From Microbacteriaceae bacterium VKM Ac-2854 (GTDB lineage: Bacteria > Actinomycetota > Actinomycetes > Actinomycetales > Microbacteriaceae): DNA of 64,000 nucleotides. Position numbers and translations under genes: made by a program. The stretch lies in NCBI GenBank assembly GCA_013205085.1, contig JABMLH010000001.1:682001-746000 (forward strand), in the 5' to 3' direction. This document shows, piece after piece, positions 1-64,000 of the stretch. The first letter of the stretch is position 1; each line of letters begins with the position of its first letter. Below the pieces are notes generated by a model. That model was given only the letters and a program-made list of their open reading frames with translations. It was not told where the DNA came from and made no database searches.

Positions 1-219
1 CCGGCCGTCATCGTCGGACGGGAGTTCGCCGTCACCCGCCTCGACGGGGTCGCCTTCGACGGCGAGGACGCGGCGTCGGTCGTGTTCGTCGTGGTTCGAG
101 CCGAACCGGGAGCGGCTCCGATGGTCGTGACTCTCGCCTGCCCGCCCGCGGCGCTCGATGGTGCCGTTCCAGCGCTGTCGGATGCGCTGCAGAACGTGTG
201 GATCCAGCCACGCTCCTGA
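1..219 (+). CDS. C-terminal part of an unrecognised protein (truncated by window edge)
   Basis: The frame is open from base 1 to a TGA at 217-219, giving 72 residues that end in NVWIQPRS. Codon use is typical of the region (GC-rich third positions), so I take it as the real end of a gene starting upstream. The visible part alternates short hydrophobic strands with charged turns and has one cysteine. No family is recognisable from this fragment and no function is proposed. Confidence 0.5.
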   Translation, partial: PAVIVGREFAVTRLDGVAFDGEDAASVVFVVVRAEPGAAPMVVTLACPPAALDGAVPALSDALQNVWIQPRS

Positions 220-778
220 GACGAACGCATCCGCGACAGTCGCGGTTGCGATGACTCGACGTTCGGAAGCGGCAGCGAGTGGCGGAACCGTCGTTGGAGC
301 GCGATGTGATGGCGTATCTGCGTGGCTGGTCGGCGGCCGCGGCGCCGGTGGAGACTCCGACCGGATCGGATCCGGCCACAGTGCCGGCATCCGCGCAGCC
401 GGCGACCTCTGCGCCGCCACCGCAGGACCACCCATCGGCCGACACCACGTGTCGCGACGGCCGGCGAACACGTGGGCTGCTGCGAGCATCGGTCACCCCC
501 GCCGAACCTCGCGGTCTCCGCGACTTGACGCGGATCCAGCCCGCCCGCGACGAGGTGCGATTCGCTCAGACCAGCCCACATGTTCAGGACGACCGCGCAC
601 CCGCCCCCGATCCTCATCCCGAGCCGATTCCCGATCTCGAGCCGATTCCCGATCTCGAGCCGATCACCGGTCGGCCCCCGCTGACCGGCACATTTCGGCC
701 GCGTCCGCCGGGTCGCCGTCCTGGCCGCCGCTCGATGTCGCCGGATCAGCGGCGGGAGTCGTGCGAAATGGGGTCCTG
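220..778. other. No convincing gene; contains an 18-bp tandem repeat
   Basis: This 560-base stretch lies between the end of the first gene and the repeat behind the aminotransferase. A GTG at 279 opens a long frame (start MAEPSLERDV), but its product is low-complexity Pro/Arg/Ala, and the frame runs antisense through the palindrome and into the aminotransferase gene. Within it, bases 621-656 hold two exact 18-bp units followed by a partial third, which would read as EPIPDL repeats. A short proline-rich gene is possible but not supported. Confidence 0.4.
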
Positions 779-848
779 CGGACGAGATGCCTCGCCGGGG
801 CAAGGCACCTCGTCCGTAGCACCGAATCTCGCGAAATTTCGCGAGATT
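779..848. repeat. Two-hairpin dispersed repeat, copy 1
   Basis: The first hairpin (779-816) has arms beginning CGGACGAG and ending CTCGTCCG. The second element (825-848) is a 24-bp perfect palindrome centred on GCGAAATTTCGC. The same pair in inverted order and orientation occurs at 37090-37157. The element follows the stop of the aminotransferase gene at a distance of 16 bp, so it may serve as its terminator, but it lacks a T-tract. Confidence 0.8.
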
Positions 849-864
849 TCAGGGGAGGCGGGGC

Positions 865-2064
865 CTATGCGAAGAGCTTCTGCAGGCGCTGCACGCCTTC
901 GAGCAGCTGCTCGTCGCCGAGGGCGTAGCTCAGGCGCAGGTAGCCGCTCGGGCCGAAGGCCTCGCCGGGGACCGTGGCGACTTCGGCTTGGTCGAGGATG
1001 AGGTCGGCCAGCTCCAGTGAGGTCGTCGGCGTGACGCCGCCCCACTCGCGACCGAGCAGGCCCTGCACGTCGGGGTAGACGTAGAACGCGCCCTCCGGGG
1101 TCGGGCAGTGGATGCCGTCGATCTTGTTCAGCTCGGCGACGATCACCTTCCGGCGACGGTCGAAGGCCTGGCGCATCTCCTCGGCCGCATCCTGCGGGCC
1201 GGTCAGGGCGGCGATCGCGGCGCGCTGCGAGATGTTGGAGACGTTGCTGGAGAGGTGCGATTGCAGGTTCGCGGCGCCCTTGATCGCGTCCGCGGGCCCG
1301 ACCATCCATCCGACCCGCCAACCGGTCATCGCGTAGGTCTTCGCAACACCGTTGACCAGGATGGTGCGGTCCTGCAGTGCCGGCACGGCCTCGACGATCG
1401 AAACCGCCTTCACCCCGTCATAGGTCAGGTTCTGGTAGATCTCGTCGGCGATGACCCAGAGGCCGTTGGCCTCGGCCCACTCGCCGATCGCCTTGGTCTG
1501 CTCGGGCGAGTAGACGGCGCCGGTCGGGTTCGACGGCGAGACGAACAGCAGCACCTTGGTCTTCTCGGTGCGGGCCGCCTCGAGCTGCTCGACGGTGACC
1601 AGGTAGTTCTGCTCAGCGCCGGCGAAGACGTCGACCTGCACGCCGCCGGCGAGCTTGATCGCCTCGGGATAGGTGGTCCAGTACGGCGCGGGAACGAGCA
1701 CCTCGTCGCCGTCGTCGAGCAGGGTCTGGAAGGCCTGGTAGACGGCCTGCTTGCCACCGTTGGTGACGATCACCTGTGCGGGGTCGACCGCCCAGCCGCT
1801 GTCGCGCGCGGTCTTCTCGGCGATCGCCTTCTTCAGCTCGGGCAGGCCGGCGGCGGGGGTGTATCGGTAGTTCTTGGGGTCGAGCACCGCCGCGGAGGCG
1901 GCCTCGACGATGTGCGCGGGAGTCGCGAAGTCGGGCTCGCCGGCGGCGTAGGAGATCACCGGCCGCCCCTGGGCTTGCAGGGCCTTCGCCTTCGCGTCGA
2001 CCTTCAGGGTCGCGGATTCGGCGATGGCGGCGATACGAGCGGAGACACGGCGAGCTTCAGACAC
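865..2064 (-). CDS. aspC: Pyridoxal-phosphate-dependent aspartate aminotransferase
   Basis: The 399-residue product is a full-length class I/II fold-type I aminotransferase that moves the amino group between aspartate and 2-oxoglutarate in the cytosol. Visible landmarks are the N-terminal YAAGEPDF segment, [21 protein letters not shown], and the PLP lysine K242 in [16 protein letters not shown], followed by the C-terminal arginine region GYLRLSYA. This is the usual bacterial subgroup Ib length. It is transcribed away from tRNA-Trp and secE, an arrangement common in actinobacteria. Substrate specificity (Asp versus other amino acids) is inferred from the family. Confidence 0.93.
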
Positions 2065-2123
2065 ACGAAGAAGCGTACCCGCGTGCGTATGCGCGCGGGA
2101 GGATGCACGCCACTCGGGCCCGG

Positions 2124-2153
2124 TTGGACACGACCCCGGGCCTCACGTACACT
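2124..2153 (+). promoter_or_regulatory. Sigma-70-type promoter for tRNA-Trp / secE / nusG
   Basis: TTGGAC (2124-2129) is followed after 18 bp by TACACT (2148-2153), close to the housekeeping consensus. It lies about 100 bp upstream of the tRNA-Trp gene and points toward it. Whether secE and nusG are read from the same transcript is inferred from the absence of a terminator between them. Confidence 0.55.
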
Positions 2154-2250
2154 CTTCCGAGGTAGTTGAAACTGCCAGACTTCACCGCGCCCGTTCCGGG
2201 GGTGTGAGGTTGGTTTCGACTCCACCCCGAGCGCTCGCAACAGCGTTCGT

Positions 2251-2323
2251 AGGGCGGTGGCTCAATTGGTAGAGCAGCGGTCTCCAAAACCGCAGGTTGC
2301 AGGTTCGAGTCCTGTCCGCCCTG
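2251..2323 (+). tRNA. tRNA-Trp (anticodon CCA)
   Basis: A full cloverleaf can be drawn. The acceptor AGGGCGG (2251-2257) pairs with CCGCCCT (2316-2322), G2323 is the discriminator base, the D-loop contains AATTGGT, the anticodon stem is GCGGT/ACCGC with CCA at 2284-2286, and the T-arm contains GGTTCGAGTCC. The gene shows CA but not a full encoded CCA. tRNA-Trp immediately before secE-nusG is a familiar bacterial order. Confidence 0.95.
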
Positions 2324-2440
2324 CACATCGATTCCCGTCGCGTTCGGTTCCTCCGCGGTGCGGCGGCATCGATTCACGACAGGCGTGACAACGTCGGTCA
2401 GCCAACACTGGAGATTCCGGTGCGGGAAAGGTGCGTGCAG

Positions 2441-2713
2441 GTGGCCCGGAAAGCAGTCGACGAGCCGAGCGAGGACGTCGTCGCGATCGCACAGCAGCAG
2501 CGTGCGGCGCGGAAGAATCCGTTCGCCCGCATCGCTCTCTTCATCCGGCAGGTCATCGCCGAGCTCAAGAAGGTCGTCACCCCGACCCGCAAGGAACTGA
2601 TCAACTACACGTTGGTCGTCCTCGTCTTCGTGGTCATCATGATGGCGCTGGTGTCGTTCCTCGACTGGGTGTTCGCCCTGGCCGTGACCTACGTCTTCGG
2701 TAATCCGAGCTAA
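2441..2713 (+). CDS. secE: Preprotein translocase subunit SecE
   Basis: This small subunit of the SecYEG channel stabilises SecY in the plasma membrane. The chosen GTG gives 90 residues starting ARKAVDEPSE after the initiator. An earlier in-frame start would run into the tRNA. The conserved amphipathic segment and hinge (FIRQVIAELKKVVTPTRKEL) is followed by one membrane helix (YTLVVLVFVVIMMALVSFLDW). Single-helix SecE of about 90 residues is typical of Gram-positive bacteria. nusG follows 65 bp downstream, the classical secE-nusG order. Confidence 0.95.
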   Translation: MARKAVDEPSEDVVAIAQQQRAARKNPFARIALFIRQVIAELKKVVTPTRKELINYTLVVLVFVVIMMALVSFLDWVFALAVTYVFGNPS

Positions 2714-2778
2714 CGACCGCCACCGCACGGCAGCGCCACGAGCGCCGCACCACCACAGATTCAGAAAGAGTGTGACGA

Positions 2779-3750
2779 GTGTCTGACAGAAACCGCGACG
2801 ACGTCGACTGGGCGACGGCTGCCGAGCAGTCGTCCGAGGAGGACGAGGCGCAGGAGGGCAACACGCTCGCTCAGGCCGAGGATTCGATCCACGCCGCCGA
2901 GGAGAGCGCCCTCACCGTGATCGACGAGAACGAGTCCGAAGAGGACTTGGAAGCCGACCTGGAGGCCGCGCTCGACGCCATCGGTGAGGTCGACGACCCC
3001 GAGGCCGACGCGATCGTCGACAGCGCCGCGCACATCGACACCGTCGAGAAGGCCGAGGCGGCTGTCGAGGCCGTCGAGGACGAGGATGAGGTCGCGCACG
3101 AGGACGACGAGGCCGAGGACGAGGTCGAGATCGACCCGTACGAGGCGTTCCGTCAGGAGCTGCGCGGCAAGTTCGGCAAGTGGTACGTCATCCACTCCTA
3201 CGCGGGCTTCGAGAAGCGCGTGAAGAGCAACATCGAGAACCGCAAGGTCTCGCTCGAGGCCGAGGACTACATCTTCGAGGTCCAGGTCCCGATGGAGGAC
3301 GTGGTCGAGATCAAGAACGGCCAGCGCAAGATGGTCACCCGCGTGCGCATCCCGGGCTACGTGCTCGTGCGCATGGACCTCAACGAGGACTCGTGGTCGG
3401 TCGTCCGGCACACCCCGGGCGTGACCGGCTTCGTCGGCAACGCGCATAACCCGACTCCGCTGCGTTTCGAAGAGGCCTTCAACATGCTGAAGAGCCTCGT
3501 CGAGATCAAGGAGGTCGCACCCGCCAAGGGTGCCGGCGCCAAGGGCGCGAAGACGCAGCAGCGCGTCATCGCCGCCGAGGTCGACTTCGAGATCGGCGAG
3601 ACCATCACGATCAAGGAAGGCTCGTTCGCGGGCCTGCCCGGCTCGATCAGCGAGATCAAGCCCGAGAGCGGCAAGCTCACGGTCCTCGTCTCCCTCTTCG
3701 AGCGCGAGACCCCCGTCGAGCTCAGCTTCGACCAGGTCACCAAGCTCTAA
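2779..3750 (+). CDS. nusG: Transcription termination/antitermination factor NusG
   Basis: NusG binds RNA polymerase and couples it to Rho or to ribosomal protein S10. The GTG start gives 323 residues, far longer than the E. coli protein (about 180). The first ~130 residues are an acidic, Glu/Asp/Ala-rich extension of the kind seen in actinobacteria. The NGN domain begins at about residue 134 (GKWYVIHSYAGFEKRV) and includes the GYVLVRM and VVRHTPGVTGFVG segments. The C-terminal KOW domain (GETITIKEGSFAGLPG) ends in FDQVTKL. A strong terminator follows directly. Confidence 0.96.
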   Translation: MSDRNRDDVDWATAAEQSSEEDEAQEGNTLAQAEDSIHAAEESALTVIDENESEEDLEADLEAALDAIGEVDDPEADAIVDSAAHIDTVEKAEAAVEAVEDEDEVAHEDDEAEDEVEIDPYEAFRQELRGKFGKWYVIHSYAGFEKRVKSNIENRKVSLEAEDYIFEVQVPMEDVVEIKNGQRKMVTRVRIPGYVLVRMDLNEDSWSVVRHTPGVTGFVGNAHNPTPLRFEEAFNMLKSLVEIKEVAPAKGAGAKGAKTQQRVIAAEVDFEIGETITIKEGSFAGLPGSISEIKPESGKLTVLVSLFERETPVELSFDQVTKL

Positions 3751-3766
3751 GAACCTGCTTCATCGG

Positions 3767-3796
3767 AAACGCCCCGGCCTGTGCGCCGGGGCGTTT
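3767..3796 (+). terminator. Rho-independent-type terminator after nusG
   Basis: A perfect 12-bp stem (AAACGCCCCGGC with GCCGGGGCGTTT) closes a 6-base loop 16 bp after the nusG stop, ending in TTT. It would separate tRNA-Trp/secE/nusG from rplK/rplA. Confidence 0.85.
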
Positions 3797-3942
3797 CTGC
3801 TGTAGGCTTCTGTGGGTTTGCTGCCCCGCGCATCCGCGTGGTGTGTGCGGCGATCCACTCCACCGCGATCCGGATCCGTTCGGGTGCGCGGGAGAGCATT
3901 CGGGAGCCCCTGGATGCTCGAACACCTAAAGAAGGAATCACA

Positions 3943-4374
3943 ATGGCACCCAAGAAGAAGGTCACCGGCCTGATCAAGCTTCAGATCAAGGCCGGCGCGG
4001 CCAACCCCGCCCCGCCCATCGGTCCGGCGCTGGGTCAGCACGGCGTCAACATCATGGAGTTCTGCAAGGCGTACAACGCTCAGACGGAATCCCAGCGCGG
4101 CAACGTCATCCCCGTCGAGATCACCGTGTACGAGGACCGCTCGTTCACCTTCGTCCTGAAGACCCCGCCCGCCGCGGAGCTCATCAAGAAGGCCGCCGGC
4201 GTCGCCAAGGGCTCCTCGACCCCGCACACCGTCAAGGTCGCCAAGCTCACCAGCGCTCAGGTCCGCGAGATCGCGGAGCAGAAGCAGGTCGACCTGAACG
4301 CGAACGACGTCGAGGCCGCGATGAAGATCATCGCCGGCACCGCTCGCTCGATGGGCATCACGGTAGAGGCCTAG
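3943..4374 (+). CDS. rplK: 50S ribosomal protein L11
   Basis: L11 forms the stalk base of the large subunit, at the GTPase-associated centre where elongation factors dock. The ATG at 3943 follows AAGAAGGAA at good spacing and gives 143 residues, the standard length. The N-terminal domain ([29 protein letters not shown]) and the C-terminal 23S-binding domain ([11 protein letters not shown] at the end) are clear. rplA follows, as in the conserved L11-L1 operon. Confidence 0.98.
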
Positions 4375-4416
4375 TTCTCCACCTCGGGCGATCGTTGCCG
4401 GATCTCGGCAGACGGT

Positions 4417-4434
4417 CGGGCCGCAAGCGGCCCG
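4417..4434 (+). promoter_or_regulatory. Hairpin in the rplK-rplA spacer
   Basis: The 166-bp spacer contains CGGGCCGCAAGCGGCCCG, a tight GC-rich hairpin with no T-tract. It may slow transcription or stabilise mRNA between the two ribosomal genes. No consensus L1-binding site was recognised here. Confidence 0.3.
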
Positions 4435-4540
4435 TCCTGCTCGATCACCGTTGGGACCCGGCTCCGCCGGACTCTGTTTATAAATCGTGGGAGAGCCCGC
4501 CAGGCTCAACAACCACATTCTCGTTTCAAGGAGAAACAAC

Positions 4541-5233
4541 ATGGCACAGAAGTCGAAGGCCTACCGGGCCGCCGCAGCCAAGCTCGAAGAGGGCAAGTAC
4601 TACACCTCCGACGAGGCCGTCGCCCTCGCCAAGGAGACCGGTTCCGCCAAGTTCAACTCGACCGTCGAGGTCGCGCTGAAGCTCGGTGTCGACCCGCGTA
4701 AGGCCGACCAGATGGTCCGCGGCACCGTCATCCTCCCGCACGGCACCGGCAAGACCGCCCGCGTCATCGTCTTCGCGACGGGCGCTGCGGCCGAGGCCGC
4801 CATCGCCGCGGGCGCCGACGAGGTCGGTGGCGCCGAGCTCATCGCGAAGGTGGCCGAGGGCTACGTCGCGTTCGACTCCGCCGTCTCGACCCCGGAGCTC
4901 ATGGGCCAGGTCGGCCGTCTCGGCAAGGTGCTCGGCCCCCGCGGCCTCATGCCGAACCCGAAGACCGGCACCGTGACCCCGGACGTGGCCAAGGCCGTGA
5001 CCGAGATCAAGGGCGGCAAGATCGAGTTCCGCGTCGACAAGCACGCCAACATCCACCTGGTGGTCGGCAAGGCGTCCTTCTCGCAGGAGCAGCTCCAGGA
5101 GAACTTCGACGCCGCCGTCGGCGAGGTCCTGCGCCTCAAGCCGTCCGCGTCGAAGGGCCGCTACGTGCAGAAGGCCGCCGTTTCGACGACCTTCGGCCCC
5201 GGCATCCCGCTGGACGTCAACGCCCTGGTCTAA
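4541..5233 (+). CDS. rplA: 50S ribosomal protein L1
   Basis: L1 builds the mobile L1 stalk that helps eject deacylated tRNA, and in many bacteria it represses its own operon. The ATG at 4541 follows AAGGAG by 7 bp and gives 230 residues (family about 230). Signature segments are [33 protein letters not shown] and [12 protein letters not shown] terminator follows 28 bp after the stop. Confidence 0.98.
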
Positions 5234-5261
5234 CCACTCGCCGTCTTCGGATGGCTCCGCG

Positions 5262-5294
5262 AAAGGCCCTCGTGCTCCGGCACGGGGGCCTTTT
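5262..5294 (+). terminator. Rho-independent terminator after rplA
   Basis: AAAGGCCC(T)CGTGC and GCACG(G)GGGCCTTTT form a long stem with a short loop, ending in TTTT. It lies 28 bp after the rplA stop. Confidence 0.85.
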
Positions 5295-5308
5295 CGCATC
5301 CTCCTCGA

Positions 5309-5358
5309 GGGGGTTGTCACTCCGTCCCGCCGCGCAGTGGGACGGAGTGACAACCCCC
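5309..5358. repeat. GTTGTCAC palindromic repeat, copy 1
   Basis: A perfect 20-bp inverted repeat (arms 5309-5328 and 5339-5358, 10-base loop) begins GGGGGTTGTCACTCCGTCCC. It lies between the rplA terminator and an acetyltransferase gene. Related copies occur at 18831, 18899, 42422 and 49634. Confidence 0.9.
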
Positions 5359-5380
5359 TGTACGGCAGTAACGTGGTCGG

Positions 5381-5854
5381 ATGCAGCATGGCGCGGAGCC
5401 GGAGGTCGACGCGTGCGTCGCGTTGTGGGTCGCCGCGGTGCGCGCACGCGAGGGCCGCGAACCGGCGGCCGGCACCGCCGAGCGTGCCCGCGGCAAGTTC
5501 GCGCTGCCACGGGTCTCCTGGCGCGTCGAGCGGGCGGGTGAGGCTCTGCGCGGCTTCGCGCTGATCACCGCCCCCGGCACCGGCGGCCCGGCGGATCCGC
5601 CCGACGCCGGCTACCTCGGCCTGCTCGCGGTCGACCCGCAGCACGAAGGCGCCGGCGTCGGGAGTGCGCTGCTCGCGGGAGCAACGGCGGATGCGCGCGC
5701 CGCGGCCCTCCCGGCGATCGTGCTGCACGTGCTCACCGCGAACGAGCGAGCGATGCGGATGTACGTCGCGGCCGGATGGCTCCCGCTCGGGCCCGAGCGC
5801 CCGCACGCCCTCACCGGAGCGCCGTTTCGTACCCTTGTGCGTACCCTTCGCTGA
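5381..5854 (+). CDS. GNAT-family N-acetyltransferase
   Basis: The 157-residue product matches a single acetyl-CoA-dependent GNAT domain. The acetyl-CoA loop is VDPQHEGAGVGSALL (R/Q-x-x-G-x-G/A form), preceded by the strand AGYLGLLAV and followed by IVLHVLTANERAMRMYVAAGW, where the last helix closes the fold. The acceptor substrate cannot be told from sequence. The gene stands alone, downstream of a palindromic repeat. The ATG at 5381 is the first in the frame. Confidence 0.85.
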   Translation: MQHGAEPEVDACVALWVAAVRAREGREPAAGTAERARGKFALPRVSWRVERAGEALRGFALITAPGTGGPADPPDAGYLGLLAVDPQHEGAGVGSALLAGATADARAAALPAIVLHVLTANERAMRMYVAAGWLPLGPERPHALTGAPFRTLVRTLR

Positions 5855-6055
5855 AATTCTTTTCGGATCGCCGGAATCGGCCGGACGGCCCGATTTTCGA
5901 GCTCCAGTGGAGGGCGACGCTCCGCCCCGATCCGTTGTGCCTACCCCAGTGGAGGAAACTCTCGGAAGACGTCACCTCAAGGTGGGATTAACGGAAAGCG
6001 AATGTTCGGCGCGGCGGGGTACGCCGACTTGTGGGGGATTGACCGCGCCCACAGA

Positions 6056-7237
6056 ATGATCGACGTGGAAGAGCTGTTCGTTCTCATCCTGGTCATCGCC
6101 ACGGCACTCGCCTTCGATTTCACCAATGGATTTCATGACACCGGTAACGCGATGGCGACGTCGATCGCGACGGGTGCGCTCAAGCCCCAGCGGGCTGTAG
6201 CGCTCGCCGCCGTCCTCAACCTCGTCGGCGCGTTCCTCTCGATCGAGGTCGCCAAGACGGTGGGCGGTGACGTCGTCGACCTCAGCGCGGCGCAGGGCGA
6301 GCAGCTGATGCTGATCGTCTTCGCGGGCCTCGTCGGCGGCATCATCTGGAACCTGGCGACGTGGCTGTTCGGCCTGCCCTCCAGCTCGTCGCACGCGCTC
6401 TTCGGCGGCCTGATCGGCGCCGCGCTGGTGTGGGGCATCGTCTACGGCGCGAACGGCGTGAAGTGGGACGGCGTGCTCGCCAAGGTGATCGTGCCCGCCC
6501 TCCTCGCCCCGGTGATCGCGGCGATCGTCGCGACCGTCGGCACCCGCCTCATCCTGCGCATCACCCGCGCCGTGCCGCAGGAGAAATCCGAACGCGGCTT
6601 CCGCTGGGGCCAGGTCGGCTCCGCCTCCCTGATCTCGCTCGCGCACGGCACCAACGATGCGCAGAAGACGATGGGCGTGATCTTCCTCGCTCTGATCGCC
6701 TACGGCGCGGTCACGCCCGACAACGACGTCCCGTTCTGGGTCAAGTTCGCCTGCGCCGTCGCGATCGCGCTGGGCACCTACCTCGGTGGCTGGCGGATCA
6801 TCCGCACCCTCGGCAAGGGCATCGTCGACATCACCGCGCCGCAGGGCATGGCCGCCGACACCTCCTCCGCCGCGATCATCCTCACCTCCAGCCACCTCGG
6901 ACTGCCGCTGTCGACCACGCACGTGGCGACCGGCTCGATCCTCGGTTCCGGACTGGGCAAGAAGGGCGCCGCTGTGCGCTGGGGCGTCGCCGGGCGGATG
7001 GTCATCGCCTGGTTCATCACGCTGCCCTCCGCCGCCCTCGTCGGTGCGGTGTGCTGGTTCATCGGCCACGCGATCGGCGGCCTCGGCGGCGTCGTGGTGG
7101 TCTTCGGCATCCTGGTGGCGTTGTCGACGCTGATGTGGCTGCGCTCGCGTCGCGAGCCGGTGCACGCCGGCAACGTGACGGATGCGTGGGACGCGGCCCC
7201 CGAGGTCGAGCCCGCCGCGGTTCGCGTGGGCGCCTGA
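6056..7237 (+). CDS. pitA: Inorganic phosphate transporter, Pit family
   Basis: This low-affinity phosphate/metal-phosphate symporter (PiT, PF01384) sits in the plasma membrane. Both diagnostic repeats are present: FDFTNGFHDTGNAMATSIATG near the N terminus and SLAHGTNDAQKTMG in the second half, with about ten hydrophobic helices. I place the start at the ATG giving MIDVEELFVL (393 residues), because this is where family similarity should begin. An ATG at 6002 with a GGAAAG upstream would add 18 residues. A small membrane-protein gene follows 2 bp after the stop. Confidence 0.92.
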   Translation: MIDVEELFVLILVIATALAFDFTNGFHDTGNAMATSIATGALKPQRAVALAAVLNLVGAFLSIEVAKTVGGDVVDLSAAQGEQLMLIVFAGLVGGIIWNLATWLFGLPSSSSHALFGGLIGAALVWGIVYGANGVKWDGVLAKVIVPALLAPVIAAIVATVGTRLILRITRAVPQEKSERGFRWGQVGSASLISLAHGTNDAQKTMGVIFLALIAYGAVTPDNDVPFWVKFACAVAIALGTYLGGWRIIRTLGKGIVDITAPQGMAADTSSAAIILTSSHLGLPLSTTHVATGSILGSGLGKKGAAVRWGVAGRMVIAWFITLPSAALVGAVCWFIGHAIGGLGGVVVVFGILVALSTLMWLRSRREPVHAGNVTDAWDAAPEVEPAAVRVGA

Positions 7238-7239
7238 TC

Positions 7240-7491
7240 ATGACGCTCGATCTCGCCGGCATCGCCGGATCCGTGCTGCAGGTGCTCGTCGTCGGCCTCC
7301 TGCTCGGCGCCGGGCTGCCCGGCCTCTTCGCCCTCGGCATCCGCCAGCTCGCGGTCGCGGACGGCGATCTGCCCGGGCGCCGTTCCTCCGCCAGGGCCGT
7401 GGGCATCGCCTGCTTCGTCGCCGCCATCCTGGTCGCCCTGCTCGGCGTCGTGGTGATCGTGTTCGGCAAGCAGATGTTCGGCGGACACTGA
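7240..7491 (+). CDS. Small membrane protein downstream of pitA
   Basis: This 83-residue protein starts 2 bp after the pitA stop, so the two are probably cotranscribed. It has two hydrophobic helices (VLQVLVVGLLLGAGLPGLFA and GIACFVAAILVALLGVVVIV) separated by a polar linker, RQLAVADGDLPGRRSS. No domain is recognised. Position suggests an accessory role in phosphate transport, but this is inference only. Confidence 0.7.
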   Translation: MTLDLAGIAGSVLQVLVVGLLLGAGLPGLFALGIRQLAVADGDLPGRRSSARAVGIACFVAAILVALLGVVVIVFGKQMFGGH

Positions 7492-7610
7492 CCCGTCGCC
7501 CGGGCGACCGACATCGGCCGCTGCCCGCGGCTGCGGTGCATTCCGGCAGTCTTGGCGGATTCGGACGGAGTGCGCAGCGGTGTCGGCTCGCCGCTCAGTA
7601 CGATCTGTCC

Positions 7611-8159
7611 GTGACGATTCGACGTGCCGTTCCGGCCGATGCCCCAGCCCTCGCGGTGGTCGCTGCGGCGACCTTCCCGCTCGCCTGCCCGCCGCACACC
7701 ACCGATGAGGCCAAGGCCGCCTTCATCCGCACCGTGCTCTCCGAAGAGCGTTTCGCCGAATACCTCGCCGACGCCACCCGGGTCCTTCTCGTGGACGACG
7801 ATGGAGCCGGGCACCTGCGCGGCTACACGATGCTCGTGTTCGGCGAGCCGACGGATGCGGATGCGGCGGCGGCGATCACGATCCGCCCGACCGTCGAGCT
7901 GAGCAAGTGCTACGTGCTGCCGAGTCAGCAGGGTTACGGCACCTCCGGCACCCTGATGGCGGCGTCACTCGACGTGGCAGCGGAGTGGGGTGCGCAGGGG
8001 ATCTGGCTCGGCGTGAACGAGGAGAACGCCCGCGCGATCCGCTTCTACGAGAAGAGCGGATTCGCGAAGGTGGGCCGCAAGAGCTTCCTCGTGGGCGAGC
8101 GCTACGAGAGCGACTTCGTGCTGGAGCGCGCGCTCAGTGTGAGCGCCCCGGTGCTCTGA
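7611..8159 (+). CDS. GNAT-family N-acetyltransferase
   Basis: The GTG at 7611 starts MTIRRAVPADAPAL, the usual opening of GNAT enzymes, and gives 182 residues. The acetyl-CoA site is represented by LSKCYVLPSQQGYGTSGTLM (Q-x-x-G-Y-G-T), and the closing segment is GVNEENARAIRFYEKSGFAKVG. The layout resembles RimI/SpeG-like acetyltransferases, but the acceptor is unknown. The gene is convergent with the following oxidoreductase gene, 6 bp between stops. Confidence 0.87.
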   Translation: MTIRRAVPADAPALAVVAAATFPLACPPHTTDEAKAAFIRTVLSEERFAEYLADATRVLLVDDDGAGHLRGYTMLVFGEPTDADAAAAITIRPTVELSKCYVLPSQQGYGTSGTLMAASLDVAAEWGAQGIWLGVNEENARAIRFYEKSGFAKVGRKSFLVGERYESDFVLERALSVSAPVL

Positions 8160-8165
8160 CCGCGC

Positions 8166-9197
8166 TCACCCCTCGCAGATCTTGAGGACGAGTTTGCCGC
8201 GGGTGTGACCCCCCTCGAGGGCGGTGTGCGCCTTCGCCGCATCGGCGAGCTCGTAGATGCCGTCGATGAAGACCTTCACGTCGCCGGATTCGAGCAGGCG
8301 GGAGATCACGGCCAGCGTGGCGCCGTCGGGCGCGACCCGATAGCTGGACGCACGGACGCCCGCTGAGGCGGCCTCCTCGTAGAAGCCGGGCCAGCTGCCG
8401 GTGGGCGCGTTCACGATCAACCCTCCGGGGCGCAGCACCGAGAGCGAGCGGCTGCCGGTGTCGTCGTGCACGTTGCCGACCAGGTCGATCACCACGTCCA
8501 CCTCGCCCGCGACGTCCTCGAAACGCTGGCTGGTGTGATCGACGACCTCGGTCGCGCCGAGCTCGCGCAACCACTGCAGGTTCCGCGGCGAGCCGGTGGC
8601 GATCACCCGGGCACCGAAGTAGGCGGCGAACTGCACCGCGAAGTGGCCGACACCGCCGGAGCCGGCGTGGATGAGCATCCGCTGGCCCTCGTGCGCCTTG
8701 GCGACCTCGACCACCATGCCCCAGGCCGTGAGCGCCGCGAGCGGCACCCCGGCCGCCTCGACGTGCGAGAGGGTGGTGGGCTTGCGCGCGAGCGAGATGC
8801 TCGGCACCGTCACGTACTCCGCGTAGGAACCCGACATCCGCGGCACCATCACGAAGCCGTAGACCTCGTCACCGGGTCGGAACGGATGCGCGTCGTACGG
8901 AGAGGTGACGACGACGCCGGAGAAGTCGTGGCCGAGCACCGCGGGGTAGCTGCCGATCTGCGAGGCCACGCCCCGGCCGGCCCGCGTCTTCGCGTCGATC
9001 GGGTTCACCCCCGCAGCGACGACCTTCACGGTGAACTCGGCGTTCACGGCACCGGGGGTCGCCACGGTGGCGAGGTGCAGCACCGACGGGTCGCCGGGCG
9101 CGTCGATGACGGCGGCGGTCATGGTGTCCGGCACCTCGGTGGCCTCCGGGATCCGGCCGACCACGAGTCCGTGTCCGAGCGCGTTGTTGTGCATCAT
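8166..9197 (-). CDS. NADP-dependent medium-chain oxidoreductase (quinone reductase type)
   Basis: This zinc-free MDR enzyme would reduce quinones or enones with NADPH. Domains are an N-terminal GroES-like fold (AAGVNPIDAKTRAG, VLGHDFSGVVV) and a Rossmann domain with the nucleotide-binding loop HAGSGGVGHFAVQFA, followed by ATGSPRNLQWL and DVVIDLVGN. The zinc ligands of alcohol dehydrogenases are absent. The first ATG pair (9197/9194) has a good GGAAGG upstream and gives 343 residues. An inner ATG at 9122 (MTAAVIDAPG) also has a GAGG and matches where many family members start. Confidence 0.88.
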   Translation of the reverse strand: MMHNNALGHGLVVGRIPEATEVPDTMTAAVIDAPGDPSVLHLATVATPGAVNAEFTVKVVAAGVNPIDAKTRAGRGVASQIGSYPAVLGHDFSGVVVTSPYDAHPFRPGDEVYGFVMVPRMSGSYAEYVTVPSISLARKPTTLSHVEAAGVPLAALTAWGMVVEVAKAHEGQRMLIHAGSGGVGHFAVQFAAYFGARVIATGSPRNLQWLRELGATEVVDHTSQRFEDVAGEVDVVIDLVGNVHDDTGSRSLSVLRPGGLIVNAPTGSWPGFYEEAASAGVRASSYRVAPDGATLAVISRLLESGDVKVFIDGIYELADAAKAHTALEGGHTRGKLVLKICEG

Positions 9198-9347
9198 TGC
9201 CCTTCCTGTCCTCCAGCAGGCTGCATCCGATCCCCCGAGCGATTCCCCGAAATCCGTGCGCCTGAACGCAGTTCCTATCCAAGCCAGTCAATGAGTCCGC
9301 GCTGTTACGGCGGTGTCACCGCAGGGAGAAGATTGCGATGCCGAGTA

Positions 9348-9513
9348 TTTCGCGGGTGCGTCCGGCACGACGGGTGCCGGACGCACGGAGTGTTTCGCGG
9401 GTGCGTCCGGCACGACGGGTGCCGGACGCACGGAGTGTTCGCGGGTGCGTCCGGCACGACGGGTGCCGGACGCGCCGAGTACATGCGCCGGTGCGTCTGG
9501 CACGATGGGTGGC
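9348..9513. repeat. Tandem array of 45-bp hairpin units
   Basis: Units at 9348-9392 and 9393-9437 are nearly identical, 9438-9480 has lost one T and changed its end, and 9481-9513 is a degenerate fourth copy. Each unit carries a 12-bp stem (GTGCGTCCGGCA with TGCCGGACGCAC) around a 7-base loop. The array sits between two divergent genes, and the last unit runs into the start-codon region of the downstream membrane-protein gene. Confidence 0.92.
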
Positions 9514-10251
9514 GTGCAAACGACGCCGACGCCTCGCATCCCAACGGTCTGGCTGTTGCGGATCGGCGCCGTGCTGGTCGTCGTCGGGTTGATCGTGCTG
9601 CTGGTCGCCCGCTCCACGCTCACCCGCGCTGTCTACGTGAGCGAGATGGGCGCCGCGGGGATGCCGACCTCGACCGCGTTCTCCGTCGGGCTGCTGTTCG
9701 TCGCGGCGGGCGGCGCCTTCGTCGCCTCGGGCAGCCGCGGTGTCCGCTCCCGCTGGCGCTGGCTGGCGCACTGGACCCCGGCCACGTCGATCCTCGTCGC
9801 GAGCGCCTGCTTCGCCTTCGCCTCTCAGGTGACCTGCACCGCGGGGTGCCCGTTGCCGGTCGGCGCCACCTTCAGCTGGCAGGATCTGCTGCACACCTCC
9901 GCGGCCGTGCTCGGGTTCGCCGCCGCCTGCGTGGCGATGCTGCAGGTCGCCTCCGCCGCCGGTCAACCCGTCGTCGCGCGGTTCTCGCTGGGCGCCGGAG
10001 TACTGGTCGCGGTGATCGCGGGTGTCGGCGCGATCTTCTCGCTGACCCGCTGGATGCTCTGGCTCGGCGGCAACCTGGAGTTCATCGCCACCGCGATCGC
10101 GATCCTGTGGCTCGCGGGCTACGGCCTCACGCTGTCGTGGGTCGGCGCGCCAGCCAGTTCGCCAGCAGTCGACGCGTCTCGTCGTGCTGACGAGCCACGC
10201 CCTCATCGCGCCCCGGCACCCGCACCAGTTCTGCGCCCGGAAGAGCCGTAG
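9505..10251 (+). CDS. Multi-pass membrane protein, DUF998-like
   Basis: The ~248-residue product has about six hydrophobic helices (for example LLRIGAVLVVVGLIVLLVA, TSILVASACFAFASQV and GAGVLVAVIAGVGAIFSL) and two cysteines in VTCTAGCPLPVG. It loosely resembles DUF998 proteins, and no function is proposed. The start is uncertain: ATG 9505 or GTG 9514, both inside the last copy of the hairpin array. The final ~40 residues are hydrophilic and Pro/Ala-rich, and are encoded on the strand opposite the end of the hydrolase gene (125-bp convergent overlap). Confidence 0.7.
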   Translation: MGGVQTTPTPRIPTVWLLRIGAVLVVVGLIVLLVARSTLTRAVYVSEMGAAGMPTSTAFSVGLLFVAAGGAFVASGSRGVRSRWRWLAHWTPATSILVASACFAFASQVTCTAGCPLPVGATFSWQDLLHTSAAVLGFAAACVAMLQVASAAGQPVVARFSLGAGVLVAVIAGVGAIFSLTRWMLWLGGNLEFIATAIAILWLAGYGLTLSWVGAPASSPAVDASRRADEPRPHRAPAPAPVLRPEEP

Positions 10252-10894
10252 CCCACTCCTCGCCCACGGCTACCGGATGCACCGGGTCGCGATCGGCGGC
10301 CACCACGATCGTGCTCGCGGTGATGCCGGCCAGCTCCGCCGGGTCCGCGTACGCGGCGTTGCGCGGCACCTCGACGAGCCGCACCGCGCGCTCGACGGCC
10401 AGCGGGGCACGGAACTGCTGCGCGAGCGCCTCGGCGGCGACGGGGGAGGTGGCCGCGACGTTCTCGAACAGGCCCGTGCCGCGGAACATCCGCTCGCCGC
10501 GGACCGCGCCGTGATCGTGCAGGAGTTGCGCGATCACCGGGAAGACGGCGAGGTGTTCGGGCATCGGTCGGGTGCTGAACGACGGACGGACGAAGGCCGC
10601 GTGGTCGATCGGCAGCACGCCGCGCACGGTCAGACGCAGGGCGATCGCGGCCCCCATCGAGATGCCGAGAACGGTCAGCGGCTTGTGTGCGGCGCCCGAA
10701 CGGATCAGGAACTCGGTCACCTCGTCGGCCAACGCGTCGAGGGCGAAGTCGGCGGAGGTGCCGATCTCGGCGGAGGCTCCGTGCGCGCGCAGGTCGGGGG
10801 CGAGGATCTCGGCGTCGGCCGGGAACAGCGGCGAGAACAGGCCGAGCGGGCTGGAACGATCGCTGCCGAGGCCATGCAGGAGCAGGACCGTCAT
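10127..10894 (-). CDS. Alpha/beta-fold hydrolase
   Basis: The 255-residue product begins MTVLLLHGLGSDRSS, with the oxyanion HG motif. The nucleophile elbow is LGISMGAAIA (G-x-S-x-G), the acid is likely in VVAADRDPVHP, and the base region is near the C terminus. The substrate is unknown (esterase or lactonase type). Its ATG overlaps the TGA of the upstream YqaJ-type nuclease gene (ATGA), so the two form an operon. The 3' end overlaps the membrane-protein gene on the other strand by 125 bp. Confidence 0.85.
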   Translation of the reverse strand: MTVLLLHGLGSDRSSPLGLFSPLFPADAEILAPDLRAHGASAEIGTSADFALDALADEVTEFLIRSGAAHKPLTVLGISMGAAIALRLTVRGVLPIDHAAFVRPSFSTRPMPEHLAVFPVIAQLLHDHGAVRGERMFRGTGLFENVAATSPVAAEALAQQFRAPLAVERAVRLVEVPRNAAYADPAELAGITASTIVVAADRDPVHPVAVGEEWATALPGAELVRVPGRDEGVARQHDETRRLLANWLARRPTTA

Positions 10895-11532
10895 CGGGCC
10901 CGGGTCTCGCGGTGCAGGGTCGCCATCAGTGCGCCGGCGAGCTTGAGCAGCGAGCCGATCTCCTTCTCGTCGCGGTCGATCCAGCGGTAGAGCGGTTCGG
11001 GGTCGACGGGCACGAAGTCGGTGTGCTGCTCCCACACCACCAGGGTGCGCTCGGCGCCGAGCACGTACTGCTGCCAGAAGATCTGGCGCAGGTAGTTGCG
11101 GGGGACGCTACGCCACGCCTTCGTGGTGGTCTTGATCTCGCAGAGCTCGAGCCGGCCGTCCTGGCGCACCGCGAGCCCGTCGGGGGTGGCCAGGTGGCGG
11201 CGCTCGATCTCGGCGTGGAACAGGGTGCTGCTCGGATCGATCGCGAACTCGCGGCGCACCCAGGCGGCGATCTCGGGCTCGCGGGCCCTGCCGTGCTCCG
11301 TGAAGGCGTTGCCGCCGAATCCGGTGCCGTAGAGCTTCTCGTACGCGGCCTTCTCGACGGAGGCGGGGGTGGACAGCTTCGCGACGTCGGTCGCGGTGAT
11401 GCCGCGGGCCCGCGCGCGCAGCCAGGCGACCCGATCCGTGGAGTCGGCGACGATGCGCCGCAGGTGCGGCGGCTCGGCATCCACGAAGACAGGCAGTTGC
11501 TCGAAAGCGAACGACAGCTGCTGGGAGACCAC
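10891..11532 (-). CDS. YqaJ-type viral recombinase family exonuclease
   Basis: The product resembles the YqaJ/lambda-exonuclease fold (PF09588), which digests one DNA strand from ends. Seen in order are RARGITATDVAKL (the GIGGSDIA-like motif), GRAREPEIAAWV with the conserved Glu, ATPDGLAV with the catalytic Asp, and ELCEIKTT with the catalytic Glu and Lys. The GTG at 11532 gives 213 residues. A better-looking GGAGG-ATG pair lies 8 bp upstream but is out of frame. YqaJ genes are often phage-borne. Here no other phage gene is nearby and composition matches the surroundings, so it is a resident chromosomal copy. Confidence 0.82.
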   Translation of the reverse strand: MVSQQLSFAFEQLPVFVDAEPPHLRRIVADSTDRVAWLRARARGITATDVAKLSTPASVEKAAYEKLYGTGFGGNAFTEHGRAREPEIAAWVRREFAIDPSSTLFHAEIERRHLATPDGLAVRQDGRLELCEIKTTTKAWRSVPRNYLRQIFWQQYVLGAERTLVVWEQHTDFVPVDPEPLYRWIDRDEKEIGSLLKLAGALMATLHRETRAR

Positions 11533-11591
11533 CGATCCATTGTGCCTCCTGCATCCGACATCGCCGCTCACGCGGAGGTGTGTCTCCCATC

Positions 11592-11656
11592 CCCGCGAGA
11601 TGCCTCTTGCGTACGTCCCGCGCGGCGTGTCGCGTACCCAAGTGGCATCTCGCGGG
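11592..11656. repeat. Long imperfect palindrome between yqaJ-like and ROK genes
   Basis: Outer arms CCCGCGAGATGCC (11592-11604) and GGCATCTCGCGGG (11644-11656) pair perfectly. The inner parts around CTTGCGTACG and CGTACCCAAG extend the stem. It lies 4 bp past the ROK gene stop and upstream of the nuclease start, so it may end ROK transcription. Confidence 0.8.
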
Positions 11657-11659
11657 AAG

Positions 11660-12808
11660 TCACAGCGCGAGGAAGGCGTCCACGTTCCCGGGCGCCAGCA
11701 GGTGGCGGCGCACCATCAGGGCGGCGCCGCGGACGCCGCCGTCGCGGTCGCCGGATGCCTGCACGATGTCGAGCGCCTGGGTGGCGAGAGGGAGCGAGCG
11801 GCGGTAGACCACCTCGCGCACACCGGCGAGCACCTCCTGCCCGGCTTCGGCGATGCTGCCGCCGATCACGATCACGGAGGGGTTGAGCAGGTTCACGCAC
11901 ATCGCCAGCGCGGCGCCGATGTCGCGACCGGCGGCACGCACGGCCGCCACGGCGTCACGATCGCCGGCCTGCAGCAGGGCGACCACCTCGGAGGTGCGCG
12001 CCACCTCGCCCGGCAGCCGACGGGCGATGGCCGGACCGCCCGCCACGGATTCGAGGTCGGCCTCGCCACGGTCGTCCGGCACCTGCACGTGGCCCAGGTC
12101 GCCCGCCGCACCGAGTGCGCCACGCTGCAGCGCGCCTCCGCTGATGATCCCGGCGCCGATGCCGGTCGAGATCTTCACGAAGATCAGATCGTCGACGTCG
12201 GGGTAGCGTACGGCGTGCTCGCCCAGCGCGAGCAGGTTCACGTCGTTGTCGACCAGCACGGTGGTGCGGATGCGTCCGCGCACGAACGCCGGGATGTCGA
12301 AGCGGTCCCACCCCGGCATGATCGGTGGTTTCACCGGTCGGCCGCTCGCGTGCTCGACGGGCCCTGGCACGCCGATCCCGATTCCGGCGACGCTCGAGCG
12401 CTCGAGCTCCGCCTCGGTGAGCAGGGCCTGCGCGACGTCGAGCGCGTGGTTCAGCACCGCCTCCGGCCCGTCCGCGATGTCGATCTGCTCGCGCTTCTCG
12501 GCGAGCACGGCGCCGTCGAGGTCGGTCACCGCGATCGTCGCGTGCGAGGCGCCCAGATCGACGGCGAGGATGCTGCGGGCACGGGGATTGAAGGCGATCC
12601 GCGCGGCCGGCCGCCCGCCGGAGGACGGTGCGGGGTCGTAGTGCACCACGAAGCCCGTGTCGATCAGGATGTCGACCCGCGCCGAGACGGCGGCGCGCGG
12701 GAATCCGGTCTCCTCGACGAGGAGAGCCCGCGTCCGCGGACGCCCGTCGCTGAGCAGCCCCAGCAGCTCGCCGACCGCGCTCGGGGCGTGACGGATGCGC
12801 TTGGACAT
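11660..12808 (-). CDS. ROK-family transcriptional regulator
   Basis: The 382-residue product combines an N-terminal winged helix (LLSDGRPRTRALLVEETGFPRAAVSARV) with a ROK sugar-kinase-like domain. Visible are the phosphate-binding LAVDLGASHATIAV, GIGVPGPVE, VDNDVNLLALGEH and ISTGIGAGII. The usual zinc motif (C-x-C-G-x-x-G-C) after GDLGHVQV is replaced by PDDRGEADLES, so zinc is probably not bound. It is divergent from an Idh-type dehydrogenase and isomerase, which it most likely represses in response to a sugar or polyol. Confidence 0.88.
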   Translation of the reverse strand: MSKRIRHAPSAVGELLGLLSDGRPRTRALLVEETGFPRAAVSARVDILIDTGFVVHYDPAPSSGGRPAARIAFNPRARSILAVDLGASHATIAVTDLDGAVLAEKREQIDIADGPEAVLNHALDVAQALLTEAELERSSVAGIGIGVPGPVEHASGRPVKPPIMPGWDRFDIPAFVRGRIRTTVLVDNDVNLLALGEHAVRYPDVDDLIFVKISTGIGAGIISGGALQRGALGAAGDLGHVQVPDDRGEADLESVAGGPAIARRLPGEVARTSEVVALLQAGDRDAVAAVRAAGRDIGAALAMCVNLLNPSVIVIGGSIAEAGQEVLAGVREVVYRRSLPLATQALDIVQASGDRDGGVRGAALMVRRHLLAPGNVDAFLAL

Positions 12809-12876
12809 GCCGTCGAGTCAACCACAGCCGAACGGATCCGCACCGAAGCTCGGACACTTCTCGATCCTGTCGCGCA

Positions 12877-12913
12877 ACTTCTGCTTGCAATCGTGCAGAA
12901 GTGGATCTATCGT
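12877..12913 (+). promoter_or_regulatory. Promoter with overlapping inverted repeat (candidate ROK operator)
   Basis: TTGCAA (12885-12890) and TATCGT (12908-12913) with a 17-bp spacer form a good promoter for the dehydrogenase gene. The inverted repeat ACTTCTGC (12877-12884) / GCAGAAGT (12895-12902) brackets the -35 box. A repressor bound there would block polymerase. The divergent ROK protein is the obvious candidate. Confidence 0.55.
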
Positions 12914-13007
12914 GCTCTTACCTGACCTACTCGACTCGATGAGGAGCCTCCTTCGTGAACACGTCCCGATCGCCGCGCCAACGCTGCACCCCCGGAAACG
13001 ACGACTG

Positions 13008-14132
13008 ATGGGCAGCATCGAGGACGGCGTGCGCGGCACGGCCGTCAAGGGACTGCGCGTCGGCGTCCTGGGCGGTGGCTTCATGGCCACGGTGCACAGC
13101 CGCGCCGCTCGCAGCGCGGGTGCGGTGCTCGCCGGCATCGCCTCGTCCCGGCCCGAGAAGAGTGCGAGGGCCGCCGCGGAGTTGGGTTTCGAGCGCGGCT
13201 ACGCGACGGCCGAAGAACTGATCGCCGACCCCGCGATCGACGTGATCCACGTCTGCACGCCGAATGCGACGCACGCAGCGCTCGCGCTCGCGGCGCTCGC
13301 CGCCGGCAAACACGTGGTCTGCGAGAAGCCGCTGGCCGGCACAGTCGGCGAGGCCGCGGAACTCGTGGCGGCGGCGCAGGCGGCCGGCGTGGTGAACACC
13401 GTGCCGTTCGCGTACCGCTTCCACCCGATGGTGCGCGAGGCGCGCGCCCGCGTCGCCCGCGGCGACACCGGGCGGTTGGTGCAGCTGCGCGGCACCTACC
13501 TGCAGGACTGGATGCTCGGCGCCGACGACGACAACTGGCGCGTCGACTCCGCGGCCGGCGGTGCCTCCCGCGCCTTCGGCGACATCGGCTCGCACCTGGT
13601 CGACATGCTCGAGTTCATCGCCGGCGAACGCATCGTCGAGCTCGCGGCGCTCACCTCGACGATCTACCCCGAGCGCGGCGGCAAGCCCGTGCACACGGAG
13701 GACCTCGTCGGCGCCGTCGTGAAGCTCAGCGGCGGCGCGATCGGCACGCTCCTGGTCTCGCAGGTCGCGGCCGGACACCGCAACGAACTGGTGCTGGAGC
13801 TCTCCGGCGCCGAGGAGAGCGTGCGCTTCGAACAGGAGAACCCCGAGACGCTGTGGATCGGCCGGCGCGACAGTGCGCTGACGATCCCGCGGGACGCGGG
13901 CATCCTCACTCCCGATGCGGCGCGGCTGTCGATCGTGCCGAGCGGGCATCCGATGGGTTACCAGGACGCGTTCAACGCGTTCGCGCGCGACACCTACTCC
14001 GCCGTGGCCGGCGAGCCCGCCGACGGCACCCCCACCTTCGCCGACGGACTGCGCGCGGCGACGATCACCCGGGCCGTGCTCGACGCAGCCGCGAACGCCG
14101 CGTGGGTCACCGTGCCCGGAGAGGTGGTCTGA
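13008..14132 (+). CDS. Gfo/Idh/MocA-family oxidoreductase
   Basis: This NAD(P)-dependent sugar or polyol dehydrogenase has an N-terminal Rossmann domain (VGVLGGGFMATVHSRA), the VIHVCTPNATHAALALAALA segment and the hallmark CEKPLAGT, with its Lys. Next comes the GGASRAFGDIGSHLVDM region carrying the catalytic Asp/His pair. The chosen ATG gives 374 residues. A GTG at 13029 is an alternative. The isomerase gene starts 3 bp after the stop, so the two likely act in one catabolic route, for example of an inositol-like or keto sugar. Confidence 0.87.
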   Translation: MGSIEDGVRGTAVKGLRVGVLGGGFMATVHSRAARSAGAVLAGIASSRPEKSARAAAELGFERGYATAEELIADPAIDVIHVCTPNATHAALALAALAAGKHVVCEKPLAGTVGEAAELVAAAQAAGVVNTVPFAYRFHPMVREARARVARGDTGRLVQLRGTYLQDWMLGADDDNWRVDSAAGGASRAFGDIGSHLVDMLEFIAGERIVELAALTSTIYPERGGKPVHTEDLVGAVVKLSGGAIGTLLVSQVAAGHRNELVLELSGAEESVRFEQENPETLWIGRRDSALTIPRDAGILTPDAARLSIVPSGHPMGYQDAFNAFARDTYSAVAGEPADGTPTFADGLRAATITRAVLDAAANAAWVTVPGEVV

Positions 14133-14135
14133 GTC

Positions 14136-15155
14136 ATGACGACGTACTCGGGCACACATCCCGTCACCCTGTTCACCGGCCAGTGGGCCGACCTGCCCTT
14201 CGAGGAGGTGGCGAAGTTCGCGGCCGAGGCCGGCTACGACGGCCTCGAGATCGCGGCCTCGGGCGACCACCTCGACCTCCGACGCGCCGATGAGGACGAC
14301 GCCTACGTGCAGTCCAAGCTCGATCTGCTCGACTCCTACGGCCTCCAGGTCTTCGCGATCTCCAACCACCTCGGCGGGCAGGCGGTGTGCGACGACCCGA
14401 TCGACTTCCGGCACCAGGCGATCCTGCGCGACTACGTCTGGGGCGACGGCGACGAGGAGGGGGTGCGGCAGCGCGCCGCCGAGGACATGAAGCGCTCCGC
14501 CCGCGTCGCGCGCAAACTCGGCGTCGACGTGGTCGTCGGTTTCACCGGTTCGAAGATCTGGCCGTACGTGGCGCAGTTCCCGCCGGTTCCCGCCGCCGTG
14601 ATCGACGCGGGCTACGAAGACTTCGCGAATCGGTGGAACCCGATCCTCGACGTCTTCGACGACGAGGGCGTGGTCTTCGCGCACGAGGTGCATCCGAGCG
14701 AGATCGCGTACGACTACTGGTCGTCGGTACGCTCACTCGAGGCGATCGAGCACCGGAGGGCCTTCGGCTTCAACTGGGACCCGTCGCACATGATGTGGCA
14801 GAACGTCGATCCGGTCGGCTTCATCTGGGACTTCAAGAACCGGATCTACCACGTGGATTGCAAGGACACCCGGATGCGCCCGCAGAACGGTCGGGCCGGT
14901 GTGCTCGGTTCGCACCTGGCCTGGGGCGACCCGCGGCGCGGCTGGGACTTCGTCTCCACCGGTCACGGCGACGTGCCATGGGAGGACTCGTTCCGCGCGC
15001 TCGAGTCGATCGGCTACGCCGGCCCGATCTCGATCGAGTGGGAGGACGCCGGTATGGACCGGCTGCACGGCGCCCGGGAGGCGGTGCAGTACATCCGCTC
15101 GCTGCTCTGGAAGCTGCCGGAGCAGTCCTTCGACGCGGCGTTCTCGAACCAGTAG
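14136..15155 (+). CDS. Sugar phosphate isomerase/epimerase (xylose-isomerase-like TIM barrel)
   Basis: The 339-residue protein is an AP-endonuclease-2/IolE-type TIM barrel (PF01261). It contains [42 protein letters not shown] (metal ligands Glu/His), [22 protein letters not shown] and [10 protein letters not shown], which are the expected positions of the divalent-metal ligands. It is translationally linked to the upstream dehydrogenase and shares the ROK-controlled promoter. Substrate unknown. Confidence 0.88.
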
Positions 15156-15162
15156 TTCAGCT

Positions 15163-15224
15163 GCGCTGTCGTTTTCGCCGCGCGCTGCCGGCATGCCGCC
15201 CGCGCGCGGCGAAGACGACAGCGC
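15163..15224. terminator. Long inverted repeat between convergent genes (bidirectional terminator candidate)
   Basis: Arms 15163-15184 and 15203-15224 pair over 22 bp with a single mismatch; both ends read GCGCTGTCG when viewed outward. It lies 8 bp after the isomerase stop and 9 bp from the stop of the convergent DUF5997 gene. TTTT and its complement are built into the arms. Confidence 0.7.
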
Positions 15225-15232
15225 GGCCGGGG

Positions 15233-15613
15233 CTAGAGCGACTCCTTGGCCTTCTTCTCCGCCTTGAGGCGGGCCTGTTCGCGACGCACCTCGGCGTAGC
15301 GGTTGCGCTCCTGGCGCAGCCACTCGGGCAGCTCCTCCAGCAGGGCGTCGATCTGCGCGGTGGTGAGTGCGTCGTCGACGCCGCCGCGGGCGAGTCCCGA
15401 GATCGAGACGTTGAGGCGCGAGGCGACCACCGATCGCGGGTGCGGGCCGTTGGCGCGCAGCTCGGTCAGCCACGCGGGCGGGTTCGCGACGAGCTCGTTG
15501 TACTCCTCACGGGTGACCGCGGCCTCCTGGAACTCCGCCGGGGCCGCCGGGAGGTAGATTTCGAGCTTCTTCGCCGCCGTCGCGGCCTTCATGGTCTGGG
15601 TCGCCTTGGTCAC
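15233..15613 (-). CDS. DUF5997 family protein
   Basis: The 126-residue protein has the conserved opening KAATAAKKLEIYLPAAPAEF, then WLTELRANGPHPRSVVASRL and a lysine/arginine-rich C terminus. This matches DUF5997, a family of unknown function found in actinobacteria. The GTG at 15613 gives VTKATQTM; the ATG seven codons later is an alternative start. It is divergent from a LysR-type effector-domain gene only 49 bp away, a pairing I recall as recurrent in this group, so the two may be functionally linked. Confidence 0.75.
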   Translation of the reverse strand: MTKATQTMKAATAAKKLEIYLPAAPAEFQEAAVTREEYNELVANPPAWLTELRANGPHPRSVVASRLNVSISGLARGGVDDALTTAQIDALLEELPEWLRQERNRYAEVRREQARLKAEKKAKESL

Positions 15614-15662
15614 CCCGTAAGAGTAGTGCGGTTCCGCCCCGGGCACGGCCTACCCTGAAGGG

Positions 15663-16466
15663 ATGAGCGAGCAGATCGAGCCCGAACCCGTCGAAGCGCC
15701 CGCGTTCCGCCTCGCCCTCGTGCCCGGCGTCACCCCCACGAAATGGACGCGGGTCTGGGCCGAGCGCCGCCCCGAGCTGCCGCTGTCCGTCACCCCGATC
15801 GCCGAGAGCGAGCAGGAGGAGGTGCTGCGCAGCGCATCCGCAGACGTCGCCTTCGTGCGCGGCCCGGTCGACGCCGACGTGCTCAGCGTGATCGCCCTGT
15901 ACGACGAGCAGCCCGTCGTCATCGTCGCCCGCGATCATGCGCTGGCCGAGGAGGCGATCGTCGACATCGCCGATCTCGCCGACGAGCACCTGCTGCAGAG
16001 CCCGGACGCCGTACCGGAGTGGGCGGCGATCGCCGCCGAGATCGCCGACGGTTCTCGGCGCCCGCTGCCGCGCCTGCGCGACCTCGACGAGGCGGCCGAG
16101 CAGGTCGCGGCCGGCGTGGGCATCCTGATCCTGCCGCAGTCGGTCGCCCGCGTGCACAGCCGCAAGGACACGCGCACCGTCGCGCTGACCGGCGTGGCCG
16201 AGACACGGATCTCGCTCGCCTGGGTGACTGCGGCGAAGACCGACGACGTCGAAGACTTCATCGGCGTCGTGCGCGGCCGCAGCGCGAACAGCACGCGTGG
16301 TCGCGACCTCGAGGCCGAGGCCGCGGAGGCGAAGGCCGTGCGCAAGGCGGCTAAGGCGAAGAAGGTCGCCGAGAAGCGTGCGGCCGACTGGGCGAGGCGA
16401 CCCAGCGCCGCTCCCGGCAAGCCGGTCGCCCAGCGCTACCAGCCCCGCAAGCCCAAGCGGAAGTAG
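15663..16466 (+). CDS. LysR substrate-binding-domain protein without DNA-binding domain
   Basis: The 267-residue product starts MSEQIEPEPVEAPAFRLAL and goes straight into a periplasmic-binding-type fold (LALVPGVTPTKWTRVW, VAFVRGPVDADVLSVI, VAAGVGILILPQSVARV). This resembles the effector domain of LysR regulators. No winged helix precedes it. The C terminus (from about residue 215) is a basic Ala/Lys/Arg tail (RKAAKAKKVAEKR) that might contact nucleic acid. It probably binds a small ligand. Its target and its relation to the neighbouring DUF5997 protein are unknown. Confidence 0.75.
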   Translation: MSEQIEPEPVEAPAFRLALVPGVTPTKWTRVWAERRPELPLSVTPIAESEQEEVLRSASADVAFVRGPVDADVLSVIALYDEQPVVIVARDHALAEEAIVDIADLADEHLLQSPDAVPEWAAIAAEIADGSRRPLPRLRDLDEAAEQVAAGVGILILPQSVARVHSRKDTRTVALTGVAETRISLAWVTAAKTDDVEDFIGVVRGRSANSTRGRDLEAEAAEAKAVRKAAKAKKVAEKRAADWARRPSAAPGKPVAQRYQPRKPKRK

Positions 16467-16478
16467 CCCGGGCCGGGC

Positions 16479-17078
16479 TCAACCGGCGGGGAGCACCCGG
16501 TACCGCAGGTGCGTCACCAGCTCGTTGCCCACGGCGTAGATCGGCTCCAGCTTCAGCCCCGCGACGCCATCGAAGAGGCGGGCGCCCGAGCCGATCACGA
16601 TCGGGGCGACCGAGATCCGGATCTCGTCGATCAGGCCGGCATTCAGATACTGGTTCACGGTCGACGCGCCGCCCGCGATCGCGACGTCGGCGTCTCCCGC
16701 CGCCGCCTTCGCCTGCTCCAGGGCGGAGTGGATGCCGTCGGTGACGAAGTGGAACGTGGTGCCGCCCTGCATCACCAGGCTCTCGCGCGGGCGGTGGCTG
16801 AGCACGAAGACGGGGGCGTGGTACGGCGGTTCCTCGCCCCACCAGCCGGTCCAGTCGAGGTCCCAGTCGCCGCGGTCGGGACCGAACATGTTGCGGCCCA
16901 TGATGAAGGCCCCGGACGACACCTGCCGCGCGACCTCGTCGGCGTTGCGTTCGCGCTGCTCGAACTGCCAGCGGTGCAGCCCGTCGACACCCTCTCCCAT
17001 GGGGGTCTCCAGGGTCTGGTTCGGCCCGGCGAGGTAACCGTCCAGAGAGGTTCCGATGTTGCAGACCACGATGCCCAT
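16479..17078 (-). CDS. Dihydrofolate reductase family protein (RibD C-terminal type)
   Basis: The 199-residue product has the PF01872-type fold: [19 protein letters not shown] at the N terminus, [27 protein letters not shown] and [23 protein letters not shown], which is the NADPH-binding region. Such YyaP/YwjB-like reductases are widespread with unproven substrates, and a role as a true folate enzyme is unlikely. It is convergent with the preceding gene (12 bp between stops) and divergent from the HbpS-like gene. Confidence 0.85.
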
Positions 17079-17244
17079 GTCGACTCCTTCAGTGTCCGTC
17101 GCACGACTGTCCGTCGCCCAGCCTGGCGTGCATCCGCCGACGAGGCAAATGGCTCGGCGTCACCTGGCCGAGTCGCTGTCGGATGCGAGGTCTAGGGTGT
17201 GGCCGAGTGGCCTCATCGGCGAGGCCGCAGGATCGGAGAAGCAC

Positions 17245-17646
17245 ATGGCTGACATCACTCTCGAGCAGGCTCAGGCCGTTGTGGCGGCGGCTCAGGCGGC
17301 CGCCGTCGACAACGGCACCCTGATGGACATCGCCGTTGTAGACGCGGGCGGCAACCTGAAGGCGTTCGCGCGGATGGACGGCGCCTGGCTCGGCAGCATC
17401 GACATCGCGATCCGCAAGGCGAAGACGGCGCGCTACTTCGACATGGAGTCGGGTGCCATCGGCACGCTCTCGCAGCCGGGCGGCCCGCTGTACCAGATCG
17501 AGGTGTCCAATGGCGGGCTGATCAGCTTCCCGGGCGGCATCCCGCTGCAGCTCGGCGATGACATCATCGGTGCGATCGGAGTCAGCGGCAGCACAGTCGA
17601 GAACGATCGGGCTGTCGCTCAGGCCGGAGTCGCCGCGCTGAGCTGA
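17245..17646 (+). CDS. GlcG/HbpS family heme-binding-type protein
   Basis: The ATG at 17245 follows GGAG and gives 133 residues, the usual size of the GlcG/HbpS/PduO-C family (PF03928). Conserved segments are [34 protein letters not shown] and [21 protein letters not shown]. Family members bind heme or cobalamin, or act near glycolate and polyol catabolism. Without a signal peptide this copy is cytosolic. Its ligand is not evident from the sequence. Confidence 0.85.
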
Positions 17647-17676
17647 GGCCGCCGGCGCCCGGTTCGCAATGTTCCT

Positions 17677-17705
17677 TTGACAGGACAAGCGAGCGTCGGT
17701 AATCT
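17677..17705 (+). promoter_or_regulatory. Near-consensus sigma-70 promoter
   Basis: TTGACA (17677-17682), a 17-bp spacer and TAATCT (17700-17705) form the best promoter match in the window. It reads toward the sugar isomerase gene at 17824 and predicts transcription starting near 17712. Confidence 0.75.
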
Positions 17706-17722
17706 CGCTTGCACGCACTCTT

Positions 17723-17734
17723 TGGAGCGCTCCA
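17723..17734. promoter_or_regulatory. LacI-type operator
   Basis: TGGAGCGCTCCA is a perfect 12-bp palindrome with the central CG and GAGCGCTC core typical of LacI-family sites. It lies about 11 bp downstream of the predicted start point, where bound repressor would block elongation. No LacI gene is in the window, so the regulator is encoded elsewhere. Confidence 0.6.
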
Positions 17735-17823
17735 CTGACGCGGCTCGCTTCAACGGAGGACGACGGGTGCGACCGCGAACCGAACCGGGCGCCACGCCCG
17801 CATCCTCAGAAAAACGGAGTCCC

Positions 17824-18819
17824 ATGAAGCTCGGCGTCTACAACGCGATCCTGCACGACCGTTCGCTGCCCGAGGCCCTGAAGGTCATCGGTGACCTCGG
17901 CCTCACTGGCATCGAGATCAACACCGGCGGCTTCCTGCCCGCGGTGCACGTGCCCACCTTCGACGACATCCTGGTGTCGGACGCCGCGCGCGACGACTAC
18001 CTCGGCATCTTCGAGGGCACGGGCGTCGCCATCGCCGGCCTGAACTGCAACGGGAATCCGCTGCACCCCGACCGCGCGATCGGCGAGAAGCACGCGGAGG
18101 ACATCCGCCGCTCCATCCGCCTCGCGAATCGGCTCGGCCAGAACCGCGTCGTCACCATGGGCGGCCTGCCCGGTGGCGAGCCCGGCGCGACGCGGGTGAA
18201 CTGGGTCGTCAACGCCTGGAACTCGGCTGCGCTCGAGGTGCTCGACTACCAGTGGGAGATCGTCGCCGACTTCTGGCGCGAGACCGACCGCCTGGCGGCC
18301 GACCACGGTGTGAAGGTGGCGCTGGAGCTGCACCCGCAGAACGTCGTGTTCAACACGGCCGACGTCTACAAGCTGATCGAGCTGACCAAGGCGACCCACG
18401 TGGGCGTCGAGCTCGACGCCTCGCACCTGTTCTGGCAGCAGATGGACCCGGTGGCCGTGGTCCGCGAACTCGGCGACCTGGTCTTCCAGGCCGCGGCGAA
18501 GGACGTGCGGGTCAACACCGAGAACGCCGCGCTCTACGGCGTGCTGGACAACTCGTTCCGCAAGCTCGACCCCTCGGAGAACCGCACCAACCTGGGCGGC
18601 GACGAGTGGGCCAACGAGTGGCCGAAGGCCTCGGCGTGGGACTTCGTCGCGCTCGGCCGCGGCCACGATGTGGCCTACTGGACTGAACTCCTCCGCGCGC
18701 TGAAGGAGGTCGACGAGAACATGCTGGTCAACATCGAGCACGAGGACACCTCGCTCGGTCGCATCGAGGGCCTCGAGGTCGCCGCCGCCGTGCTCAAGGA
18801 AGCCGACGCGGCGCTCTGA
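17824..18819 (+). CDS. Sugar phosphate isomerase/epimerase (TIM barrel)
   Basis: The 331-residue protein starts MKLGVYNAILHDRSL after CGGAG and belongs to PF01261. The barrel elements LGLTGIEINTGGF, KVALELHPQNVVFNT (metal ligands), HVGVELDASHLFWQQMD, VFQAAAKDVRV and MLVNIEHEDTSLG are clear. It is similar in kind to the isomerase at 14136 but not a recent duplicate. It is a single-gene unit with its own strong promoter, LacI-type operator and terminator, suggesting induction by a specific sugar. Confidence 0.87.
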   Translation: MKLGVYNAILHDRSLPEALKVIGDLGLTGIEINTGGFLPAVHVPTFDDILVSDAARDDYLGIFEGTGVAIAGLNCNGNPLHPDRAIGEKHAEDIRRSIRLANRLGQNRVVTMGGLPGGEPGATRVNWVVNAWNSAALEVLDYQWEIVADFWRETDRLAADHGVKVALELHPQNVVFNTADVYKLIELTKATHVGVELDASHLFWQQMDPVAVVRELGDLVFQAAAKDVRVNTENAALYGVLDNSFRKLDPSENRTNLGGDEWANEWPKASAWDFVALGRGHDVAYWTELLRALKEVDENMLVNIEHEDTSLGRIEGLEVAAAVLKEADAAL

Positions 18820-18830
18820 CTCGGCAGAAG

Positions 18831-18879
18831 AGGGTTGTCACTTTCTCCGCTCCTCACCGACAAAGTGACAACCCTTTTT
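18831..18879 (+). terminator. GTTGTCAC palindromic repeat, copy 2, with T-tract
   Basis: AGGGTTGTCACTTT (18831-18844) pairs with AAAGTGACAACCCT (18862-18875) over 14 bp and runs into TTTTT. It lies 12 bp after the isomerase stop and is an obvious intrinsic terminator. The arms also belong to the dispersed GTTGTCAC family. Confidence 0.85.
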
Positions 18880-18898
18880 CAGGCATGGAGTCGTGAGG

Positions 18899-18943
18899 GG
18901 GTTGTCACTCCGTCCCGCCCGCCGTGGGACGGAGTGACAACCC
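18899..18943. repeat. GTTGTCAC palindromic repeat, copy 3
   Basis: An 18-bp perfect stem (18899-18916 with 18926-18943) begins GGGTTGTCACTCCGTCCC, as in the copy after rplA. It stands in tandem with copy 2, facing the 3' end of the hydrolase gene on the other strand. That gene's stop codon (18905-18907) and last residues lie inside it. Confidence 0.9.
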
Positions 18944-19468
18944 TCTGAGGGCGTCGAGGGCCGCCGGGAGGCGGGTGAAGCCCTGGGACGCGAGGAAGTG
19001 GCCGCCTCCCGGGATCACGGTGACGGGCGCGCCGAGGCGGGCAGCGAAGGCGTCCGTCAGCTCGATCGGGACGAAGCCGTCCGCGTCGGAGCGGATCACG
19101 TGCACACGATCGATCCGGGCGTCCTCGACGCGGGCGCCGGCGCCGATGTAGGCGTCCAGCTGGGGCAGCGGCGGCAGCGGATCCGCGAAACCGGAGACGA
19201 AGACAGCGGAATCGAGGCGCGCGCCGGTTGCGAGCAGTGCCCGTACCACGGTGAGGCAGCCGAGGCTGTGCGCCACCACGCTGACGCCCACCCCGTCGCC
19301 GATCGCCGCGGTCACCGCGTCGAGCCAGGCGTCCGGATCGGGTGCGGACGAGCCGGGGAGGAACACCCGCTGCGTCTCGAAGCCGTCGCGCGTGGCCTCG
19401 GCCTCCAGCCACGGGAACCAGTGCGAGTCGACGCCGGCCGTGAATCCGTGCACGATGAGCAGCCTCAT
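18905..19468 (-). CDS. RBBP9/YdeN-type alpha/beta hydrolase
   Basis: The 187-residue product is a small serine hydrolase: MRLLIVHGFTAGVDSHWF, nucleophile in VVAHSLGCLTVV (H-S-x-G), Asp in IRSDADGFVP, His in IPGGGHFLASQG. The fold ends there, and the last 13 residues (RGLSLRPTAGGTE) are encoded by the palindromic repeat, which supplies the stop. The substrate is unknown. Its ATG overlaps the stop of the upstream tetR gene by 4 bp, so the two are cotranscribed. Confidence 0.85.
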   Translation of the reverse strand: MRLLIVHGFTAGVDSHWFPWLEAEATRDGFETQRVFLPGSSAPDPDAWLDAVTAAIGDGVGVSVVAHSLGCLTVVRALLATGARLDSAVFVSGFADPLPPLPQLDAYIGAGARVEDARIDRVHVIRSDADGFVPIELTDAFAARLGAPVTVIPGGGHFLASQGFTRLPAALDALRGLSLRPTAGGTE

Positions 19469-20097
19469 ACTCCGGGCAACGCCTCGTGCCGCGCGGCGAT
19501 TCCCGCGACGATCGTCTCGACACCCCAGCCGAAAGCCGCGTCCGGCGGGCTCAGGAACACTTCGTTCACCGCAGCCGTCAGCGGGAACCGGTCGGCGTCG
19601 ATCCGACGGTGCCGCAGCGCGGCGGAGTAGCGTTCCGGCGTCGCGGCGCGGTGCTGCTCCTCGATCACGTGCCCGATTACGAAGCCGTAAAGCGTCTGGA
19701 ACGAGCGCAGCGCCTCCGTCACCTCGAAGCCGGCGTCGGTGAGCACGCGCAGTGGGACCTCCATCGATCCGATCGCCTCGTCGTCGGTGAGGTAGGTGCC
19801 GGAGAACAGCTTCGCGCCCTCGCGATAGCGCAACAGCACGGTCCGGATGTGCGCGGCGGCGTCGCGGAGGAAGTCGCGCCAGTCGCCGCCGCCGGGCTCG
19901 CCGATCGTCAGCTCGCGCATGATCACGGTGGCCATCTCGTCGGAGAGCGCCGTCATGTCGGGGAGGTGGTAGTAGAGCGCGCCGGCGCGGACACCGAGTC
20001 GGTCGGCGAGGGCGCGGGCGGTGATCGCGGCGGTGCCGCCCTCGGCGAGCAATTCGAAGGCGGCGGCGACGATCGCCTCGCGGGTGAGTTTCGCCAC
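19465..20097 (-). CDS. TetR-family transcriptional regulator (TetR class C-terminal domain)
   Basis: The 210-residue protein starts MAKLTREAIVAAAFELLAEG, and its helix-turn-helix is ITARALADRLGVRAGALYYH. The C-terminal part (LLRYREGAKLFSGTY, FQTLYGFVIGHVIEEQ) is like that of tetracycline-repressor-type TetR_C proteins. It is divergent from a quinone-oxidoreductase gene, with two matching operators in the 85-bp gap. It probably controls both directions, repressing until a small lipophilic ligand binds. Confidence 0.9.
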   Translation of the reverse strand: MAKLTREAIVAAAFELLAEGGTAAITARALADRLGVRAGALYYHLPDMTALSDEMATVIMRELTIGEPGGGDWRDFLRDAAAHIRTVLLRYREGAKLFSGTYLTDDEAIGSMEVPLRVLTDAGFEVTEALRSFQTLYGFVIGHVIEEQHRAATPERYSAALRHRRIDADRFPLTAAVNEVFLSPPDAAFGWGVETIVAGIAARHEALPGV

Positions 20098-20115
20098 GAC
20101 GGCCTCCTTGACTTT

Positions 20116-20128
20116 TGAACGGTGTTCA
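20116..20128. promoter_or_regulatory. TetR operator O1
   Basis: TGAACGGTGTTCA is a 13-bp palindrome (TGAAC-N3-GTTCA) 18 bp upstream of the tetR start. Its wider flanks (TTTTGAACGGTGTTCA) are the exact inverse of the second site. Confidence 0.75.
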
Positions 20129-20151
20129 GTGATTCTAGACGCAGTTCAATT

Positions 20152-20164
20152 TGAACACCGTTCA
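20152..20164. promoter_or_regulatory. TetR operator O2
   Basis: TGAACACCGTTCA, the reverse complement of O1, lies 18 bp before the oxidoreductase ATG and is flanked by TTCAAAA. Centre-to-centre distance from O1 is 36 bp. The symmetric pair implies autoregulation and control of the divergent gene. Confidence 0.75.
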
Positions 20165-20182
20165 AAACAGGAGGAATCCGCC

Positions 20183-21124
20183 ATGAAGGCCGCCGTCGTC
20201 ACCGATTTCGCTCACGCCCCGCACTACGCCGACTTCCGGGAGCCCGAGGCGCCGGAGGGCTTCGTACCCGTGCGTATGCTCGCCGTCGGCGTGCACCGCA
20301 TCGTCCGATCCCTCGCGGCCGGCGCTCACTACGGGGTCGGCGACGAGCTGCCCTTCGTACCCGGCGTCGATGGCGTCGGCGAACTCGCCGACGGCACGCG
20401 CGTTTACACCGGCGGCTCGCCCGACCCGTTCGGCACGCTCGCCGAGCGCACGGTTGTGCCGGCCGGATTCGCGGTGCCGGTGCCGGCCGAGCTCGACAGC
20501 GTCACGGCCGCCGGCATCGTGAACCCGGCGATGTCCTCGTGGCTGCCGCTGGTCGGCCGCGCGCGGCTGCAATCCGGGCAGACCGTGCTCGTGCTCGGAG
20601 CGACCGGCGCCTCCGGCTCGCTCGCGGTGCGGATCGCCCTGCACCTCGGGGCCGGGCGCGTCATCGCCGCCGGGCGCAACGCCGCGGCGCTGGCGGCGCT
20701 CGCCGCGGATCCACGGGTCGTAACGGTGAGCATCGACGACGAGCTGACGGCGAGCATCCGCTCGGCCGCCCCCGGCGGCATCGACGTGGTGCTCGACTAC
20801 CTGTGGGGGCCGGTCGCGGAGGCGGCACTGGAGGCGCTGCGTCGCAACGGGCTCGACCACGTCGCGGCGCAGACGAGCTACGTGCAGATCGGCGCGCTGG
20901 CCGGCACGCGGGTGGCGCTGGATGCGGCGCTGCTGCGCTCCTCGAACGTGACGGTGTTCGGCAGCGGGGCCGGCTCCATGGATCCGCGGCTGCTGCTGGC
21001 CGAGCTGCCGAAGATCCTGGCGCTGGCCGCGAGCGGCGGCATCGCGCTCGACGTGCGCGCCGTCCCGCTGGTGGCGGTGGCGACGGAGTGGGCGTCGTCC
21101 GACCGGTTGGTGTTCGTGCCCTGA
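20183..21124 (+). CDS. Quinone oxidoreductase-like medium-chain dehydrogenase
   Basis: The ATG follows AGGAGG and gives 313 residues. It is an MDR-superfamily protein with a short GroES-like N domain (MKAAVVTDFAHAPHY, VPGVDGVGEL) and a Rossmann domain with VLVLGATGASGSLAVRIAL, then AAGRNAAALAAL and DVVLDYLWG. No zinc ligands are seen. It is likely an NADPH-dependent enone/quinone reductase induced through the divergent TetR protein. Confidence 0.87.
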   Translation: MKAAVVTDFAHAPHYADFREPEAPEGFVPVRMLAVGVHRIVRSLAAGAHYGVGDELPFVPGVDGVGELADGTRVYTGGSPDPFGTLAERTVVPAGFAVPVPAELDSVTAAGIVNPAMSSWLPLVGRARLQSGQTVLVLGATGASGSLAVRIALHLGAGRVIAAGRNAAALAALAADPRVVTVSIDDELTASIRSAAPGGIDVVLDYLWGPVAEAALEALRRNGLDHVAAQTSYVQIGALAGTRVALDAALLRSSNVTVFGSGAGSMDPRLLLAELPKILALAASGGIALDVRAVPLVAVATEWASSDRLVFVP

Positions 21125-21443
21125 GGGCCGCTCCGTCCGGCGCCGTCAGAAGGCCGGGTGGTCGCCGCGTCCGCTGCCTTCCGAAGCCCGGGTGGTCGCT
21201 CGGCGTCCGAACCCTTGAGGATTCGGACGGAACGTGACGACCCGGGCCTTCCGCGTGCGGCGCTTAGCAGACGAACGTCGCAGATGCGGAGCGTTACGTC
21301 GCGTGACGCTTCGTTGCGTCACGTGACCGCGCGGCATTGCGCCCGGCGCGCGGGCGGAGAGCATGGTCTCCGGCGCGCTACGTCTTCACAGCCGCAGCAT
21401 CGCCTCCCCACAGCATCCCACCACCCCAGGCAGGTACATCCCC
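21125..21443. other. Intergenic region with nested inverted repeats
   Basis: No gene is supported in these 319 bases. An imperfect palindrome spans 21183-21250 (inner arms CGTCCGAA 21204-21211 and TTCGGACG 21222-21229, outer CCCGGG-containing arms), probably ending the oxidoreductase transcript. A second inverted repeat, CGTGACGC (21302-21309) / GCGTCACG (21316-21323), lies upstream of the ABC transporter and could be an operator. No clear -35/-10 pair was identified. Confidence 0.6.
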
Positions 21444-22484
21444 ATGCGATTCCGCACCCTCACCTCCGCGGTGGCGATTCTCGCCGCCGCGACGCTGGTG
21501 CTCACCGGCTGTTCCCTGAAGGACGAGTCCAGCAGCGCCTCCGCGAACGACAGCAGCACCAGCGCCGCGTCCACCACCTCGATCGCCGACATCCCCAGCC
21601 TCGAAGGCAAGACGGTCGGCATCGCGGCGAAGGACATCGTGCACGACTTCTCCCGCATCGTGTACCAGTCGGTGCAGGACCGCGTGAAGGAGCTCGGCGG
21701 CACCGTCGTCGCCACCCAGGCCGAGGCAAAGGACGACAAGCACGTCTCCGACATCGAGAACCTGGTCTCGCAGAAGCCCGACGCGATCATCGTGATCCTC
21801 GGCGACGCGACCACCCTCGCGCCGGCGCTGAAGGAGGTGCACGACGCGGGCATCCCGCTGTTCACCATCGACAACGTGTCGGAGTACTCCGAGAACAACG
21901 TCACCAGCGACAACTGGCAGATCGGCTCGACCCTGGCGCGCACCATCGCCGAGGACATCGGCGGCACCGGCCAGATCCTGGTCTTCAACGGCTTCCCGGG
22001 CGTCGCGCCCTGCCGCATCCGCTACAACGAGCTCAAGCTCGTCCTGGAGGACTACCCGAACATCTCGATCATCCAGCCCGAGCTGCAGGACAAGTACGAG
22101 GGCACGATCGAGGATGCGAAGCAGCAGATCGGCGACGCCCTGTCGCGCTACCCGAAGGGCGAGATCTCCGCGATCTGGTCCTGCTGGGACACCCCGCAGA
22201 TCGGTGCGGCGCAGGCCGTCGACGCGGCCGGCCGTGACGAGATCAAGATCTACGGCGTGGACGCCGACCAGGGCGCGCTCGACCTGATCGCCGACCCCGA
22301 CTCCTCCTACACCGCCACCATCGCGCAGCAGAACGTCGCGATCGGCGCCGGCTCGGCCGATAACGTCGCCAAGTTCCTCGGCGGCGAGGAGGACTCGGTC
22401 ACCCCGACGACCTACTTCGCTCCGGTGCTGATCACCAAGGCGAACATCGCCGAGAAGACCAAGGAGCTCGGCCTCAGTGAGTGA
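21444..22484 (+). CDS. Sugar ABC transporter substrate-binding lipoprotein
   Basis: The 346-residue protein has a signal peptide with lipobox LVLTGC (Cys about residue 24) and a low-complexity Ser/Ala linker. It then shows a ribose-type periplasmic-binding fold (PF13407): GKTVGIAAKDIVHDFSR, SQKPDAIIVILGDATT, GIPLFTIDN and IYGVDADQGALDLI. It captures a sugar outside the membrane for the ATPase and two permeases that follow. The stop overlaps the ATPase start by 8 bp. The substrate is unknown. Confidence 0.92.
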   Translation: MRFRTLTSAVAILAAATLVLTGCSLKDESSSASANDSSTSAASTTSIADIPSLEGKTVGIAAKDIVHDFSRIVYQSVQDRVKELGGTVVATQAEAKDDKHVSDIENLVSQKPDAIIVILGDATTLAPALKEVHDAGIPLFTIDNVSEYSENNVTSDNWQIGSTLARTIAEDIGGTGQILVFNGFPGVAPCRIRYNELKLVLEDYPNISIIQPELQDKYEGTIEDAKQQIGDALSRYPKGEISAIWSCWDTPQIGAAQAVDAAGRDEIKIYGVDADQGALDLIADPDSSYTATIAQQNVAIGAGSADNVAKFLGGEEDSVTPTTYFAPVLITKANIAEKTKELGLSE

Positions 22485-23979
22485 GTCGGCAGCACCGGCC
22501 CTCGTGATGGAGGGCACCACCAAGTCCTTCGCCGGGGTGCCGGTGCTGCGCGGTGTCGGTCTCACCCTCGGGCGCGGCGAGGTCGTCGCGCTCGTGGGCG
22601 AGAACGGCGCCGGCAAGTCGACGCTGATCAAGATCCTCACCGGGCTGTACTCCTCCGACGGCGGCACCATCGCGATCGACGGTGTGCCTACCTCGATCAC
22701 CACCCCGCGCGACGCCGAGCGGGCGGGTATCCGGGTCGTGCACCAGGACCGCCACCTCGCCGGCCGGCTCACCGTGGCGGAGCAGCTGTACCTGGGGCAC
22801 GAGAAGCTCAGGCGTCGCGGCGTGTCCGCGGAGTCGGTGCTCACCGACCTCGTGGGCCTCTCCGTCCGCGGCGACACCCTCGTCGACGACCTCACCGTCG
22901 CGGAGCAGCAGCTGCTGCAGATCGCGCGGGCGCTGCTGGTCGAGCCGCGCATCCTGGTGCTGGACGAGCCGACCGCCCCGCTTGCCGCGGGCGAGGTGGC
23001 GGCGCTGTTCGCCTCCATCCGCCGGCTGCAGGCGCGCGGCGTCTCGGTGATCTACATCTCGCACTACCTGCAGGAGGTGCAGCGGATCGCCAGCCGGGTC
23101 GTGGTGCTGCGCAACGGCGCGAACGTCGGCGAGCTCGACCTCGTCGAGGGCGACGCCGAGCAGGGCGCGCGGATCGTGGCCTTGATGCTCGGCCGCGACG
23201 TGGAGGAATTCGCGATCCGCTCGGACCGCGTCGTCGCCGCCGACGTCGCCCCGCTGCTCGAACTCGACGCCCTGACCGTGCCGGGCGCCCTCGCGGCGCT
23301 CGACCTCGTGGTGCGCCCGGGCGAGATCGTCGGCGTCACCGGCCTGGTCGGCTCGGGCGTGGACGTGCTGGCTGATGCGGTGGTGGGCCTCGCCCGCCGC
23401 GGCGGCCGCGTGCGCGTGGCCGGCAAGGCGACCTCGAACGCCCGCGGCTTCGTAGCTGCGGGAGGCGCCTACGTGCCGAGCGACCGCCGCCGCGACGGCG
23501 TGCTGGTGGCGCACACCATCCGCGAGAACCTCTCGATCGCCGCGCTCGGGCGGATCAGCCTGGGCGGCATCCTGCCCAGCCGCCGCCGCGACAAGGCGAT
23601 CGCCGCGGAGCAGATCGCCGCGTTGGACGTGCGGCCCGCGAATCCGGAGGCCGTGGTCGGCACGCTCTCGGGCGGCAACCAGCAGAAGGTGGCGCTGGGC
23701 AAGTGGCTCGCCGCGGGCTCGCAGGTTTTTGTGCTGGATCAGCCCACCGCGGGCGTCGACGTCGGCAGCCGCGCCGCGATCTACGCCCTGATCAACCGCC
23801 TGGTCGACGAGGGCGCCGGCATCCTGCTGGTCTCGCTCGACCTCGAAGAACTCGTCGGCCTCGCCGACCGCGTCGTGGTGCTGCACCGCGGCGAGGTGCG
23901 CGCCGAGCTGCCGCGCGCCGAGCTCAGCATCGACCGCGTGCTCGCGATCGCGTCCGGCGCCCTGGAGAGAGCATCATGA
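22477..23979 (+). CDS. Sugar ABC transporter ATP-binding protein (RbsA type, two ABC domains)
   Basis: The 500-residue protein contains two fused ABC cassettes, typical of RbsA/XylG/AraG. The first has Walker A GENGAGKST, Walker B ILVLDEPTAPL and a degenerate signature (LTVAEQQLLQIARAL). The second has no proper Walker A ([10 protein letters not shown]) but an intact signature LSGGNQQKVALGKWL and Walker B VFVLDQPTAGVD. This asymmetry is normal for the family. The gene is translationally coupled to its neighbours. Confidence 0.94.
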   Translation: MSESAAPALVMEGTTKSFAGVPVLRGVGLTLGRGEVVALVGENGAGKSTLIKILTGLYSSDGGTIAIDGVPTSITTPRDAERAGIRVVHQDRHLAGRLTVAEQLYLGHEKLRRRGVSAESVLTDLVGLSVRGDTLVDDLTVAEQQLLQIARALLVEPRILVLDEPTAPLAAGEVAALFASIRRLQARGVSVIYISHYLQEVQRIASRVVVLRNGANVGELDLVEGDAEQGARIVALMLGRDVEEFAIRSDRVVAADVAPLLELDALTVPGALAALDLVVRPGEIVGVTGLVGSGVDVLADAVVGLARRGGRVRVAGKATSNARGFVAAGGAYVPSDRRRDGVLVAHTIRENLSIAALGRISLGGILPSRRRDKAIAAEQIAALDVRPANPEAVVGTLSGGNQQKVALGKWLAAGSQVFVLDQPTAGVDVGSRAAIYALINRLVDEGAGILLVSLDLEELVGLADRVVVLHRGEVRAELPRAELSIDRVLAIASGALERAS

Positions 23980-24989
23980 CCGTCACCGCCACCCCCGAGA
24001 GCAGAACGGATGCGCCCGTCGCGCCGCGCGCCCGCCGTCGCGGCATCGGCGCCCTCGCGCTGATCGGCTACCTCGTCGTCCTCGTCGAGGTCGTGCTGTT
24101 CAGCGTGGCCTCGCCCGTCTTCGCGACCGGCGGCAACATCTCGACCATCCTGATCCAGGCCGTGGTGCCCGCTATCGCCGGCTTCGGCCTGGCGATCGTG
24201 GTGATCACCGGCGGCGACGACGTGGTCCGCGGTGGCATCGATCTCGCCTCCGGCCCGATCGTGGGCCTCTCGGGCGTGGTCGCGGCCGTCGCGCTGACCG
24301 CCGGGCTCGGCGCGATCCCGGCCGTGCTGCTGGCGCTGCTCGTCTCGGTCGGCTTCGGCGCGATCAGCGGCACCGCGGTCACGCTCGGCCTGCGCCCGCT
24401 GCTGGCGACGCTCGCGGTGTCGGGCATCGTCGGCTCGGTGGTGTTCCTCGCGACCGACAACGTGAAGGTTCCCGTCGCGGATCCGCTCTTCGACTGGCTG
24501 CGCGGCGGCGTCGTGCTCGGCATCCCGGCGCCCGTGGTAGTGCTCGCCGTCGTCACGCTGGTGACCGCGCTCGCCGTCGGGCGGACGCCCTGGGGAACCC
24601 GCAGCTACGCGGTCGGGCAGAACCCCACCGCCGCAAGCGTCGCGGGCGTGGCCGTCTGGCGCTACGTCTTCACGAGCTACCTGCTCTCGGGGCTCTTGGC
24701 CGGCATCGCGGGGCTGCTGCTCGCCGCGCGCCTGGCCGCGGCGGTTCCGGGCATCGGCAACCAGATCCTGCTCGACATCATCGTGACCGCGTACCTCTCG
24801 GTGGTGTTCTCGCGCCGCTTCGTGGTGACCATTGGCGGTACCCTGATCGCCGCCGTCTTCGTGGCCGCACTCGGCAACGGCTTCACCCTGCTCGGAGTGG
24901 ACAGCCAGTGGGTTGGCGCGATCAAGGGCCTGCTCATCCTGCTCGTTCTCGGTCTCGCGGCGATCCGCGAGAGAGGGGTCCGCTCGTGA
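23976..24989 (+). CDS. Sugar ABC transporter permease 1
   Basis: The ATG overlaps the ATPase stop (ATGA) and gives 337 residues. It is a branched-chain/ribose-type permease (PF02653) with 8-10 membrane helices, including GFGLAIVVITGGDDVVRGGIDLASG (the G-G-I-D-L-S-like motif) and YAVGQNPTAASVAGV in the cytoplasmic loop that couples to the ATPase. It likely heterodimerises with the next gene product. Confidence 0.92.
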   Translation: MTVTATPESRTDAPVAPRARRRGIGALALIGYLVVLVEVVLFSVASPVFATGGNISTILIQAVVPAIAGFGLAIVVITGGDDVVRGGIDLASGPIVGLSGVVAAVALTAGLGAIPAVLLALLVSVGFGAISGTAVTLGLRPLLATLAVSGIVGSVVFLATDNVKVPVADPLFDWLRGGVVLGIPAPVVVLAVVTLVTALAVGRTPWGTRSYAVGQNPTAASVAGVAVWRYVFTSYLLSGLLAGIAGLLLAARLAAAVPGIGNQILLDIIVTAYLSVVFSRRFVVTIGGTLIAAVFVAALGNGFTLLGVDSQWVGAIKGLLILLVLGLAAIRERGVRS

Positions 24990-26014
24990 CCGCCACCGCC
25001 CTGCCCGTGGCCGATGTGCCTGTGGCCGAACGGCGTCGCGCCCTCGCCGTGCGGCTGCTCGCCCCCGCCACCGTGGTGATCATCCTCGCCGTCTTCGGCA
25101 CCAGCGTCTCGGGCTACTTCGCGCCGACGAACCTGCTCAACGTCGCCAGCGCCGGCGCACTCCTGCTGATGGCGGCCTGCGCGATGACCATCGTGGTCCG
25201 GGCCGGCGGCATCGACCTCTCCATCGGCGTCGCGATCGACCTCGCTGCGCTCGCCGCGACCGCCCTGATCGCGGACGGTTACGTCACCTGGTTCGCCGTG
25301 CTGATCGGGCTCGGCTTCGGGATGCTCGCGGGTGTGGTGAACGCGGTGCTGGTGATCGTGTTCCGCATCCGCGCGTTCCTCGCGACGCTGTCGGTGTGGT
25401 TCATCGGCACCAGCGCGCAGCAGCTGCTCACCGGTGGTGGCGCGCCGATCTACCTGCGCCGCCAGGAGACGCCCGACGCCTTCGCGGCGTGGGGCAACGC
25501 GACCGTGCTGGGCATCGGCGTGCCGGTGCTGCTGGCGATCGCCGCGGCCGTTGTGGTCTGGCTGCTGCTGGACCACACCCGCTGGGGCCGCGTGCTCACG
25601 GCGGCGGGGGAGCAGCCAGGAGCCACCCGCATCGCCGGGCGCCGCGTCGGGCTCTCGCTCGCCTCCGCCTTCATCGTGGCGGCGCTGATCGCGGCGCTCG
25701 CCGGTATCGTGCTCGCCTCGCGCAGCTACGGCTTCTCGCCCGCCAGCGGGCAGCTCTACGTGCTCGACGCGATCGGCGCGGTGTTCATCGGCGCCACGCT
25801 CTCGGCGCACGGGCGACCGAACGTGCTCGGCACCGCGATCGGCGTCCTGATCTTCGGGCTGATCAACAACGGACTCGTGCTGCTCGGCGTCTCCTTCTAC
25901 TGGCAGGGTCTGGTGCGCGGCTCCGTGCTGCTGCTGCTCCTGCTGGCGACCGCGCTGCTGCGCCGCGAGTCGATCGCGCCGCCGCTGCGCTCGCTGCTGT
26001 TCTCGCGGAAGTAG
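24986..26014 (+). CDS. Sugar ABC transporter permease 2
   Basis: The GTG overlaps the upstream TGA (GTGA), and the product has 342 residues. It is of the same family as permease 1, with TIVVRAGGIDLSIGVAIDL, FRIRAFLATLSVWFIG, TAAGEQPGATRIAGRRV and a hydrophobic C-terminal third. Two different permeases with one double ATPase is common for xylose-, rhamnose- or autoinducer-like transporters. The operon ends here. Confidence 0.92.
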   Translation: MTATALPVADVPVAERRRALAVRLLAPATVVIILAVFGTSVSGYFAPTNLLNVASAGALLLMAACAMTIVVRAGGIDLSIGVAIDLAALAATALIADGYVTWFAVLIGLGFGMLAGVVNAVLVIVFRIRAFLATLSVWFIGTSAQQLLTGGGAPIYLRRQETPDAFAAWGNATVLGIGVPVLLAIAAAVVVWLLLDHTRWGRVLTAAGEQPGATRIAGRRVGLSLASAFIVAALIAALAGIVLASRSYGFSPASGQLYVLDAIGAVFIGATLSAHGRPNVLGTAIGVLIFGLINNGLVLLGVSFYWQGLVRGSVLLLLLLATALLRRESIAPPLRSLLFSRK

Positions 26015-26103
26015 CCGACCTCGTCGCAGGAACGACGACCCCCTGGGTGACCTCGGCTCGCCAGGGGTCGCTCGGGCGCGCCAGCCGGTTTCGGGCCTCG
26101 CAT

Positions 26104-26223
26104 GTACACGATGGCGGGCGAGACGGCGCGCCACCTCGCCTGCGTGGTGATCGGTCCGCGTCCTGACGCGGATCAGGACCGGCGATGCCCGGGTGGCTTC
26201 TCGTCTCGCCCGTGATCGTGTAC
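26104..26223. repeat. 120-bp branched inverted repeat
   Basis: Outer arms 26104-26125 and 26202-26223 match over 20 of 22 positions (begin GTACACGAT, end ATCGTGTAC). Inside are further pairs such as CCACC/GGGTGG and ATCGGTCC/GGACCGG-C-GAT. A shorter hairpin (CGACCCC/GGGGTCG) precedes it from about 26036. It lies between the ABC transporter operon and the AGE gene, in 611 bases without a convincing gene. Confidence 0.75.
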
Positions 26224-26252
26224 CGGCCGGGGTCCGCTCGAGAGTCCGCACC

Positions 26253-26264
26253 TGGAAACGTTTG
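26253..26264. promoter_or_regulatory. LacI-like operator, distal
   Basis: TGGAAACGTTTG matches the AAACGTTT-centred LacI/CcpA-type operator. An identical 12-mer recurs 319 bp downstream, next to the AGE-family gene. Confidence 0.5.
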
Positions 26265-26571
26265 TGCATCGGGCGCCGCGGGGCGCCGACTGCCGACCAC
26301 CCGAGCCTGAGGGTTCATCAGTTACGTCTGCGCTCGATCTCTCCTTGTTCCACTATGCGGAATCCGAAGGAGCTGCGGACCATTTGGTGGGTCACGGATG
26401 GCGCATTCGGCTCACATTGGTGGAACACGGTCGAAATCGCGACGGAATCGTGGCACAGTATCCGAATCGTGTCGGCGGCTCGCTCGACCCGATCGAGTGC
26501 GGATTCGGGGAGTGCGTCTGCCGCCTCGCGGAGTCGAGCCGACCCGGAACGTACGGCTGCGACCGATTCCG

Positions 26572-26583
26572 TGGAAACGTTTG
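26572..26583. promoter_or_regulatory. LacI-like operator, proximal
   Basis: TGGAAACGTTTG, followed by CAGC, lies 42 bp before the AGE-family start codon. The same 12-mer at 26253 suggests DNA looping or two-site repression by a LacI-family protein encoded elsewhere. The DNA between the two sites carries no convincing gene. Confidence 0.6.
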
Positions 26584-26625
26584 CAGCGACCGACGGCGCG
26601 ATCGCGAGAGGACCGGGGGACGATC

Positions 26626-27873
26626 ATGGACGAAACACACCGAGCGGCGGAGGCCGCTGAACTGACGGCATGGCTGACGGCGGAGGAGCAGCGCCTGCTG
26701 AGCTTCGCGCGGCGTTCGCGGACGGCCTCCGGCTTCGGCTACCTCAGCGACACCGGCGAGGTGCTCGACGACCAAGGCTTCCGCCTCCTGATCACGGCTC
26801 GGATGACCGGGGTCTTCGCGCGGGCGGCGCTGCGCGGAGACGCGGACGCCCGCGCCCACGCGGAGCACGGCGTCCGCGCCCTGATGGAGACGTTCTGGGA
26901 CGACACCTTCGGCGGCTGGCTCTCGCGCGTGATCGCTCCCGAGCACGACGTCGACGTGATCCAGGCGGCCATCGCCGCGACCAGCCACAAGTCGGCGCAC
27001 GACCACGCCACCGTGCTGCTGACCGCTGCGGTGGCGGATGCGGCGGGGATCGCGGGGGCGGATGCGCTGCTGGAGCGCGCCGCGACCGTCCTGATGTCGA
27101 GGTTCTGGGACGAGCGCCAGGGTGCGCTGATCGACTCGTTCACCCGCGACTGGTCCATCGTCGAGGAGTACCGTGGCGCCCGAGCGAACATGCGCTTCGT
27201 CGAGGCCGCGCTCGCCGTCTACTCCGTCACCGGCGACGAGGTCTGGCTGCTGCGCGCCCAGCGGGTCACGGAGCGGGTGATGTCGACCGCGGTCGACAAC
27301 GGCTACCGCGTTGTGGAGCACTTCGACGCCGACTGGCGCCCGCTGCCCGACTACGGACTCGGCTCCCCGGCCGATCAGTTCCGACCGTACGGCTACTCCG
27401 TGGCGCACTCGATGGAGTGGTCGCGGCTGCTCGTCGAGCTGGCGCGCGCCCTGCGCGGCATCCTCGTCGACGCGGAGTGGATGATCGACACCGCCGTCTG
27501 CCTCTACGGCGTCGCCGTCGACAACGGTTGGCAGCCGGGCACCCGTCCCGGGTTCGTCTACTCGCTCGACTGGGACGACTCTCCGGTGATCGGCCAGCGG
27601 ATGCACGTGGTGCTGGCTGAGGCGATCGGGGCCTCCTGGGCGCTCTACGAGGAACTCGAGCACGCCGTGTACCGCGATCGCTACCTCGGCTTCTGGCACT
27701 ACGCCCGGCGCAACTTCGTCGATACCGCGAACGGCTCCTGGATCCACGAGCTCGGTTACGACCTGCTGCCCTCGACGCGGATCTGGCTCGGCAAGCCCGA
27801 CATCCTGCACGCCTACAACGCCGTCGTCCTCGCGATGACCCCGCGCCTGGCCCGCGCCCGCGCCGTGCTCTGA
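26626..27873 (+). CDS. AGE-family sugar epimerase/isomerase (YihS-like)
   Basis: The ATG follows GGGGGA and gives 415 residues, the family length. It is an (alpha/alpha)6-barrel enzyme of the N-acylglucosamine 2-epimerase/aldose-ketose isomerase group (PF07221). Visible are SRTASGFGYLSDTG, the RGARANMRFVEAALAVY helix, YSVAHSMEWSRLL with a catalytic His, FWHYARRNFVDTANGSWIHE and WLGKPDILHAYNA. Mannose-fructose type isomerisation is the most likely reaction. Two LacI-like sites upstream suggest sugar-dependent induction. It lies just after a sugar ABC transporter that may deliver its substrate. Confidence 0.88.
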   Translation: MDETHRAAEAAELTAWLTAEEQRLLSFARRSRTASGFGYLSDTGEVLDDQGFRLLITARMTGVFARAALRGDADARAHAEHGVRALMETFWDDTFGGWLSRVIAPEHDVDVIQAAIAATSHKSAHDHATVLLTAAVADAAGIAGADALLERAATVLMSRFWDERQGALIDSFTRDWSIVEEYRGARANMRFVEAALAVYSVTGDEVWLLRAQRVTERVMSTAVDNGYRVVEHFDADWRPLPDYGLGSPADQFRPYGYSVAHSMEWSRLLVELARALRGILVDAEWMIDTAVCLYGVAVDNGWQPGTRPGFVYSLDWDDSPVIGQRMHVVLAEAIGASWALYEELEHAVYRDRYLGFWHYARRNFVDTANGSWIHELGYDLLPSTRIWLGKPDILHAYNAVVLAMTPRLARARAVL

Positions 27874-27887
27874 CCGCGCGCCGCCTT

Positions 27888-27940
27888 CCCGGCGAAAAGT
27901 TGCAGCCCTCGCCCGCCGAGGGCTGCAACTTTTCGCCGGG
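27888..27940. terminator. Perfect 24-bp stem-loop after the AGE gene
   Basis: Arms 27888-27911 and 27917-27940 are exact reverse complements around a 5-base loop (CCCGC). The left arm starts CCCGGCGAAAAGTTGCAG. It lies 14 bp past the stop codon and ends 29 bp before dcd. It has no T-tract, but TTTT is contained in the descending arm. Confidence 0.8.
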
Positions 27941-27969
27941 GGTGCGCCGCCGTCGGTAGGGTGGACGCC

Positions 27970-28551
27970 GTGCTTCTGAGTGATCGTGATATCAAGGCCG
28001 AGCTCGCCAGCGGACGCGTGGGGCTCGAGCCGCACGATCCGACGATGGTGCAGCCGTCGTCGATCGACGTCCGGCTGGATCGATTCTTCCGGTTGTTCGA
28101 CAATCACAAGTATCCGTTCATCGACCCCGCTGCCGACCAGCCCGAGCTGACCCGGCTGGTCGAGACGGATCCGGGCGAGGCGTTCATCCTGCATCCCGGC
28201 GAGTTCGTGCTCGGCTCGACCTACGAACAGGTCACCCTGCCCGATGACATCGCGGCTCGGCTGGAGGGCAAGAGTTCGCTCGGCCGGCTCGGCCTGCTCA
28301 CGCACTCGACCGCGGGCTTCATCGACCCCGGCTTCACCGGCCACGTCACCCTCGAGCTGAGCAACGTGGCGACGCTGCCGATCAAGCTCTGGCCCGGCAT
28401 GAAGATCGGCCAGATGTGCTTCTTCCGCCTGAGTTCTCCCGCGGAGAAGCCGTACGGATCCGCCGAGTACTCCAGTCGCTACCAGGGCCAGCGCGGCCCG
28501 ACGGCCTCGCGCTCGCACCTCAACTTCCACCGCACCGACGTCTCGGGCTGA
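27970..28551 (+). CDS. dcd: dCTP deaminase (probably dUMP-forming)
   Basis: The GTG start yields [18 protein letters not shown] and 193 residues. The trimeric enzyme converts dCTP to dUTP, and in actinobacteria often on to dUMP, for thymidylate synthesis. Signature parts are [37 protein letters not shown] with the catalytic Glu in [15 protein letters not shown], and the C-terminal [13 protein letters not shown]. Bifunctionality is inferred from taxonomy. Confidence 0.94.
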
Positions 28552-28557
28552 TCCCCT

Positions 28558-28634
28558 TCTGCGAGGGACCCCTCCAGCGCGCGAGGGCGCCGCGCGCGAC
28601 GGGTCCCTCGCGCGCGGGCGGGGTCCCTCGCAGA
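28558..28634. repeat. GAGGGACCCCTC palindromic repeat, copy 1
   Basis: TCTGCGAGGGACCCC (28558-28572) pairs with its complement at 28620-28634, with a nested GC-rich hairpin (CGCGCGAGGG/CCCTCGCGCG) inside. It fills the gap between convergent dcd and the peptidase gene. A second copy sharing about 30 of 31 positions (in inverted orientation) lies at 58227-58297. Confidence 0.88.
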
Positions 28635-28636
28635 GA

Positions 28637-29479
28637 TCAGTACGTCTCCGCGGACGGGAGGCCGTAGAACGTCTCGAGGGTGGTCGCGCCGGAGTCGTGA
28701 TAGCGGGTCGCGGGGGCGACGCCGATGTAGCGGTAGTGCCACGGCTCGTACTCGTAGCCGGTGGTCGCGGTCTGGCCGTCGGGGTAGCGCAGCACGAAGC
28801 CGAAGCGCCAGGATTCGGCGGCGAGCCACTGCCCGGACGGCGCGTCGCCGAGGCAGCGATCGCTCAGGCCGCAGCCGCTGACGTCGTCGAGGATGTCCAT
28901 GGCGAGCCCGGTCTGGTGCTCGCTGAATCCGGGGCGGGCGCTGGTGAGATCGGCGCCGGTCTGCCCGAGCTCGGCGACCCAGTTGTTGTAGACCCGGGTC
29001 TGCACGCTGTAGCCCCGGTAGCCGCTCTGCGCGATCAGCCCGTGCCCGGCGTCCGCCGCTGCGGCGAACATGCTCGCCAGCGCGGCGGCCGCCTCGGTGC
29101 GCATCTCCTCGCCACCGGCGACGCTGACCAGGTCGGCCGGCACGTAGTCGGCCGCACCGGCGAGTGGACGCTTCTTGTTGACCACGACCTCGAGGCTCGA
29201 GGCCGTGTCGAGGTCGGCGACCGGCGTCGGGGTCGGGGTCGGGGTGGGCGTGGGCGTCGGCGTCTCGACGGGCATCGCAGTCGCGGTCGCGGTCGCGGTG
29301 GCCGTGGCCGTCGCCGTCTCGACCGGCGCGACCGCTGGGCTCGCCGTCGCCGCGACCTCGACGGAGGCGGGCTGCACCGCGAATCCGATCGTCACCACCA
29401 CGGCGGCCACCAGAAGCACCGCGGCGCTGCCGATCAGGATGCCGCGGCGGCGGCGACGTCGCCGGGTGCGCTCGCTCAT
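28637..29479 (-). CDS. VanY-type D-alanyl-D-alanine carboxypeptidase, membrane-anchored
   Basis: The ATG at 29479 gives 280 residues. An Arg-rich cytoplasmic start (SERTRRRRRRRG) and one membrane helix (ILIGSAAVLLVAAVVVTIGFA) are followed by low-complexity Ala-Thr and Thr-Pro repeats forming an extracellular stalk. The M15B peptidase domain follows, with IAQSGYRGYSVQ, SEHQTGLAMDILD (zinc His and Asp) and the EPWHYRYIG motif (catalytic Glu, zinc His). It trims D-Ala from peptidoglycan stem peptides. Nothing nearby suggests vancomycin resistance; a housekeeping wall role is likely. Confidence 0.9.
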   Translation of the reverse strand: MSERTRRRRRRRGILIGSAAVLLVAAVVVTIGFAVQPASVEVAATASPAVAPVETATATATATATATAMPVETPTPTPTPTPTPTPVADLDTASSLEVVVNKKRPLAGAADYVPADLVSVAGGEEMRTEAAAALASMFAAAADAGHGLIAQSGYRGYSVQTRVYNNWVAELGQTGADLTSARPGFSEHQTGLAMDILDDVSGCGLSDRCLGDAPSGQWLAAESWRFGFVLRYPDGQTATTGYEYEPWHYRYIGVAPATRYHDSGATTLETFYGLPSAETY

Positions 29480-29496
29480 CCCGCTCGCGTTCCGTC

Positions 29497-30039
29497 TCAG
29501 CCGAGCAGGGCGGGCAGCTGCAGCACGAGCCACGGCGAGAACGCCCACGGTGTGGCCTTCACTGCTGCGAGGGTCTGTGCGGCGTCCACCCACTCGTAGT
29601 CCATGACCTCGTCGGGCCGCGGATCGAGCGCGTCGCGGGAGGAGAGGGTCGCGGTGTAGACGGGGCAGATCTCGTTCTCGACGATGCCGCTGGCATCGAC
29701 GGCGCGGTAGCGGAACTGCGGCAGCGCGACCTCGAGGGAGGCGAGCGTCGCGCCCAGCTCGCGGTCGGCCCGGCGCACCACGGCGTCCTCGATCCGCTCG
29801 CCGGGAGCGGGATGACCACAGAAGGAGTTGGTCCAGACCCCCGGCCAGGTCTTCTTCTCCAGCGCGCGGCGGGTCACCAGCAGCGCGCCGTCCGGAGCGA
29901 AGATGTGGCAGGAGAACGCGAGGTGCAGCCGGGTGTCGGTATCGTGCACCGTCGCCTTGTCGGTCGTTCCGATCGGCGTTCCTTCTTCGTCCAGGAGGAC
30001 GACCTGCTCGATCTCTTCGGTCACCGGCGCTGCATTCAT
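29497..30039 (-). CDS. idi: Isopentenyl-diphosphate delta-isomerase, type I
   Basis: The 180-residue Nudix-fold enzyme interconverts IPP and DMAPP, the starters for the carotenoid chain made by the divergent genes. The active-site Cys lies in NSFCGHPAPGE and the Glu region in ENEICPVY. Metal-binding His residues are in TRLHLAFSCHIF. The Nudix-like segment is EDAVVRRADRELGA. The start is 86 bp from crtE, and the spacing suggests a shared regulatory region. Confidence 0.95.
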   Translation of the reverse strand: MNAAPVTEEIEQVVLLDEEGTPIGTTDKATVHDTDTRLHLAFSCHIFAPDGALLVTRRALEKKTWPGVWTNSFCGHPAPGERIEDAVVRRADRELGATLASLEVALPQFRYRAVDASGIVENEICPVYTATLSSRDALDPRPDEVMDYEWVDAAQTLAAVKATPWAFSPWLVLQLPALLG

Positions 30040-30124
30040 CGCGACAAAGCTACCTCATAGCAGTCCCGGGAGTACTTTGTCAGTCGGCTTATTGTTAGAC
30101 GGTCAAGTTTGTTAGCCTTCGGAG

Positions 30125-31195
30125 GTGGATACGCACGAGTTGGTGGTTCTGACGCGACGGCGGCAGCAGCACGTCGATGCCGTGCTCGACCGCTTCTTCG
30201 AGTTGGCGCAGCGTCGGGCGGATGCGCTCGGGCCCCGCTACGCGAATCTGTGGCAGACGCTCGCCTCGAACACCCGCGGCGGCAAGCGGTTCCGTCCGCG
30301 GATGGTCCTCAGTGCCTACGAGTCCCTCGGCGGCACCGACTTCGAGGCCGCCGCCCACCTCGGCGCCGCCTTCGAACTGCTGCACACGGCCCTGATCGTG
30401 CACGACGACGTGATCGATCGCGACTTCGTCCGCCGCGGCGGCCCCAATCTCTCCGGCAGTTACCGTGACGAGGCGCAGACCGCCGGGCTCTCCATCCCGA
30501 TCGCGGAGCATCGCGGCACCTCCGTGGCCGTCGTCGCCGGCGACCTCGCCCTCTCCGGCGCGCACCGCCTGGTCGAAGGCGTCGGTGCCGCCGACGACAT
30601 CCGCGCGCGCCTGCTCGCGATCCTCGACGAGGCGATCTTCGCCTCCGCCGCCGGTGAACTCGCCGACGTCGACTTCTCCCTGATGCCCGGCACCCCGACG
30701 GTGGACGAGGTGGTCGAGATGGCGCGCCTGAAGACCGCGGTCTACTCCTTCGAGACGCCGCTGCAGGCCGGCGCCGTGCTCGCGGGCGCCTCCGACGACG
30801 TGGTGCAGGCGCTCGGTTCGTTCGGCAGCAACATCGGCATCGCGTACCAGATCGTGGACGACCTGCTCGGGGTCTTCGGCGCCGAGCAGAGCACCGGCAA
30901 GTCGACCCTGGGCGACCTGCGCGAGGGCAAGCGCACCGTGCTGATCGCCTACGCCGCCGGCACGCCGCAGTGGCAGCGGATCGCGCCGCTGCTCGGTGAC
31001 CGCGACCTGTCGCGCGAGGACGCGGAATGCATCCGCGAACTCCTGATCAGCTGCGGATCCCGCGGCTTCGCCGAGCGGCTCGCCAGCGACTACGCGAACC
31101 GCGCCTGGGAGGCGCTGAACACGCCCGCCGTTCCCGAGGCGTTCCGCGCCGAGGTGCGTCCGTTGGTGGCCACCGTGCTGGAACGAGCCCGATGA
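30125..31195 (+). CDS. crtE: Geranylgeranyl diphosphate synthase (polyprenyl synthetase)
   Basis: The GTG inside GGAGGTG gives 356 residues. Chain-elongating prenyltransferase motifs are the first Asp-rich HDDVIDRD (residues 93-100) followed by RRGGPN, and the second VDDLLGVFG. GGKRFRPR is the usual substrate-binding start. It condenses IPP with allylic diphosphates to C20-PP for phytoene synthesis. Being first in the crtE-crtBI-crtYe-crtYf-crtEb operon supports GGPP specificity. The 85-bp gap to idi contains two GTTAG repeats but no clear consensus promoter. Confidence 0.94.
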   Translation: MDTHELVVLTRRRQQHVDAVLDRFFELAQRRADALGPRYANLWQTLASNTRGGKRFRPRMVLSAYESLGGTDFEAAAHLGAAFELLHTALIVHDDVIDRDFVRRGGPNLSGSYRDEAQTAGLSIPIAEHRGTSVAVVAGDLALSGAHRLVEGVGAADDIRARLLAILDEAIFASAAGELADVDFSLMPGTPTVDEVVEMARLKTAVYSFETPLQAGAVLAGASDDVVQALGSFGSNIGIAYQIVDDLLGVFGAEQSTGKSTLGDLREGKRTVLIAYAAGTPQWQRIAPLLGDRDLSREDAECIRELLISCGSRGFAERLASDYANRAWEALNTPAVPEAFRAEVRPLVATVLERAR

Positions 31196-31223
31196 GTTCA
31201 GCCCGGCCCGGTACGGTGAGCCG

Positions 31224-33656
31224 ATGACCCGCCAGTCCGAGCTCTACGACCGCGTCGCCCACGAGGCGGCCTCGATCGTGATCCACCGCTACTCCACCTC
31301 CTTCGGCCTCGCCGCGCGCCTGCTCGGCGGGCCCGTTCGCGGGCAGGTCGCCGACATCTACGCCCTGGTGCGGGTGGCGGATGAGATCGTCGACGGTGTC
31401 GCCTCCGAGGCGCACCTGGACCGCGCCGCCATCGAGGCCGAGCTCGATGAGTTCGAGGCCGAGACCGAGCGCGCGATGGCGACGGGCTACAGCGCGAACC
31501 TGATCGTGCACGCCTTCGGGCTCACGGCCCGCGCCTGCGGGATCGGGCCGGAGCTGACCCGGCCGTTCTTCGCCTCCATGCGCGCCGACCTGCGCGAGAC
31601 GGAGCACACGCCGGAATCCTTCGCGGAGTACGTCTACGGCTCCGCCGAGGTGGTCGGGCTGATGTGCCTGCAAGCGTTCCTCGCGGCTCCCGATGCGCCG
31701 GAGGTGTCGGAAGCGCGGCGCGCGCGGCTGGTGGACGGCGCGCGCAGACTCGGCGCCGCGTTCCAGAAGGTGAACTTCCTGCGCGACCTCTCCGCCGACG
31801 TCGACGGCCTCGGCCGCAGCTACTTCCCGGGCGTGGATCCGCACGCCCTCACCGAAGCGGACAAGCTGCGCCTGCTCGCCGACCTCGACGACGACCTGCG
31901 GGTCTCGGGCGCCATCATCGACGAGCTGCCCGGATCGAGCCGCCGCGCGGTGTGGCTGGCGCACGCGCTGTTCGCGGCGCTGTCGGCGCGGATCCGCTCG
32001 ACCCCGGCCGCCGAGTTGCTGCGCACCCGGGTGAGCGTGCCGACCGCGACCAAGGCGGCGCTCGGCGCGAAGGCTCTCGCCTACACGCCCCGGCGCCGGC
32101 GCTCGCCGGGCACCGCCGTGGTGATCGGCGGCGGCATCGCCGGGCTCGCCTCCGCCGCGCTGCTCGCGCGCGACGGCTACGACGTCACCCTGCTGGAGGC
32201 GCGCGACACCCTGGGTGGTCGCGCCGGCTCCTGGGAGCAGGGCGGCTTCCGCTTCGACACCGGGCCGTCGTGGTACCTGATGCCCGAGGTGTTCGAGCAC
32301 TTCTTCCAACTCTTCGGCACCAGCGCCGACGAGCGCCTGAACCTGGTCAAGCTCGACCCCGGCTACCGCGTCTACAGCGAAGGCCACGCCGAGCCGATCG
32401 AGATCGCCGCGGAGCTGGAGGCGAACCTCGCCGTGTTCGAGTCGGTCGAGCCCGGCGCCGGCGAGCGGATGCGCGGCTACCTCGCCTCCGCCCGCGACAC
32501 CTACGAGGTGGCCAAGCGCCGCTTCCTCTACACCAGCTTCGAGTCGTTCACCCCGCTCCTGCGCCGCGACGTGCTCACGCGGATGCCCACGCTGGCGAAG
32601 CTGCTGCTGCGCCCGCTGGACACCCTCGCGAGCGAGACCGTGACGGATCCGCGGCTGCGCCAGGTGCTCGGCTACCCGGCCGTCTTCCTCGGCTCCTCGC
32701 CGTTCGAGGCTCCGAGCATGTACCACCTGATGAGCCACCTCGACCTGGCCGACGGGGTGCTCTATCCGATGGGCGGCTTCACGACGCTGATCGAGGCGGT
32801 CCGCGACGTGGCGGTCGAGGCCGGCGTGCACATCCGGACCGGGGCGCGGGTGACGAGCATCCGCACCGCGACTTCGACGCGGGGCTCGAAGCACGCGGCG
32901 CAGGCGATCGGCGTCCAGCTGGGGGAGGAGGCGATCCCGGCCGACCTGGTCGTGAACGCCTCCGACCTGTTCACCACCGAGCAGGCGCTGTTGCCGACGC
33001 AATTGCAGACCTACGGCCCGGACTACTGGCAGACCCGCGCCCCGGGCCCCAGCGCCGTGCTGGTGATGCTGGGTGTGCGCGGCGAGCTGCCGCAGCTCGC
33101 ACACCACACGCTGCTGTTCACCACCGACTGGCACGACAACTTCTCCCGCATCTTCGGGGCCGAGACCTCGGTGCCCGATCCCGCTTCGATCTACGTCTGC
33201 AAGCCCAGCGCCACGGATCCGTCCGTCGCGCCGGAGGGGCACGAGAACCTGTTCGTGCTGGTGCCGGTGCCGGCGGATCCCGGAATCGGTTCCGGCGGTG
33301 TCGACGGCGCCGGGGACGCGCGGGTCGAGGCGATCGCGGACGCGGTGATCGAGCAGATCGCGACGTGGACCGGCGCGAGCGACCTCGCGTCGCGCGTGGT
33401 GGTGCGGCGCACGATCGGCCCCGCCGACTTCGAGCGCGACCTCGGCGCCTGGCGCGGCACGGCGCTCGGACCGGCGCACACCCTGCAGGGCAGCGCCTTC
33501 TTCCGGGCCGGCAACGTCTCGAAGAAGGTCGATGGACTCTTCTTCGCCGGTGGCTCCACGATTCCCGGGATCGGCCTGCCGATGTGCCTGATCAGCGCGG
33601 AGGTGCTGCTCAAACGCGTCCGCGGCGACGTGTCGACCGAGCCGCTGCGGTCGTGA
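31224..33656 (+). CDS. crtBI: Fused phytoene synthase-phytoene desaturase (CrtB-CrtI)
   Basis: One open frame of 810 codons carries two complete enzymes. Residues 1 to about 285 form phytoene synthase, joining two GGPP molecules: first Asp-rich ADEIVDG at 52-58 and NFLRDLSADVDGLGRSYFP from 184. After a short basic linker (AYTPRRRRSPG), residues from about 297 form the FAD-dependent desaturase making lycopene: dinucleotide loop VVIGGGIAGLASA from 299, DTLGGRAGSW, RFDTGPSWYLMPEVF, and the C-terminal FFAGGSTIPGIGLPMCLISA. Normally these are two overlapping genes. A GTG at 32118 could in theory restart CrtI, but it would cut off its N terminus and has no good ribosome site. Confidence 0.9.
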   Translation: MTRQSELYDRVAHEAASIVIHRYSTSFGLAARLLGGPVRGQVADIYALVRVADEIVDGVASEAHLDRAAIEAELDEFEAETERAMATGYSANLIVHAFGLTARACGIGPELTRPFFASMRADLRETEHTPESFAEYVYGSAEVVGLMCLQAFLAAPDAPEVSEARRARLVDGARRLGAAFQKVNFLRDLSADVDGLGRSYFPGVDPHALTEADKLRLLADLDDDLRVSGAIIDELPGSSRRAVWLAHALFAALSARIRSTPAAELLRTRVSVPTATKAALGAKALAYTPRRRRSPGTAVVIGGGIAGLASAALLARDGYDVTLLEARDTLGGRAGSWEQGGFRFDTGPSWYLMPEVFEHFFQLFGTSADERLNLVKLDPGYRVYSEGHAEPIEIAAELEANLAVFESVEPGAGERMRGYLASARDTYEVAKRRFLYTSFESFTPLLRRDVLTRMPTLAKLLLRPLDTLASETVTDPRLRQVLGYPAVFLGSSPFEAPSMYHLMSHLDLADGVLYPMGGFTTLIEAVRDVAVEAGVHIRTGARVTSIRTATSTRGSKHAAQAIGVQLGEEAIPADLVVNASDLFTTEQALLPTQLQTYGPDYWQTRAPGPSAVLVMLGVRGELPQLAHHTLLFTTDWHDNFSRIFGAETSVPDPASIYVCKPSATDPSVAPEGHENLFVLVPVPADPGIGSGGVDGAGDARVEAIADAVIEQIATWTGASDLASRVVVRRTIGPADFERDLGAWRGTALGPAHTLQGSAFFRAGNVSKKVDGLFFAGGSTIPGIGLPMCLISAEVLLKRVRGDVSTEPLRS

Positions 33657-33669
33657 GCGGGGTCGTGGC

Positions 33670-33993
33670 GTGAGCCTGATCTACCTGGGCGCCCTTCTGG
33701 TCTCGCTGACCGGGATGGTGGTGCTGGATCGGCGCTTCGGCCTGTTCTTCTGGGCGGACGCGCGTCGCGCCGCGATCGTGCTCGCTGTGGGCATCGCCTT
33801 CTTCTTGGTCTGGGACGCGTTCGGCATCGGCCTGGGCATCTTCTTCCGCGGCGAGACGAACTTCATGACCGGCGTGCTGATCGCGCCGGAGCTGCCGCTG
33901 GAAGAGGTCTTCTTCCTCGCGCTGCTGTGCTACCTGACCATGAACGTGCACGGCTTCTTCGCGCGGTTGCTGGTTCGGCGGGAGCGCGCGTGA
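33670..33993 (+). CDS. crtYe: Heterodimeric C50 carotenoid cyclase subunit A
   Basis: The 107-residue membrane protein has three hydrophobic helices (LIYLGALLVSLTGMVVL, AAIVLAVGIAFFLVWDAFGI, LPLEEVFFLALLCYLTMNVH). The conserved WDAFGI and PELPLEEVFF segments are seen in CrtYe/CrtYc/LbtB lycopene cyclase subunits. GTG start, 14 bp after crtBI, and overlapping the next gene (GTGA). It works with the next subunit. Whether the ring made is beta, gamma or epsilon cannot be told from sequence alone. Confidence 0.9.
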   Translation: MSLIYLGALLVSLTGMVVLDRRFGLFFWADARRAAIVLAVGIAFFLVWDAFGIGLGIFFRGETNFMTGVLIAPELPLEEVFFLALLCYLTMNVHGFFARLLVRRERA

Positions 33994-34295
33994 CGTACTG
34001 GGGGCTGAACGCCGTCTTCCTCGCCGTCGTCGCGGTGACCGTGCTGCTCGCCGCGCGGCGGCTCCGCTGGCGCGCGGTGGCCGCGACGTTGGGCATCCTG
34101 TTGCTGATGACCGCCGTGTTCGACAACATCATGATCGGCATCGGACTCGTCGACTACGACCCGACGCGGATCAGCGGGGCCTTCCTCGGCATCGCGCCGC
34201 TGGAGGACTTCGCCTACGCGATCGCCACCGCCCTGCTCCTTCCCGCCCTCTGGCAGTCGCTGCCCGCCCGCCACCCACAGGACACCTCTCGATGA
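33990..34295 (+). CDS. crtYf: Heterodimeric C50 carotenoid cyclase subunit B
   Basis: The GTG overlaps the stop of subunit A, and the product has 101 residues with three helices. The segment FDNIMIGIGLVDYD and the PLEDFAYAI motif are typical of CrtYf/CrtYd/LbtC. With subunit A it cyclises the elongated chain ends, in the same membrane as crtEb. The ATG of crtEb overlaps its stop. Confidence 0.9.
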   Translation: MTYWGLNAVFLAVVAVTVLLAARRLRWRAVAATLGILLLMTAVFDNIMIGIGLVDYDPTRISGAFLGIAPLEDFAYAIATALLLPALWQSLPARHPQDTSR

Positions 34296-35155
34296 ACCCG
34301 TTGCGCGCCCTCTTGTTGTCCAGCCGTCCGTTGAGTTGGGTGAACACCGCGTATCCGTTCGCCGCCGCGTACCTGCTCACCACCCGCGAGATCGACCTCG
34401 CCTTCGTGCTCGGCACGATCTACTTCCTGATCCCGTACAACCTCGCGATGTACGGCATCAACGACGTGTTCGACTACGAGTCCGACCTGCGCAATCCGCG
34501 CAAGGGCGGAGTCGAGGGCGCGATCCTGGACAAGCGGATGCACCGGCTCACGATCATCGCGGCCATCGTCACGAACGTGCCGTTCCTGGTCGCACTCGTG
34601 CTGCTCGGCGGGCCGGGCTCGTGGCTGGTGCTGGCCGTCAGCGTGTTCGCGGTGATCGCCTACAGCGCGCCTCGCCTGCGCTTCAAGGAGCGGCCCTTCG
34701 TCGACTCGCTGACCTCGTCGACCCACTTCGTCAGCCCGGCCGTGTACGGCTTGGTGCTGGCCGGGGCCGCGTTCACGCCGGGGCTCTGGGCGCTGCTGAT
34801 CGCGTTCTTCCTGTGGGGGATCGCGAGCCACGCCTTCGGCTCGGTGCAGGACATCAAGGCCGACCGCGAGGCCGACATCGGCTCGGTCGGCACCGTGATC
34901 GGGGCGAAGGCGACGGTGCGGCTCTCCGTCGTGGCGTATCTCGCGGGCGGCGTTCTGCTGCTTTTCCTGCCGTGGCCCGGCTCCCTCGCCGCGATCCTGG
35001 TGCTGCCCTACGCCGCGAGCATCCTGCCGTTCTGGTCGTTGACGGATGCCGACTGCGAGTCCGCGAACGCCGGCTGGCGCCGCTTCCTCACCCTGAACTT
35101 CGTCACCGGCTTCCTGGTGACGATGCTCCTCATCGCCTGGTGGTTCCGCGCCTGA
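34292..35155 (+). CDS. crtEb: Lycopene elongase (UbiA-family prenyltransferase)
   Basis: The 287-residue integral membrane protein adds C5 units from DMAPP to the lycopene ends, giving C50 flavuxanthin-type carotenoids. The UbiA Asp-rich motifs are NDVFDYESDLRNPRKGG and QDIKADREADIGSVGT, and about eight helices are present. Being the last gene of the operon with crtYe/crtYf identifies it as CrtEb/LbtA rather than a quinone or chlorophyll prenyltransferase. The end product would be decaprenoxanthin, sarcinaxanthin or C.p.450. Confidence 0.93.
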   Translation: MNPLRALLLSSRPLSWVNTAYPFAAAYLLTTREIDLAFVLGTIYFLIPYNLAMYGINDVFDYESDLRNPRKGGVEGAILDKRMHRLTIIAAIVTNVPFLVALVLLGGPGSWLVLAVSVFAVIAYSAPRLRFKERPFVDSLTSSTHFVSPAVYGLVLAGAAFTPGLWALLIAFFLWGIASHAFGSVQDIKADREADIGSVGTVIGAKATVRLSVVAYLAGGVLLLFLPWPGSLAAILVLPYAASILPFWSLTDADCESANAGWRRFLTLNFVTGFLVTMLLIAWWFRA

Positions 35156-35185
35156 GGGCCGGATCCGGTCGGCGTTCGCGGCCGG

Positions 35186-35243
35186 CGACATGCCAGTACT
35201 GGCGGCCGACACGCCGGAAGGGATCGCCACTACTGACATGTCG
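35186..35243. terminator. Inverted repeat after the carotenoid operon
   Basis: Arms 35186-35204 (CGACATGCCAGTACTGGCG) and 35225-35243 pair over 17 of 19 positions around a 20-base loop. It lies between convergent crtEb and a small membrane-protein gene and is a likely bidirectional terminator. Confidence 0.65.
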
Positions 35244-35276
35244 GAGCTGGACAGGCCGCGCGGTCCGACCGACGGG

Positions 35277-35594
35277 TCAGATGCCGAAGAGGTCTCCGCG
35301 CACGATCAGCACGACCACAACGACCAGAGCGACGACGGCGATCACCGACACGATGATGCGACCGGTCTTCTTCGCGGCGGCCTTCGCCCGCTTCTTCGCC
35401 GAGCGCTTGCGACGCTTCTTCACGCGGATCTTCTGCGGGGCATCCGGATCGGCGGCGGCGGGGGTCGGCACCGGCGTCGGTGCGGTGGGCCAACTCTCAA
35501 CCGGTGAGATCACGGGGCGATCGACGGCCGGTTCGGCGTCGTGCGTGTGCCGCTCGGGCCCGCGAGGTCCGTTGTTCGGTTGAGGTGTTGCCAT
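35277..35594 (-). CDS. Small single-span membrane protein
   Basis: The 105-residue protein has a Pro-rich N-terminal half, then a very basic stretch (KIRVKKRRKRSAKKRAKAAA), then one membrane helix (IIVSVIAVVALVVVVVLIV) and a short end, RGDLFGI. The basic patch before the helix predicts a cytoplasmic N terminus. No family or function is recognised. It is the last gene before the carotenoid operon terminator, on the opposite strand. Confidence 0.7.
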   Translation of the reverse strand: MATPQPNNGPRGPERHTHDAEPAVDRPVISPVESWPTAPTPVPTPAAADPDAPQKIRVKKRRKRSAKKRAKAAAKKTGRIIVSVIAVVALVVVVVLIVRGDLFGI

Positions 35595-35687
35595 CGTTCG
35601 TCCCCTGCGCTGCGAACTCGAGTCACGCGTCGGGTTCGGGATGACGCGTCCCGAGCACTCTACTCCGGCATTCGACTCAGATAACCG

Positions 35688-37013
35688 TCAGTCGTCGCTC
35701 ACGTTCGCATGCGGCGCGCGCACCGGGACGAGCAGCAGGAGTCCGGCGAGCAGCACCAGCACCAGGCCGAGAATGCCCCAGTGCTGCACGTTCTGCTCGG
35801 AGCCACCGGCCGCGGCCACCGTGACGAATGCCGCGAAGGCGGTCGGCGCGAGGAAGGTCGCCGCCTTGCCCGTGGTCGCGTACAGGCCGAAGACCTCGCC
35901 TTCGCGGCCGGCGGGGATGAGCCGCGCCAGGTAGCTACGCGATGCGGACTGCGCCGGGCCGACGAACAGGCACAGCAGCAGGCCGAAGATCCAGAACACC
36001 GTCTGCCCGCCGTCATGGAACAGGAACACGGCGGTGCCGCAGACGATCAGGCCGATCAGCGACACCACGATGATGGGCTTGGGCCCGATCCGATCATCGA
36101 GCGCCCCCACCGTCATCGTGGCCACGCCGGCGACGACGTTCGCCGCGATGGCGAAGATGATCACCTCGCCCGCCGAGAATCCGAACGTCCCGCCGGCGAG
36201 CACACCACCGAAGGTGAACACGCCCGTCAGCCCGTCGCGGAACACGGCGCTCGCCAGGAGGAAGTACACCGTGACCCGGCTCTCGCGCCAGAGCCGGCGC
36301 ACGTCGCGACCCAGGATGCGATACGACTCGATCACGCCCACGCGCGACTTCGCGCCGGTCGCGGGGATCTCGGGCACCGCGAACAGCACCGGGATCGAGA
36401 AGATCGCCATCCAGATGCCGGCGACCAGGATGGAGACGCGCACGTCGAGGCCGTCCTCGCCGGTCACACCGAACAAGCCGACCTCGGGACTGATGAAACC
36501 GAAGTACACGATCAGCAGCAGCACGATGCCGCCCACGTAGCCCATGCCCCAGCCGAAGCCGGAGACCCGGCCGAGGTTCTTGCGGGTCGAGACCTGCGCG
36601 AGCATCGCGTTGTAGTTCACGCTGGCGAACTCGAACAGCACGGTTCCGACGGCGAGCAGCAGCAGGCCGAGCCAGAGGTAGGCCGGGTCCGGCTGCACGA
36701 AGAACATCAGCATGATCGCGACCACAACGCCGAGGCTGTAGACCGCGAGCCAGCGCTTACGACCGCCGCTGCGATCCGCGCTCTGCCCGGTGATCGGCGC
36801 CGTTACGGCGACGAGCGCTCCGGCCGCGCCGAGCGACCAGCCGAGCGCGGCCGACACCTCGCTGTTCGTGCCGAAGAGCCCGTCCGTCGTCAGGTACACC
36901 GTGAACACGAAGGTGGTCACGACCGCGTTGAACGCGGACCCGCCCCAGTCCCAGAGCCCCCACGCGATCACGGGCCAACGGCCGATCCGAGGGGTGGCGG
37001 TAGGCGCGGTCAT
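35688..37013 (-). CDS. MFS transporter, UMF1 (Atg22-like) family
   Basis: The 441-residue protein has about 12 helices. It opens with VIAWGLWDWGGSAFNAVVTTFVFTVY, the typical W-D-x-x-x-S-x-F-x start of UMF1/vacuole-effluxer permeases (PF11700), and contains GQSADRSGGRKRWL, the MFS A-like loop. Bacterial members' substrates are unknown. It stands alone, with a palindromic repeat upstream of its start. Confidence 0.88.
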   Translation of the reverse strand: MTAPTATPRIGRWPVIAWGLWDWGGSAFNAVVTTFVFTVYLTTDGLFGTNSEVSAALGWSLGAAGALVAVTAPITGQSADRSGGRKRWLAVYSLGVVVAIMLMFFVQPDPAYLWLGLLLLAVGTVLFEFASVNYNAMLAQVSTRKNLGRVSGFGWGMGYVGGIVLLLIVYFGFISPEVGLFGVTGEDGLDVRVSILVAGIWMAIFSIPVLFAVPEIPATGAKSRVGVIESYRILGRDVRRLWRESRVTVYFLLASAVFRDGLTGVFTFGGVLAGGTFGFSAGEVIIFAIAANVVAGVATMTVGALDDRIGPKPIIVVSLIGLIVCGTAVFLFHDGGQTVFWIFGLLLCLFVGPAQSASRSYLARLIPAGREGEVFGLYATTGKAATFLAPTAFAAFVTVAAAGGSEQNVQHWGILGLVLVLLAGLLLLVPVRAPHANVSDD

Positions 37014-37089
37014 GGCGCGAGCCTAGTGGGCACGGGTAACGGATGTGCTGCCGCACTCACCGGTCTCCCCACCCGCCCGCCCCCGCCCG

Positions 37090-37157
37090 TCTCGCGAAAT
37101 TTCGCGAGATTTCGGGTTACGGACGAGGTGGCGTGCCGCGGCGATGCATCTCGTCCG
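37090..37157. repeat. Two-hairpin dispersed repeat, copy 2
   Basis: The palindrome TCTCGCGAAATTTCGCGAGA (37090-37109) is followed by a hairpin with arms CGGACGAG and CTCGTCCG (37120-37157). This is the reverse-complement arrangement of the element at 779-848, and the spacer bases are also partly conserved. It sits between the 3' end of the lipoprotein gene and the 5' end of the MFS gene, both on the minus strand. Confidence 0.85.
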
Positions 37158-37191
37158 AGGCGTCGCATCTGGGCGTCGCGTTCAGGCGCAC

Positions 37192-37833
37192 TCAGTTGGT
37201 GCGCAGCGTGAAGTTCGCCAGATCCTCCGTGGTCAGCGCCGAGAGGTAGAAGTCGCCGCCGAACAGGAAGGGAGTCGTGACGTTCGGCTCGGCCTCGTCG
37301 ACCCGCGTGTACAGACTCCCGTCGGGAGCGAGCTCGTCGGTCCAGCCGTCGGCCGCGAGCTGCGCCTTGACCGCGTCCTCACCGGCCGCATCCGCCGGAG
37401 CCCACGCGTACGTCGCCGTGACGTCGCCGCCGCCGCCCCACTGGCAGACCACCCCACCGGCATCGAGCATCGCCTGGAGGCGATCATGCCAGACGTACCC
37501 GGGCGAGGGCACGAAGGGAGTCGGCGTCAGACCTCGGCCGGCCAACTCGGCCGCCGCCTCCGGGGTGATCATCTCGTCGCAGCCCGGCCCGCCGTTGGGG
37601 TTCTCGGTCGCCACCGGAGCGGCGGGGGCCTCGGTCTCGGTCGAGCCGGACTGGGTCGAATCGGACGGGGCGCCGGACGCCGCCGTCGCGGACGAGCCCT
37701 CGCCTGCGGTCGCAGTCGCGGATGCGGACGCGGTCGCTGAGCCGCCCGTCGAGGTCGGCGTGCAGCCGCTGACCAGCAGCGCCAGCACCCCGGCGCCGAG
37801 CGCGGCCGTGGCGAGAACGGATCGTGTGGGCAT
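37192..37833 (-). CDS. Lipoprotein of unknown function (paralog A)
   Basis: The 213-residue product has a signal peptide with lipobox LLVSGC, a long Ser/Thr/Ala-rich linker, and a compact domain with cysteines in GPGCDEMI and GGVVCQWGG that could form a disulfide. The domain includes LQAMLDAGGVVCQW, AAGEDAVKAQLAADGWT and TTPFLFGGDFYLSALTTEDL. A paralog with the same spacing lies at 38994-39569, beyond a CPBP protease gene. No known family is recognised. Confidence 0.75.
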   Translation of the reverse strand: MPTRSVLATAALGAGVLALLVSGCTPTSTGGSATASASATATAGEGSSATAASGAPSDSTQSGSTETEAPAAPVATENPNGGPGCDEMITPEAAAELAGRGLTPTPFVPSPGYVWHDRLQAMLDAGGVVCQWGGGGDVTATYAWAPADAAGEDAVKAQLAADGWTDELAPDGSLYTRVDEAEPNVTTPFLFGGDFYLSALTTEDLANFTLRTN

Positions 37834-37969
37834 AGCCCGACCGTAGGCCCACCGGTCCGGCGGTGGGCGGCACTCTCCGCGGACGTTCAGGCTCCTCCGC
37901 TCGGCGTCACCCCTGCGGGGGAGGTGCGATGGTCGGTGTCGATCTACGGTCGAGACGGAGGGAGTCATC

Positions 37970-39040
37970 ATGATCGAAACACAGCGCGCGACGGAACACG
38001 CCGCGCCGGACCTCGAGCCGAGGGCGGAGCATCAGCGGCGCCGCAACGCTGCGCTCGCCCCGATCCTGCCCGAGCGGGTGCCATGGCCGGCGGTCGCGAT
38101 ATTCACGGTGCTCGCATTGGCGGGGGCCTGGCTGGTCATCCTGCCGCTCTGGCTGAACGGTGAGGGGCTCGCGAGCCCCTGGTTCCAGCTGTTCGCGGCG
38201 GGGATGATGTACACGCCGGCGCTCGCCGCATTCGTGGTGGTGCTGTTCGTGAAGCGGCCGAGCTCGATCCCGCGCACGCTGGGACTCGGGCCGATCCGTC
38301 CCGCCGGGCGCACCATCGGGATGACCGTGGCGGCCCTCGTCGGGCTGCCCGTCCTCTGCGCCCTGGCGATGCTGCTCGGCGCGGCACTGGGATTCATCAG
38401 GCTCGACTTCTCGACCCCGGCGATCGCCTCGATGCTGGAGGCGGCCGGTCAGCCGTCGGACGCCGCGACAGTACACGTGGTCGCCATCGTGCAGATCGCG
38501 ACCATCCCGATCACCGCGCTGATCGCGTCGGTCACGGCGTTCGGCGAAGAGGTCGGCTGGCGCGGTTGGCTGCTGCCGAACCTGCTGCCGCTGGGCACCT
38601 GGCCCGCGCTACTGATCAGCGGCGCGATCTGGGGCGTCTGGCACGCCCCGATCATCCTGTTGGGCTACAACTTCGGGCGCACCGACATCGTCGGTGTGCT
38701 CGAGATGACGGCGTTCTGCGTGCTGCTCGGCGTGCTCTTCGGCTGGCTCCGGCTGCGCACGGCGAGCGTCTGGCCCGCCGTGATCGCGCACGGCGCGCTG
38801 AACGCGGCGGCGGCGTCGCTGCTGATCCTGCTGCCTCTGAACCAGGATGCGGAGACCACGCCTCACGGCCTGATCCTCGGAGCCGCCGGCTGGATCCTGC
38901 TCGCCGTCGTCGCCGCTGTGCTCGCCGTCACCGGACAGCTGAGCAGGCGCGCGGAGCCGGGGTTGCGGCTGCGCGAAAGCGCCGCGACCGCCGTCAGCCC
39001 AGCGCGAGCTGAGCCAGCTGCGCGCTCGTCGTCGCGCTGA
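37970..39040 (+). CDS. CPBP-family intramembrane glutamic endopeptidase
   Basis: The 356-residue protein has about eight helices and the three CPBP (Abi/CAAX protease, PF02517) motifs: GEEVGWRGWLLP (catalytic Glu pair and Arg), GAIWGVWHAPII (His) and the final AHGALNAAAAS (His). It cleaves within or near the membrane. Targets in bacteria are mostly unknown; roles in protein maturation or bacteriocin immunity are known for relatives. It lies between two paralogous lipoprotein genes, and its 3' end overlaps the second by 47 bp on the opposite strand. Confidence 0.9.
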   Translation: MIETQRATEHAAPDLEPRAEHQRRRNAALAPILPERVPWPAVAIFTVLALAGAWLVILPLWLNGEGLASPWFQLFAAGMMYTPALAAFVVVLFVKRPSSIPRTLGLGPIRPAGRTIGMTVAALVGLPVLCALAMLLGAALGFIRLDFSTPAIASMLEAAGQPSDAATVHVVAIVQIATIPITALIASVTAFGEEVGWRGWLLPNLLPLGTWPALLISGAIWGVWHAPIILLGYNFGRTDIVGVLEMTAFCVLLGVLFGWLRLRTASVWPAVIAHGALNAAAASLLILLPLNQDAETTPHGLILGAAGWILLAVVAAVLAVTGQLSRRAEPGLRLRESAATAVSPARAEPAARSSSR

Positions 39041-39569
39041 AGTAGCCCACATCGGTGAACAGGAACGGACGGTCGATCGTGGCGTCGGCCGGGTCGGCCG
39101 AGGTGAACAGCAACCCGCCCGAGCCGCTCTGCTCCGTCCAGCCCTCCGCCTGGAGATCGGCGATCCGCTCGGCCCGGTCCTCCGCGCTCAGAGGGGCGTA
39201 GGCGATCACCCGGGTGGTGCCGGTCGATGGCGTGGACCACTGGCAGACGATGCCGCCCTCATCCAGCATGGTCTCGAGTTCCGAGCCCCACGCATCCTCA
39301 CCGGCGAGGAACTCCGTCGACTCCAGCCCGTCGGCCGCGAGCTGATCGTAGGCCGAGGTGTTCAGGATGTTCTCGCAGGTCGGGTCGTACATGCCGTCGG
39401 TCTGCGGAGCGGGGTCGGCGCTCGCCGACGGGGTCTCGGTCGCGGTCGGCGCCGCGGAGGCGGTGGCGACGGGGGAGGGGGTGGAGGTCACGTCCTCCGA
39501 CCCGGGCGAGCAGCCGACGAGCGCGAGCGTCGCGATGGGCAGGACAAGAGCGAGGCGGAGCGATCTCAT
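38994..39569 (-). CDS. Lipoprotein of unknown function (paralog B)
   Basis: The 191-residue product has signal peptide and lipobox LALVGC, a Ser/Thr/Pro-rich linker, then a domain clearly homologous to the lipoprotein at 37192-37833. Shared features are CENILN/CDEMIT, ETMLDEGGIVCQW/QAMLDAGGVVCQW, LQAEGWT/LAADGWT and PFLFTDVGYFSATTSAQL/PFLFGGDFYLSALTTEDL. It is probably anchored outside the membrane. Function unknown. It overlaps the CPBP gene 3' end by 47 bp. Confidence 0.78.
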   Translation of the reverse strand: MRSLRLALVLPIATLALVGCSPGSEDVTSTPSPVATASAAPTATETPSASADPAPQTDGMYDPTCENILNTSAYDQLAADGLESTEFLAGEDAWGSELETMLDEGGIVCQWSTPSTGTTRVIAYAPLSAEDRAERIADLQAEGWTEQSGSGGLLFTSADPADATIDRPFLFTDVGYFSATTSAQLAQLALG

Positions 39570-39630
39570 GCATTCGATCGTAGAAGGTCCGGCGTTCGAT
39601 CCATCGGTCGGGGCCCGTTCGGTGCCGGCC

Positions 39631-39710
39631 GCACCGCGACCCTCACCGTCCGCGACCCCGCCCGTCCGCGACCCCGCCCGTCCGTGACCTCTACCGTCCG
39701 TGATCTGGCC
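39631..39710. repeat. 16-bp tandem repeat upstream of dnaK
   Basis: Four copies in exact register (39647, 39663, 39679, 39695) start CGTCCGCGAC or CGTCCGTGA, with a weaker fifth at 39631. The block ends 11 bp before the first HAIR box. Confidence 0.8.
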
Positions 39711-39721
39711 CCAAACTGAAA

Positions 39722-39742
39722 GTTGAGTGTGTTCGACTCAAG
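39722..39742. promoter_or_regulatory. HAIR box 1 (HspR operator)
   Basis: GTTGAGT-N7-ACTCAAG matches the HspR consensus CTTGAGT-N7-ACTCAAG at 13 of 14 fixed positions. It lies 216 bp upstream of the dnaK start, just before the -35 region. Confidence 0.88.
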
Positions 39743-39757
39743 TTTTCGTCTCCCGAC

Positions 39758-39787
39758 TTGACGCGCAAAAGCCCTCGGGTCCAGACT
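39758..39787 (+). promoter_or_regulatory. dnaK promoter candidate
   Basis: TTGACG (39758-39763) is followed by an 18-bp spacer and a weak -10 CAGACT (39782-39787). The -10 abuts and partly overlaps HAIR box 2, so HspR binding would exclude polymerase. Confidence 0.5.
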
Positions 39788-39806
39788 TGAGCCAGCGGGA
39801 CTCAAC
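39786..39806. promoter_or_regulatory. HAIR box 2 (HspR operator)
   Basis: CTTGAGC-N7-ACTCAAC matches the HspR consensus at 12 of 14 fixed positions. Together with box 1 it brackets the predicted promoter; the box centres are 64 bp apart, about six helical turns. Confidence 0.88.
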
Positions 39807-39815
39807 TCCCGCGGC

Positions 39816-39843
39816 AACGTAGAAGTCAGAACGTAGAAGTCAG
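39816..39843 (+). repeat. 14-bp tandem duplication in the dnaK leader
   Basis: AACGTAGAAGTCAG occurs twice back to back (39816-39829, 39830-39843), between HAIR box 2 and the ribosome site. It looks like a simple slippage duplication. Confidence 0.85.
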
Positions 39844-39937
39844 ACAGCAGGCGCCCCGGCATCCGCCGATGGCGCAGGTCAACTGCTCGACCGGATCCAC
39901 GCGGATCGCGGGGCGGGCGAGAAGGAGAAACACAGTT

Positions 39938-41803
<1,866 letters not shown>

Positions 41804-41805
41804 CC

Positions 41806-42405
41806 ATGGCTGACAAGAACGAACCGAACGAGAACACCGACGGAGAGTTCGAGTCGACCGAGGCTGAGGCCACGGCCGCCGCTGAGGAAGCGGCCGAGGG
41901 CCTGATCGAGGCGGAGGGCCCGGACATCGAGACCTCCCTCTCGGACGCCGACCTCTCGTTCCTCTCCGGTCAGTCCAGTGCGGAGCAGCTCGCTGCCGAG
42001 CACCTGGCCGACCTGCAGCGGGTCACCGCCGAGTACGCGAACTATCGCAAGCGCACCGAGGCCAACCGTCAGGTCGAGAAGGAGCGCGCGATCGGCGAGG
42101 CCGTCAAGGTCCTGCTGCCGGTGCTCGACGACCTCGACCGGGCGCAGAAGCACGGCGACCTGGAGGAGGGCGGCCCGTTCACGGCCATCGCCGCCAAGCT
42201 GCGCGGCGGCGTCGAGAAGCTGGGGCTGACCAAGACGGGCACCACGGGCGAATTGTTCGACCCGAACGTGCACGAGGCGATCTTCCAGCAGCCGGTTCCC
42301 GGGGCCGAGACCTCCACGGTCGCCGACGTCGTCGAATCCGGCTACTACCTGGGTGGAACGCTGTTGCGCGCCGCCAAGGTCGTCGTCGCGGTCCCCGCGG
42401 ACTAA
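41806..42405 (+). CDS. grpE: Nucleotide exchange factor GrpE
   Basis: GrpE releases ADP from DnaK. The 199-residue protein starts 2 bp after dnaK. It has an acidic Glu/Ala-rich N terminus, a coiled-coil helix (ADLQRVTAEYANYRKRTEANRQVEKERA) and the C-terminal beta domain with FDPNVHEAIFQQPVPG and ESGYYLGGTLLRAAKVVVA. It is translationally linked to dnaK. Confidence 0.97.
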   Translation: MADKNEPNENTDGEFESTEAEATAAAEEAAEGLIEAEGPDIETSLSDADLSFLSGQSSAEQLAAEHLADLQRVTAEYANYRKRTEANRQVEKERAIGEAVKVLLPVLDDLDRAQKHGDLEEGGPFTAIAAKLRGGVEKLGLTKTGTTGELFDPNVHEAIFQQPVPGAETSTVADVVESGYYLGGTLLRAAKVVVAVPAD

Positions 42406-42421
42406 CGCGGCGCACCCTCCC

Positions 42422-42480
42422 CGCGAGGGGGTTGTCACTCCGTCCCGTCATGAGTGAGACGGAGCGACAACCCCCTCGCG
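42422..42480. repeat. GTTGTCAC palindromic repeat, copy 4
   Basis: Arms starting CGCGAGGGGGTTGTC and ending with the complement pair over about 23 bp with one mismatched position. It lies inside the dnaK operon, in the 117-bp gap between grpE and dnaJ, so here it cannot be a full terminator without separating dnaJ and hspR from dnaK. Confidence 0.88.
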
Positions 42481-42522
42481 TACAGCAACACCGAGACACA
42501 GAGCAACGACGAAAGAGACTTC

Positions 42523-43518
42523 ATGGCAAGCCAGGACTGGTTCGACAAGGACTTCTACAAGGTCCTCGGGGTCTCCAAAGATGTCGCCGCCGGCGAGCTG
42601 AAGAAGACCTACCGCAAGCTGGCGCGGCAGTACCACCCGGATTCGAACCCCGGCGACGCCAAGGCGGAGGCGAAGTTCAAGGAGATCAGCGAGGCGTACT
42701 CGGTGCTCTCCGACGCCGAGCAGCGCAAGGAGTACGACGCCGTCCGAGCCATGGGCTCCGGCGCGCGCTTCACCGCGGGCGGCCAGTCGGCCGGCGGCTT
42801 CGAGGACGTCTTCGGCGGTGTCTTCAACCAGCCGGGCGGACGCGGTGGCTACTCCACCCAGCAGGGCCCGCCCGCCGGTTTCGAAGACCTTCTCGGCGGG
42901 ATGTTCGGCGGCGGCAACGGCCGCTTCGGCCAGCCCAGCGGCGGCTTCCGCGGCTTCGGCGGCCCGCAGAAGGGCGCCGACGTCACCGCCACCACCACCA
43001 TCGACTTCCGCACCGCGACCCGCGGTGACACGGTGCAGCTGCAGACCGGGGAGGGCAAGCCGCTCAGCGTCCGGATCCCGGCCGGCGTCGCGGACGCGCA
43101 GAAGATCCGCGTGCGCGGCAAGGGCCGCCCGAGCCCCGACGGCGGCGAAGCGGGCGACCTCGTGCTCACCGTCTCCGTGCGCAAGCACCCCGTGTTCGAG
43201 CGCGACGGCCTGAACCTGCGCGTCAACGTGCCGGTCACCTTCGTCGAGGCCGTCTTCGGCGCGACGATCGAGGTGCCGACCCTCGGCGGCGACCCCGTCA
43301 AGCTGCGCGTCGCTCCCGGCACGCCGAGCGGCCGCGTGCTCCGCGTCAAGGGACGAGGAGTCGAAACCACCAAGGGCACGGGCGATCTGCTCGCCGTCAT
43401 CCAGGTGGCGGTGCCCGGCCACCTCAGCGCCGCCGCGAAGGAGGCCCTGGAGGCGTACGCCGCGGCCGAGCCGAGCGAGAATCCGCGCCAGGACATGCTC
43501 GACAAGGCCCGCTACTAA
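42523..43518 (+). CDS. dnaJ: DnaJ-family chaperone lacking the zinc-finger domain
   Basis: The ATG at 42523 gives MASQDWFDKDFYKVLG and 331 residues. The J domain contains YRKLARQYHPDSNPGD with the HPD motif. A Gly/Phe-rich linker (FGGVFNQPGGRGGY, FGGGNGRFGQPSGGFRGFGG) leads directly to the two C-terminal substrate domains (VRIPAGVADAQKIRVRGKG, VPVTFVEAVFGATIEVPT). The four CxxCxGxG repeats of type-I DnaJ are absent, so it is a type-II (CbpA/DjlA-like architecture) protein. It stimulates DnaK ATPase. Confidence 0.95.
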   Translation: MASQDWFDKDFYKVLGVSKDVAAGELKKTYRKLARQYHPDSNPGDAKAEAKFKEISEAYSVLSDAEQRKEYDAVRAMGSGARFTAGGQSAGGFEDVFGGVFNQPGGRGGYSTQQGPPAGFEDLLGGMFGGGNGRFGQPSGGFRGFGGPQKGADVTATTTIDFRTATRGDTVQLQTGEGKPLSVRIPAGVADAQKIRVRGKGRPSPDGGEAGDLVLTVSVRKHPVFERDGLNLRVNVPVTFVEAVFGATIEVPTLGGDPVKLRVAPGTPSGRVLRVKGRGVETTKGTGDLLAVIQVAVPGHLSAAAKEALEAYAAAEPSENPRQDMLDKARY

Positions 43519-43551
43519 CCCGCAGAACCCCGAGCCGCGAGAGGAGCCGAG

Positions 43552-43968
43552 ATGGACGAGTACACGCCCGTCTTCGCGATCGCCGTCGCGGCCGAACTCG
43601 CGGGGATGCATCCGCAGACCCTGCGCCAGTACGACCGGATCGGCCTGGTGCGGCCCACCCGCACGGCCGGCAAGTCCCGGCGGTACTCGATGCGCGATGT
43701 CACCCAGCTGCGCGAGGTCGCTCGACTCTCCTCCGAAGGGGTCTCCCTGGAGGGAATCGCGCGCATCCTGCAACTGGAGGATCAGGTCGCCGAGCTGTCG
43801 ACGCGGGTGCGCGAGCTCGAGTCCGCGCTGGCGGACGAGTTGCTGAACCGGCCGGGCCGCCGCGTGTTCGCCGCCGGGATGGAGGGCGACGTCGTGACCC
43901 TCCGACACGGGGTGCGCGCGCAGCGGCGCACGGAGATCGTGGTCTGGCGGCCGGTGCAGGACGAGTAG
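43552..43968 (+). CDS. hspR: Heat-shock repressor HspR (MerR family)
   Basis: The 138-residue protein has a MerR-type winged helix (VFAIAVAAELAGMHPQTLRQYDRIGLVRPTR, RRYSMRDVTQLREV) and a coiled coil (EDQVAELSTRVRELESALADEL). HspR binds HAIR boxes, usually with DnaK as corepressor, so the operon is autoregulated. It follows dnaJ by 33 bp. Two HAIR boxes upstream of dnaK in this window fit. Confidence 0.96.
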   Translation: MDEYTPVFAIAVAAELAGMHPQTLRQYDRIGLVRPTRTAGKSRRYSMRDVTQLREVARLSSEGVSLEGIARILQLEDQVAELSTRVRELESALADELLNRPGRRVFAAGMEGDVVTLRHGVRAQRRTEIVVWRPVQDE

Positions 43969-44079
43969 CCTGCACGATCCCTCAGGATGCGTTCCGCCCC
44001 TGACGGGGGTAGTGTGCAGGGGCGTGCGCATCGAAGCGCGCGCCGCGGCATTCGTCGCGTCGCACGGCAGGGGAACGCG

Positions 44080-44370
44080 ATGCCCGAGAACACCGAGCCC
44101 GAAAAGGGTGGGCCCGAGAAGGGCGACTCCGAGGAGACGAAGGCGTCCACTCCGGAACAACAGGAATGGACCCGCGAGGAGTACGCGATCCATGCCCGAC
44201 GCAGCGAACTCCCGCTCTTCGGAGCAGCCGTCGCCGGCGACCGCGACGACAACAGCTGGTTGAACAAACTCTCCGGCAGTATCGGCGCCGCCACCAAGGC
44301 GGCCGCCGACCCGACAGCCGCCCAGGCGAAGGATGCGCTCTCGCGCCGCCCCCGCCGCAAGGACGAGTAG
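44080..44370 (+). CDS. Small hydrophilic protein of unknown function
   Basis: The ATG at 44080 (MPENTEPEKGGPEKG) has AGGGGAA upstream and gives 96 residues. The first third is acidic and repetitive (Glu/Pro/Lys), the middle EQQEWTREEYAIHARRSELP and LFGAAVAGDRDDNSWLN looks folded, and the tail is basic (SRRPRRKDE). No domain is recognised. The stop lies 4 bp from that of the convergent mannosyltransferase gene. Confidence 0.65.
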   Translation: MPENTEPEKGGPEKGDSEETKASTPEQQEWTREEYAIHARRSELPLFGAAVAGDRDDNSWLNKLSGSIGAATKAAADPTAAQAKDALSRRPRRKDE

Positions 44371-44374
44371 AGCG

Positions 44375-45928
44375 CTACAGCGTCGGGAAGCGGCGCGCGA
44401 TGCGCAGTCGGCGACCGGCCGCCATCGAGTCCAGCAGGACCCGCCCGTCCACCCGCTCGTCGCGACTGTAGCCGATCAGGAAGTACAGCCCCAGCACCGC
44501 GACCGCGGCGACCGTGAGCACCCGCGCGGGTACGGTGTCCAGCGCCCCACCGCCGCCGTCGACGGGCTCGCCGAGGGTGACGAAGCCGAAGAAGAGGGTG
44601 GCGTAGACCGCGAGGTGCACGTGCTCGCGCCGCCACGGCACGGCGAGCGCTGCGATCGGGAACACCCACATCACGTACCAGGGATGGATCGCGGTCGAGG
44701 CGCAGATCACGGCGAGGAACGCCAGGGTCAGCCGCAGCAGCGGATCGATCGCGCGCCGACTGCTCATCACGACGACCACCGTCGCCGCGGCGGCGAGCAG
44801 GGCGAGGAGCTTCACGGCGGAGACGGCGAGGGCGGGGTCGTGGCCCGTGAGGGTGATGCCGCTGCCGACCATCGAGGTGATCCAGGCCATCGGCGCGTAC
44901 CAGTGCGCGATCGCGCCCGGTACCACCATCGCGACCACCCAGCCGAGGCCGACGCCGGCCGCGACGCCGAGAGCGCCGACGAGGGCGATCGCGGCGCCGC
45001 CGGTGATCAGCCAGAGCCGCATCCGTTCGCGCAGAGGCGCGTCGCCGCGCAGCCAGAACAGGGCGAGCACGGGCACCGCCAGCACAGCGATCGGCTTGAT
45101 CGCGATCGCCGCGGCGATCAGCACGACGGCGCGAACCCGCCCGCCGGTCGAGGCGTACAGCAGTGCCGCCAGGATGAACGCGATCATCACCGCGTCGTTG
45201 TGCCCGGCGGCGACGAAGAGCAGGAGGGTGAGCGGATTGGCGATCACGACCCAGGCGGTCAGCGACAGGTCGAGGCCGCGCAGCCGAGCAAGTCGCAGCA
45301 GGTAGTAGCCCGATGCGACCACTCCCACGACCGAGACCACTCTCAACAGCGCGATGGACACCTCCGACGTGTCCCAGCCGCCGAGCTGAACGGCAGCGCC
45401 CTCGATCAGCAGGTAGAGCGGGCCGTAGGGCGTCGGGCTGTCCGACCACAGCGGATCGACGCCGAGCGCGAACCAGCCCGAGATGGCGGCGATGCCGTCC
45501 GTGTACGGATTCAGGCCGGACGCCATGAGTCGGCCCTGACCGACGTAGGCGAAGAGATCACGGCTGAACACGGGCACCGTCACGAGCAGCGGGGCCGCCC
45601 AGACCGCGGCGGTGACCAGGATCGAGCGCAACGCGTCCGGATGCGACGCGGCAGCGAGCGACCGCAGCTGCAGCCAGGCCGCCAGCAGCAGCACCCCGCC
45701 GCCCACGAGCGTGGCGGCGCACAGTTCCGTCGCCACCGCCGAGCCGCGCAGCTCGGCGAGCAGCGGCCAGGTGCGCAGGACCGAATCGTGGCCGAGCCAG
45801 CCGACGCCGAAGGAGCCGAGCAGGATGCCGATCGACCCCGCTAAGCCGATCAGCATCGGAGTCCACATCGCGGGCGCGAGTCGCTTCTCGCGGGCGCGGA
45901 TCGTCGGGTTCAGGGTCGAGAAGGCCAT
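44375..45928 (-). CDS. Polyprenol-phosphomannose-dependent mannosyltransferase, MptB-like (GT-C)
   Basis: The 517-residue protein has about 13 membrane helices and resembles actinobacterial MptA/MptB alpha-1,6-mannosyltransferases. The first external loop carries FGVGWLGHDSVLRTW, and later loops contain SRDLFAYVGQGRLMASGLNPY (the D-x-x-x-Y catalytic loop of GT-C enzymes), WSDSPTPYGPLYLLIEGA, GHNDAVMIAF and IHPWYVMW. It would extend lipomannan-like membrane glycolipids on the outer face. The exact acceptor in this organism is not known. Confidence 0.85.
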   Translation of the reverse strand: MAFSTLNPTIRAREKRLAPAMWTPMLIGLAGSIGILLGSFGVGWLGHDSVLRTWPLLAELRGSAVATELCAATLVGGGVLLLAAWLQLRSLAAASHPDALRSILVTAAVWAAPLLVTVPVFSRDLFAYVGQGRLMASGLNPYTDGIAAISGWFALGVDPLWSDSPTPYGPLYLLIEGAAVQLGGWDTSEVSIALLRVVSVVGVVASGYYLLRLARLRGLDLSLTAWVVIANPLTLLLFVAAGHNDAVMIAFILAALLYASTGGRVRAVVLIAAAIAIKPIAVLAVPVLALFWLRGDAPLRERMRLWLITGGAAIALVGALGVAAGVGLGWVVAMVVPGAIAHWYAPMAWITSMVGSGITLTGHDPALAVSAVKLLALLAAAATVVVVMSSRRAIDPLLRLTLAFLAVICASTAIHPWYVMWVFPIAALAVPWRREHVHLAVYATLFFGFVTLGEPVDGGGGALDTVPARVLTVAAVAVLGLYFLIGYSRDERVDGRVLLDSMAAGRRLRIARRFPTL

Positions 45929-46003
45929 CGCCTCCAGTGAACCCGTGCGTTCTCAGCGCGAGGTGGACGCACGGTGAACGGATTCTCGCCTGCAGCCGAA
46001 GCT

Positions 46004-46405
46004 CTAGCTGTTCAGTGACTCCGTGAACCGCAGTTGATTCCCGAACGGGTCGATCAGGTCGAGCGAGAAGCCGAACGGGGTGCGGGTGATGGCGGGGTTG
46101 AGGTACGGGTACGGCTTCGAGTCGAGCTCGGCGTGCAGCTCGCGGATGCCCTGAAGCGGCAGGTGCAGGGCCACCCCCGGACTGCCGTCGCCGTGGTGCT
46201 CGCTCAGGTGCAGCCGCAGGCCCGATCGGGAGATCTGCAGGTACAGCGGCATGCTGCGCTCGAAACGGTGCTCCCAGTCCACGGCGAAACCGAGGTAGTC
46301 GACGTAGAAGTCGCCGGCCTTCTCGACCGAGAAGATGCGCAGAATGGGCACGGCGGCATCGAATCGCAACGCCTCGGTCCGCAGGTCTCGCCGTCTGGTC
46401 TCCAC
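46004..46405 (-). CDS. Glyoxalase/bleomycin-resistance superfamily protein
   Basis: The 133-residue product has the paired beta-alpha-beta-beta-beta modules of the VOC superfamily: AVPILRIFSVEKAGDFYVDYLGFAVDWEH and PLQGIRELHAELDSK, closing with FSLDLIDPFGNQLRF. Such proteins act as isomerases, dioxygenases or drug binders. Nothing in the context indicates which. It is close to the NUDIX gene (56 bp apart, same strand). Confidence 0.85.
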   Translation of the reverse strand: METRRRDLRTEALRFDAAVPILRIFSVEKAGDFYVDYLGFAVDWEHRFERSMPLYLQISRSGLRLHLSEHHGDGSPGVALHLPLQGIRELHAELDSKPYPYLNPAITRTPFGFSLDLIDPFGNQLRFTESLNS

Positions 46406-46461
46406 CCGATGACCCTAGCCGGTTCCGCCCGCACGCACACCCCCGGACGGGGGTGGGCTGC

Positions 46462-46863
46462 TCAGTCGATCACCTGCAACTCCTGCAGGCTGCGCAGCGT
46501 CTCGCGGCCGGCGGGCGGGCAGCGGTGCGCATCCGCCGACGTGACCCAGTGCAGCGCGTCGATCTCGGCGCTCGCCCGCGGCTGCGCGAGCGGCGTGGCG
46601 GCGTAGACCGTCATCCGCACCCGTCGGCCCTCCGGCTCCCCGTGCGCCTGGGTGGTGACGGTGAACAGCTCGGTGATGTCGGTGACGTCCACGCCCAGCT
46701 CCTCGCGCGCCTCGCGGGCGGCCGCCTCGGCGCCGCTCTCGCCCGCATCGACCTTGCCGCCGGGCATGTAGATCACGTCGCGGCCACGTGCCGTGACCAT
46801 CAGTACTCGTCGATCGCGGATGACGGCGACGGCGGACACAACGATGTCGGGGAGCGCTGGCAT
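46462..46863 (-). CDS. NUDIX hydrolase
   Basis: The ATG at 46863 gives MPALPDIVVSAVAVIRDRR and 133 residues, the usual small NUDIX size. A longer upstream frame is not supported by composition. The Nudix box is GGKVDAGESGAEAAAREAREELGVDV (G-x5-E-x7-REUxEExGU). It hydrolyses nucleoside diphosphate-linked substrates; MutT-like cleaning of oxidised nucleotides is possible. It is divergent from an AraC-family regulator gene. Confidence 0.9.
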   Translation of the reverse strand: MPALPDIVVSAVAVIRDRRVLMVTARGRDVIYMPGGKVDAGESGAEAAAREAREELGVDVTDITELFTVTTQAHGEPEGRRVRMTVYAATPLAQPRASAEIDALHWVTSADAHRCPPAGRETLRSLQELQVID

Positions 46864-47071
46864 GCCTCCATCCTCTCCGCATCCGCCGTCGTCGAGGAAT
46901 CGGTGACCCGATCCGAGGGCCATCGATCGGTCGCGGCGACCGGTGGCTTCCGGAGCGTACCCCCCGAACGGGCGACGATCTGGTAGCGTTCCTGTCGCAA
47001 AGCTGTGCTGAGCAATGATCGTTTTTGTGATGTCGGGGGGCACGACATCCGGGTGCAGAGAGCGGGGGAGC

Positions 47072-48070
47072 ATGCTCGAACGAGCCGGGATTCAGATGAG
47101 ACACGATGCGCGAGGGCCGATGGCATCCGTCGGTGGGCCGCGGCCCGTCGCGGTCGCGGCGCCGCAGGACGCGGCCGCGGCGGACAAGACCGAGTCGTTC
47201 GACGGCATCACGGGTCTGCACCGCTTCTGCCTGCGGGTCGCGACGCCCGATCCGGCGCGGTTCCGCATCCGCCGGATGACCGAACGACTCGGTTCCCTCC
47301 GACTATCGGCGGTCGAGGTGTCACCGCTGCAGCTGCTCTCGCCGTACGAGCCGGGCACGCCGACCATCGCCATTCTGCGTCGCGGCACGGCGGACGTGCG
47401 GATCGACGGGCGGATGACGACGCTCGGCTCGGGCGAGGCGATCGGCTTCCAGCGCCTGGACGCGCGGATGTTCACGAGTCGCAGCGCCTCGGCGTGGTTC
47501 ACGATCACGGCCACCGAGCCCAAACCGTGGCATCGCGAGATGGGCGCCGTCCGGCGGGTGGGTGAGCTGTCCGCTCCGTTGCTGGCCCTCACCCAGGCGA
47601 CGATGGCGGCCATCCGCGGCGGGGTGGCGTCGACCTCGGAGCTGCGGCATCTCGAACGCGCGGTCAGTCACGTGCTGGACGGGCTCGTCGCCGATTCCGA
47701 GCCCGACGACCTGCCGGGCCTGGACAGCACCCTGCTGCGCCGGCGCGCGCTCGCGCTGATCGAGGACGGCTACACGGATGCGGAGCTGCGCTCGGCCGCG
47801 ATCGCCCGGGCGCTGAACGTCTCATTGCGCACCCTGCAGCGCGCGTACGAGGAGGCGACCGGCGGCCTGACCGTGAGCGACGAGATCGCCCGCTGCCGTC
47901 GCGAGCACGCGGCGCGCATCCTCGAAGACCCGAGCCTCACCCGGCTGCCGATCGCGAGCGTCGCCGAACGCAGCGGCTACGCGCGCCAGGCCGGGTTGCG
48001 CCGCGCCTTCGCCACGCATTACGGCATGAGCCCGAGCGAGTACCGCGCGCTGCACACCGCCGGTCAGTGA
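47072..48070 (+). CDS. AraC-family transcriptional regulator
   Basis: The ~332-residue product has an N-terminal cupin-like sensing domain (RFCLRVATPDPARFRIRRMTERLG, LGSGEAIGFQRLDARMF) and a C-terminal AraC-type double helix-turn-helix (IARALNVSLRTLQRAYEEATG and IASVAERSGYARQAGLRRAFATHYGMSPSEYR). The start is uncertain: ATG 47072 has a GGGGGAG only 1 bp away, ATG 47096 has a GGGA at better spacing, and ATG 47015 lacks a ribosome site. Ligand and targets are unknown. The divergent NUDIX gene could be one target. Confidence 0.82.
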   Translation: MLERAGIQMRHDARGPMASVGGPRPVAVAAPQDAAAADKTESFDGITGLHRFCLRVATPDPARFRIRRMTERLGSLRLSAVEVSPLQLLSPYEPGTPTIAILRRGTADVRIDGRMTTLGSGEAIGFQRLDARMFTSRSASAWFTITATEPKPWHREMGAVRRVGELSAPLLALTQATMAAIRGGVASTSELRHLERAVSHVLDGLVADSEPDDLPGLDSTLLRRRALALIEDGYTDAELRSAAIARALNVSLRTLQRAYEEATGGLTVSDEIARCRREHAARILEDPSLTRLPIASVAERSGYARQAGLRRAFATHYGMSPSEYRALHTAGQ

Positions 48071-48146
48071 TCGCCGGTCAGTGATCGCCGGACGCTGCCG
48101 CCGGTCACCGACCTCCGGACACTGACCGCCGGTCACCGGCCTCCGG
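48059..48146. repeat. Short direct/inverted repeats before glyS
   Basis: The motif GCCGGTCAGTGATC occurs twice in succession from 48059, followed by variants (CCGGTCACCGACCTCCGG, ACTGACCGCCGGTCACCGG) that can pair with the first copies. The AraC-gene stop codon lies inside the first unit. It may end that transcript. Confidence 0.65.
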
Positions 48147-48237
48147 GCGCGGCCTAGGATTGAGCCACATTCGAAGGATTCGCGCAGCCGGCGCGAACCG
48201 GGGCCCCGTGTGCCCGAACAGGTCAGGAGTAGTACCA

Positions 48238-49629
48238 GTGGCAGAGCCGACAACCCTCGACAAGGTCATCACCCTCGCGCAGCATCGCGGATTCGTCTTC
48301 CCCTCCGGAGACATCTACGGCGGCACCCGCTCGGCGTGGGACTACGGCCCCTTGGGCGTGCAGCTCAAGGAGAACATCAAGAAGGTCTGGTGGCAGGCCT
48401 TCGTGCAGGGCCGCGGCGACGTCGTGGGCCTGGACTCCGCGATCATCCTGCCCAGCGCCGTGTGGAACGCGTCCGGCCACGTCAAGGTGTTCTCGGATCC
48501 GCTGACGGAATCGCTGATCACGCACAAGCGTTACCGCGCCGATCACCTCTTCGAGCAGTACGAAGACGAGCACGGCCACCCGCCGGTGAACGGCCTGGCC
48601 GACATCCCGGACCCGGAGCACCCCGACAAGGTGGGCCAGTGGACCGAGATCAAGCAGTTCTCGGGTCTGATGAAGACCTACCTCGGCGTCGTGGACGACG
48701 AGTCGGGCCTGCACTACCTGCGCCCCGAGACCGCTCAGGGCATCTTCACCAACTTCGCCAACGTGCTGCAGACCGCGCGGAAGAAGCCGCCGTTCGGCAT
48801 CGGCCAGATCGGCAAGGCGTTCCGCAACGAGATCACGCCCGGCAACTTCATCTTCCGCACCCGCGAGTTCGAGCAGATGGAGCTCGAGTTCTTCGTCGAG
48901 CCCGGCACGGACGAAGAGTGGCAGGAGACCTGGATGCAGCTGTGCTGGGACTGGTTCATCGACCTCGGCCTCAACCCCGAGAACATCCGCCAGTACGAGC
49001 ACGCGCCCGAGAAGCTCGCGCACTACTCCAAGCGCACCGTCGACATCGAGTACCGCTTCGGCTTCGCCGGCAGCGAGTGGGGCGAGCTGATGGGCGTGGC
49101 CAACCGCACGGACTTCGACCTCAAGACGCACGCCGAGGCCTCTGGCAAGGACCTGAGCTACTTCGACCAGAACAAGAACGAGCGCTACATCCCGTACGTG
49201 ATCGAGCCGTCGTTCGGCCTGACCCGGGCGCTGATGGCGTTCCTGGTCGACTCCTACGAGGAGCAGGAGCTGCCGCCGAACGCCAAGGGCAAGATCGACA
49301 CCCGCACGGTGCTGCACCTCGACCCGCGCCTGGCGCCGGTCAAGGTCGCCGTGCTGCCGCTCTCACGCAACGAGGCGCTGTCGCCGCTGGCGCGCTCCGT
49401 CGCCGACCAGCTGCGGAAGTTCTGGAACGTCGACTTCGACGACTCGGGAGCCATCGGTCGCCGCTATCGCCGCCAGGACGAGATCGGCACTCCGTTCTGT
49501 GTCACGGTCGACTTCGACTCGCTCGAGGACAACGCCGTGACGGTGCGCGACCGCGACACCATGCAGCAGGAGCGCATCCCGCTCGAGGGCCTCGAGGCCT
49601 ACCTGCGCACGGGGCTCAAGGGCGCCTAG
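48238..49629 (+). CDS. glyS: Glycyl-tRNA synthetase (dimeric, class II)
   Basis: The GTG at 48238 has AGGAG 8 bp upstream and begins [28 protein letters not shown], giving 463 residues, typical of the alpha2 eukaryote/Gram-positive-type GlyRS. Class II motifs are visible: [52 protein letters not shown] (motif 2) and [13 protein letters not shown] (motif 3). The C-terminal anticodon-binding domain follows. An upstream ATG (48160) would add 26 poorly conserved residues. Confidence 0.97.
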
Positions 49630-49633
49630 CTGA

Positions 49634-49680
49634 AAGGGTTGTCACTTTGTCGGTGATTCGCCGACAAAGTGACAACCCTT
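49634..49680 (+). terminator. GTTGTCAC palindromic repeat, copy 5 (glyS terminator)
   Basis: A perfect 20-bp stem (49634-49653 with 49661-49680) starts AAGGGTTGTCACTTTGTCGG and has a 7-base loop. It begins 4 bp after the glyS stop. It shares its outer 14 bp with the terminator at 18831. Confidence 0.9.
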
Positions 49681-49696
49681 GTCGAAGGGGGAGCGG

Positions 49697-50884
49697 ATGA
49701 ACGCGACGCAGCGGTGGGAAGCCGAGACGTGGCTGCGCGCCGCGGGCTTTCCGTACCTCGTACGTGCGCGCTCCCGGGCGCGCGGCCTGGTGTCGCGGAT
49801 GGCGCCGTTCCTGGCGTCCTTCGTGGTGTGGAACCTCGCGAGCTGGACGGTCGATTTCGCCGAGAGCTCCATCGACGCGGTTCTGCTCTCGCTCGTTGTG
49901 CTGCTGCTGCTGTTCGCCGTGCCGATCGTCGCGTGGGTCCTGGTCGCCCGGCTGCTCGCGCATCGGCGGCGACGGTTCTGGTGGCTCGGCTGGGTGCTGC
50001 TGGGCTACGCGCTGCTGATCGACCCGCTCTACGGCGGGATCCTCGCCGAGACGGTGCCGGAGGCGTACTTCTCCAACGCGGTGACGATGGCGCTGTTCGC
50101 GCTCGCCACCTGGCTCGGATTCGGGTCGATCCTCGGCTGGGCCGGCCGCGCAGCGCTGCGGCAGCTCTCGGCCTTCGGCGCGCTCACCTCGCGGGCGCTC
50201 CCGTTGCTGATGCTCGTCGTCGTCTTCGCGTTCTACTCGACGGAGACGTGGCAGATGACGGATGCGCTCAGCGTCGGCGGCCTGGTCAACGTGGCCCTGC
50301 TGTTCTTCGTGCTCGGCCTGTTCTCGCTCTCCCGCGTCGCCGGGACGGAGCTGCGCGAGCTGGATGCCGGCATCCCGGATGAGCGGCGCCGGGCGATGAT
50401 CGCCGCCTCCCCGTTGGGTCCGCTCGCGAACGAGACGGCGACCGCCGGCCCGCCGCTCGCGCGTCTCGAACGGCTGAACGCGAACCTGGTGCTGATCCTG
50501 GCGCAGGGGATCCAAGTGGTCTTCTTCGGCGCGATCGTCTGGCTCGTGCTGGTCGTGCTCGGCGAGCTCTCGATCGCCGACAGCGTTCTGCAGACCTGGA
50601 CCGGTCATCCGCCGGTCGACCTCGCGATCCGGGTCGGCGACGCGGACGGCGAACTGGTGCTGCAGCTGCCGGTGAACCGCTCGCTCGCGCACGCAGCGTT
50701 CTTCCTCGCCGTGATCGCGGCCTTCAACTTCGTGATCTCCACGCTGACCGACCAGAGCTACAAGAGCGCGTTCTACGATCCGCTGCTGGAGCAGATCCGC
50801 GCCGCGCTCGCCGTCCGCGCGGTGTACCTCGCCCGCACCGGTCGCGGCGCGGCGGAGACGCCGGAGGTCGACCTGCCGGAGTGA
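49697..50884 (+). CDS. Multi-pass membrane protein of unknown function
   Basis: The ATG at 49697 after GGGGGAG gives MNATQRWEAETWLRAAG and 395 residues. About seven hydrophobic segments are visible (for example LLSLVVLLLLFAVPIVAWVLVA, LPLLMLVVVFAFYSTETW, GIQVVFFGAIVWLVLVVLG), with a soluble stretch near ELRELDAGIPDERRRAMIA. The C-terminal part ends in VDLPE. No known family is recognised, and it has no cotranscribed partner. Confidence 0.75.
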   Translation: MNATQRWEAETWLRAAGFPYLVRARSRARGLVSRMAPFLASFVVWNLASWTVDFAESSIDAVLLSLVVLLLLFAVPIVAWVLVARLLAHRRRRFWWLGWVLLGYALLIDPLYGGILAETVPEAYFSNAVTMALFALATWLGFGSILGWAGRAALRQLSAFGALTSRALPLLMLVVVFAFYSTETWQMTDALSVGGLVNVALLFFVLGLFSLSRVAGTELRELDAGIPDERRRAMIAASPLGPLANETATAGPPLARLERLNANLVLILAQGIQVVFFGAIVWLVLVVLGELSIADSVLQTWTGHPPVDLAIRVGDADGELVLQLPVNRSLAHAAFFLAVIAAFNFVISTLTDQSYKSAFYDPLLEQIRAALAVRAVYLARTGRGAAETPEVDLPE

Positions 50885-51023
50885 GCCCACTGCCGATTGA
50901 GCGGCTGAGACCCGGCGTTCTCCGGGCCGGTCTCCTCCTCCACAGGCCGGGTTTCGGGGTGAGTTGTCCCGTTCCGGGGCTGGAGCCGCGTTCGATGTCA
51001 GAGGTACCTCGTACCGTATTCGT

Positions 51024-52525
51024 ATGGCATTTTCGTTCACCCCCACACCGCTCACCGAGCAGGTCGGCACCGCCCGCACCGCCCTCGGCACCGCGGTGCA
51101 CACCGCGTTCGACGCGGTCTGCGGGATGCGACGAGCGGAGGATGCGGTCGCATTCGCGATCGTCGCGGAAGAGATCCTGCGGTCCGCTCAGGCGCTGACC
51201 ATCGCCGCAGCAGCCGGCCTGGTGGAGGCGCGAGCGCACGAGGAGTACCAGCTGCGAAACGCCGCGGCGGTGTTGAACGTGGTGTGCCGGGTCGCATCGT
51301 CGGAAGCGAAGCGGCGGGTGCAGCTCGCCGGTCAGGTGGCCCCTCGGGTGACTCTGCACGGCGAACCCCTCGCCCCGACACTGCCCGCGCTCGCGGCCGC
51401 GGTGCGCGCGGGTGAGGTCACCGCCGCGTCCGCGCACCGGGTCGCGGTGACCGATGCCAAGATCGCCACGGTCGTCACAGAGGAGGCCCGCGAGGTTCTG
51501 ATCGGTGGGTTGTTGGAGATCGCTCGCACGGAGGACGACGCGTTCGTGACCGTCTGCGCGAAGCGGACCATCGAGGACGCCCACCCGGATGGCACCGAAC
51601 CGAGCGATGCGATCTTGCGGATGCGGCAGGGGATCACGTTCGGGATCGAGCGGGACGGGTTGATCCCGTTCTCCGGGTGCATGACCCGCCTGCAGTACGA
51701 GACCGTGCTCTCCACGATCGGCACGTTCACCAACCCACGGCTTCAGCAGCCCGCAGAGAGCTGCGACGACATCACGGAGGAGAGCGACAACCCCGACCCC
51801 ACTTCAGACGTGCGCATCGACCCGGGTGATGGTGGCGATCCGATCCTCGTGAACGTCACCGGCCGCACCCGCCCGCAACTACTGCTGGACGGGCTCGTCG
51901 CGTCCTGCGAACTCGCATCCCGCACTGGCCGGCTGCCCCGCAACGGCGGCGTCCGACCCACCGTGATCGTGACCGTGCCGTTCGACGAGCTACGCGAGCA
52001 GTTGGGCACGGCCGAGACCACGTTCGCGGGCCCGGTGCCTGCCGGGCGGATCCGTCAGCTCGCGTGCGACGCCGGCATCCTCCCGATCGTGCTCGGCTCC
52101 GACGGGCAGGTGCTCGACGCGGGTGCCGAGATGCGCCTCGTCGAGGGTCCGCTGCGGAAGGTCCTGGTCGCGCGTGACGGGGGTTGCGCTTTCCCGCAGT
52201 GCGATCTTCCCGCCACGTGGGCGGATGCGCATCACGTGATCCACTGGGCAGACCCTTCGACAGGCTCAGGACAGGCTCTGGCCCCACCACCCTCGAAAAC
52301 ACGGTTCTCCTGTGCCGCCAGCACCACACCCTGGTGCACCACTCCGCGTGGAAGATCGTGATGCGCGACGGCATCCCGTACTTCGTGCCACCGTGGCAGA
52401 TCGACCCGTGCCAGACGCCCCGCCGGAACCGTCGGCACAGCAGGCCCCGGGCGGAGCAACGGTTCCGGCCCCGGAAACCCGGACCACCACCCCCGAACAC
52501 CGACACCGGGAACCGGCGGACATGA
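51024..52525 (+). pseudogene. DUF222/HNH endonuclease, frameshifted by a short insertion
   Basis: The first frame (from ATG 51024) encodes a DUF222 domain and the start of the HNH domain: GCAFPQCDLPATWADAHHVIHWAD. Then, in place of the usual Gly-Gly, come 26 foreign bases (52254-52279), after which the natural continuation GPTTLENTVLLCRQHHTLVHH is found in another frame up to 52525. The reading frame therefore breaks in the middle of the metal-binding motif. If only 52361 is reached, the product ends in a false tail (SKTRFSCAAS). DUF222-HNH genes occur in multiple copies in Microbacteriaceae, so loss of one is plausible. A sequencing error is unlikely because the insert has a defined sequence. 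Confidence 0.85.
52254..52279. repeat. 26-bp inserted element within the HNH motif
   Basis: The insert starts CCTTCGACAGGCTCAGGACA and contains the direct repeat GACAGGCTC. In its six frames it reads as PFDRLRTG, STGSGQA, PEPVEG and LSLSKG. From memory, such peptides recur in many bacterial genome annotations because of this kind of dispersed element. It replaces one codon, a net gain of 23 bases. Confidence 0.75.
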
Positions 52526-52554
52526 TCCGTAGCGAAGAGGGAGCAGCCGACGGA

Positions 52555-53115
52555 TCAGTCGAGATCGTCGGCGAGGATCGCGTAGTGCAGCGAGTCGGTC
52601 CACTCGCCTGTGAACCACTGGTCCCGGATGAAGTGGGCCTCCAGGCGCATGCCGAGGCGTTCGCAGAGCGCGGCGGATGCGGTGTTCCGAGCGTCGAGCT
52701 GCGCGACGACGCGGTGCGCGCCGAGGCGCTCGAAGGCGAGACCGAGCACCGCGCGAGCCGCCTCGGCGGCGTAGCCCGCGCCGCGCGCATCCGCCGCCAC
52801 GACCCAGCCGATCTCGAGCGTGGCGTTCGCCGGATCCGAGAGGATCAGGGTGATGTCGCCGATCACGCGCTCGCCGAGCTGCATCGCCAGCACCACCACG
52901 TCATGATCGTGCTCGAGCCGCACAGCGCGACTGCGCTTGACCAGGTGCTGCCGCGACTGCTCGGCGTCGCGCAGCGGCCACGGCAGGTACCGAACGGTCT
53001 CGGCGTCGCCCTGATACACGGCGTGATCGGCCGCGTCGCTCATCCGCAGCGGTCGCAGCAGGAGGCGCTCGGTCGCGATCGGCTCCGCCTCGTACGGGAG
53101 CCGCAGGGGGGTCAT
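52555..53115 (-). CDS. GNAT-family N-acetyltransferase, RimJ/RimL type
   Basis: The 186-residue product starts [23 protein letters not shown], the standard opening of RimJ/RimL-like enzymes. The acetyl-CoA loop is [22 protein letters not shown] and the end segment [19 protein letters not shown]. Target (protein N terminus or small molecule) unknown. Its ATG overlaps the hemA stop by 4 bp, so it is translated with hemA, but a link to heme metabolism is not evident. Confidence 0.88.
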
Positions 53116-54398
53116 GCTGTCGCGGAGCCCGAATCGGGCAGCTGCGCGACCTCGGCCGGCACCTCGATACCGAAGAGCGCCTCGAGGCCGGTGAGGTACG
53201 CCTCCTGGGCACCGGCGCGGGCGTATTCGCGGGCGCGCACGCTCGGCGTGTGCAGCAGAACCCCGGCGAGGTGGCGCAGCGCCTGCTCGGTGCGGCCGTC
53301 GTCGTCGCCGCGGGCCTTGGCCCGCTCGATCTCGGCATCGAGGGCGTCGAAGACGTGCTTGCGCAGCGCGACCACCGCGGGAGTCAGGCTCTGCTCATCG
53401 GCCACGGTCGAGAACTTTCGAGCCGCCTTGCCGACGATCGCGCGCGCCTGGGCCGAAGCGTCCAGGATCTCCAGCGGCGCGTGCAGGCTGATGGTCTCGA
53501 GGTCCAGCAGTTCGACGCCGGCGACGCTCGTGACGTCGGGCGCGACGTTGCGCGGCAGGCCGAGGTCGATCACGAGCTGGCGTTCGCGGGCCGGGCCGGC
53601 GAGGCGACCGGCGGTGAGGATGGCGGCATCGAGCACGTGCTGCTCGACGGTGGTGCAGGTGATCACCACGTCGGCGGCGACGGCCTCCGCCGCGAGCTCG
53701 ATGATCGGGCGCAGCGAGCGCTTCGCCGCGAACTCCGCGGCGCGCCCCGAGGGGGAGTAGACGGCGATGTCGACGACGCCGCGGTCGCGCAGCGCGGCGA
53801 CGGTGGCCCTCGCGTAGGAGCCGGTGCCGATCAGGAGCACCCGCGCGGTCGACCAGTCGGTGACCCGGCTGGCGGCGAGATCGAGCGCGAGCCGCACCAG
53901 CGAGCGCCCGGCGGAGCCCAGGCCCGTCCGGTTCTTCACGCCGCGGGCGGTCTGCGAGGCGCGCTGGAACAGGCGCTCGAGTTCGGAGGAGGTGGTTCCG
54001 CTGCGCCGGGCGTCCTCGAGGCTGCGGCGCACCTGGCCCGCGATCTCACCCTCGCCGACGACGACGGATTCGAGGCCGCTGGAAACGGCGAAGAGGTGCT
54101 CCGCGACGCGGTCGCCGCAGACGACCTCGACGCTGCCGCGCAGTTCCGCCTGGTCGACCCCGGTCGCGGCGCTGACCGCTTGGGTCGCGGCTTCGACCGT
54201 GATCGCCTCGGCCGCGGTGAGCGGCTCCTCGACGTCGAGATACGCCTCGAAGCGGTTGCAGGTCGCGACGACGACCGCACCGTTGACGAAGTCGATGTCG
54301 CTCGTGAGGGCTGACGCGACGGCGGAGGAGTCGACGGACAGCTTCTCGAGGAGATCGAAGCCGGCGTTCTTGTGCGACGCCGTCAGACAAAGCAGCAC
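53112..54398 (-). CDS. hemA: Glutamyl-tRNA reductase
   Basis: It reduces glutamyl-tRNA(Glu) to glutamate-1-semialdehyde with NADPH, the first step of C5 tetrapyrrole synthesis. The 428 residues include the nucleophile Cys47 in TCNRFEAY, the NADPH loop [30 protein letters not shown] and a C-terminal dimerisation region. It is divergent from hemE, with 96 bp between start codons, so both directions probably share control. hemL, the next enzyme, lies at the end of the opposite operon. Confidence 0.97.
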
Positions 54399-54494
54399 CT
54401 GTGCATCCTACCCGCGGTGCGGCGGCGGTGGCGGGGCCGTGGCGGTGGTGCCTCTGAGGGATGCCTTACCGGGCCGGGGTGGGACAATAACGCA

Positions 54495-55613
54495 GTGACT
54501 GTTGAAACCGCGTCCGCGCTCGGCGTCGAGCATCCCCTCTCCACCGGCGCCACTGCCGGATCCGCGCTGGTGCAGGCGTACCACGGCTCGCGGCCCGAGC
54601 AGACGCCGGTGTGGTTCATGCGCCAGGCCGGGCGCAGCCTGCCCGAGTACCGGGCCCTGCGCACCGATACCAAGATGCTCGATGCGTGCCTCGACCCGGC
54701 GCTCTCGTCCGAGATCACCCTGCAGCCGGTCCGCCGCCACGGCGTCGACGCGGGCATCTTCTTCAGCGACATCGTCATCCCGCTCAAGCTCGCCGGTGTC
54801 GACGTCGATATCGTGGCGGGAAAAGGGCCGGTGCTGCCCGCTCCGGTGCGCACGCCGGCCGACGTGGACGCGCTCACCGCGATCGATCCGGCGGTGCTCG
54901 ACGAGACCCTCTCGCCCATCGCCGAGGGCGTGCGCCGCACGGTCGCCGAGCTCGGCGGCACCCCGCTGATCGGCTTCGCCGGCGCTCCGTTCACCCTCGC
55001 GGCGTACCTCGTCGAGGGTGGACCGTCGAAGGACCACATCCGCGCCCGCACCCTGATGCACGCCGAGCCGGAGGCCTGGGCGCGCCTGATGGAGTGGACG
55101 GCCGACATCACCGGCCGATTCCTGCGCGCTCAGGTGCTCGCGGGCGCCAGCGCGGCCCAGCTCTTCGACTCCTGGGCGGGGGCGCTCTCACTCGCCGACT
55201 ACACGACGCACGTCGCTCCGGCCTCGACCAAGGCCCTGGCAGCCGTGCGCGACCTGGCGTACGAGGTGGACGGCAGCACGGTGAACGTGCCGATCGTGCA
55301 CTTCGGCGTCGGCACGGGCGAGCTTCTCGCCGCGATGCACGGCATCGGTGCGGATGTGGTCGGCGTCGACTACCGGGTGCCGTTGGACGAGGCCTCGCGC
55401 CGGCTCGGCGGCTATGTGCCCGTGCAGGGCAACGTCGATCCCGCCCTGCTCTCGGCACCCTGGCCGGTGCTCGCGGCGCACGTGGACGACGTGCTCCGCC
55501 GCGGCACCAGCGCGCCGGCGCACGTGCTGAACCTCGGCCACGGCGTGCCGCCGGAGACCGACCCGGCGGTGCTGACCCGGCTCGTCGAGTACGTGCACGC
55601 GTGGCGGCCGTGA
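54495..55613 (+). CDS. hemE: Uroporphyrinogen decarboxylase
   Basis: It removes four carboxyl groups from uroporphyrinogen III to give coproporphyrinogen III. The GTG at 54495 gives 372 residues. Family motifs are TPVWFMRQAGRSLPEYR, GVDAGIFFSDIVIPL, GFAGAPFTLAAYLVEGG and HVLNLGHGVPPETDP. It is the first gene of the main heme operon, and its stop overlaps the hemY start (GTGA). Upstream ATGs in frame belong to the hemA antisense side and are not needed. Confidence 0.97.
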   Translation: MTVETASALGVEHPLSTGATAGSALVQAYHGSRPEQTPVWFMRQAGRSLPEYRALRTDTKMLDACLDPALSSEITLQPVRRHGVDAGIFFSDIVIPLKLAGVDVDIVAGKGPVLPAPVRTPADVDALTAIDPAVLDETLSPIAEGVRRTVAELGGTPLIGFAGAPFTLAAYLVEGGPSKDHIRARTLMHAEPEAWARLMEWTADITGRFLRAQVLAGASAAQLFDSWAGALSLADYTTHVAPASTKALAAVRDLAYEVDGSTVNVPIVHFGVGTGELLAAMHGIGADVVGVDYRVPLDEASRRLGGYVPVQGNVDPALLSAPWPVLAAHVDDVLRRGTSAPAHVLNLGHGVPPETDPAVLTRLVEYVHAWRP

Positions 55614-57079
55614 ACGAGCACACCGCCGCGCAGCAGTACGACGTTGCGGTGATCGGTGGCGGCGTCGCCGGGCTGGTCGCCGCGATCGAGTGCCTGCGCA
55701 TCGGCTTGCGGGTCGTCGTGCTCGAGGCATCCGACGCCGTCGGCGGCTCCGTCGCCGCGCTCGAGATCGCCGGGCTGCGCATCGACGCCGGAGCCGAGAG
55801 TTTCGCCACCCGCGGCGGCCACGTCGCCCGCTACCTCGAGAGCCTCGGGCTCGCCGACGACATCGTCGAGCCGGCCGCGGCCGGCTCGTGGTTGCACCTC
55901 GCCGACGGCCGCACCGTGCCATCTCCCAAGGCGGGCGTGCTCGGCATCCCGAGCTCGCCGCTCGCCGCCGACGTCACGGCCGTGATCGGTGCGGGAGGTT
56001 CGGCGCGCGCCTACCTCGATCGGCTGATGCCCGTGCTGACGATCGGCCGCGAGCACAGCCTCGCCGCGCTGGTGCAGAAGCGGATGGGGCGGCGCGTTCT
56101 GGAGGATCTGGTCGCGCCGGTGGTCACCGGCGTCTACTCCACCCGCCCCGAGAACATCGACGTCGACGCCGCGCAGCCCGGCCTGAACGGCGCGATCACC
56201 CGGCTGGGCTCGCTCTCGGGCGCGGTCGCCGAGCTGCGCGAGCGGATGCCGGCGGGCGCCGCCGTTCGCGGCCTCCGCGGTGGCATGTTCCGGATGGTGG
56301 ACGCGCTCGTGGCGAAGGTCGCCTACCTCAGCGGCGAGATCCGCACGGCCGCGACGGTGCACGGGCTCGAGGAGGCCGACGGGCTCTGGCGTCTGCGCCT
56401 GGACGAGGAGTCGCTGCTCGCTCGGGCCGTCATCCTCGCCGTTGCGGAACCCGCCGCCCGTGCGCTGATCGGACCGAGCGCCGATGAGCAGGGGGAGGAC
56501 GCCGTCGAGCTGGTGACCCTCGTGCTCGACGACGCTCGACTCGACGCCGCGCCGCGCGGCACGGGAGTGCTGGTTGCGCCGACGGCGACCGACGTGACCG
56601 CGAAGGCGCTCACCCACGCCAGCGCGAAGTGGGCGTGGCTGGCCGAGACGCTGCCGACCGGCCGGCACATCCTGCGGCTCTCCTACGGGCGACCCGGCGA
56701 GGACGAACCCCTCAGTGGACTCTCAGCGTCGGATATCCGCGCGCTCGCGCTGGCCGATGCCTCGCGCATCCTCGGCCTCGATCTGGCGGCGTCGAGCGTG
56801 GTCGAGCACGCTCGGGTGCGCTGGTCGAACGTGCGCTCCGCGGCCTTGATCGGCCAGCGTGACCGGGTGGATTCCTACCTCGCCGCCCTCGCCGAGTCGG
56901 CGGGGATCGCCGCCACGGGCACCTGGATCGCGGGCACGGGCCTGGCCTCCGTGATCCCGCACGCCCGCGAGGTCGCGACGGCTATCCGGCACGGCCTGGT
57001 GCGTCAAGGCGTCGACATTCCGCGCGAAGAATATGTCGGCGACGACTACTCTGGACCAGAGGCTTCCGGGCAAGACTGA
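55610..57079 (+). CDS. hemY: Coproporphyrinogen/protoporphyrinogen oxidase, HemY (CgoX) type
   Basis: The GTG overlapping the hemE stop gives 489 residues. It is an FAD-dependent oxygen-using oxidase with a dinucleotide-binding start VAVIGGGVAGLVAAIEC, the DAVGGSVAALEIAG and AGAESFATRGG segments and a C-terminal IAGTGLASVIPHAREVATAI. In Gram-positive bacteria this enzyme oxidises coproporphyrinogen III to coproporphyrin III. The presence of hemQ and an iron-sulfur-type hemH in the same cluster, and no hemN/hemF in the window, supports that route. Confidence 0.95.
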   Translation: MNEHTAAQQYDVAVIGGGVAGLVAAIECLRIGLRVVVLEASDAVGGSVAALEIAGLRIDAGAESFATRGGHVARYLESLGLADDIVEPAAAGSWLHLADGRTVPSPKAGVLGIPSSPLAADVTAVIGAGGSARAYLDRLMPVLTIGREHSLAALVQKRMGRRVLEDLVAPVVTGVYSTRPENIDVDAAQPGLNGAITRLGSLSGAVAELRERMPAGAAVRGLRGGMFRMVDALVAKVAYLSGEIRTAATVHGLEEADGLWRLRLDEESLLARAVILAVAEPAARALIGPSADEQGEDAVELVTLVLDDARLDAAPRGTGVLVAPTATDVTAKALTHASAKWAWLAETLPTGRHILRLSYGRPGEDEPLSGLSASDIRALALADASRILGLDLAASSVVEHARVRWSNVRSAALIGQRDRVDSYLAALAESAGIAATGTWIAGTGLASVIPHAREVATAIRHGLVRQGVDIPREEYVGDDYSGPEASGQD

Positions 57080-57130
57080 CCGGCGGCGTTCGATGCGCGG
57101 AGCGATCCGCGACCAACGACGGGAGTAAGC

Positions 57131-57478
57131 GTGAAGGGCAAGATTCTTTTCGTGGCCGGGGCGGCAGCGGGATACGTGCTCGGAGCCCGAGCCGGGCGCA
57201 AGCGCTACGAGCAGATCTCGGCGGCGGCCGGCAAGTTCTGGAACGCCCGCCCGGTGCAGGATGTCGTGGGCACCGCGGAGGGCTTCGCCAAGGCGCAGTT
57301 CGGTGCGCTCGGCGATAAGGCGTACGAGGTGACCAAGTCCTTCATCGGCAAGGCGCTCTCGTCCGATTCGAAGCAGAAGAGCGCCCCGCAGAGCGACGTC
57401 GCCGCAAAGGTGCGCGAGGCCTCGGCCGCGTCCGGGTCCGGCGGCGCGAGTTCCGCCCCCGGCACCAGCGCCTCCTGA
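57131..57478 (+). CDS. Small YtxH-like protein of unknown function
   Basis: The GTG start gives 115 residues. An N-terminal hydrophobic segment (KGKILFVAGAAAGYVLGARAG) is followed by RKRYEQISAAAGKFWNARPVQDVVGTAEGFAK and a Ser/Ala/Gly-rich tail. This pattern resembles YtxH-type and related envelope stress proteins. It is the first of three small membrane-associated genes within the heme operon and is followed by a Holin-X gene. Confidence 0.72.
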   Translation: MKGKILFVAGAAAGYVLGARAGRKRYEQISAAAGKFWNARPVQDVVGTAEGFAKAQFGALGDKAYEVTKSFIGKALSSDSKQKSAPQSDVAAKVREASAASGSGGASSAPGTSAS

Positions 57479-57512
57479 CCGCAACGCCCCCACCCGACCC
57501 CCGGAGGATCAC

Positions 57513-57926
57513 GTGGTAGTCGAACGCAACCCCAAGAACGCCCGATCGCTCGGCGAGCTGATCGGCGAGGTGCCCGGCCTGATCATCGAGCTGGTCAAGG
57601 CCGAGATCGCGTCGCTGAAGAACGAACTCGTCGGCAAGGCGAAGAACGGCGGGATCGGCGTCGCGCTCTTCCTCGTCGCGGCGTTCTTCCTGCTCACGGC
57701 GTGGGCGACGCTGGTGACCTTTATGATCATCGGCATCTCCTCCTGGTGGCCGGCCTGGTTGTCGGCGCTGGTGGTGACCGCGTTCTTCTTCCTGGTGTCG
57801 GTCCTGCTCATCCTGGTCGGAGTGCGCCTGGTCAAGAAGGCCGTGCCGCCGCTGCCGCAGGATTCCATCGAGAGCATCAAGAAGGACGTCCAGGCGTTCA
57901 AGGGAGTCGGAAAGTATGACCGCTGA
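57513..57926 (+). CDS. Actinobacterial Holin-X/phage-holin-family membrane protein
   Basis: The GTG after GGAGG gives 137 residues. The protein opens with SLGELIGEVPGLIIELVKAEIASLKNELVGKAKNGG, an amphipathic helix, followed by two hydrophobic helices (GVALFLVAAFFLLTAWATLVTF and VVTAFFFLVSVLLILVGVRLV). This is typical of PF07332 (Act-Holin-X), which despite the name is not phage-linked in chromosomal settings like this one. The stop overlaps the next gene by 11 bp. Function unknown. Confidence 0.8.
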   Translation: MVVERNPKNARSLGELIGEVPGLIIELVKAEIASLKNELVGKAKNGGIGVALFLVAAFFLLTAWATLVTFMIIGISSWWPAWLSALVVTAFFFLVSVLLILVGVRLVKKAVPPLPQDSIESIKKDVQAFKGVGKYDR

Positions 57927-58218
57927 CATGACCGTCTCCGCCGGCGCCGCGCAGTTCGTGGACCCGGCCGAGCTCAAGCCGAACCAGTTGAAGGCCGACA
58001 TCGAGCGAGCGCGCAACGAACTCGCCGCCACGCTGGATGCCATCGAGTACAAGCTGAACGTGCCCAAGCAACTCCGATTCGCCGGCCGCAAGCTGAGCCG
58101 CAAGTTCTCCGTGGTGCGCGACGAGCATCCCGAGGCCCTGATCGCCGGCGTGGTCGGCGTCGCCTCGGCCGTCGGCCTGGCTGCCTGGGCCGTCTACCAG
58201 GCCGTCACCAAAGACTGA
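57916..58218 (+). CDS. DUF3618 domain membrane protein
   Basis: The 100-residue protein overlaps the previous gene by 11 bp. It contains LKADIERARNELAATLDAIEYKLNVPKQLR, the DUF3618 hallmark, followed by a basic patch and one membrane helix (ALIAGVVGVASAVGLAAWAVYQAV). Holin-X and DUF3618 genes often neighbour one another in actinobacteria. They are thought to act at the membrane, but the role is unproven. Confidence 0.85.
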   Translation: MTADMTVSAGAAQFVDPAELKPNQLKADIERARNELAATLDAIEYKLNVPKQLRFAGRKLSRKFSVVRDEHPEALIAGVVGVASAVGLAAWAVYQAVTKD

Positions 58219-58226
58219 CCGCTCTC

Positions 58227-58297
58227 GCGAGGGACCCCTCGAGCGCGCGACGGACCCCGGCTCCGGGGCGCCCTCGCGTGCTGGAGGGGTCCCTCGC
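58227..58297. repeat. GAGGGACCCCTC palindromic repeat, copy 2
   Basis: GCGAGGGACCCCTC (58227-58240) pairs exactly with 58284-58297, enclosing ACCCCGG/CCGGGG and AGCGCGCGA/TCGCGTGCT inner pairs. It sits between the DUF3618 gene and tetR, inside the heme cluster. Its right arm matches the copy at 28558 in inverted orientation. Confidence 0.88.
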
Positions 58298-58328
58298 AGT
58301 ATGAGGGGCGGCATATGAGGGGCTGCAT

Positions 58329-58886
58329 ATGAGTGATGCCAAGCAGCGGATGATTGATGGGGCCGTTGTCCTGCTCGCGACGCGAGGGCTGCAGGCGACG
58401 TCGTTCTCGGAGGTGCTCGCGGCGACCGGGGCGCCGCGCGGATCCGTCTACCACCACTTCCCCGACGGCAAGGATCAGCTGGTCATGGCCGCGGTCGACC
58501 TGGCGGGCGAACGGGCGAACGCCGCGCTCGACGCCGTCGCCGGCCGCCCGGCCGACGAGGTCACCGCGCACTTCCTCGCCCTCTGGCGCGCCGTGCTGAC
58601 CCGCTCGCAGCTCACCGCCGGCTGCTCGGTCGCCGCGGTGACCGTGGCCACCGACTCCGCCGAGCTGCTGGAGCACACCAGCGCCGTCTTCCGCGGCTGG
58701 CGCGCGCGACTGGCCGAGCTGCTCGAGACCGGCGGCCTGCCGGCGGCGGATGCGCGCCGTTTCGCCGCCCTGCTGGTCGCGGGCAGCGAAGGCGCGGTCG
58801 TCGTCGCCCGTGGCGAGGGCGATCTCGAACCCTTCGACCTCGTTGCGGAGTCGCTGCTGATGCAGGCGAAAGCGCTGCAGGTCTAG
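58329..58886 (+). CDS. TetR-family regulator (LmrA/YxaF-like)
   Basis: The 185-residue product begins SDAKQRMIDGAVVLLATRG. The helix-turn-helix is TSFSEVLAATGAPRGSVYHHFPDGKDQL, and the C-terminal part includes AGCSVAAVTVATDSAELLEHTSAVFRGW, as in YxaF/LmrA-type regulators (GSVYHHF, GCSVAAVTV). It lies between the envelope genes and hemQ. Whether it regulates heme genes, the envelope genes or distant targets is unknown. A palindromic repeat separates it from the upstream genes. Confidence 0.88.
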   Translation: MSDAKQRMIDGAVVLLATRGLQATSFSEVLAATGAPRGSVYHHFPDGKDQLVMAAVDLAGERANAALDAVAGRPADEVTAHFLALWRAVLTRSQLTAGCSVAAVTVATDSAELLEHTSAVFRGWRARLAELLETGGLPAADARRFAALLVAGSEGAVVVARGEGDLEPFDLVAESLLMQAKALQV

Positions 58887-58937
58887 CCCGAATCGCGTCT
58901 TTTGTGGATTCCCTCGCGCCGGGGGATGATGGAGTTC

Positions 58938-59702
58938 ATGACCGACCAGACCGCCGCTTCGGCGGGTCCTGTCCAGTCCGCCCCCGATCTGAGCGCTGAC
59001 GCTCACGCGGTGCAACCCCCTGCCGAGCAGGCCCTGGGTTACACGCTCTGGGCTGTGCTGCGCCGTGACCCTCGCCGCCCCCTCGACCTCGACGGACGCG
59101 ACGTCGCCGAAGCCGTGCACCAGTACGACGCCACCGTCGCCCAGCTCGCCGAGAACGGCGTCACCACGCGCGGAACCTACGACGTCTCCGGCCTGCGCGC
59201 CGACGCCGACATCATGGTCTGGTTGCACGGATCCGTGCCGGAGACCCTGCAGTGGGCGCTGCGCGAGCTGCGCCGCACCCGCCTGCTCGAGGGCCTGCTG
59301 CCGGTGTGGAACGCCATGGGCGTGCACCGCGACGCGGAGTTCAGCGCCAATCACCTGCCGAGCTTCATGCGCGGCAAGGAGCCGGCCTCCTGGCTCACGG
59401 TCTACCCGTTCGTGCGTTCGTACGAGTGGTACCTGCTGCCCGACGACGAGCGACGGGCCATGCTCGCCGACCACGGTCGCAAGGGCGCGCAGTACCGGTC
59501 GGTACTGCCGAACACCGTCGCCTCGTTCGCCCTCGGCGACTACGAGTGGATCCTCGCGCTGGAGGACGACGAGCTGGTCAACCTCGTCGATCTGATGCGA
59601 CACCTGCGTCAGACGGATGCCCGGATGCACGTGCGCGAAGAGGTCCCGTTCTATACGGGTCGCCGCATCGAGACGGTCGAGATCGTCGAGGTGCTGCAGT
59701 GA
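58938..59702 (+). CDS. hemQ: Coproheme decarboxylase HemQ (ChdC)
   Basis: The last enzyme of the coproporphyrin route: it decarboxylates coproheme to heme b using hydrogen peroxide. The chosen ATG (MTDQTAASAG) gives 254 residues; ATGs 3 and 4 codons upstream (58929, 58926) are alternatives. Chlorite-dismutase-fold features are YTLWAVLRRD, DIMVWLHGSVPETLQ, YPFVRSYEWYLLPDDERRAMLADHGRKG (containing the tyrosines expected near the heme) and SFALGDYEWILALEDDELVNLVDLM. Its stop overlaps hemH. Confidence 0.95.
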   Translation: MTDQTAASAGPVQSAPDLSADAHAVQPPAEQALGYTLWAVLRRDPRRPLDLDGRDVAEAVHQYDATVAQLAENGVTTRGTYDVSGLRADADIMVWLHGSVPETLQWALRELRRTRLLEGLLPVWNAMGVHRDAEFSANHLPSFMRGKEPASWLTVYPFVRSYEWYLLPDDERRAMLADHGRKGAQYRSVLPNTVASFALGDYEWILALEDDELVNLVDLMRHLRQTDARMHVREEVPFYTGRRIETVEIVEVLQ

Positions 59703-60883
59703 GTGCCGTCCGCGGCGCCACGGCGGCCGCCTCCGCCGGCCCCGAGCACGTGACGGAGCCCGTCGCGTACGACGCGATCCTGCTCGCCGGCTTCGGCGGC
59801 CCGGAGGGGCAGGACGACGTCATCCCGTTCCTGCGCAACGTGACCCGCGGCCGCGGCATCCCCGAGGAGCGCCTCGAGGAGGTCGCCCACCACTATCGGC
59901 ACTTCGGCGGCGTCAGCCCGATCAACGCGCAGAACCGCGCGCTGAAGGCGGCGCTCGAGCAGGAGCTCGACCGCCGCGGCATCGACCTGCCCGTGCTCTG
60001 GGGCAACCGCAACTGGGACCCGTACATGCGCGACGCGGTGCAGGAGGCGAAGGATCGCGGGTTCACCAAGCTGATCGCGATCGCCACCAGCGCCTACTCC
60101 TCGTTCTCCTCCTGCCGGCAGTACCGCGAGGACTTCGCGATCGCGCTGGACGAGACGGGCCTCGAGGGCGAGATCCAGATCGACAAGGTGCGCCAGTTCT
60201 TCGACCACCCCGGCTTCGTGATGCCGTTCATCGAGGCGGTGCACGACGGGATCGCCGAGATCACCGCGAAGGTGCCCGGTATCGACCCCGCCACCGAGAT
60301 CGAGGTGCTCTTCGCGACCCACTCCATCCCGTCGACGGATGCGGTGCGCAGCGGGCCGCACGAGACGGTGGACGGTGTCGTCGTGACCGAGTTCGGCGAG
60401 GACGGCGCCTACGCGGCGCAGCACCTCGCGGTCGCGGAGGTCGTGATGAAGGCGGCGTCGCCCATCGACATCCCGTGGCAGCTGGTCTACCAGTCGCGAT
60501 CCGGCCCTCCGTCGATGCCGTGGCTGGAGCCCGACATCAACGACGTCATCGTCGAGCTGCCCGCGCAGGGTCGCAAGGCCGTGGTGATCGTGCCGCTGGG
60601 CTTCGTCTCGGACCACATGGAGGTCATGTGGGACTTGGACAACGAGGCGATCGAGTCCGCGGAGGAGGCCGGCCTGGCCGCCGTCCGGGTGGCGACGCCG
60701 GGCACGAATCCGGTTTACGTCTCGGGCCTGGTCGATCTGGTGCTGGAGCGCGTCAACGGCACTCCGGTCGAGGATCGACCGCATCTCACCGCGCTCGGAC
60801 CGTGGTACGACGTGTGCCGCCCGGGCTGCTGCGAGAACGTCCGCGCCGGATTCAAGCCGGCGCTGGCCGGGCTCGCCCCGTGA
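59699..60883 (+). CDS. hemH: Coproporphyrin ferrochelatase (CpfC/HemH)
   Basis: Inserts Fe2+ into coproporphyrin III. The GTG overlapping the hemQ stop gives 394 residues. The motif ILLAGFGGPEGQDDVIPFL opens the fold, and the catalytic His is in VLFATHSIPSTDA. Cysteines C139 (SSCRQY) and C373/C377/C378 (YDVCRPGCCENV) fit the [2Fe-2S] ligand pattern known in actinobacterial ferrochelatases. Neighbouring hemQ confirms the coproporphyrin branch. The N-terminal 17 residues are Ala-rich and may be dispensable. Confidence 0.95.
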   Translation: MSAVRGATAAASAGPEHVTEPVAYDAILLAGFGGPEGQDDVIPFLRNVTRGRGIPEERLEEVAHHYRHFGGVSPINAQNRALKAALEQELDRRGIDLPVLWGNRNWDPYMRDAVQEAKDRGFTKLIAIATSAYSSFSSCRQYREDFAIALDETGLEGEIQIDKVRQFFDHPGFVMPFIEAVHDGIAEITAKVPGIDPATEIEVLFATHSIPSTDAVRSGPHETVDGVVVTEFGEDGAYAAQHLAVAEVVMKAASPIDIPWQLVYQSRSGPPSMPWLEPDINDVIVELPAQGRKAVVIVPLGFVSDHMEVMWDLDNEAIESAEEAGLAAVRVATPGTNPVYVSGLVDLVLERVNGTPVEDRPHLTALGPWYDVCRPGCCENVRAGFKPALAGLAP

Positions 60884-60923
60884 TGCGGCGCACCCTCGGG
60901 GGTGGCGTGATCGGGATCGCTCC

Positions 60924-61931
60924 GTGATCCGCGTCGGCACCCGCGCGAGCGCCCTCGCCGTCGCGCAGAGCCGGGCGACGGCCGATCGGATGTCCGCGGC
61001 CGCCGGCGTCCCCGTCGAGTTGGTGCGGATCGAGTCGGACGGCGACCGGATGCGCGGCTCGCTCGCCTCGCTCGGCGGCACCGGCGTGTTCGCCTCCGCT
61101 CTTCGCGATGCCCTGCTGGCAGGGGAGTGCGACGCGCTCGTGCACTCGCTGAAGGACCTGCCCACGGCGGCGATCGACGGTCTGCGACTCGGCGCGGTGC
61201 CGCAGCGCGAGGACCCGCGCGACGCGCTCTGCGCCCGCGATGGTCTGACCCTGGCGACGCTGCCCGTCGGCGCCCGCGTCGGCACCGGCTCGCCGCGTCG
61301 CCGCGCCGCGCTGCTCGCCGTGCGGCCCGACCTCGACGTCGTCGACATCCGCGGCAACGTGGACACGCGCCTGCGCCGCATCGACGCCGACTCCGAGGCG
61401 CGGCTCGACGCTGTGGTACTCGCGGCCTCCGGACTCAGCCGACTCGGCCGACTCGATGCCGTGACCGAGCTGCTCGACTTCACCGTGTCGCCGCAGGCTC
61501 CGGGCCAGGGCGCGCTCGCCGTCGAGGTGCGCAGTGACGACGCCTCGCCGGAGCTCGCCTTGGCTCTCGCCGCGATCGAGCACACCCCGACGCGCGTCGC
61601 CGTGACCGCCGAGCGGGCGCTGCTGGCCGCGCTGGAGGCGGGCTGCGCCGCGCCCATCGGCGCGAACGGGGCCCTGCGCGGATCCGTTGTGGAGTTGAGC
61701 GGCGTGGTGTTCGCGACCGACGGATCCGCCCGCATCTCCCGATCCGTCTCCGAGGATTCGGCACATCATGTACCACAAGTGAGGGCGAGTTCAGGCCCTG
61801 GCTCGGTTTCGCAGTATGGTGAATCCGACCTGCCCGTCGTCGAAGCCGCGCTGCGTGTCGGCCTGCGCCTCGCCGACGCGCTGCTCGCCGCGGGTGCATC
61901 CGACCTCGCGCCGCTTGGAGTTCATCAGTGA
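60924..61931 (+). CDS. hemC: Porphobilinogen deaminase (hydroxymethylbilane synthase)
   Basis: Polymerises four porphobilinogens to the linear tetrapyrrole. The GTG gives IRVGTRASALAVAQS and 335 residues. Also present are LVHSLKDLPT, VGTGSPRRRAALLA, IRGNVDTRLRRI and SPQAPGQGALAVEVR. The dipyrromethane-cofactor cysteine is Cys241 in LEAGCAAPIGANG. The stop overlaps hemD by 4 bp. Confidence 0.97.
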   Translation: MIRVGTRASALAVAQSRATADRMSAAAGVPVELVRIESDGDRMRGSLASLGGTGVFASALRDALLAGECDALVHSLKDLPTAAIDGLRLGAVPQREDPRDALCARDGLTLATLPVGARVGTGSPRRRAALLAVRPDLDVVDIRGNVDTRLRRIDADSEARLDAVVLAASGLSRLGRLDAVTELLDFTVSPQAPGQGALAVEVRSDDASPELALALAAIEHTPTRVAVTAERALLAALEAGCAAPIGANGALRGSVVELSGVVFATDGSARISRSVSEDSAHHVPQVRASSGPGSVSQYGESDLPVVEAALRVGLRLADALLAAGASDLAPLGVHQ

Positions 61932-62725
61932 TGTCGTCCGTCGCCTACTCCCAATGGGAGAAGCCGCTGCAGGGCTGGCGGGTGCTCGTGCCGCGCGGTG
62001 GTCCGTGGGGCGACGGCGTCGCTGCCGCACTGCGCGCGAAGGGCGCCTCGCCGGTCGTCGCGCCGATGATCAATTTCGCACCCACCGCCGACTACCCGGC
62101 CCTGGAGGCCGCGCTGAAGCGGCTCGAGGCGGGCGAATTCGACTGGATGACGCTGACCAGCGCGACGACGGTCGACGTCCTCTCGTTGCTGAAGACGCGC
62201 GTGCCCGCCACGACCCGGATCGCCGCCGTCGGCGAGACCACCGCCGCGGCTCTCGTGGCCGCCGGCTACGCCGTCGACCTGGTTCCCGCCGAGGACAACT
62301 CGGCGCGCGGCCTGCTGGCCGAGTGGGAGGCGGCGACCGGCGGGGCCGTGCCGCTGCGCATCCTGACGCTGCGCTCCGAGATCGCGAAGCCGCTGCTGAC
62401 GGAGGGGCTGAAGCGGATCGGGCACGACGTGCTGTCGGTCGTCGCCTACCGGACCGTCGGGGTGCCGGTGGTGGAGCGCGTCGTCGCCGACGTCGCGTCG
62501 GGAGCGGTGAACGCGATCCTGGTCACCTCGGGCAGCGTGGCGGAGCAGGTGCAGCAGCAGCTCGGTCCGGTGCCGGAGGCCACGCTGGTCGCCGCGATCG
62601 GGCCGCAGACCGCCCGGGACGCGCGCGCCATCGGCCTGCGGGTCGACGTGATCGCGCAGGAGCGCTCCGCGTCGTCGCTGATCGACGCGGTCGCCGCTGT
62701 CGCGCAGTCCCGCGCCGACGCCTGA
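61928..62725 (+). CDS. hemD: Uroporphyrinogen-III synthase
   Basis: Closes and inverts ring D of hydroxymethylbilane. Starts are GTG 61928 or ATG 61931, overlapping the hemC stop, giving 265 residues. The bilobal fold is visible through [64 protein letters not shown] and [14 protein letters not shown]. Sequence identity in this family is low; context (between hemC and hemB) makes the call firm. Confidence 0.94.
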
Positions 62726-62858
62726 CGGATCGATTCGGGAGGGTGGTCAGCCGGCCCGGCAGTTCGGTCGCTCATCACTGTTCGCGGCGACGAATCCCGT
62801 GGGCTCGTCGATGGCGGAACGCCGGAACAGGCGGCGACCGCGCCGTAGGCTGGAGGGC

Positions 62859-63857
62859 ATGTCTGCTTTCCCCGGATCCGCGCGTCCGCGGCGCCTGCGG
62901 ACGACCCCGGCGATGCGCCGGCTGGTCGCCGAGACCCGCATCCACCCCGCTCAGCTCGTGCTGCCGCTGTTCGTCGCCGAGGGGATCACCGAGCCCCGGC
63001 CGATCAGCTCGATGCCGGGGGTGCAGCACCACTCGCTGGAGAGCATCAAGGGCGCCGTCGCCGATGCCGCCGAGGCGGGGATCGGCGGCGTGATGCTGTT
63101 CGGCGTGCCGACCACGCGCGACGCGATCGGCTCCGGCGCCACCGATCCGGCCGGCATCCTCAACGCCGCGACCCGGGTCGTCGCCGATGAGGTGGGCGAT
63201 GCGCTCGTGGTGCAGACCGACCTGTGCCTGGACGAATTCACCGACCACGGCCACTGCGGCGTGCTGGATCCGCTGGGCCGGGTCGACAACGACCCCACGC
63301 TGCTCCGCTACCAGGAGATGGCGCTGGTGCAGGCGGCCTCCGGCTCGCAGCTGCTCGGGCTCTCCGGGATGATGGACGGCCAGGTGGGCGCGATCCGCGA
63401 GGCCCTCGACGGCGCGGGCTTCATCGACACCGCGATCCTCGCCTACGCGGCGAAGTACGCCTCCAGCTTCTACGGCCCGTTCCGCGAGGCCGTGCAGTCC
63501 ACGCTCGAGGGCGACCGCCGCACCTACCAGCAGGATCCGGCCAACCGCCGTGAGGGCCTGCGGGAGGCGACACTCGACCTCGCGGAGGGGGCCGACATCC
63601 TGATGGTGAAGCCGGCCATGAGCTACCTGGATGTGCTCTCCGACGTCGCCGCCGTCTCCGACGTGCCCGTCTGGGCGTATCAGGTCAGCGGCGAGTACGC
63701 GATGATCGAGGCCGCAGCGGCGAACGGTTGGATCAACCGGGAGGCGGCGATCCACGAATCCGTGACGGGCATCCTGCGGGCCGGCGCCGACGTCGTGCTC
63801 ACCTACTGGGCCGTCGAGATCGCGAATGGCCTCGGCTCGGGAAGGGCGCACCGATGA
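62859..63857 (+). CDS. hemB: Delta-aminolevulinic acid dehydratase (porphobilinogen synthase)
   Basis: Condenses two 5-aminolevulinates. The ATG at 62859 ([14 protein letters not shown]) gives 332 residues; an upstream ATG (62799) adds a poorly conserved basic stretch. The metal-binding loop is [18 protein letters not shown] (two cysteines and acidic residues). Schiff-base lysines are in [14 protein letters not shown] and [10 protein letters not shown]. The stop overlaps hemL (ATGA), and 133 bp separate it from hemD. Confidence 0.97.
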
Positions 63858-64000
63858 GCACGAACGACGACTGGTACGCGCGCAGCCAAGCGGCCATCCC
63901 CGGCGGGGTGAACTCGCCCGTGCGAGCTTTCCGCTCCGTCGGCGGCGCGCCGCGCTTTATGGTCGGCGCGCAGGGTCCGTACATCACGGACGCCGACGGT
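63854..64000 (+). CDS. hemL: Glutamate-1-semialdehyde 2,1-aminomutase (truncated by window edge)
   Basis: The 49 residues visible ([48 protein letters not shown]) are the N terminus of HemL, which turns the HemA product into 5-aminolevulinate. The PLP lysine lies beyond the window. It overlaps the hemB stop by 4 bp. Confidence 0.95.

Follow-up and report, generated by a model that had tools for sequence, protein, structure and literature searches.

The window, i.e. the complete stretch of 64,000 nucleotides that was analyzed, contains a gene, crtBI (31224..33656, forward strand), in which phytoene synthase and phytoene desaturase are fused, with both domains in one frame of 810 amino acids. 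crtBI is a true, genus-wide fusion of two consecutive pathway enzymes for a yellow pigment. We consider it very probable that it encodes a single two-domain CrtB-CrtI protein feeding a C50 carotenoid pathway, that the fusion came about by a length change, and that the internal start was lost; the activities, the absence of a separate CrtI and the route of origin are read from sequence. Phytoene would be formed from two molecules of geranylgeranyl diphosphate by the N-terminal CrtB domain and desaturated to lycopene by the FAD-dependent CrtI domain at the C terminus, and crtEb together with crtYe/crtYf would convert lycopene to a cyclic C50 carotenoid, presumably of the decaprenoxanthin type. 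Hypothetically, as proposed in the initial annotation, the fusion might also channel phytoene from one domain to the other and hold the two enzymes at a fixed ratio. The strongest part of the finding is the patchy, repeated occurrence of the fusion in related bacteria.

Domains of the fused protein

Translation of crtBI gives 810 residues without an internal stop, with a calculated protein mass of 86.9 kDa. The CrtB domain (31224..32045, residues 1-274) was matched by PF00494 (SQS_PSY) over residues 21-274 with 116.6 bits (cut-off 26; profile positions 2-261 of 263). The CrtI domain (32115..33653, residues 298-810) has a glycine-rich nucleotide-binding motif from residue 302 and was matched by TIGR02734 (crtI_fam) over residues 298-808 with 551.8 bits (cut-off 238.1; profile positions 1-497 of 504). 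By score above the curated cut-off and full profile coverage, crtBI belongs to the CrtI family, and by score it also belongs to the squalene/phytoene synthase superfamily (PF00494). This superfamily is defined by two Asp-rich DxxxD motifs. Both are present in the CrtB domain, as DEIVD (residues 53-57) and DLSAD (residues 188-192), and we take them to be catalytic; in alignment A1, D53 and D57 were at least 90% conserved, and D188 and D192 were invariant. The Pfam and TIGR02734 matches over both halves and the unbroken translation bear out the initial annotation, which had described a complete CrtB and a complete CrtI in one 810-codon frame, without a stop codon at the junction.

The NCBIfam equivalog cut-offs for 15-cis-phytoene synthase CrtB were not reached by crtBI (NF042419, 41.5 bits versus a cut-off of 480; NF045686, 41.7 bits versus 550), and crtBI is not assigned to either equivalog. 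As these scores are far under the cut-offs, the label "phytoene synthase" rests on the Pfam match, the motifs and the operon. Among the best 60 of 85 matches to solved structures by sequence, the CrtI part came nearest to a gamma-carotene desaturase (4rep) and a phytoene dehydrogenase (4dgk); the CrtB part had a weaker counterpart in CrtM (8is6, E 9.2e-6).

The genome has one PF00494 match, inside crtBI, and a second CrtB was not indicated by any further match to this profile at E ≤ 0.001. CrtI-like matches elsewhere in the genome were partial, with E-values of 1.3e-5 or weaker, and a separate CrtI is probably absent.

Antisense to crtBI, and in codon register with it, runs another open frame of exactly 810 codons (31047-33479, reverse strand), which probably just follows from third codon positions rich in G+C. 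Because such a frame exists, frame length alone says little here, and the reality of crtBI is settled by homology on both sides and by conservation.

Conservation of the fusion and of its linker

An unbroken crtBI frame was found in 13 of the 15 genomes of the genus, source genome included. In the other two (G005 and G014) crtBI is broken across contigs, and in G014 the CrtI portion also shifts frame, which is probably an assembly flaw. Separate genes in 77 of 80 named loci (best 80 of at least 588) might suggest that the genes are separate here too, and that an assembly or base-calling error joined the frame. We give this reading next to no credence, as it is in effect refuted by the 12 other genus genomes, which have the same unbroken frame and linkers that vary by whole codons. 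The comparison with sister genomes, which had been proposed as a check for a stop or start between the domains, has therefore given no sign of a single-base error, and a sequencing error as the cause of the joined frame is ruled out. A fusion confined to one genome is ruled out by the genus copies and by Clavibacter (see below).

The linker (32046..32114, residues 275-297) is basic, with PRRRRSPG from residue 289, in agreement with the short basic linker placed earlier at about residues 286-297. Of the 12 other intact genus copies, 11 have a longer linker that differs from it, and across all 13 the linker length varies by whole codons. In these 13 copies, pN/pS was 0.22 for CrtB, 0.25 for CrtI and 0.42 for the linker, the values being pooled over pairs of related sequences and the linker being a short stretch of uncertain alignment. 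The linker looks constrained as protein. A chance open frame in G+C-rich DNA is ruled out by this constraint and by the homology on both sides. If the fusion were made and then cleaved at the linker to release two separate enzymes, a short, basic linker of variable sequence and length would be in keeping with it, but the linker is still constrained, and we regard such processing as very unlikely.

Internal starts and free CrtI

Between codons 147 and 353, crtBI is without ATG. The in-frame alternative starts among codons 261-305 are TTG 265 and GTG 270, 272, 299 and 300. According to the initial annotation, none of the internal starts is good. This holds fairly well: GTG 299 and GTG 300 have Shine-Dalgarno scores of -3.7 and -2.5 kcal/mol, near the median of random CrtB positions (-3.3 kcal/mol). 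GTG 272 has a moderate score of -5.8 kcal/mol, near the weak quartile of separate CrtI starts (-5.7 kcal/mol). The median for separate CrtI starts was -6.5 kcal/mol, in a control that uses the top-scoring one among several candidates and is favored by this choice. The position like GTG 272 in the nearest congener scored -1.4 kcal/mol, and the congener locus L007 has a TTG at -7.2 kcal/mol, roughly 65 codons upstream of the CrtI motif.

An ATG near the junction is absent from all 13 intact genus copies, and an ATG at the CrtI start is also absent from three fusions of genus g96. In the nine fused Clavibacter loci scored, two of which (L035 and L141) are apparently the same contig, an ATG with a Shine-Dalgarno match of -7.4 kcal/mol is kept at the old CrtI start. 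Internal starts in Kocuria are a GTG at -8.6 kcal/mol in L036, and candidates at -2.6 and -1.7 kcal/mol in L037.

Production of free CrtI in addition to the fusion, through initiation within the frame at GTG 272, 299 or 300, would draw on the scores of these three codons, on the TTG of L007, and on the stronger internal starts of fused Clavibacter and of Kocuria L036. We nevertheless find it unlikely, as the 13 intact genus copies have no junction ATG and most GTG scores are near the random value. Because the internal ATG with its Shine-Dalgarno match is kept in Clavibacter and gone in the source genus, the fusion is probably obligate in the latter, whereas Clavibacter may make both the fusion and free CrtI.

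The carotenoid operon and its neighbors

The genes around crtBI appear to form a C50-type carotenoid gene set, as judged from their family matches. The isopentenyl-diphosphate delta-isomerase gene idi (29497..30039, reverse strand; TIGR02150, 153 bits, cut-off 105.8) is divergent from the operon. Upstream of crtBI lies a crtE-like polyprenyl diphosphate synthase gene (30125..31195, forward strand; PF00348, 167.8 bits, cut-off 27), which reached no cut-off among the 16 NCBIfam models listed, and for which the operon suggests a geranylgeranyl product. Downstream, and also on the forward strand, are genes for crtYe-like (33670..33993; TIGR03462, 58.5 bits, cut-off 39.4) and crtYf-like lycopene cyclase subunits (33927..34295; PF18916, 31.6 bits, cut-off 27; TIGR03462, 49.6 bits, cut-off 39.4). 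They are followed by a crtEb-like lycopene elongase gene of the UbiA family (34292..35155, forward strand; PF01040, 98.9 bits, cut-off 34.2; NF009608 prenyltransferase, 484.6 bits, cut-off 217), the name crtEb being assigned by operon position. If the listed starts are right, the crtYe and crtYf ORFs overlap by 67 bases (33927-33993) in different frames; the true start of crtYf may lie further downstream than listed.

The order idi(-)-crtE-crtB-crtI-crtYe-crtYf-crtEb was found in the source genome, in the three congeners examined (L007, L011 and L018) and in Clavibacter L035. Six of the eight separate named loci examined have it as well; L110 has idi on the forward strand, and L100 has no idi.

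Within 30113-30127, a TAGCCT ends 6 bases 5' of the crtE GTG, and TTGTTAGCCT is common to the source genome and 12 congeners. With this shared sequence and without a shared Shine-Dalgarno, the crtE transcript may be leaderless. A VanY-type carboxypeptidase domain lies at 28637-29593 (reverse strand; 126.5 bits). None of the five NCBIfam models listed reaches its cut-off there, and the gene seems to encode a common kind of cell-wall enzyme.

Distribution of fused and separate genes

In a collection of named genomes, at least 597 stretches matched, of which 588 could be confirmed, and the top 80 were retained. Among these best 80 of at least 588 loci, crtB and crtI are separate in 77 and fused in 3, namely those of Clavibacter michiganensis subsp. 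tessellarius, Kocuria dechangensis and one Kocuria MAG cut at the contig end. The overlap between crtB and crtI was 4 bases in 107 of the 140 separate loci scored, a count that takes the best Shine-Dalgarno candidate as the start, which is a possible bias, and that includes a few repeated loci. For most of the relatives examined, both results support the earlier statement that the genes are separate and overlapping in related actinobacteria.

A search of the family gave a match in 338 of 398 genomes at E ≤ 1e-60. The full-length, stop-free matches among those listed numbered 10, from the source genome and nine congeners, and two further full-length matches among those listed contain a stop. 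These two, in G080 and G023 (L115 and L116), keep CrtB and CrtI in register but have a single in-frame stop between the domains, which rules them out as fusions. Clavibacter-type fusions appear in the family list as partial matches. From this list, 40 further regions were picked for direct inspection, and 8 of them were fused, all from Clavibacter (g35), for which nine regions were examined. The linker of the g35 genome G387 is the one of the named tessellarius locus, and as g35 and the source genome belong to one family, the latter lies in Microbacteriaceae. In a census of Clavibacter, 16 of 18 genomes had the fused gene, and two (G228 and G1047) had separate genes.

The search of the order, at a strict threshold at which more divergent fusions would be missed (E ≤ 1e-260), was passed by 16 of 396 genomes, 12 with separate genes and 4 with full-length fusions, i.e. 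the source genome and three of genus g96. A census of g96 found a match in 32 of 38 genomes and a fusion in 3 of the 38; of 27 further loci, 26 were separate and one had CrtI only, and two more genomes matched without a locus. The g96 fusion L176 had no crtE, crtYe, crtYf, crtEb or idi match in the flanks examined, and its gene setting differs from the C50 operon. A class-wide search of 296 genomes, equally prone to miss divergent fusions at E ≤ 1e-270, found the source genome alone. In a tblastn search of plasmids, none of the 11 records covered 80% of the crtBI protein.

Gains, losses and route of origin

Four changes of the fusion label are needed on the CrtI tree, which has 167 rows (159 different, 26 fused). 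Three are needed on a tree of joined CrtB and CrtI with 55 hand-chosen rows (16 fused and 39 separate), among them 7 of the 13 genus copies. The joined tree and the clade tests below rest on quick LG+G4 trees with long branches, which do not separate several gains from one gain with losses. A single clade of all 16 fused rows and the unfused Clavibacter L143 was rejected (p-AU 0.0035). Groupings of the source genus with Clavibacter (p 0.16) and of the source genus with Kocuria and g96 (p 0.30) were not rejected. The joined tree groups Kocuria with g96 at a support of 93, the CrtI tree at 45. The CrtI tree places the source genus next to a group that includes Frigoribacterium (support 96), the joined tree next to a different one (support 83). 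Since one clade for all fusions was rejected, the fusion would have been gained several times, or gained and then lost in places. Repeated gain is the simpler of these readings, and fewer gains with losses, or transfer, are possible.

Clavibacter plausibly shows the route of fusion. In its two unfused genomes, CrtB ends in the TGA of an ATGA at the CrtI start, and in the 16 fused genomes CrtB is in the frame of CrtI. Most likely, a minor change in length close to the 3' end of crtB brought it into the frame of the downstream crtI, which it overlaps by 4 bases in most relatives. The source genus would then have lost the internal crtI start, probably leaving the fused protein as the sole source of both activities.

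On balance, we lean towards a recurrent evolutionary switch in actinobacteria that make carotenoids: crtB-crtI pairs, translationally coupled through a 4-base overlap, would have fused by small changes of length in a linker under low constraint, on perhaps three or four occasions (in the source genus, Clavibacter, Kocuria and g96). Clavibacter would exist in both states and, when fused, probably make the fusion and free CrtI, while the fusion would be obligate in the source genus. Our confidence in this scenario is limited because the trees also allow a smaller number of gains with later losses.

Fused and unfused forms of these two consecutive enzymes exist in nature, even within Clavibacter (16 versus 2 of the 18 genomes). 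Such pairs allow the effect of fusion on phytoene leakage or pigment yield to be tested, and the natural linkers may be of use in pigment engineering.

Comparison with known systems

A fusion of this kind is already in print, and the novelty implied by the initial annotation did not survive: the fusion is genus-wide, occurs in Clavibacter and in two Kocuria loci, and was named crtBI in Rathayibacter toxicus in 2017, according to a published gene list (PMC5552033). A literature search of titles and abstract openings, with few subscription journals, found no report of recurrence of the fusion or of the mixture in Clavibacter. This silence is weak evidence of absence, and we make a modest claim that the patchy recurrence and the loss or retention of the internal start were not found in print.

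By name, the R. toxicus gene AYW78_09710, a "bifunctional phytoene synthase/oxidoreductase" in the gene list of the 2017 paper, is the same fusion, and its cluster holds the same six-gene set of crtEb, crtYf, crtYe, crtBI, crtE and isomerase (PMC5552033). The gene in the window likewise has synthase followed by desaturase in one frame, in a cluster with crtE, crtYe, crtYf, crtEb and an isomerase gene. Judging from this resemblance and from the family, the source genus is probably Rathayibacter. The fusions of C. michiganensis subsp. tessellarius (L035) and Kocuria (L036 and L037) have the same domain order in one frame; the neighbors of L035 are those of the source locus, as are those of L036 except for an idi match. 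The Clavibacter fusion differs in its longer linker, in the internal ATG with Shine-Dalgarno that it keeps, and in being unfused in 2 of 18 genomes. The trifunctional CrtIBY protein of thraustochytrids, as described in PMC10016063, likewise joins phytoene desaturase and synthase, but it is eukaryotic, has the order I-B-Y and includes a cyclase. C50-producing actinobacteria such as Marisediminicola, going by the account in PMC6669644, have homologous domains in the same gene order, but as two genes, crtB and crtI.
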